A stretch of 22,956 nucleotides of DNA from a virus: positions 1 to 22,956 of IMG/VR virus record IMGVR_UViG_3300027851_000133. The stretch is one strand, 5' to 3'. The first letter of the stretch is position 1. Every line of letters starts with the position of its first letter. The notes under the pieces are model-generated. The model ran no database searches. It worked only from the letters and a program-made list of their open reading frames with translations, and was not told the DNA's origin. This document shows, one piece after another, positions 1 to 22,956 of the stretch. The translations under genes were made by a program, and so were the position numbers.

Positions 1-98
1 GTTACGGTAGGGGGAACTTCTTGAAAGGTGGAGCAGGCTGAAAGTCCGATAAGAAGCGAAATAAGGGCTGCGATATAAATTGCTTGACGGGTATTCAT
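1..98 (-). CDS. Host lipoprotein, N-terminal fragment (runs off the left edge)
   Basis: The minus strand is open from an ATG at 98 to the window edge, giving 32 full codons. The protein starts with a short basic stretch (MNTRQ), a hydrophobic segment (about residues 6-20) and a lipobox L19-S20-A21-C22, so it should be exported, lipid-modified at Cys22 and anchored to the membrane. The residues after the Cys (STFQEVPPTVT) look like a flexible linker. Nothing can be said about the mature domain. It points away from the tRNA and prophage and is presumably a host gene flanking the insertion. A perfect TATAAT lies 7 nt before the ATG, and only a weak purine stretch (GAAGG) touches the start. Confidence 0.6.
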   Translation of the reverse strand, partial: MNTRQAIYIAALISLLIGLSACSTFQEVPPTV

Positions 99-105
99 CC
101 TTCGC

Positions 106-111
106 ATTATA
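106..111 (-). promoter_or_regulatory. Candidate -10 box of the host lipoprotein gene
   Basis: The minus strand reads TATAAT here, a perfect sigma-70-type -10 hexamer, ending 7 nt before the lipoprotein ATG. With normal spacing transcription would start at or very near the A of the ATG, giving an almost leaderless message. No convincing -35 hexamer is seen at 16-18 nt upstream, which would lie next to the tRNA 5' end. Confidence 0.35.
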
Positions 112-132
112 CTCGGCAGGCTTGAAAGTCAT

Positions 133-207
133 CGGGGCGTGGCGCAGTCCGGCTAGCGCGCTTGCTTTGGGAGCAAGAGGTCGTAGGTTCGAATCCTATC
201 GCCCCGA
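133..207 (+). tRNA. tRNA-Pro (anticodon TGG); prophage attachment gene
   Basis: A full cloverleaf can be drawn by eye. The acceptor stem is CGGGGCG (133-139) with CGCCCCG (200-206) and A207 as discriminator. The anticodon stem is CTTGC/GCAAG around the loop TTTGGGA, which gives anticodon TGG (proline). The T arm is GTAGG-TTCGAAT-CCTAT. CCA is not encoded. A tyrosine integrase gene follows 540 bases downstream, the usual arrangement when a prophage integrates at a tRNA 3' end, so the 3' half of this gene is probably the attL core and supplied by phage DNA. The matching attR copy is not in the window. Confidence 0.95.
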
Positions 208-214
208 CAAAAAC

Positions 215-254
215 GGCTTTTTTTAATCTTTCTGCAATTGCAATAAAAAAAGCC
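215..254. repeat. 10-bp perfect inverted repeat with a central palindrome, beside attL
   Basis: GGC followed by seven T (215-224) is matched by seven A followed by GCC (245-254) around a 20-nt centre. The centre contains a second, perfect 10-bp palindrome, TGCAATTGCA (233-242). The T run just after the tRNA could help end tRNA transcription. The symmetric layout immediately inside the prophage end also fits a binding region for integrase or an excision factor. A poor promoter match (TTGCAA at 238-243, 15-nt spacer, TATGTT at 259-264) overlaps it and could serve the HTH/integrase pair. The rest of 211-345 shows no gene. Confidence 0.45.
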
Positions 255-345
255 ATCATATGTTCTGCCTTGGAGAGGGCGAATGAACGGGATCATCTGC
301 ACCGGATCTCATTCATTTACCCTTTTTTGATTCCAGGAGCAGACC

Positions 346-747
346 ATGAGAAACCCACTTCTCAAACATGCGCAGATTATTCGTCTTGGGCGACTTCTCG
401 ACATGATGTACAAACCATCTGAGATTGCTGAAGAGATTGGTGTGGCAGTTGACACGATTTACCGGTCCTATCTTCCGGCCGGACTCCCCTTCATTCGCGA
501 AAATAATTCCATTTGGATCCACGGGCGAACCTTCGCCAAATGGGCAGAAGATTTAGCTGCATCACAGCGACGCCAGCGCCCGGGCCTGCCAGCTGGGCAT
601 GGCTATTGCATGAAGTGCAATAAGCCTGTCCCAATGAATAACCCCATCGTCGTATTTACCAATCGATACATTCAAATCAACCAATCCCCCTGCCCGACCT
701 GTGGATGCAGTGTCAACCGCTTTAGCAAGAAAGAGGTGTCATCATGA
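346..747 (+). CDS. Small HTH/zinc-ribbon protein, integrase partner (candidate excisionase or regulator)
   Basis: This 133-aa protein has a good ribosome site (AGGAG, 6 nt before ATG). Residues about 10-70 look like a helix-turn-helix domain with recognition-helix candidates in PSEIAEEIGVAVDTIYRSYL (24-43), followed by a segment typical of small winged-helix or MerR/Xis-like DNA-binding proteins. The C-terminal part carries Cys88-x2-Cys91 and Cys116-x2-Cys119, with an extra Cys121, which should form a zinc ribbon. Its stop overlaps the integrase start by 4 nt (ATGA), so the two are translationally coupled. By position it may be a recombination directionality factor or a regulator of the integrase. 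That role is inferred; I do not recognise a named family. Confidence 0.8.
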   Translation: MRNPLLKHAQIIRLGRLLDMMYKPSEIAEEIGVAVDTIYRSYLPAGLPFIRENNSIWIHGRTFAKWAEDLAASQRRQRPGLPAGHGYCMKCNKPVPMNNPIVVFTNRYIQINQSPCPTCGCSVNRFSKKEVSS

Positions 748-1793
748 TCAACCGTCAGAACTGGCTGGATGTCCGTGCCTACCTCACCCATCTTGATAAG
801 CGCCTTGGTCGTGATCCGAAGACTATTGCAAAGTATTGGAATTACCTTCGCCATCTTATTGAGTGGGCAGATGGCACCCCATTACCACATGCTCATCGCA
901 TCATCGATCCTGTCTTCCCTCTCTATCTCACTACCGCTCGTAATGACAGCCGCAGCACTCCACTATCCTATTCAACATCATACAAAGCCTTGATGACCAC
1001 CCGCCTCTTTTACGAGTACGCCAGCAAAGTCTGGGCGTCCCGTTATAAACACGTATCCGGCTTATGGTTGGAGACTCTGGTGCCACGCACCAAGCCAGAC
1101 CCAACCTCTGAAGATCTCCGTTTCTACACCCTCGATGAACTCAGAGCCATTGCCACTGTTTCTACAGCAACGCTCCGGGAAGAACGGGCTCAGGCAGGGG
1201 CATGTATGCTCTTCCTGTCCGGAATGCGTCCCGACTCTCTCGCCTCCATCCCGCGTCAGTGCGTGGATCTTCTCAATCGCCGCCTTATGCAAAAACCCAA
1301 CATGGGCATTCGTACAAAAAACAAGAAGTCGGCGATTACCTACCTGCTTGATATTCCTGAACTCATGGCAGTTGTTCAACGTTGGGACGCCAAGGTCAGT
1401 CACATGGCGCCAAACGCCCTATGGTATAGCACCCTGCAAGCTGGTGGTGAGCACCTGCGCGAAACCTCACATGCAATCGAGAAACGTGTCTCAGAAGTCG
1501 GCGAGGATATCCGGCAAATCTGCGCACGTGCTGGTGTCGAATATAAATCCCCTCATAAGTTCCGTTATGGTCACATTGTTTATGCTCGAAGCCTTGCCAG
1601 AACTGTCGAGGAAGCCAAGGCTGTCAGTCAGAATGTGCTGCACTCCACGATGATCACAACAGACAAAATATATGCCAACCTCACCACCAATCAGGTGCAG
1701 AATGTGATTCTCAACCTTGGAACCCAAACAAAAAAAATCGATCAAGCAGAGGTTCTCCGCCTGATCGAAATGCTCAAAGATCAGCTCACTTGA
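744..1793 (+). CDS. int: Tyrosine recombinase (prophage integrase)
   Basis: This 349-aa protein should catalyse site-specific recombination between attP and the tRNA-Pro attB, and excision with a directionality factor. The N-terminal part (about 1-115) resembles a SAM-like core-binding domain. The catalytic domain shows the family residues: Arg162 in LSGMRPDSL, a Lys in the TKNKKS beta-turn (192-195), His271 and Arg274 in HKFRYGH, His300 in NVLHST and the nucleophile Tyr310 in DKIYANL. All are present, so it should be active. The start overlaps the upstream HTH gene (ATGA) and has a GAGG-type ribosome site. Its last 8 bases overlap the convergent end of the phage late operon, and no terminator separates them. 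Confidence 0.95.
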   Translation: MINRQNWLDVRAYLTHLDKRLGRDPKTIAKYWNYLRHLIEWADGTPLPHAHRIIDPVFPLYLTTARNDSRSTPLSYSTSYKALMTTRLFYEYASKVWASRYKHVSGLWLETLVPRTKPDPTSEDLRFYTLDELRAIATVSTATLREERAQAGACMLFLSGMRPDSLASIPRQCVDLLNRRLMQKPNMGIRTKNKKSAITYLLDIPELMAVVQRWDAKVSHMAPNALWYSTLQAGGEHLRETSHAIEKRVSEVGEDIRQICARAGVEYKSPHKFRYGHIVYARSLARTVEEAKAVSQNVLHSTMITTDKIYANLTTNQVQNVILNLGTQTKKIDQAEVLRLIEMLKDQLT

Positions 1794-1974
1794 TCCGGTC
1801 ATTCTCATCGAGCATATTAAGCTTTTTGAGAATAGCAAGGAACAATTCATCCTTGTCTTTTTGTGCCATCGTTTTCGGATCTTTTCCCCTGTGCTTGCTG
1901 ACGATCGTGTCAGCTGATTTGCTGGTATCAGAGACTTTAATACGCTTGCCCTGTTTGACTACTTGACTTGTCAT
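1786..1974 (-). CDS. Small charged hypothetical protein, last gene of the late operon
   Basis: This 62-aa protein is lysine- and aspartate-rich, with a likely C-terminal helix (about residues 40-60, KDELFLAILKKLNML). There is no signal peptide, membrane segment or cysteine. Its ATG overlaps the stop of the upstream gene (ATGA), which supports real, coupled translation. Its 3' end overlaps the convergent integrase gene by 8 bases. The family is not recognised. By position after the tail fibre it could be a small virion or fibre-assembly accessory protein, but nothing in the sequence proves that. Confidence 0.6.
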   Translation of the reverse strand: MTSQVVKQGKRIKVSDTSKSADTIVSKHRGKDPKTMAQKDKDELFLAILKKLNMLDENDRIK

Positions 1975-2372
1975 GCTGGCACCTCCACGGCAAATATGAC
2001 CACACGGGTAGACCCAACCTGCACCAACAGAGTGGTGTTTGGCGTATCGCAGGTGAGCTCGAGCGTGTCCATGCCAGATTCGTCCAGGGTCAAACTTTGC
2101 GCCTGTCCATTGATCGTGTAATCAACGGTTGCACCTGGTTCACCGCGAAATGTTACTACTGCAAGGTCTTGCCCATCTGCAAGAATAATATTTTGTGATG
2201 TACTAAGGCTTAGGCTGAGACTAATCGGCAATCCTTTTTCGATGTTTTGGAACTTGCTAACCTCAGCGGGTGTTAGCTCGCGACTGAAATCTGCCTGTGA
2301 ATTGTCGAAATGGTCAACCCATACTCGTGTGACCGGCAAACCTGCTGCTTCCAATTGTTCAAATGTAAACAT
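1971..2372 (-). CDS. Hypothetical distal tail-module protein with Ig-like C-terminus
   Basis: This 133-aa protein has a clear ribosome site (AAGGA, 6 nt before ATG). The N-terminal third (MFTFEQLEAAGLPV..., then LTPAEVSKFQNI) is helical and resembles small phage proteins found after tail fibre genes. Residues about 62-131 look like one beta-sandwich domain (alternating hydrophobic strands, GATVDYTING turn, LTCDTPNTT strand) of the Ig-like kind common in phage structural proteins. It follows the tail fibre by 10 nt and overlaps the next gene by 4 nt. A role at the fibre or host-contact end is inferred from position and fold only. Confidence 0.7.
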   Translation of the reverse strand: MFTFEQLEAAGLPVTRVWVDHFDNSQADFSRELTPAEVSKFQNIEKGLPISLSLSLSTSQNIILADGQDLAVVTFRGEPGATVDYTINGQAQSLTLDESGMDTLELTCDTPNTTLLVQVGSTRVVIFAVEVPA

Positions 2373-2382
2373 AAGATATCCT

Positions 2383-3975
2383 TTAGATTTGATATTCCAT
2401 GATTGGCATTGTTAGAACGCGTTTATTGCCCGATGCCGTGAATGAGCTAGAACCAAATGCCAGAACTATATTGCCCTGTGTAGCACCAGATAAAATGTAA
2501 ATACGCGATGGATTGGTTAAATTGGTGCCGTTATCCGTACACCCCAACACTCCATACCAAATTGCATTTGTAATTGTTTTTGCTCGAAATGGTAATTCGA
2601 GCGTAAAGGCAGTCGAATTACTTGTGCCAGCCGTATTACTAATTACAAAAAAGCGAACACTGTCTCGTGTGATCTTGTATGGGGCAAAGTCATTTGTTGG
2701 AATGGATGAAAAACCACCCCATCCAGGATTCCAAATCATCCACGGTGTTTCAAAAATAGGATAGTTGATAACCCGATCAGTTGCTGGCACAGACCAATTG
2801 TAGGATGCGCTGCCTGAGTTTGTAGCAGTTACAGATCCAATGTTGACAATCTTATCCGTAGAAGCCGGTGCGCTTCCGCTATAGGCAAGATAATCCTCAT
2901 TTGTAGCGGTAGATGAAAAATCAGCGTAGGAGAATCCAAAGCAACGCGCCACTCCAATAAATACTTCCGATGCGGCTGCTCGCCATCCCAAATGCACTAG
3001 CAGATAAAGGATTTGGTTCGAGTGTTGCGCTGAACCAGCTTTGAATGTAGATGTTCCTGCATTAATGGTCACTGACAACGCTGAAGTGATACTTCGCTCT
3101 GTGCCATCAATAACAACTTTGACTGGATCTGATGCGGAAGGATCACTGCCAGTAAGGGTCTTGATAGCCACGGTTAAGTTGTTGCTCGATACCGTTCGTA
3201 CAATTTTCCCGTTCTTGAGCATCCCTTCGGCATTGGCAAGATCGGCGCCTGTTACAGTGGTTTCTTTCCAGACAGCTGCACCTACCGAAACGTCAACGGC
3301 AACATACTCCTTGTCATTTGTCTCGTCGAGCCAGCGATCATCCAAGGCATAACCAGCGGAGCTGTCATCACTGGCTGTTGGTGCTGCAGTTTTACCGATA
3401 TGCTTGCGGGGATAGCGTGCATCACCACGTGCATCATTATGATACTGTGGATGATCATCATCCCCTAAACCGGTAAGAGCGCCATGATCAGTCACACCGC
3501 CAGGGATTTCAACTTTCGTTTTTCCAGCATCATCTGTGACTGTTACACCTGCACCGGTGAAATTGAGCGTGCTACGTTGAGTAATTGGCGTGCCTTCATC
3601 TTCGATGGCATGCCCACCCCCGGGGATATCTACTTGCGTGCCCCCCACTTCGTTTGTAACCGTCACACCTGCACCAACGAAATTCAATTTGGCACGCTGC
3701 GGCATATCAACGCCTTCATCCTGGATCACATGACCGTCGACACCGGCACCGGTCCCTGCAGGAACAGTCCAATTGCCATCACCATCTAAGTATTCGGTTG
3801 GGTTGCCAGATGGGACGGGCATATCTGCTTCGAGATTGTCGACGCGAGTATCCAATGCAGAGATTGCCGCTGCCTGATTAGTGATCGCCAGATCCAGTTC
3901 GCCAAGCGGGGCCCGGATGACGCTCATTTTTGCTTCAGCACCATCAGCTGGGGGGGTATGGTAATTTGATGTCAT
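2383..3975 (-). CDS. Tail fibre / receptor-binding-type structural protein
   Basis: This 530-aa protein has a GGAG ribosome site 5 nt before ATG. The N-terminus (1-55) ends in a short coiled coil (ISALDTRVDNLEAD) typical of trimeric fibres. Two copies of a 40-residue module follow (82-121 and 122-160; shared GAGVTVT and VDIPGG/VEIPGG). Then comes the HGALTGLGDDDHPQYH element (164-179), widespread in phage fibres and tail appendages. The C-terminal 250 residues are rich in Ser, Thr, Asn and aromatic residues, as expected for a beta-rich tip. No enzymatic depolymerase motif was seen. It follows the Gp37-like gene, the normal place for a fibre. The receptor is unknown. Confidence 0.8.
   Translation of the reverse strand: MTSNYHTPPADGAEAKMSVIRAPLGELDLAITNQAAAISALDTRVDNLEADMPVPSGNPTEYLDGDGNWTVPAGTGAGVDGHVIQDEGVDMPQRAKLNFVGAGVTVTNEVGGTQVDIPGGGHAIEDEGTPITQRSTLNFTGAGVTVTDDAGKTKVEIPGGVTDHGALTGLGDDDHPQYHNDARGDARYPRKHIGKTAAPTASDDSSAGYALDDRWLDETNDKEYVAVDVSVGAAVWKETTVTGADLANAEGMLKNGKIVRTVSSNNLTVAIKTLTGSDPSASDPVKVVIDGTERSITSALSVTINAGTSTFKAGSAQHSNQILYLLVHLGWRAAASEVFIGVARCFGFSYADFSSTATNEDYLAYSGSAPASTDKIVNIGSVTATNSGSASYNWSVPATDRVINYPIFETPWMIWNPGWGGFSSIPTNDFAPYKITRDSVRFFVISNTAGTSNSTAFTLELPFRAKTITNAIWYGVLGCTDNGTNLTNPSRIYILSGATQGNIVLAFGSSSFTASGNKRVLTMPIMEYQI
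3496..3732 (-). repeat. Two tandem 40-residue modules in the tail fibre gene
   Basis: Residues 82-121 and 122-160 of the fibre align without gaps, starting HVIQDEG and HAIEDEG and sharing QR-x2-LNF-x-GAGVTVT. The DNA copies have diverged, so this is an old duplication or a functional repeat rather than recent slippage. Confidence 0.8.
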
Positions 3976-3984
3976 AAACTCTCC

Positions 3985-5877
3985 TTATGAATAAGCCACT
4001 GCCTGCACCACACCACGCACGGTGATCTGTGCTTCGATGCGGGCAGTCTTTGCAGTTGCAGTAGTGATTGCGATCTCATTATTCTCTTGCGCCGGTCGAA
4101 AAACAGCATCAACCAGGTCGTCGGTGATGTCGAGTTCGTACCATCCATTACCGATATCAACCACAGCCGTCCTTAAGTCTGAGCCGCCATTCAATTTGAT
4201 AACAAGATTTGCGAGCGCCAGAGTATTGGCGCCACTTCCCTCGAAGATCCCATATTGCATTGAGATGTTTGGAGTCAGGTCGTGGGTGTGATCAGGGGTA
4301 GTATGTGAGTGAGCTGGAACAGTTACATTGTGAGTGTGCAACGTTGACCCAATAGCGTGATAATGCGTTGCTCCATCGGGAATGTGATCACTTGTGTTGG
4401 ATGATGTCCAGTTTGCAGCATTGGACGATTGTGCGCTACCTCCACCAGAGCCAGAAGTTGAACCACCACCGCTAGAAGTTGTTGTACTTGAACCAGCCAC
4501 GCTCTTCACCGTGCTCCTCAGTGGTTGGATGCGAAAACGCATCACAGCACGTTGGATGGATGTGTACTCATCTCCAAGCCAAAAACGAAATGATGCGCCT
4601 TTGGAATTATCGAGTTCATCACGGTATGTGAATGTATCCACACTGGCGCCCAGCTGCTGATGAGCAGACAGCACCTTGGCGGTCATTGCCTGCCTGGCAA
4701 GGTAGTCACTGTCTGTCATGGGCATTCGGTCAATCGTAGAGATCATCACCGATGTGGTCGAGACGCCTTCAGGTGTGATTGCATGCTCCGCTTCGAGGAT
4801 GATGTAAGTACCATCAAGGTCATATTTCACGACTCCATCGAGTATGGAACGATAGACCACACGCAATGTTGTGCCAGGCTGCAGCATCTGCCCCACTTTT
4901 GCCAGCCCCACCTTATAAAACTTCTGAGGCGTACCATAGCGTCGCAGATGTTCGACCGAGGCTTGCATCAGCATATTGGCAGCTGCTTGGATATCCGCGG
5001 TCGTATTTGAGAGCGGTCCGATGTTCTTGAAGTCAAGCACGCGCTCAATGCGACCGTAACTACTTTCACTTGCATCACGTTTGATGTAGTTTCCTGCTGT
5101 GCTTAGGGTATAGCCGGTCGGTGCAGCGTCTGTGACGTGTGCCAATGTCAGAGCTACACCACCATTGCCCGAGCCACGTGGAATGACGCGAGTGATCAAG
5201 TCGGCAGCGTCACTGACCTCTTCGAGGGATGTGATTAGGGCGATTTCATTCGCCGTTTCTGCAGCAACAGGGTTGTTGATGTGTTGTACAGCCCGCACGC
5301 CAGAGGCGACAAAGGTTGAGGCGGGTCCAATCCAATCCACGGTCCGGCCAGATCCAAGGCGCCAATGCTCGCCGATATGCTCACCGATTCCAATCAATGC
5401 ATTGAGCACGGTTTCACCATCGTATCCAGCATAGACGTTGGTCAGGGTGGTGCCGTTGTTGATCATCCAACCTGCAGGTGCTAACGCCATGACCTGGTCG
5501 GGTCCATCACTAACCCCTGCTCCACCTGCAGAGAGGTCAAGTGTGCCCACCGATCGATATGTGAGCTCACGAGCAAGGTCATTGCCTGAGACGGTGATAG
5601 TAAAACTGCCATCGGCAGCGATCGAGCGCACGATCTTGTCCGCGACTCCACCGCCAAAAATTTGTAGATTGCCATTGCGATCTACGTACTTGCAAATGGC
5701 GACGCGCTTCTCTGCCAGTGCTGTGAGATTGGGATCTGCGACCGATACAACAAACGAAAATTCACCAGAGGCAGAAAGGCGGGCAACATGGCGAAATTGA
5801 GAACCACGCAGCGGACCCTTGCCAATACGATTGCCAGAGGCGTCTTCGATGTCTACCCAAAAATTACGGATCTCCAT
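3985..5877 (-). CDS. Gp37-like tail protein (tail tip/tail-associated protein) with His-rich insert
   Basis: The start chosen is the ATG at 5877, whose A is shared with the upstream stop (TAATG); an in-frame TTG at 5886 is the alternative. The protein is 630 aa. Residues 1-400 match the pattern of siphovirus Gp37-like/tail-tip proteins: beta-rich, with IFGGGVADK (about 74) and GNDLARELTYRSVG (about 98). These build the tail tip after the distal tail protein. Around 463-485 is a Ser/Gly/Thr-rich linker, then a His-rich segment with four H-x-H motifs (505-532), then a beta-rich C-terminal domain. H-x-H repeats bind metal in some phage fibre tips. No peptidase or lysozyme motif was seen. It sits between Dit and fibre genes, as expected. 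Confidence 0.75.
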   Translation of the reverse strand: MEIRNFWVDIEDASGNRIGKGPLRGSQFRHVARLSASGEFSFVVSVADPNLTALAEKRVAICKYVDRNGNLQIFGGGVADKIVRSIAADGSFTITVSGNDLARELTYRSVGTLDLSAGGAGVSDGPDQVMALAPAGWMINNGTTLTNVYAGYDGETVLNALIGIGEHIGEHWRLGSGRTVDWIGPASTFVASGVRAVQHINNPVAAETANEIALITSLEEVSDAADLITRVIPRGSGNGGVALTLAHVTDAAPTGYTLSTAGNYIKRDASESSYGRIERVLDFKNIGPLSNTTADIQAAANMLMQASVEHLRRYGTPQKFYKVGLAKVGQMLQPGTTLRVVYRSILDGVVKYDLDGTYIILEAEHAITPEGVSTTSVMISTIDRMPMTDSDYLARQAMTAKVLSAHQQLGASVDTFTYRDELDNSKGASFRFWLGDEYTSIQRAVMRFRIQPLRSTVKSVAGSSTTTSSGGGSTSGSGGGSAQSSNAANWTSSNTSDHIPDGATHYHAIGSTLHTHNVTVPAHSHTTPDHTHDLTPNISMQYGIFEGSGANTLALANLVIKLNGGSDLRTAVVDIGNGWYELDITDDLVDAVFRPAQENNEIAITTATAKTARIEAQITVRGVVQAVAYS

Positions 5878-6737
5878 TAGTACCAAACCTCATAATACGA
5901 AAAATCGATCGTGGAGCCTGTGCCGCCACCAGTGAATGTGATGGTGATATCGTTGTCACCAGCAACGAGCGAGAACCAGGCTGCCAGGTCGGCAGTTGGA
6001 GATAGCGTGAGGTCGTCATATGCATCGAGCCCATCATTCGTGACCTGCATGGTGCCTGTGTCGATGATCAATACATCGCCTGAAGCAATCGTGCCGCTAA
6101 AGGTGAGAGACTCTCCACCGGTGCGGGATATGGTGATACTTGTAATTGCAGCGCTCCCTGCCTCGACGTTGATCCGCAATGCACGAATTGTTGCTCGACC
6201 GATATCTTCACTGGTCGAGACGACAATTGCAGCCGGAGAGCTCACCAGATCAAAAGATTGACCACTATCGAATGACAAGCCTGTGTCGAAGTATTCTCCG
6301 CTATCGAAATACCAAGTACCACCCAGGCTGCCACGCCAGTGGCTTTCCTGAGTGACAAAACGTAGATCGATGTCCTGCATGATGCCATTACCAAACTTTG
6401 TCTGTTCGTAACTGCGCTGAGCTGCCACTTCCACAAGGCGTGCATATTGCCAATGGATCCGCCCTGCTTTGGTTTCTCTGTACAGACGGTTGCGTGTGCC
6501 ACGCAATGCCAGAAACTGTAAGAAAAGCTGCTCAGTCTCTGCAGCTGTAGCTCCGCATAGTCGGCGTGAGATCATACGTTCAACCGTACCCACGTTTTTT
6601 TGTTGACTACCAAAATTGTCGAGCGCGCCACCCTCAGGGAGTGGATAGTATGAGGTCGGTGTGGATCCAGATCCAATCACGTCTACCTGGTTGTAGTGTT
6701 CGAGATTGATGAGACCAAATCGGGTTAGCCGATACAT
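5877..6737 (-). CDS. Distal tail (Dit)-like protein
   Basis: The start is set at the second of two adjacent ATGs, 6 nt after GGAGG; the first, at 6740, is only 3 nt away. The product is 286 aa. The N-terminal part (MYRLTRFGLINLEHYNQ, then a LFLQFLALRGTR segment) resembles phage tail-family/Dit proteins that join the tail tube to the tip hub. A stretch of FDSG-type hexamers links it to a C-terminal beta-sandwich domain ending in SYYEVWY, a common end for Dit-like proteins that bind neighbouring tip parts. The gene overlaps the tape-measure stop and the next gene (TAATG). The assignment rests on position and general features. Confidence 0.65.
   Translation of the reverse strand: MYRLTRFGLINLEHYNQVDVIGSGSTPTSYYPLPEGGALDNFGSQQKNVGTVERMISRRLCGATAAETEQLFLQFLALRGTRNRLYRETKAGRIHWQYARLVEVAAQRSYEQTKFGNGIMQDIDLRFVTQESHWRGSLGGTWYFDSGEYFDTGLSFDSGQSFDLVSSPAAIVVSTSEDIGRATIRALRINVEAGSAAITSITISRTGGESLTFSGTIASGDVLIIDTGTMQVTNDGLDAYDDLTLSPTADLAAWFSLVAGDNDITITFTGGGTGSTIDFSYYEVWY
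6243..6308 (-). repeat. FDSG-type hexapeptide tandem repeat in the Dit-like gene
   Basis: Three and a half units of six residues, FDSGEY, FDTGLS, FDSGQS, FDLV, occupy residues 145-166 (counted from the first ATG) between the two domains of the Dit-like protein. Confidence 0.7.
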
Positions 6738-9007
6738 CATCCACCTCCGATCTTGCGGACCGCGCTGAGCACGCCATCTTGTGCTGCAACCGTAATCTGT
6801 TGTGGTGTAGCGTTCGTGCCTGGTACGTTGATGATGATGTCGCCGATGTTGATCATCGAGCCGCCTCTGACTCCACCCGGACCTGCTATGCCCATCGTGG
6901 GTGCTGCTGCATGACTGACATCGTTGGCGAGCCCAATCATCGAGCGCACCAGGTGCTGACGCACGGCAGGCAGTGCTTTGTCGAAACCTTTGCCAATGCC
7001 AGGCGGCATGAATTCACCAACTTCGTCTGCAAGGTAATCGGCAGGTGAATGGATACCCATCGCGTTCTTGATGGCATCTACCACGCCCTTCATCTCGTTG
7101 ACGAAGTTATTTTTCAGCCAACCGATATTGTTCTTGATGCCCTGCCACATGCCTTCAACAAGACTCCTGCCAACTTCAAGCAACATCTTGGGACCCTCGC
7201 TATACAGATAGGTCACCATGACTCTTATGAGCTCAACAGCTGCCGTTAGCAACACAGGCAAATTTTGCAAAATGCCTAGCGCAAGTGCATTGACTATCTC
7301 TAAAGCAACTGTAATGATCATGGGCAATGCTTGAATAATGGCATCTACCAAAGCTTGGATAATTACTGGGATGGCAGGGATCAGAATTGGAAGCGCAGCA
7401 ATTAATCCTTGGGCAAGTGCTAGTAATAACTGCAGTGCAGCATCGATGATCATTGGCAAATTCTCAATGAGTGTCTGCACAATCGTAAGCAACGCTTGCA
7501 GCACAGCAGGGATGAGCGTCGGTAGCGCTTGTGTGATGCCTTCGACCAGCGCAATCAGGATCTGCAAGCCTGCCTCGATCAACGTTGGCAGGTTCTGGAC
7601 AATGAAGTCCAACAGCATGGTGATAATGCCGATCGCGGCTTCGATGAGCGTAGGAAGGTTGGTAACAATCGAATCAATAATGGACTGCAGAATGCCGAGT
7701 CCTGCCTGCAGCATCTGCGGTGCCTGTGTAGCAATGTCACCGATGATCTTGCTGAGCAAGCCTCCCAAGCCATCTGCCAAAGCTCCGAAGTCACCATCAG
7801 ATGATCTAACAATGCCGGAAAACTCGCGAAGGTAGCCCCCCAGTTGATCGAACACTGCCTGAAAGCCTGGCAAGAATGCAGATGCAAGTGTTCCAAGCGT
7901 TCCCTTTAGACCCATCTGCAGGGAAGCCAATGTATCATCGAAGGCTTCGAAGGCTGCCACATCTTCTTCAGACATGACCGCGCCAACTTCGCGAGCTTCA
8001 GCAGCAAGGCGCTGCATCTCTGCAGCGCCAGCTTTGATGAGTGGGTTGAGTTCCTGCGCACTCTTGCCAAATATCGACATGGCAAGGGCATCACGCTCAG
8101 CTTCGTTCGAGATGCCACCCAATGCATTGAGCACGTCGGCGAAAACAGCTTCGTTATCGCGTAGGTTGCCGTTGGCATCTGTGATGCGGACGCCAAGCCT
8201 TTCGAAGGCTGCGGCATTGTCGCCGAGCGTGCCACTGAACTCTTCCCCATTGGCTGCAGCTTTAGCCTGGTCGGCAGCGTAATCGGCATACTGCTGCTGC
8301 GCACCGCCCATCGTGCGAACGAGCCGTGCTAGTGATCCAGTGATTGTTTCCTGCGACGTGCCTACCTGTTCACCAACGTATGCAAGTTCCTGCAGGCGTT
8401 CAGTAGAGATGCCTGTCTGTGCAGACAGATCTACCAATTCCGCTGAGGCATTGGCTGTTGTAAAAACCAAACCACCAATACCTGCGGTAACAGCAAGAAG
8501 AGCTGTCACCAAACCAAGCACGAATGTTATAGAGCCCTTTACGAGGGTTCCCATACCATTCACAGTGTTGCCAAAGCCATCAACCTTGCTGCCAGCTTCT
8601 TCGGCACTGTTGCCTGCCTCATCCTCAGCCGTGCTAAGTTCTTTCAGCGCCTGTTCTGATGTGGCAAGCTCAGCTTGCATTTTGCCAAGCGTTTCAGTTT
8701 CTTTATTAAGAGCAATTTCCGCTTCCTTGGCAGCACGACTGTTCTCCCCTTGCTCTAGTTTGATGCGTTCAAAGTTTTCTCGCAGAGCAGCAACCTTGAG
8801 GGTCTGTACTTCGATTTTGCTTGTGAGCGTAGAAATACGACTCTCCATGCCGGTGGCAGATTTTGACCACTCACCAAGTGACGACACATTTGATCTGAAA
8901 CCCGACTCCAATAGGCGCAGCTCACGGTTCGCCGCCGCTATGTTGGTCTTAAAGTCGGTGGTGTCAACGCCTAATTTACCTGAGAGTTTTTCTATAGCTT
9001 CGCTCAT
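6737..9007 (-). CDS. Tail tape measure protein
   Basis: This 756-aa protein sets tail length and is packed inside the tail tube. Residues 25-130 are a long coiled coil. A hydrophobic segment (about 155-188) could cross a membrane during DNA delivery. Residues 190-400 resemble the conserved core of phage tape measures. Residues 428-603 are eight exact-length 22-residue hydrophobic repeats. The C-terminus contains MGIHSPADYLADEVGEFM (650-667), the GI-x-SP element common near tape-measure ends. The gene follows the chaperone GT stop by 6 nt and has no clear Shine-Dalgarno of its own, so it probably relies on coupled translation. At this length a tail of roughly 100 nm is expected by the usual rule of thumb (inference). 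Confidence 0.92.
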   Translation of the reverse strand: MSEAIEKLSGKLGVDTTDFKTNIAAANRELRLLESGFRSNVSSLGEWSKSATGMESRISTLTSKIEVQTLKVAALRENFERIKLEQGENSRAAKEAEIALNKETETLGKMQAELATSEQALKELSTAEDEAGNSAEEAGSKVDGFGNTVNGMGTLVKGSITFVLGLVTALLAVTAGIGGLVFTTANASAELVDLSAQTGISTERLQELAYVGEQVGTSQETITGSLARLVRTMGGAQQQYADYAADQAKAAANGEEFSGTLGDNAAAFERLGVRITDANGNLRDNEAVFADVLNALGGISNEAERDALAMSIFGKSAQELNPLIKAGAAEMQRLAAEAREVGAVMSEEDVAAFEAFDDTLASLQMGLKGTLGTLASAFLPGFQAVFDQLGGYLREFSGIVRSSDGDFGALADGLGGLLSKIIGDIATQAPQMLQAGLGILQSIIDSIVTNLPTLIEAAIGIITMLLDFIVQNLPTLIEAGLQILIALVEGITQALPTLIPAVLQALLTIVQTLIENLPMIIDAALQLLLALAQGLIAALPILIPAIPVIIQALVDAIIQALPMIITVALEIVNALALGILQNLPVLLTAAVELIRVMVTYLYSEGPKMLLEVGRSLVEGMWQGIKNNIGWLKNNFVNEMKGVVDAIKNAMGIHSPADYLADEVGEFMPPGIGKGFDKALPAVRQHLVRSMIGLANDVSHAAAPTMGIAGPGGVRGGSMINIGDIIINVPGTNATPQQITVAAQDGVLSAVRKIGGG
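7199..7726 (-). repeat. Eight 22-residue (66-bp) hydrophobic repeats in the tape measure gene
   Basis: Residues 428-603 divide into eight units of exactly 22 aa, most beginning [N/A]-LP-x-[L/I]-[I/L] and then a run of Leu, Ile, Val and Ala with one or two polar residues. A ninth degenerate unit (604-625, EGPKMLL...) may follow. The spacing is kept while the DNA has diverged. Confidence 0.85.
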
Positions 9008-9013
9008 AATGTT

Positions 9014-9591
9014 TTATGCAAAGTCCGTCGTGTCGCCTGGTACGTATGTTTTCGGATCTTGCTGCTCATTTATGATGTTTGGGTATTCATACATAAAGCG
9101 CAGCACACTCCGAAAATCAGTCATTTCAATGTCGCGCAGCACGCCCAGTTTTCCTGTATCTAGTAACGTGTACTTGATACGACGTGCCCAGTTCTTTATT
9201 TTTGGGCTTGCGACTTCAGGTTGTTCTTCCTGTTGATCGCCTGCCCGATCGTAGGGTTTGACTTCATGATCTGCCCAACCATCGTGAAGATTTGAGCATA
9301 TACAGCAAACATATCTTGGAGGGAAGCTTGACGATTTAACTCTTCACGAGTGACATCATCTTCAAAGATATAAATCACAAAGTCAGTCAGCTTTTGTATG
9401 CCTTCAAGACTCATGCTGTCAGGATCGAGCTTGCCGCTCTCGTCTGTCTCAGCACTGGCAAATACTTCCTGCAAATCAATCGCGAGTTCCAAAATACCCC
9501 AAGGTAAAATGGACTGCCTCAATTCTCTGACTAGTTCGTTTTTCTTATACAGCGGCAGAGTTAGCGCTGTTTGTGGGATGCTTGATGCCAT
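9014..9591 (-). CDS. Tail assembly chaperone GT, made by -1 frameshift
   Basis: The first 113 codons are those of chaperone G (start 9591). At the heptamer A AAC CCT (9259-9253) a -1 slip moves ribosomes into an otherwise start-less frame that stays open to TAA at 9016-9014. It adds 79 residues, beginning YDRAGDQQEEQPEV and ending GDTTDFA, for a total of 192 aa. The extension has a protein-like make-up (KNWARRIKYTLLDTGKLG...) and fills exactly the gap before the tape measure gene, as the T part does in lambda-like G/GT systems, where GT binds the tape measure and recruits tail tube subunits. The frameshift is inferred from the frames and the slippery site. Where the 0-frame product ends, 57 nt further, a poly-A (CAA AAA TAA) is a second, poorer slip candidate. 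Confidence 0.8.
9196..9591 (-). CDS. Tail assembly chaperone G
   Basis: The start is set at the ATG at 9591, because AGGAAGG lies 5 nt upstream (9597-9603). An in-frame ATG at 9618 would add nine residues but has only a purine run touching the start. The product is 131 aa, mostly helical and acidic in its middle part, with no membrane segment or enzyme motif, matching size and position of siphovirus tail chaperones between major tail and tape measure genes. It should bind the tape measure during tail assembly and be absent from the virion. Most ribosomes should finish here; a fraction should shift at codon 113 to give GT. Confidence 0.8.
   Translation of the reverse strand: MASSIPQTALTLPLYKKNELVRELRQSILPWGILELAIDLQEVFASAETDESGKLDPDSMSLEGIQKLTDFVIYIFEDDVTREELNRQASLQDMFAVYAQIFTMVGQIMKSNPTIGQAINRKNNLKSQAQK
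9253..9259 (-). promoter_or_regulatory. Slippery heptamer A AAC CCT for -1 frameshift
   Basis: In the chaperone G frame the codons read TCA AAC CCT ACG, so the heptamer has the canonical X-XXY-YYZ layout (AAA CCC T) and both tRNAs can re-pair after a -1 slip. The -1 frame downstream is open for 79 codons. I did not establish a stimulating structure by eye. Confidence 0.7.
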
Positions 9592-9647
9592 AGTTACCTT
9601 CCTAGCTGCGGCAGTCATCCCCTATGTGACTGCCGCCTATTTTGAAT

Positions 9648-10565
9648 TTATGCCGTGGTGAAGTTGATCACCGTATCGGTCAGGGACTGACCGTGGATGT
9701 CGACCACATCGTGGATGATGATGGCGTAGTCGGTAGCAGCATCCAGGTTGCTGTTCGGATTGAGAGTGACTACCGTCCGAGCAGAGTTGATCGTGCGGAC
9801 GACCGCCACTGGCGCTTGGGTATCAAGATTGATGAGTGTGATACCAGCTTCGCGTCCACCTGCCAGGGCGTTGGTGAAGGTAAGTGTGATATTGGAAGAA
9901 ACCACAATCCCACTTGCACCATCAGCGGGCACCGGCGTGAGGCTGAACGCGCTCGGGGTGCCAACCACAGGTTGCTGCACAGCTGCGAACCAAGTGTCAC
10001 CATCGAAGTTATCGAGGTCTTCGTCACCATGCACACGTTTGACTCCTGCCATGCGGGATCCATCGCCAAGCAGGTCGAACTTGTAGGCGGTCTTGATGGC
10101 AGTCACCTTCAACGTGGTGGTCTTGAGATTGACCTTGTCGCTTTCGCTGACACCTTCTTCCATAGGTTTTTCCGCACGGCACTTGAGATACCAGCGGTAA
10201 CGATAGGAACCATTGCGCTTTTTGAAGCGATAGCCAAGTGCGAAGTATGGCGCCTCTGCAGGATTGGCATCATCGAAGATTCGCCCGGTTGCAGTGTCAT
10301 GAACCGTACCAAGCAATTCAGCGAGGATATCCTCTCCAATATTGGGAACAATCAATTCGAGCGTGGTGGGACCTTCTACAGTCACAACATCGTGCTCGGT
10401 ATTGTCGGCGAACTGGGTTTCACTGGACGCAGCGGGCGTGCCTTTGATCTCCATCGCCTGGCTAAGTTGCTGCGGGGCTCCCGCAACGTATCCGTTTTCA
10501 TCGTCCTGGGTGACCAGCGCGAAGTAAACGCTGTCTACACCGACGACACTATATTGTTTTGGCAT
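9648..10565 (-). CDS. Major tail (tube) protein, phi13-type, with C-terminal Ig-like domain
   Basis: This 305-aa protein has AGGAG 6 nt before its ATG. Residues 1-165 carry the pattern of phi13/TP901-1-family major tail proteins: N-terminal GVDSVYFALVTQDD, a central EL-x-VPNIGEDILAELLG, the aromatic strand GSYRYRWYLK and a LKTTTLKVTA strand. It should form the hexameric rings of the non-contractile tail tube. Residues about 206-305 (PVPADGASGI, ITLTFTNAL, ending VINFTTA) look like one SbsA-type Ig-like domain, a common surface add-on that can bind carbohydrate on the host. It lies between the tail terminator-like gene and the chaperones, the normal order. Confidence 0.88.
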   Translation of the reverse strand: MPKQYSVVGVDSVYFALVTQDDENGYVAGAPQQLSQAMEIKGTPAASSETQFADNTEHDVVTVEGPTTLELIVPNIGEDILAELLGTVHDTATGRIFDDANPAEAPYFALGYRFKKRNGSYRYRWYLKCRAEKPMEEGVSESDKVNLKTTTLKVTAIKTAYKFDLLGDGSRMAGVKRVHGDEDLDNFDGDTWFAAVQQPVVGTPSAFSLTPVPADGASGIVVSSNITLTFTNALAGGREAGITLINLDTQAPVAVVRTINSARTVVTLNPNSNLDAATDYAIIIHDVVDIHGQSLTDTVINFTTA

Positions 10566-10568
10566 ATC

Positions 10569-10913
10569 TCACTCCTGTGATTCGATATAAACAAATTCGA
10601 CCGCCAGACCATAGTGATGTGTTTGCGGGTCCTGCGGAAGTTGACGCACGTCACCTTTGTGGAAGCCTGCCGCTTTCATAGCAGCATCTACGCTGGTGGT
10701 GGATGGGATGCCTGCCTTGTCCCAAAGCGAGAGTTGCACGGTGTATGAGCGCTCGGTCTCTTCACCATCGGCATGTTGTTCAGCAGGCGAGTTGATCAAT
10801 TGATGCGTGATGAACGCATTGGGCAGCGTGCCTTTGTATGGCGCTGCGGCATAGTTCACAGCTGGACTGATGGTGCCAAGTGCGGCCTCAACGCGTTCGA
10901 AGATCGTTGTCAT
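10569..10913 (-). CDS. Tail terminator / tail completion-like protein
   Basis: This 114-aa protein sits directly before the major tail protein, where siphoviruses encode the tail terminator (HK97 gp10/lambda gpU-like, often DUF3168/DUF806-type). Features that fit are the FERVEAALGT helix at the N-terminus, the VNYAAAPYKGTLPNAFIT segment, the SYTVQLSLWDK strand and the C-terminal HHYGLAVEFVYIE strand. Its start overlaps the upstream gene (ATGA) and its stop is 3 nt from the next start. The assignment is based on position and secondary-structure pattern. Confidence 0.65.
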   Translation of the reverse strand: MTTIFERVEAALGTISPAVNYAAAPYKGTLPNAFITHQLINSPAEQHADGEETERSYTVQLSLWDKAGIPSTTSVDAAMKAAGFHKGDVRQLPQDPQTHHYGLAVEFVYIESQE

Positions 10914-11302
10914 AGACCAAACCTTTGCATGATGGCTTTCATGCCTTCCTTGAGTTTGTTCTTAAGTCGGTGACCTCGAAAGGTCGGACGTACAAAAGGT
11001 TCAGCCTCTTGGCGTGTCGTGCCGTATTCCTTGTAAGTTGCCTGCGGTGCATCACTGCCACCCACTGTGGCTTCGACAAACAGGTAATTACCTTCCTGCT
11101 GGACTCCACTGACTTGGATTGTTGATGCTGTTTCACCGGTGTACTCTTCGGATGTCTTTTGAAGCTGTGAGACCAGTTCCTCAGCGATGAATGGTTGTGT
11201 CTCACCAAGCAATTCTGTGACAGCATCGTCGATGTTTTCGCCTGCCTCAGCAAGCTGTTCCATCCATTCAGTCAAGCCTTTGAATGTCAACTCACCGCGC
11301 AT
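10910..11302 (-). CDS. HK97 gp10-like head-tail/tail component
   Basis: This 130-aa protein has the layout of the HK97-gp10 family of putative morphogenesis proteins: an N-terminal helix beginning with FKGLTEWMEQLAEAG, a helical middle (ELVSQLQKTS), then EYTGETASTIQV and a C-terminal YKEYGTTRQEAEPFVRPTF, where the YGT...PFVRP pattern is the family's most typical stretch. It acts in joining head and tail. Both ends overlap neighbours (TAATG upstream, ATGA downstream). Confidence 0.85.
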   Translation of the reverse strand: MRGELTFKGLTEWMEQLAEAGENIDDAVTELLGETQPFIAEELVSQLQKTSEEYTGETASTIQVSGVQQEGNYLFVEATVGGSDAPQATYKEYGTTRQEAEPFVRPTFRGHRLKNKLKEGMKAIMQRFGL

Positions 11303-11658
11303 TAGACCGTTCCTTCCACGCGCTCGATGCGGAATACTGTCCAGCGGTTCTGCCCGCGGATGTGATCGGGCGGCGAGATGATCTTGTAGGCTTCGTCACC
11401 CACTAGCACTTGCCATTTATCTGATACATCAGTGCGATAACGGATCGTGACTGTGCCGCGTTTTTCAGAGCGTTCAGCATCGGTGGCAATCACAACGTTC
11501 TGACCGTGATCCCAAACGATCAGTGCCCAGACAGTCGGATTAGTAGCGATGTCGGCATAAACTTCCACCTGAGCACCGCCATTGGTTTTGGTGATGGTTG
11601 GTGATTGGAAGGTGATACGATCGCGCATATCACCCACTTGAATGTCAATTCCAGCCAT
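11302..11658 (-). CDS. Head closure / head-tail adaptor (SPP1 gp16-like)
   Basis: This 118-aa protein matches the phage head-tail adaptor pattern: an early GDMRDRITFQSPTITKTNGG, a VWALI strand, then RGTVTIRYRTDVSDKWQVLVGDEAYKI and a C-terminal WTVFRIERV. Proteins of this kind form a ring below the connector that closes the portal channel and accepts the tail. TAATG overlaps occur at both ends. Confidence 0.85.
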   Translation of the reverse strand: MAGIDIQVGDMRDRITFQSPTITKTNGGAQVEVYADIATNPTVWALIVWDHGQNVVIATDAERSEKRGTVTIRYRTDVSDKWQVLVGDEAYKIISPPDHIRGQNRWTVFRIERVEGTV

Positions 11659-12167
11659 TATGCGCTCACATCATCCGCTGGGTGTTTGAGCACCACCACG
11701 TAGAGGTTTTCAGAAAGATCGCCAACATCAGTCTGTTGGATCTGGTCATCGACAGAGATCACGTCTTCAAACTTTGAAGATTGATCCCCCTCCACCCCAT
11801 AGACTCCTGTTATGGACTGAACCACATCACCCTTTCGAGCACCGGAGAGAGCGATCACCCCGACTCCGTTCGTACCCGCATATTGATATTTGCGATACTT
11901 GAGTGCCTTCGCCTCGAGCTGCACCAAGGTTGACCTGACCGATGCAGGTGCCTGACCGATCATGCTTGGGTTGTCGTACCAAAACACAAGCAACATCCCT
12001 GCCGCAGTCACAGCGGTCTTATCCTTGGTTTGATCGAATGCCCAATCGTGCCCGGTGGCGTTGAGTAGATATTCATCCACCAACGGCAAAAGCATTAACA
12101 TCACAGCATCCGTGGCGCTGGTACGTAAGAAGTTTGCAGCTTGAGCATCGGTCAGAATGTTGGTCAT
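11658..12167 (-). CDS. Head-tail connector (HK97 gp6-like)
   Basis: The start is set at the ATG at 12167 (MTNILTDAQAANFL), which begins the usual helical domain and has a GAGG upstream. A further in-frame ATG at 12230 would add 21 residues including two Cys and would overlap the previous stop (TGATG); it is possible, but the added part looks unlike the family. The product is 169 aa with helices (LLPLVDEYLLNATG, ALKYRKYQYAG) and a short beta end, in line with gp6-type connectors that bind the portal ring. Its place between capsid genes and head closure supports this. Confidence 0.65.
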   Translation of the reverse strand: MTNILTDAQAANFLRTSATDAVMLMLLPLVDEYLLNATGHDWAFDQTKDKTAVTAAGMLLVFWYDNPSMIGQAPASVRSTLVQLEAKALKYRKYQYAGTNGVGVIALSGARKGDVVQSITGVYGVEGDQSSKFEDVISVDDQIQQTDVGDLSENLYVVVLKHPADDVSA

Positions 12168-12229
12168 GTGGATCGGGTCCTCGGGGACTTCCTGCAGGCA
12201 GCCAGTTTGCCCGCAGGAAGTTGGTTTCA

Positions 12230-12490
12230 TCAGGCAGGGAAGGTAGGATCTGCCTGGGATTCCAGTGGTTGATCATCACCATTAGATGTGGATTCATCGG
12301 GTGTAGATTCATTAGCCTTAACCACTGCAGTGGGTGTTTCCACAGCAACAGGCAGAGGCTCAGCAACCTTTGACTCCTCTTTTGAATGCTCTTCGACGCG
12401 ACACCAACCAGCACGTAGGTGATTGTTGACGTTGCCAGGATGGACGAGTTTCTGTTCCTCGCCTTTGGTCATCAGGATCCAATTGCTCAT
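12230..12490 (-). CDS. Small protein with disordered acidic tail, head module
   Basis: This 86-aa protein has a compact N-terminal part (WILMTKGEEQKLVHPGNVNNH, 4-24, then LRAGWCRVEEH). A long disordered tail rich in Glu, Ser, Thr and Pro follows (about 37-86). Similar short proteins occur in phage head modules; I do not know a function. The ribosome site is weak (AGGG), 7 nt after the decoration-like gene. Confidence 0.6.
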   Translation of the reverse strand: MSNWILMTKGEEQKLVHPGNVNNHLRAGWCRVEEHSKEESKVAEPLPVAVETPTAVVKANESTPDESTSNGDDQPLESQADPTFPA

Positions 12491-12496
12491 GATGCC

Positions 12497-13135
12497 CTAG
12501 CCTTTCAAATAATAGAGGTCAAGCACCTTGCTCCCATTCGGCGTACCATTGAGTGCAAACAGGTTCTTCTCAACCTCATCAGCATCCACTGCCAGCGTGC
12601 CACTATCAGCAGAACTGTCGAAGAGCTTCACGAGCAACAGAGCAGCGTTATCCACGATATGAGGTAAGCCGAATTTCTTGGCAATACCCACGCTGACGGC
12701 ATCGCCACTACCATTAGTCTTTGCAGGGACAGTGATCTTGGTCACCGTTTTGAAGGCTTTGACACCCTCGACTTCGGTCGAGCCATTGAGTGCGATCGTG
12801 TCCTGGATGACATCTCCTTCCACATTGGTTCCATCGATCACAACGTTACCCGCAATACCCGAAGCGTTGCCTTTTACGGTCACGGTCCGCGGCACATCAG
12901 GATTGGTGATGGCAGTAGTCACCTCCGTTGTGCCGGTGTCAGGTAATGTGATATTTGCATGGACAGCTGCAGCCCCCACCGCAGCGGGAGTGCATTGATA
13001 ATGCACGGGCAGGAAGACATTGAGTGCCTGATCGTTGTCGCCAGCCACCGCGCCATCGCGTTTGAGCTCGCCGCCAATGATCCAGGTATCACCGCCATCC
13101 GCCATTCGGTTTTTGGTTACGGAATAATTTGTCAT
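12497..13135 (-). CDS. Head decoration-like structural protein
   Basis: This 212-aa protein has AGGAGG 5 nt before ATG and follows the major capsid gene by 9 nt. Residues about 77-150 read as a beta-sandwich (RTVTVKGNASGIAGNVVI, GDVIQDTIALNG, KTVTKITVP), common in phage decoration and appendage proteins. The C-terminal part (155-212) is alpha/beta. The expected role is binding the outside of the capsid or a vertex. This rests on position and fold type, without a recognised family name. Confidence 0.55.
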   Translation of the reverse strand: MTNYSVTKNRMADGGDTWIIGGELKRDGAVAGDNDQALNVFLPVHYQCTPAAVGAAAVHANITLPDTGTTEVTTAITNPDVPRTVTVKGNASGIAGNVVIDGTNVEGDVIQDTIALNGSTEVEGVKAFKTVTKITVPAKTNGSGDAVSVGIAKKFGLPHIVDNAALLLVKLFDSSADSGTLAVDADEVEKNLFALNGTPNGSKVLDLYYLKG

Positions 13136-13144
13136 ATCAGCCTC

Positions 13145-14404
13145 CTAAGAAGGCAGGGTGACTTTCAAGACTGTCATCGCATCCGCGTCAAATGCGGAGA
13201 TATCCATACGGGCAATGCCTCGCACTTCAGTGCTGTTCGAACGCCAGGCTTTCCCACCAACGTTGGTTGACGAAAATTCAAAACCGGCGCGTTTGAACAA
13301 GCTCGCATAGGATTTCCCGTCTCCAATGGCAATGCGGGCGCGGCTGGGACCGGTCATGTTCGCCCAATGTGCGTCGCTCAGATAAACCACCGGACGACCT
13401 TTAACGCGGAAGGCGGTAGCATTGCTTGGGTCGGGTTGCAAGAGCGGGCGCCCTGTTCCATCTTCCAATTGATCAAGCAGGTCTAAGCCACTCTGATTGG
13501 TGAAGAGCGCCGCAGTTGCACTGAAAGCGGGGTCAAGTGTCTTGTTGAGGACGGTCTTAATCGCGCTGAGCAAGGTCTTGTAATCGCTCACAGCCGTGCC
13601 ACTGATGGCGTTGATCAACGCAAGAATCACGCTGTTGTGGGTGAGGACGAGTTTCTTTGAGAACCATCCGCCCAGATAGTTCATGATGTTGACGGGAGTG
13701 TCCTGCATGAGCGTATTACTCACAGGCAGGAAGTCGCGGTACTCGTCGAGCGAGTAATCGATCTTATTGAACTTGGGCTGTTCGCCTTCATCCGTGCGCT
13801 CTTCCATCTCGTTGGTGGATTTGGTGAGCGGCAAAGCGGCTGCAAACTGCTCGATCACACGCCAGCCCGTCAGGGTGTTGACGGTTTCGACATTGACATA
13901 ACTGCCAAGGTCAATGTATTGGCGCGCCAGTTCAATGATACGGTTATCAAAATCCACTGGGTTGAGGAAGCCGCCATCTTCACCGGCAGGCGAGCCACCT
14001 GTTTCAGTCAAGGCGTTGACAAGCAAGGGAAACTGTTCCGCGCTATGCTGTCCGCTCTTTACGGACTTTGGCGTGACACCATTGCGGAAGGCGTTCATCC
14101 ACTGCTGCATATATTGAGGCGACTCACGCAGGTCTTTGACTTCCTGCGACTCAGGTTGCCCCATCGGAGGTTGGAAGCGTTGGGCGGGATCCTGTTGTCC
14201 GTCGGTGGTTGCCAACAGGGACAGGTACATTTTGTTCGTATCAGCGTATTCCTTGTTCGCCGCATCCAGTTGCGGTTGCAAGGCAATTGCCTCTTCGAAC
14301 TTGTCAGCGTCGTTCAGTGCCACGATCTGTGAGGCGATTCTGTTTCGCTCGGCGTTCGCGGCAACGACCTTGTCGTACATAGGCTTGAGATTCAGTTGGG
14401 TCAT
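13145..14404 (-). CDS. Major capsid protein, HK97 fold
   Basis: This 419-aa protein has AAGGAG 5 nt before ATG. Residues 1-105 form a coiled-coil delta/scaffold region, likely removed by the upstream protease. Residues from about 130 onward match HK97-fold capsids: ALTETGGSPAGEDGGFLNP at the N-arm, an E-loop, a spine region (WFSKKLVLTHNSVILALI), TLDPAFSATAALFTNQSGL and the C-terminal GDGKSYASLFKRAGFEF. It builds the icosahedral shell. The placement after portal and protease is the HK97 order. No Lys-Asn cross-link can be judged by eye. Confidence 0.92.
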   Translation of the reverse strand: MTQLNLKPMYDKVVAANAERNRIASQIVALNDADKFEEAIALQPQLDAANKEYADTNKMYLSLLATTDGQQDPAQRFQPPMGQPESQEVKDLRESPQYMQQWMNAFRNGVTPKSVKSGQHSAEQFPLLVNALTETGGSPAGEDGGFLNPVDFDNRIIELARQYIDLGSYVNVETVNTLTGWRVIEQFAAALPLTKSTNEMEERTDEGEQPKFNKIDYSLDEYRDFLPVSNTLMQDTPVNIMNYLGGWFSKKLVLTHNSVILALINAISGTAVSDYKTLLSAIKTVLNKTLDPAFSATAALFTNQSGLDLLDQLEDGTGRPLLQPDPSNATAFRVKGRPVVYLSDAHWANMTGPSRARIAIGDGKSYASLFKRAGFEFSSTNVGGKAWRSNSTEVRGIARMDISAFDADAMTVLKVTLPS

Positions 14405-14406
14405 TT

Positions 14407-15189
14407 TTACTCCTTGGTCAAATATGTTTTTGCATGAGCCGCCAAGCGTCGCGCTTGTTCCGCTCGTTCATTCACCGCGTCAGACTGCAAGCTGGACTCC
14501 AACAGTTCACGCGGGACATTCACATAGTTTTGGAGCGCATTCACAAAGGCAGTGCGTGCAGCATTCTGTGTCTGCCCGCCTTGGATGACTTCATTTGCAA
14601 AGCCATACTCAACTGCCTCCTGGGCGCTCATCCAGGTTTCATCCTTCATCATTCGACTGAGCTTATCCACGCTCAGCCCGGTTTTGGAAGCGTAGGTATC
14701 CACAATTCCGGCTTTAATAGATGTCAGTTGATCGTGTAGTTGCTTCAGTGTCTCGACATCCAAGGCTGCCAAAAAGACGATTACCGCCGGGTCATGAATC
14801 ATCATATAAGCGGTATCCATGATCTTGATTGTCTTGCCTGCCATTGCCACTATGACCGCAGCGCTGGCAGCCATGCCGTCAATCCGCACAGTTACATCAC
14901 CGGGATAGTCAGTAATAATGGAACGAATCACAGAAGCAGCAATCACATCGCCACCAGGTGAATTTAAACGGATGATGATGGGTCCACCATTGCCTGCCTT
15001 GTACAGGTCGTCTTTGAATTTCTTCGGTGTGATTTCATCTTCGAGCCAGGAGTATTCCGAGATGAAGCCGTAGAATTCAAGTTCTGGAGCACTGCCTGTC
15101 TCAGCAGCATTACGGATCTTCCAAAATGGTTCATAGGGTTTACTGTTTCCATCGAAACAGCGGATGGGTTGAAAGGGTTGGTTAGGCAT
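14407..15189 (-). CDS. ClpP-type prohead (capsid maturation) protease
   Basis: This 260-aa serine protease shows NSPGGD (76-81), the nucleophile Ser109 in GMAASAA and His132 in MMIHDP. The acidic triad residue is probably near 183-184 in KDETWMSAQEAVEYG, a stretch that resembles ClpP. It should trim the capsid delta domain during maturation. The start overlaps the portal stop by 8 nt and has AAGGAG 6 nt upstream. The N-terminal 60 residues are an extension typical of phage ClpP-like proteases. Confidence 0.9.
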   Translation of the reverse strand: MPNQPFQPIRCFDGNSKPYEPFWKIRNAAETGSAPELEFYGFISEYSWLEDEITPKKFKDDLYKAGNGGPIIIRLNSPGGDVIAASVIRSIITDYPGDVTVRIDGMAASAAVIVAMAGKTIKIMDTAYMMIHDPAVIVFLAALDVETLKQLHDQLTSIKAGIVDTYASKTGLSVDKLSRMMKDETWMSAQEAVEYGFANEVIQGGQTQNAARTAFVNALQNYVNVPRELLESSLQSDAVNERAEQARRLAAHAKTYLTKE

Positions 15190-16411
15190 TAGAAGCTCCT
15201 TGCTGGGTATTGCTCATGGGTTGTAGGTTCGAAGCCATCCACAATTCATCTGCGAGAGGATTGGAGTCTGCAGATCGATCCTCGATCTGGCGTGCTTCGT
15301 TGGGACGTAATCGTCCATTCTGGATGGCGCCGTTGAGATATTCGCCACGAGATTTGGCGTCGGTGCGGAATAGAGCACTGCGTTCAAAGCGCAGATAGGT
15401 GTACCCTTGCTCGTATAGTGGGATCCATTTCAACCCACCTGCCTGTTCAATCTGTACAAGATATGGGTCGAGTGTAGAGGAGAGATAGTCGAGGTTGTTC
15501 TGCTCATTGGATTGGTAGGACTGCTTGCCAGTATTAAGTTTGTAAGATGGCAGACCGAAGTAATTCATGACGGCAATATCATTGTCCTGAATCAGTTCCA
15601 GGAACTGGACATCTTTAGGTTGCAGCGTCACTGGTTCGAATTTAGATACTTTATTATCGAGAATGGCGATTCGTCCGCTATTAGTCTCCCCGCTCATAAC
15701 CTCTTCGTACATGGAGCGAACTTTCTGTCGATGCTCTTTATCAGAATCGCCATCTAGCCACAAGATGCCCGCTGCACTTAATCCGTTTTTGAAGAGCGAG
15801 GATTGTGAGCCATAAGCTGCCAACTGCCGCCCAATGGTTTCTCTTGCGTATTGGATCACGCCGCGACCAACAAATCCACTTTCATCAGGATTGATCAAGA
15901 CATGCATGATTTCAACATCAGGGATATAGTCCCAGTGTTGGTTGTTGCCGAAGCGGGTGGCATACCACAGATTTCCATCCACATCGAACACAGGTGCAGT
16001 TTTGTTAGCAGGAAGTATGAATTGTTCACGTGGATATGCAGGAGGTGTCCACACGTAACCATTTCCCCACGCAACCAGCCATTGCATGAGTTGCTTCTTT
16101 AGCTGAAAAGGACTCCACCAGCGGTTTGGCTGTTTTTCGGTGATCCATGCAAGATTGCGTGCTAATGCATCCGGTCGCTGACGGTTGATTTCACCGCTTT
16201 GCTTACTGATGAAGACTTGCAGTGGAAGTTTTGCTACATCATCACTAAGAATGTTTAAGCACCGATATGCAGTCGCAACGTTCTTGGAGGTTTCTGCTGT
16301 GACGACGGGACCCGCCTTGGATTGTGTTCCCATCAGTTCTACAACTTGTGGCAGAGTTTGTTGCGTTGTTACAGCATTGGTAGGGCGATTTAACGCTTTG
16401 CTGAGGATCAT
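15182..16411 (-). CDS. Portal protein, HK97 gp3-like
   Basis: The start is set at the ATG at 16411, with AGGAG 6 nt upstream. A TTG at 16471 is in frame but would overlap the upstream membrane gene fully. The product is 409 aa: residues about 38-65 (TSKNVATAYRCLNILSDDVA), YARETIGRQLAAYGSQSSLFKNG with SAAGIL, a middle NYFGLPSYKLNTGK, and the C-terminal NGRLRPNEARQIEDR, all HK97-portal landmarks. It forms the dodecameric DNA gate at one vertex. Its ATG overlaps the stop of the 52-aa gene (ATGA). Confidence 0.9.
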   Translation of the reverse strand: MILSKALNRPTNAVTTQQTLPQVVELMGTQSKAGPVVTAETSKNVATAYRCLNILSDDVAKLPLQVFISKQSGEINRQRPDALARNLAWITEKQPNRWWSPFQLKKQLMQWLVAWGNGYVWTPPAYPREQFILPANKTAPVFDVDGNLWYATRFGNNQHWDYIPDVEIMHVLINPDESGFVGRGVIQYARETIGRQLAAYGSQSSLFKNGLSAAGILWLDGDSDKEHRQKVRSMYEEVMSGETNSGRIAILDNKVSKFEPVTLQPKDVQFLELIQDNDIAVMNYFGLPSYKLNTGKQSYQSNEQNNLDYLSSTLDPYLVQIEQAGGLKWIPLYEQGYTYLRFERSALFRTDAKSRGEYLNGAIQNGRLRPNEARQIEDRSADSNPLADELWMASNLQPMSNTQQGASNA

Positions 16412-16566
16412 GATTTGCTCCTCGCGATTAGAATCGCTGCGACCAAGCATTCCACACCACCAACGAACCAAGCGGCAATCGGCGAGAGTTTATAAGTCCC
16501 AATCAGGATTGCAATAAAACCGGCTACGAAAAGAATATCGTCAAAATAATTACGGAAATGTTTCAT
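16408..16566 (-). CDS. Tiny two-helix membrane protein, directly before portal
   Basis: The minus strand from the ATG at 16566 to the TGA at 16408 gives 52 aa. It has two hydrophobic segments, about 11-24 (ILFVAGFIAILIGT) and 29-48 (PIAAWFVGGVECLVAAILIA), and a basic end (RSKS). The start shares its A with the upstream stop (TAATG), and the stop overlaps the portal ATG (ATGA). Such precise two-sided coupling supports a real gene. It could be a holin-like or other membrane component, but no family is recognised and no endolysin is near. Confidence 0.7.
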   Translation of the reverse strand: MKHFRNYFDDILFVAGFIAILIGTYKLSPIAAWFVGGVECLVAAILIARSKS

Positions 16567-16919
16567 TAGGATTCATTGCCTTTAGCACGAGCCCAAGTGT
16601 CATGATTGTTGACAGCTTGGATTAGTATGTCGACCTTGGCAACAAGCAACCGCACAGCTTCGGTATGGTTGCTGTCTTGCTTCAGCCAGGCATCCTGCTG
16701 GGCAGAGAGAAATTTCTGCCAGCGCTCATCACGTATCTTGTTTTGTTCGGCTTCCCATTCACGCTGTTTCTCACGTTCTGCATCGCGCTTTTTATCCTGC
16801 AGCTCGATCCATGCAAGTAATTCCTTCCACAGTCGATAAAAGGCGGTAGCGATAATGCCTGCGGCTAAAATCAAAATTCCTACAATGCTGTATTGAAGCC
16901 ATAAGGACTCTGGTGGCAT
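16566..16919 (-). CDS. Small membrane-anchored coiled-coil protein (holin- or spanin-like candidate)
   Basis: This 117-aa protein has one N-terminal membrane segment (about 9-28) followed by a highly charged coiled coil (37-100), rich in Lys, Arg, Glu and Gln. There is no signal cleavage site or lipobox. An AGGAGGG-type ribosome site sits about 10 nt before ATG. It overlaps the 52-aa gene (TAATG), so the two probably act together. Lysis (holin/spanin-like), membrane anchoring of phage DNA or superinfection defence are all possible. The position between terL and portal is unusual for lysis genes, which lowers confidence in a lysis role. Confidence 0.7.
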   Translation of the reverse strand: MPPESLWLQYSIVGILILAAGIIATAFYRLWKELLAWIELQDKKRDAEREKQREWEAEQNKIRDERWQKFLSAQQDAWLKQDSNHTEAVRLLVAKVDILIQAVNNHDTWARAKGNES

Positions 16920-16986
16920 GGGTAACTATCCCTCCTTGGGGTTCGTGATCAACGCGAGTAAGTGAACGAGTTTATGCATAGGCAAC

Positions 16987-17032
16987 AAAAAAGCCGCCCG
17001 ACAGACCTCGTTTGAGGTTCTGCCGGGCGGCT
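16987..17032 (-). terminator. Rho-independent terminator between packaging and head genes
   Basis: On the minus strand AGCCGCCCG pairs with CGGGCGGCT (9 bp), followed inside by a further 8-bp stem with one bulged base and an AAAC-type loop, and then six T. It lies after the 74-aa gene and before the membrane-protein pair. It faces the operon direction. Confidence 0.85.
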
Positions 17033-17147
17033 ATCATTCCGGTGTTTCTTTTTTGTCAGGGACCAGCCCCGACTGCCTTTTATTCAGTTGGAATTTCTGT
17101 TCTAAGTTTAAAACTATCTAGGGGATTTGTCAACCTTGCTATTAAAT

Positions 17148-17213
17148 GATGAACGCCAGGGTGAGGGGGGCACCCTAGCGTTCATCGATGTATATTTTAG
17201 AACGCTAGTTCTA
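17148..17213 (-). promoter_or_regulatory. Alternative-pairing hairpin set upstream of the terminator
   Basis: A 16-bp inverted repeat with one mismatch (17148-17163 with 17171-17186) has a 7-nt loop. Its GAACGCTAG strand (on the minus RNA, 17183-17175) can also pair perfectly over 9 bp with CTAGCGTTC at 17208-17200. A third small hairpin (TAGAAC-N4-GTTCTA, 17198-17213) covers the stop of the 74-aa gene. The two larger pairings exclude each other, as in attenuators. The region 17033-17147 holds no gene that I can support. Confidence 0.5.
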
Positions 17214-17435
17214 TTTTGTCAAGGGCTTTTCAGAATATTCTCCTGTTCGATGCAATATGTCTTTGATATCAGTTAGCTGCTCTACAATTCTAGTCAAGTC
17301 ACCCACGTGCCCCCAGTGATGGTGTGGAGTGCATCCTCGATCGTGTTGCAGTAAGCCGTTCTTTATTTGTCGTAATAGTTTCTCGATCTCTGCCTGCTTT
17401 TCTTCATATACTTCAAGTGCTGTTTTTTCATTCAT
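17211..17435 (-). CDS. Small hypothetical protein after terL
   Basis: The start is set at the second ATG (17435), 6 nt after AGGAG; the first (17441) touches the AGGAG. The product is 74 aa: an N-terminal helix (ALEVYEEKQAEIEKLLRQIK), a central CTPHHHWGHVGDL with three His, then a second helix (IVEQLTDIKDILHRTG). It could be a helical hairpin dimer. The HxxHWGHVGDL stretch is seen in other short prokaryotic and phage proteins, of unknown role. It lies 57 nt after terL and its stop sits in a small hairpin. Confidence 0.6.
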   Translation of the reverse strand: MNEKTALEVYEEKQAEIEKLLRQIKNGLLQHDRGCTPHHHWGHVGDLTRIVEQLTDIKDILHRTGEYSEKPLTK

Positions 17436-17491
17436 GATCATCTCCTAATGATGTCCAAATTACGCCGCCGAAGCTAGTGGAAGTCAAGGAG

Positions 17492-19210
17492 CTACATACC
17501 CCAATCATCTTTGAGGATATCGTCGAGGTTCGTTACTGGATTACGCAGTGCAAGGTCGAGCGCCATGATGAGCGCAACCATGCCGTCAATCTTATCGCGA
17601 CTCTTTTCCTTATCTGGCTTCATATTCCCTGCAGGGTCCAAACGTGCGATGAGATTATCCGCCATCCATGTGAGCACTGGGTGGTTCCCGTGGCGGATCT
17701 TGCCACTGAGGATGAGGCGTTCGAGTTCTTTCATAGGGGGGTTCATGCTGGCATAGCCCTGACCGAATTCCACCATCTTCATGCCCATCTTTTCCAATGT
17801 TTGGGTCACACTGGACGCGCCCCATCGATCAAAGGCTGCTTGCTTGATCGTGAAGTTTCTGGCGTCTTTCTCGAGTTGGGCATAAATAAAATCATGGTCG
17901 ATATGGTTTCCGGGTGTGGCTTCGATATAGCCATCCTTCACCCATTGTTTGATCATCCTAGCGTCATCCGGAGAACGATAGTTCGGCTCCACGTCGAGCG
18001 TATCTTCGGGTATCCAGAAGCGGCAGACAATATCAAAGTATTCATCTGGTGCAGGGAACGCCATCACGAAGGCGGTGATATCCGAGACACTCGAAAGGTC
18101 GAGCCCGCCAAATGTTGTGCGCTTCTTCAGTTTCTCCGGCTTTTCGAGTGCAGGGATGGGATCTGCCTTGCCTGCTTCGCGCCACTTCTCCATGTTCGTC
18201 CACTTGACGGTGCCAGTCACCCATACGTTGAGCTCGCGGCGCAGGAAGTTATTGAGCGCAGCCGCCATCTGTGAAGCACGCTTGGCTTTCATGCGCAGAT
18301 CTTCGAGGGATTTGGATACTCCGAGGTTTGGGTTTGCTTTGATCCAGACTTCTTCATCTTGCCAGTCATCGTCTTCATCAAGGGTATAGATCAACCCGAA
18401 CCAAGTATCGTCGATGTAGCTGCCATCTTTCCAGCCTTCGAGCACTTTACGGGTGTATTCATGCTTTTCAAAGCAGACGCTTTTGCGGTTATCACCTGCA
18501 GTGGTGATCATGATGATCATTGGCTGTTCGCGGGCGCCGGTGGCAGTTTCGAGAAGTTCGAGCGTTTCGCGGTTCTTGTGAGCGTGAAGTTCATCGACGA
18601 TGGCGCCATGAACATTCAAACCATCCATGCTATCCGAATCACCACCCAGTGGTTCATACTTACTGGATGTGTCTTCGAGACTGAGATTGTCTTTATAGAT
18701 TTTGATGTATTTCTTCAGGGTCTTGTTCTTGCGCACCATGCGGATGGCTTCCTGATGCACAATGCGTGCCTGGTCGCGCTTGGTTGCAGCACTGTAAACC
18801 TCTGCACCTGGCTCCCCATCGGCAAAGCCTAAATACAAACCATCACTAGCCCCGTCTGTAGATTTCCCGTTCTTGCGTGCCACTTCTGTATATGACGATC
18901 TGAAGCGGCGCGTGCCATCCTCGCGCATCCAGCCATACATGCACCAGGTGCGGAACTGTTGCCACGGTTCAAGGATAAGATTCTCCCCTGCCCATTTTCC
19001 CTTGGAGTGTTTGAGCATCCCCTTAAAGCGCAGAACAAGTTCAGCAGCTTCTCTGTCAAAGTAAAGCCCACGTTCATGTCCGTGCTCCAAATCATGAAAA
19101 TGACGCTCACAGGCAAGCCTCACCCATTTGCAGGCTACGATCTTGCCATCGATGACATCCTGTGCGTATTGTTCGGCAGGGTGTAGATGTACCTTCCTGG
19201 TTCTTGCCAT
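17492..19210 (-). CDS. terL: Terminase large subunit (TerL)
   Basis: This 572-aa DNA-packaging motor has an ATPase domain with Walker A ARKNGKST (111-118), Walker B AIVDE (203-207) and the coupling motif TTAGD (236-240). A nuclease domain follows with acidic candidates Asp371 in GGLDLS, Asp461 in AFDRWG and Asp542 in DKIDGM. The N-terminal 80 residues include the LEPWQ adenine-binding-like motif (80-84). It docks on the portal, cuts the concatemer and pumps DNA into the prohead. It starts 1 nt after the TerS2 stop, a normal TerS-TerL pair. All motifs appear intact. Confidence 0.95.
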   Translation of the reverse strand: MARTRKVHLHPAEQYAQDVIDGKIVACKWVRLACERHFHDLEHGHERGLYFDREAAELVLRFKGMLKHSKGKWAGENLILEPWQQFRTWCMYGWMREDGTRRFRSSYTEVARKNGKSTDGASDGLYLGFADGEPGAEVYSAATKRDQARIVHQEAIRMVRKNKTLKKYIKIYKDNLSLEDTSSKYEPLGGDSDSMDGLNVHGAIVDELHAHKNRETLELLETATGAREQPMIIMITTAGDNRKSVCFEKHEYTRKVLEGWKDGSYIDDTWFGLIYTLDEDDDWQDEEVWIKANPNLGVSKSLEDLRMKAKRASQMAAALNNFLRRELNVWVTGTVKWTNMEKWREAGKADPIPALEKPEKLKKRTTFGGLDLSSVSDITAFVMAFPAPDEYFDIVCRFWIPEDTLDVEPNYRSPDDARMIKQWVKDGYIEATPGNHIDHDFIYAQLEKDARNFTIKQAAFDRWGASSVTQTLEKMGMKMVEFGQGYASMNPPMKELERLILSGKIRHGNHPVLTWMADNLIARLDPAGNMKPDKEKSRDKIDGMVALIMALDLALRNPVTNLDDILKDDWGM

Positions 19211-19211
19211 C

Positions 19212-19694
19212 TCACTGTTTGGATCCTTTTTCGCGTTTTCGTGTGAGAATGGATTTCATCTCGTCGTCTTCGGTTGGCATCTCCACCTTTAGCCGTGATC
19301 TGGCAGATGGTGTCATGCCAAACTCGGAAGAGATACGTAGCATGCGGTCCATTGCACTGGTCTTGATACCCATCCACGGGTTTTGGTAAGCATTACCTTT
19401 GTCTGAGAATAAAACTTCTCCCTCTTTTTCGACCTCACCACACGCTTTCACATAATCACCCCATGCCTGGCAATAGGCAACGAGCACAGCACGGTCTATA
19501 GCTGTGATAATGCGTAACGTTTTAAGCTCCGCTGTGATGCGATGCCACTCTTCGAGAGCCGGTCCATCCAGATGATCAGGTGGCGGTGGAATGACAACAT
19601 TCGGCTTCGGTTCTTTGTCATTGACTTTCCGCTTGCCCGGATTACCTTCAAGCTTTTTCTTTTCAGTTGGTTTTGGTTTTCTGCCCCGTGTCAC
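19212..19694 (-). CDS. terS: Terminase small subunit, P27 family (copy 2)
   Basis: This 160-aa protein starts at GTG, overlapping the upstream stop (GTGA), with GGAGG 4 nt upstream. It shows the P27 signature GRKPKPTEKKKLEGNPGKR at the N-terminus, then EPKPNVVIPPPPDHL, a helical core (EEWHRITAELKTL, AIDRAVLVAYCQAW) and the C-terminal EFGMTPSARSRLK. TerS recognises the pac/cos site and feeds DNA to TerL. It lies immediately before terL, so it is the more likely working partner. A second, diverged copy is at 22450-22926. Confidence 0.9.
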   Translation of the reverse strand: MTRGRKPKPTEKKKLEGNPGKRKVNDKEPKPNVVIPPPPDHLDGPALEEWHRITAELKTLRIITAIDRAVLVAYCQAWGDYVKACGEVEKEGEVLFSDKGNAYQNPWMGIKTSAMDRMLRISSEFGMTPSARSRLKVEMPTEDDEMKSILTRKREKGSKQ

Positions 19695-21112
19695 TGTTCC
19701 TCCAATACTGGGTGCTGACCGGTCATGACGTGCCAGCGCTCCAGCCCCACAGCAATATATTTCGGGTCGTTATCCATTGCATGACAGACTCTGCCGGTGC
19801 GTTCACAGGCTGCGAGTGTGGTGCCTGACCCTGAGAAAAGATCAAGGACGATATCCCCAGGCTGGGATGAGTTGAGAATCGCACGCTCAACGAGTTCGAG
19901 CGGTTTCATCATGGGATGCTCTTCGCTCTTGCGCGGTCGGTCGATGAACCACGTGTCTGATTGCTTGCGATCGGGGACCTCGCAGACTCTGGGAGCGTCA
20001 CTCTTCCAGCCGTACCAGATCGGTTCGTACTGGGCGTGATAATCCTTGCGCGATAAGACCATTTGGTCTTTGACCCATACAATGGTGCTCGACCAGTGAA
20101 AGCCGATCTTGCGCAGTTCGCTATCGATGACGGGCCATTCTTCGCCACCCATCACTGCATAAATGACAGCACCCGGTACCGTGGCACGCCATAACTGGGC
20201 GACGAACAACTCCACGAAGATGATGAACTGCTCGCCAAGGTTGTCGTTGTTGATCTGTCTCTTCTTGAAAGTGGGATGCTCGCTGCCACCATAGTCCACA
20301 TTCCACGGTGCGTCGGTCCAGACCAGCTTCGCCAATTCACCAGCCATAAGCCGCTCGACGTCGTTACGTTGCGTGGAATCGCCGCACATGAGGCGATGCT
20401 TGCCGAGTTGATAGACCTGCCCGGGCTGCACCTGCCACTTGGCTTGTAGCTCTTCGGCTTTGTCGGGTTGCCCTCCAGGGTCCGCTACGGTTGCCTGGGG
20501 TGCCTCTGTTGCTGTAGAAACGCCCACCAGGTCGTCCAAGTCTGCGGGGGTGAAACCAGTGAAGAGGTCGCCGGTGGTCTGGGTGATTTCACGCAGCACG
20601 TCCACATCCCATTCACTTAGGTCGCCCAGGCGGTTATCCGCGATGCCATAACCTGCTGCGGTCGCAGGGTCATCCTCGACGAAGACCACAGCAATGTGAC
20701 TCCAGCCCAGTTCCTTGGCAGCACGATACGTACCATTGCCCGCTTCGATCTTGTTGTTCTGTAGGCGGTTGACCACGATGGGCTTGCGCTGTCCGTAGGC
20801 TTGAAGCGATGATTTAATCCCTGCCACGTCGTGACCAATGCGGGCATTGGCGGGATCTTCATGCAGGGTTTGTATCCGTACAGTCAATGGTTGTAGTGAT
20901 TCGACAATATAAGAAAGGTCTGGGTTAGAAATCTTTTTAAGCATTTCACCCGGCGTTTTTTCTCCGGGTTCTTTCAAAAGTTCATAACCTGTTTTACATA
21001 ATGGGCACTTGATTACGCTTCCCTTGCGCGGATTTGTTACCCATTCATCGGCTACGGTTGTCTCACATGAAGGGCAAGTAAATATCGTGCCTTTTGCTTC
21101 TTCTTGTCCCAT
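19691..21112 (-). CDS. ParB-domain DNA methyltransferase B (zinc ribbon; DAPW motif)
   Basis: This 473-aa protein has three parts. Residues 10-42 are a zinc ribbon (Cys13-x2-Cys16, Cys36-x2-Cys39) absent from its neighbour. Residues 68-190 are a ParB/Srx-like domain with IEAGNGTYRAAKELGW (122-137), which usually binds DNA or a nucleotide. Residues 228-465 are the AdoMet-dependent methyltransferase: CGDST (243-247), catalytic motif IV DAPW (267-270), HPMMKPLEL (399-407) and AdoMet motif FSGSGTT (426-432). The DxPx-type motif IV and the order catalytic-then-AdoMet indicate a beta-class N6-adenine methyltransferase. It starts 3 nt after methyltransferase A and overlaps TerS2. The target site is unknown, and no restriction nuclease is seen nearby. 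Confidence 0.9.
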   Translation of the reverse strand: MGQEEAKGTIFTCPSCETTVADEWVTNPRKGSVIKCPLCKTGYELLKEPGEKTPGEMLKKISNPDLSYIVESLQPLTVRIQTLHEDPANARIGHDVAGIKSSLQAYGQRKPIVVNRLQNNKIEAGNGTYRAAKELGWSHIAVVFVEDDPATAAGYGIADNRLGDLSEWDVDVLREITQTTGDLFTGFTPADLDDLVGVSTATEAPQATVADPGGQPDKAEELQAKWQVQPGQVYQLGKHRLMCGDSTQRNDVERLMAGELAKLVWTDAPWNVDYGGSEHPTFKKRQINNDNLGEQFIIFVELFVAQLWRATVPGAVIYAVMGGEEWPVIDSELRKIGFHWSSTIVWVKDQMVLSRKDYHAQYEPIWYGWKSDAPRVCEVPDRKQSDTWFIDRPRKSEEHPMMKPLELVERAILNSSQPGDIVLDLFSGSGTTLAACERTGRVCHAMDNDPKYIAVGLERWHVMTGQHPVLEEQ

Positions 21113-21115
21113 TAT

Positions 21116-22453
21116 CTATATCCTCTCTGGCATGTTGCCAGTCATCACATGCCAGCGTTCCAAGCTGGCTGCCAAGTATGCGGGGTCGATCTCGTTCGCA
21201 ATGCACTCACGGTTCAGCACTTCGCAAGCGATCAGGGTCGTTCCCGATCCATTGAACGGCTCGAAGACTGTCTCCCCTGGCTTGGTGTAGAGCAGGATGT
21301 GCCGTGCAGGAATCTCCAAGGGGAATGCAGCGATGTGACCATTTGCACCGGCAGTGCCTTTGATGTCATCCCAGTACGAACGCAGCGCCCATTTCTGACC
21401 GGTCTTTTCCTGTCCGCGCTGCTTGCCATAGCGGCTGTAAAAGACTTCGAGCAGGTTCACATCCTGCTCGTTGAGCACGTCATCAAACTGGATGGGCTCA
21501 CCTTCATCGTGTTCAAACGTGCCGAAGAACTCACTATGCTGGTCGATCAGATCTGTCTTCGGCGACACGGATGCAAGCTGCCCTTCCTTCAGCCAGTGAC
21601 GCACGTGGCGCAAGTTCCAGCCGAGCGGGTAGAGTGCGTTCATCCACTTATCAATAAGCAACAGCACCTGCCGCTTTTTCTTTTTTTCGAATGCCGTTGT
21701 GAAGCCGGTACTGGTATTGATCACGATGCGCGACTCGTCCACGCGGGTGACCTTTGCCATGATGGCTGCCACTCGTGCGATGAACTCATCGATCTCAGCT
21801 TCGCTCTTCTCACGCTCGTATTCCTTGCCCACCCAATAAGGTGGCGACGTGACAGTCAGTGCTGCAGCTCCGACCCAGCCGAGGCGTTCGATATCCAGTT
21901 GGGTGGAATCTCCACAGTAGAGGATGTGCCTTCCAACTGCCCAAGTCTGCCCGGGTGCGGTCCCCCACTTTTCTTGCAGCTCTTTCAGCTTGTTATCGTC
22001 TTCATCTTGCGGACCCGGATCCACCAGCAAACCACCACCGCGTTCGCCAAGCACGTCGCGGATCTCACCCTCTGTAAAGCCGGTAAACAAATCGTCGATA
22101 GTTGGCATCAAAGCGCCGAGCGCATCCAAGTCCCACTGGCTGAGATCACTCAGGCGGTTGTCAGCAATTCCAAACGCCGCTGCTGTTGCTGGATCATCTT
22201 CGACGAAGACCACGGCAATATGACTCCAGCCAAGTTTCTTTGCGGCCTGCCATGTGCCGTTACCTGCTTCGATCTTGCCGTTCTGCAATCGGTTCGCGAT
22301 GATAGGCTTGCGCTGACCGTAAGCCTTGAGTGATGAGGCAATGCGATCAAGCGCGTGACCTGTCCGCGCATTGGCAGGGTCCACGTGCAGTTCGTCTATC
22401 GGAACCGCTAGGACTCTCAGCCCCTCAGCAATGTAGTTGAGTTCATCTGTCAT
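21116..22453 (-). CDS. ParB-domain DNA methyltransferase A (TSPPY motif)
   Basis: This 445-aa protein is similar in design to methyltransferase B but lacks the zinc ribbon. Residues 7-126 are the ParB-like domain (IEAGNGTWQAAKKLGW, 61-76), about two-thirds identical to that of B by eye. Residues 168-440 are the methyltransferase: CGDST (180-184), motif IV TSPPY (202-206), HIAAFPLEIP (373-382) and AdoMet motif FNGSGTT (400-406). S/TPPY is common in N4-cytosine enzymes, though some N6-adenine enzymes also have it. It overlaps TerS1 by 4 nt (ATGA) and ends 3 nt before B, so the two are made together. A protective, packaging-related or epigenetic role is inferred. Confidence 0.9.
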   Translation of the reverse strand: MTDELNYIAEGLRVLAVPIDELHVDPANARTGHALDRIASSLKAYGQRKPIIANRLQNGKIEAGNGTWQAAKKLGWSHIAVVFVEDDPATAAAFGIADNRLSDLSQWDLDALGALMPTIDDLFTGFTEGEIRDVLGERGGGLLVDPGPQDEDDNKLKELQEKWGTAPGQTWAVGRHILYCGDSTQLDIERLGWVGAAALTVTSPPYWVGKEYEREKSEAEIDEFIARVAAIMAKVTRVDESRIVINTSTGFTTAFEKKKKRQVLLLIDKWMNALYPLGWNLRHVRHWLKEGQLASVSPKTDLIDQHSEFFGTFEHDEGEPIQFDDVLNEQDVNLLEVFYSRYGKQRGQEKTGQKWALRSYWDDIKGTAGANGHIAAFPLEIPARHILLYTKPGETVFEPFNGSGTTLIACEVLNRECIANEIDPAYLAASLERWHVMTGNMPERI

Positions 22454-22926
22454 CTTGATACCGTCACTCGCTGTCCAAACAGCATTCTTTCAAGTTCTTG
22501 ATCTGGGTCGAGCATATCCGTTTTGACACGTGATCTGCTCGATGGTGTCATGCCGAATTCCGCGCCCAGTTTGTTGAGTTGGTCAAGTGCCCTGTTTGCA
22601 ATTGAGAGGTAGGGATTTTGGATGATGTTCCCTGCCGCTGTTTTGATGATCTCGCCTTTCTCGCGAACCATCCTCTCTGCCTTGACCCATCGCACGTATA
22701 TCGTGCAATACATTGCGAGTGCATCCTTATCAATGGTGGTGACCAGTCCTAGTGGATGCAGCTCGCGAACCACCGATTTCCATTTTTCTTTTTCAGCGTC
22801 GCTCAAGTGCTCCGGTGGTTTTGGCATGACGACTCTTGGCTTTGGTTCGGCGTGATTGATAGCACGCTTGCCAGGATTGCCAGCCAGCAACTTGAGCGCT
22901 GTTGGTTTTGGTTTTCGTCCTTGCAT
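22450..22926 (-). CDS. terS: Terminase small subunit, P27 family (copy 1)
   Basis: This 158-aa protein has the same layout as the copy at 19212-19694: GRKPKPTALKLLAGNPGKR, EPKPRVVMPKPPEHL, a helical core and EFGMTPSSRSRVK. The sequences are clearly related but well diverged, so the duplication is not recent. An AGGCGG ribosome site lies 4 nt before ATG. It is followed (ATGA) by methyltransferase A rather than by TerL. It is intact and could be a second DNA-recognition subunit, or a former TerS kept for another task. The upstream flank (22927-22956) is too short to judge for a promoter. Confidence 0.85.
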   Translation of the reverse strand: MQGRKPKPTALKLLAGNPGKRAINHAEPKPRVVMPKPPEHLSDAEKEKWKSVVRELHPLGLVTTIDKDALAMYCTIYVRWVKAERMVREKGEIIKTAAGNIIQNPYLSIANRALDQLNKLGAEFGMTPSSRSRVKTDMLDPDQELERMLFGQRVTVSR

Positions 22927-22956
22927 TCATCCGCCTATACCCCCCCTACCTAATTT

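Follow-up and report, generated by a model that had tools for sequence, protein, structure and literature searches.

One small terminase (TerS) is taken as a requirement of tailed phages. The viral contig analyzed here (IMG/VR record IMGVR_UViG_3300027851_000133), whose full stretch of 22,956 nucleotides we refer to as the window, carries two, TerSa and TerSb, with two methyltransferases, MTa and MTb, between them and one large terminase (TerL) behind them. We asked how this arrangement arose, whether both small terminases are maintained, and what a second one placed beside methyltransferases might contribute to packaging.

A five-gene packaging block and its recurrence

The five-gene arrangement described in the initial annotation was confirmed, with all five ORFs (5/5) found on the minus strand where it had placed them and with Pfam and PHROGs in agreement (Table 1). 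Both small terminases match PF05119 (Terminase_4) well above the curated cut-off of 24.7 (TerSa, E 4.4e-29, 101.2 bits; TerSb, E 1.3e-26, 93.3 bits), and across the block PHROGs returned phrog_83 twice for TerS, phrog_498 twice for the methyltransferases (MTb, E 1e-108) and phrog_9 for TerL (E 3e-168). Identity within the pairs is 45% for TerSa and TerSb and 42% for MTa and MTb. A PICI-like satellite TerS, which would come without its own TerL and capsid, was ruled out by the presence of TerL, portal, protease, and capsid genes in the window.

Table 1. Packaging genes and adjoining features of the window
Feature	Position	Strand	Remarks
TerSa, P27-type terminase small subunit	22450..22926	-	first gene after cos, accessory copy; PF05119, phrog_83
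MTa, ParB_N-N6_N4 methyltransferase	21116..22453	-	4-nt overlap with TerSa; PF01555, TSPPY motif IV
MTb, ParB_N-N6_N4 methyltransferase	19691..21112	-	3-nt gap after MTa; PF01555, phrog_498, motif IV DAPW
TerSb, P27-type terminase small subunit	19212..19694	-	GTG start; 4-nt overlap with MTb; PF05119
TerL, terminase large subunit (ATPase and nuclease domains)	17492..19210	-	1-nt gap after TerSb; PF03354 and PF20441
Portal, ClpP-type head protease, HK97-fold capsid	13145..16471	-	downstream of packaging block; PF04860, PF00574, PF05065
Right-hand part of putative cos/TerS-binding element, AAATTAGGTAGGGGGGG...	22927..22956	-	cut off by contig end; matches CCGCGAAATTAGGNAGGGGGG

The order TerSa-(MTa)-MTb-TerSb-TerL, for which the initial annotation had proposed to search relatives, is kept in ~29 other records (26 viral contigs and 3 genome contigs), including a 414-kb bacterial contig in which only MTa is missing. 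Because of this recurrence, the arrangement is far beyond chance, and both chance and assembly artefact were ruled out as its source; the gene order and its conservation are well supported. The hosts of this phage family are probably Chloroflexota bacteria. In agreement with the earlier statement that phages normally carry one TerS, two recognizable P27 copies were found in 0 of the 736 annotated phages that carry this type of TerS. A blastn search of the block against annotated phages returned nothing beyond a short terminase match, and no published two-TerS phage was found in the open-access literature, subscription papers lying outside that search. ParB-methyltransferases beside a single P27 TerS occur in many other phages (33 loci); a second TerS ahead of the methyltransferases, followed by TerL, was found only in this phage clade.

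Both methyltransferases have the features of ParB-N6/N4 enzymes, namely the N6_N4 domain (PF01555; MTa, E 1.8e-26; MTb, E 2e-25), motif IV, FxGxG, and a ParB-like N terminus, the last with ParB_N matches below the cut-off (E 3e-4 in MTa and 1e-4 in MTb). ParB_N is the N-terminal ParB/Srx-like domain and not the helix-turn-helix DNA-binding domain of ParB, so the match does not bear out the ParB-like DNA binding first proposed for these enzymes. The accompanying claim that both retain all motifs holds for MTa, whose motif IV, TSPPY, is present in all homologues found, but not quite for MTb: the window and its closest kin (L001, L002, and L003) have an altered motif IV, DAPW, in place of the DPPW of nearly all other relatives. 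The DAPW form may indicate lowered MTb activity in the window clade. The window copy of MTb also has an N-terminal Cys-rich extension.

Descent, selection, and loss of the second small terminase

In the TerS tree, TerSa and TerSb fall into two separate clades of old origin (support 100/99 and 100/95, respectively), and a recent duplication was rejected for that reason. An AU test did not rule out a single clade for the two copies (p 0.725), which fits either an older duplication or an acquisition; in one tree, TerSa joins the single TerS of a sister TerL clade. Both copies are under purifying selection, with dN/dS of 0.04 to 0.13 for TerSa and 0.04 to 0.19 over the two, and relaxed selection on one of them, which the initial annotation had named as counterevidence to its claim, was not seen. 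TerSa ORFs are full-length across the two-TerS loci, and mean identity over 22 loci is 0.80 for TerSa, 0.81 for MTa, 0.75 for TerL, and 0.64 for TerSb. These observations bear on the possibility that TerSa is functionless, a remnant, together with MTa, of a second terminase module that joined the existing one. The grouping with the sister-clade TerS is what such a history would leave, as are the TerL-nuclease-like ORFs between MTa and MTb in two relatives (L014 and L021), which, read by eye, lack the third catalytic acidic residue; however, the low dN/dS and full-length ORFs imply ongoing selection on TerSa, the AU test keeps common ancestry with TerSb possible, and we regard a relic as highly improbable.

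Retention is nevertheless not universal. The two old clades and the low dN/dS bear out that two copies are maintained, but the claim that selection keeps both small terminases is not supported in its original form, given the absence of TerSa from 8 close relatives (L031, L198, L205, L207, L208, L209, L109/L285, and L111), corresponding to 7 changes on the TerL tree. Absence of one copy from close relatives had been named at the outset as evidence against retention of both, and here it falls on one side only: all of these relatives have TerSb and TerL, none has an intact MTb, and loss of TerSb, which adjoins TerL, was never seen. Since a broken TerSa start remains in five of them (L031, L198, L208, L285, and L205), the TerSa-less state reflects deletion or replacement, and in L205 and L285 unrelated DNA occupies the cassette position. 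TerSa is thus a conserved but optional add-on, and relatives without the cassette keep an intact packaging set.

MTb is absent every time TerSa is absent, and TerSa was seen only together with MTb. All supported independent pairs (5/5) agree in this joint absence (sign test p 0.0625), five pairs being too few for significance in such a test. MTa, in contrast, was lost alone, with 6 changes on the TerL tree, and is missing from 6 two-TerS loci. Joint loss of TerSa and MTb alongside separate loss of MTa is consistent with a link between TerSa and MTb, although, given that the three genes are adjacent, one deletion or replacement can take them all without any functional link. Gene-distance correlations yielded no strong partner for TerSa (Spearman 0.06 against MTb).

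It is possible, if rather unlikely, that the methyltransferases are ordinary antirestriction enzymes at an insertion-prone spot and that TerSa is co-inherited with them, any role it has being independent of methylation. In lactococcal 936 phages, the orphan methyltransferases located between TerS and TerL give protection from restriction and occupy an insertion hotspot (PMC4190342); the unrelated DNA in L205 and L285 lies at the cassette position, and having two motif IV types would be useful if several restriction enzymes had to be countered. Such an account would not lead one to expect that a passenger TerSa is about as conserved as MTa and more so than TerL, nor that MTb and TerSa are never seen apart while MTa comes and goes.

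A single cos site

Nineteen contigs share one terminal base, located 15 nt before CCGCGAAA(T) and just upstream of TerSa, marking this position as cos. The last 30 nt of the window match the conserved cos-right element of relatives, CCGCGAAATTAGGNAGGGGGG, and by homology the cos cut would lie ~20 nt past the window end. A whole-genome contig of 37,448 bases starts with cos-TerSa and finishes with an HNH gene, ~10 nt being absent between its ends; an HNH gene lies beside cos and TerS in the relatives that reach that far, and the window stops before that point. We infer that the overhang is 3′ and that TerS binds at the cos element. Since the element is fixed at +16 (CCGCGAAA), genome ends of P27 phages can be read from metagenome contigs.

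Two diverged small terminases with one TerL are what a phage with two packaging specificities would need, each TerS recognizing its own site, as the initial annotation had considered. Each of seven long contigs, searched by the sequence of the element, has one cos-type element, and the contigs of two lineages lacking TerSa, L109 and L111, terminate exactly where those of TerSa-bearing lineages do. Together these findings argue against two packaging sites and for TerSb, TerL, and HNH being enough for packaging; two separate cos sites were judged unlikely, and we consider two specificities very unlikely. The cos-right element is common to many P27 phages, and a comparison on a small sample found no cassette-specific sequence in cos, the element being the same in phages that lack the cassette, so nothing there points to a methylation signal tied to it.

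TerSa might also act on packaging independently of methylation, either in mixed rings with TerSb or by blocking satellites, superinfecting phages, or other rivals that use this shared cos element. In Escherichia coli satellites (PICI), Rpp enters a complex with the phage TerS, whose specificity it changes (PMC6739421). TerSa and TerSb have fixed residue differences (e.g., K48/E and D68/A) on a common fold core, and their predicted models contain the same helices, with HK97 TerS as the top but weak match for each (E 0.35 and 0.43). Modulation of this kind leaves the joint absence of TerSa with MTb unexplained, and we think it distinctly unlikely.

Proposed methylation-coupled packaging control and comparison with known systems

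The explanation we tentatively prefer, while holding it at somewhat below even chances, is that TerSa-MTa-MTb forms an accessory cassette at cos that couples methylation to packaging control. In this phage group, HNH-cos-TerSb-TerL would be the basic cos-packaging set, HK97-like in type, with TerSb probably the working small terminase, and TerSa-(MTa)-MTb a replaceable cassette placed between cos and TerSb. TerSa, as a second, slowly evolving P27 TerS, may recognize, either in a ring of its own or in one shared with TerSb, the one TerS-binding element that lies immediately to the right of the cos cut. It would work with MTb, and with MTa where present, so that packaging is controlled or marked through methylation of the phage DNA. 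Two ideas of the initial annotation, methylation marking the packaging site and a hetero-oligomeric TerS, may thus hold. In a more specific, and unlikely, version, the ParB-methyltransferases would set the methylation state of cos and each TerS would read a different state, so that initiation and termination, or old and new DNA, fall to different small terminases serving a single TerL. The long retention of two small terminases in one lineage, with methyltransferases between them and one cos, makes methylation control of cos packaging directly testable and also allows the modularity of TerS to be tested, with natural TerSa-less relatives as ready-made controls.

HK97-type cos packaging uses HNH gp74, TerS gp1, and TerL gp2 (PMC11331095, PMC9410871); its TerS-binding site spans +15 to +29 relative to the cut, which leaves a 10-nt 3′ overhang (PMC11331095). 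As in HK97, HNH adjoins cos in this phage group, the TerS gene begins ~50 nt inside the end, a putative TerS-binding element lies at ~+15 to +30, and the overhang would be ~10 nt. The TerS fold may also be related. Unlike in HK97, there are two TerS and two methyltransferases, and at the sequence level the TerS belong to different families: HK97 gp1 gave no match in a search against the P27 profile, and neither TerSa nor a 20-sequence profile retrieved any sequence from the PDB. Closer in layout are phages such as L284, in which a ParB-methyltransferase lies beside P27 TerS and TerL as it does here, with the same cos-right element where the contig reaches it; these have one TerS rather than two, as does Mycobacterium prophiT49-1, in which a methylase adjoins the terminase. 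The lactococcal 936 phages likewise have orphan methyltransferases inserted among packaging genes but differ in having one TerS, scattered insertions, and a demonstrated antirestriction role (PMC4190342).

In phage P1, adenine methylation of pac is cited as regulating pac cleavage (Sternberg and Coulby 1990, cited in PMC4190342). P1 is a pac phage, whereas the present system has a cos site, an additional TerS, and two enzymes fused to ParB-like domains; the likeness would lie only in the proposed logic, by which methylation governs cutting of the packaging site. Similarly, Rpp is a satellite protein that acts on a lambda-type TerS, whereas here the P27 TerS are in the phage itself; by analogy, the specificity of a TerS could be changed by a second DNA-binding partner that resembles it.

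Gene order and distribution of the block

Five genes on the minus strand of the window read, in order, TerSa, MTa, MTb, TerSb and TerL, where TerSa and TerSb are P27 small terminases and MTa and MTb are ParB-type N6/N4 methyltransferases. Neighboring genes overlap by 4 nt at the first and third junctions and are 3 nt and 1 nt apart at the second and fourth, so that the positions, order and tight coupling described in the initial annotation were borne out, and Pfam and PHROGs both agreed with the gene identities. This 22,956-base IMG/VR fragment ends 30 bases upstream of TerSa. It carries portal, protease, capsid and tail genes plus a weak integrase match, and so is a piece of a tailed phage, probably a temperate one. 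Motif IV is TSPPY in all MTa homologues, while in MTb it is DPPW in nearly all homologues and DAPW in the window clade; these differing types suggest, without proving, that the putative enzymes have different target bases. Homologues of MTb start about 60 residues later than the window protein.

The same gene order recurs in relatives. A TerSa-based search recovered 25 viral loci, 23 of which carry TerSa-(MTa)-MTb-TerSb (brackets mark a gene that is sometimes absent), plus TerL where long enough, and later scans added L117, L201 and L302; a few of the two-TerS records are near-duplicates. Three genome contigs also have the arrangement: L028 (Anaerolineales), L029 (Chloroflexi, 414 kb long and lacking MTa) and L030, from a Bacteroidetes bin. 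Since its scores equal those of viral contig L019, L030 is possibly mis-binned, and Chloroflexota are therefore the probable hosts. A tblastn search with TerSa across 50,697 phage records, with matches at 736 places in 736 records, found no phage with two recognizable TerS copies. Across wide scans, loci in which a ParB-methyltransferase adjoins TerL and a lone P27 TerS were common (33 loci); two TerS around methyltransferases turned up in this clade alone, counting L022 and L302 as distant members. In three other Chloroflexota genome loci (L174, L175 and L176), two P27 TerS lie side by side ahead of a ParB-methyltransferase. No TerL is nearby within the stretch read, replication-type genes lie near L175 and L176, and the three loci resemble phage satellites.

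History, selection and loss of the two small terminases

In a P27 protein tree that left out a few very long-branched rows, TerSa and TerSb each formed a clade of its own (100/99 and 100/95, respectively), apart from the remaining P27 proteins (100/88). With those rows included, TerSa was still a single clade and only the TerSb of the distant L022 fell outside its group. Comparing the two TerS by tree, as the initial annotation had proposed, thus places their split before the divergence of these phages. A larger quick tree grouped TerSa with the single TerS of a sister TerL clade (98), but in a constrained test a single clade of TerSa plus TerSb was not rejected (p 0.725); the second copy may stem either from a duplication or from acquisition. 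In AlphaFold models (mean pLDDT 72 for TerSa and 76 for TerSb) the main helices come in the same order, and the top PDB match for each was HK97 TerS, weakly (E 0.35 and 0.43). Because each clade has its own fixed residue at positions such as K48/E, D68/A and Y106/W, the proteins are not interchangeable at the level of sequence.

Pairwise dN/dS was ~0.03 to 0.19 for both TerS, the methyltransferases and TerL where synonymous sites were unsaturated. Mean identity was higher for TerSa (0.80) than for TerL (0.75) and TerSb (0.64), an order to be read with caution, as most loci were found with a TerSa query. The proposal that selection keeps both TerS holds insofar as dN/dS is low in both copies, but TerSa is gone from eight close relatives, the kind of absence that had been named as evidence against it. 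A scan anchored on TerL rather than TerS, together with L031 and a reading of contig starts, identified these relatives (L031, L198, L205, L207, L208, L209, L109, which is the L285 contig, and L111), and their single TerS is of the TerSb type every time. On the TerL tree, TerSa absence amounts to 7 changes inside the two-TerS clade. Five of these absences are losses rather than the ancestral state, because the start of TerSa is still present; loss in L207, L209 and L111 is read from the tree.

Intact MTb is absent from all TerSa-less relatives, and among TerSa loci reaching far enough none lacked MTb or TerSb. Since TerSa and MTb are absent together while L004, L007, L011, L012, L018 and L029 lack only the intervening MTa (6 changes), a functional link between TerSa and MTb is suggested; one deletion of neighboring genes would remove both too. 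Supported independent pairs agreed on joint absence in 5/5 cases, a number too small to reach significance.

Two further observations concern the same region. The replacement DNA looks similar in L205 and L285, two separate lineages, and carries reverse-strand ORFs. The nuclease-like ORFs of L014 and L021 appear to retain two catalytic acids and are probably inactive, because the third is Gly or His; they may be what is left of a second terminase module.

Features of the window and of related loci
Locus	Position	Strand	Feature
Window	744-1793	plus	Weak integrase match (phrog_1, E 3e-10)
Window	19691-21112	minus	MTb; N-terminal extension with two CxxC pairs, zinc-ribbon-like
L014	3670-4251		TerL-nuclease-like ORF (PF20441) between MTa and MTb
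L021	7473-8273		TerL-nuclease-like ORF between MTa and MTb (PF20441 score just under cut-off)
L205	1-1600		TerSa-methyltransferase region swapped for other DNA
L285	first 1400 bases	reverse	TerSa-methyltransferase region swapped for other DNA
L031			TerSa remnant, nine codons
L198			TerSa remnant, about six codons
L208			TerSa remnant, 29 codons, fused to MTb end
L285			TerSa remnant, broken start, then unrelated DNA
L205			TerSa remnant, broken start, then unrelated DNA

The cos region and the possible role of the cassette

Where relatives extend further upstream, TerSa is preceded by a conserved non-coding stretch, and that in turn by an HNH gene (PF01844). A pattern scan for CCGCGAAATTAGGNAGGGGGG turned up contigs whose end lies exactly 15 nt before it. 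Over the whole set of fetched loci, with each contig counted a single time, the first base of 19 contigs lies exactly 15 nt ahead of CCGCGAAA, against only three that begin at a different offset nearby. The 37,448-base L117 contig starts at that base and ends just past HNH, and about 10 nt of uncut copies are missing between its ends. In HK97 the TerS-binding site spans +15 to +29 and the 3' overhang is 10 nt (PMC11331095; a sister paper, PMC9410871, gives both 10 and 12), while the TerS gene begins at nt 50, a layout that matches the cos region of these phages. From the common contig ends, the ~10-nt gap and this HK97-like layout, cos is placed between HNH and TerSa; the +16 element is a putative TerS-binding element, and the overhang is inferred to be 3', as in HK97.

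Many distantly related P27 phages are among the 19 contigs ending 15 nt before CCGCGAAA(T) (e.g., L212, L214, L217, L219, L233, L284, L316 and L353), and CCGCGAAA(T) is apparently a general cos-right element. In the sister TerL clade (L218, L223 and L228), about three CCGCG(A/T)AAT...GGGG copies, not one, lie upstream of TerS.

Two packaging specificities, one of the explanations first offered for the second TerS, are unlikely: each long contig has one such element (7/7), and the TerSa-less L109 and L111 end at the same base as the TerSa-bearing L006, L007 and L117. Insofar as contig ends are virion ends, this shared base indicates that TerSa is dispensable for cutting cos, with TerSb, TerL and HNH sufficing. 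The reading with most support treats TerSa-(MTa)-MTb as an accessory cassette that lies between cos and the complete HNH-cos-TerSb-TerL packaging set.

As to mechanism, two rivals are serious. MTa and MTb may be ordinary anti-restriction enzymes to which TerSa is loosely linked, a rather doubtful option that has precedent in PMC4190342. Less probable still, TerSa may be a methylation-independent modulator or interference protein, for which Rpp is a precedent (PMC6739421). We tentatively favor a mechanism that would couple methylation with packaging at the common cos element, on the model of phage P1, a precedent cited in PMC4190342.
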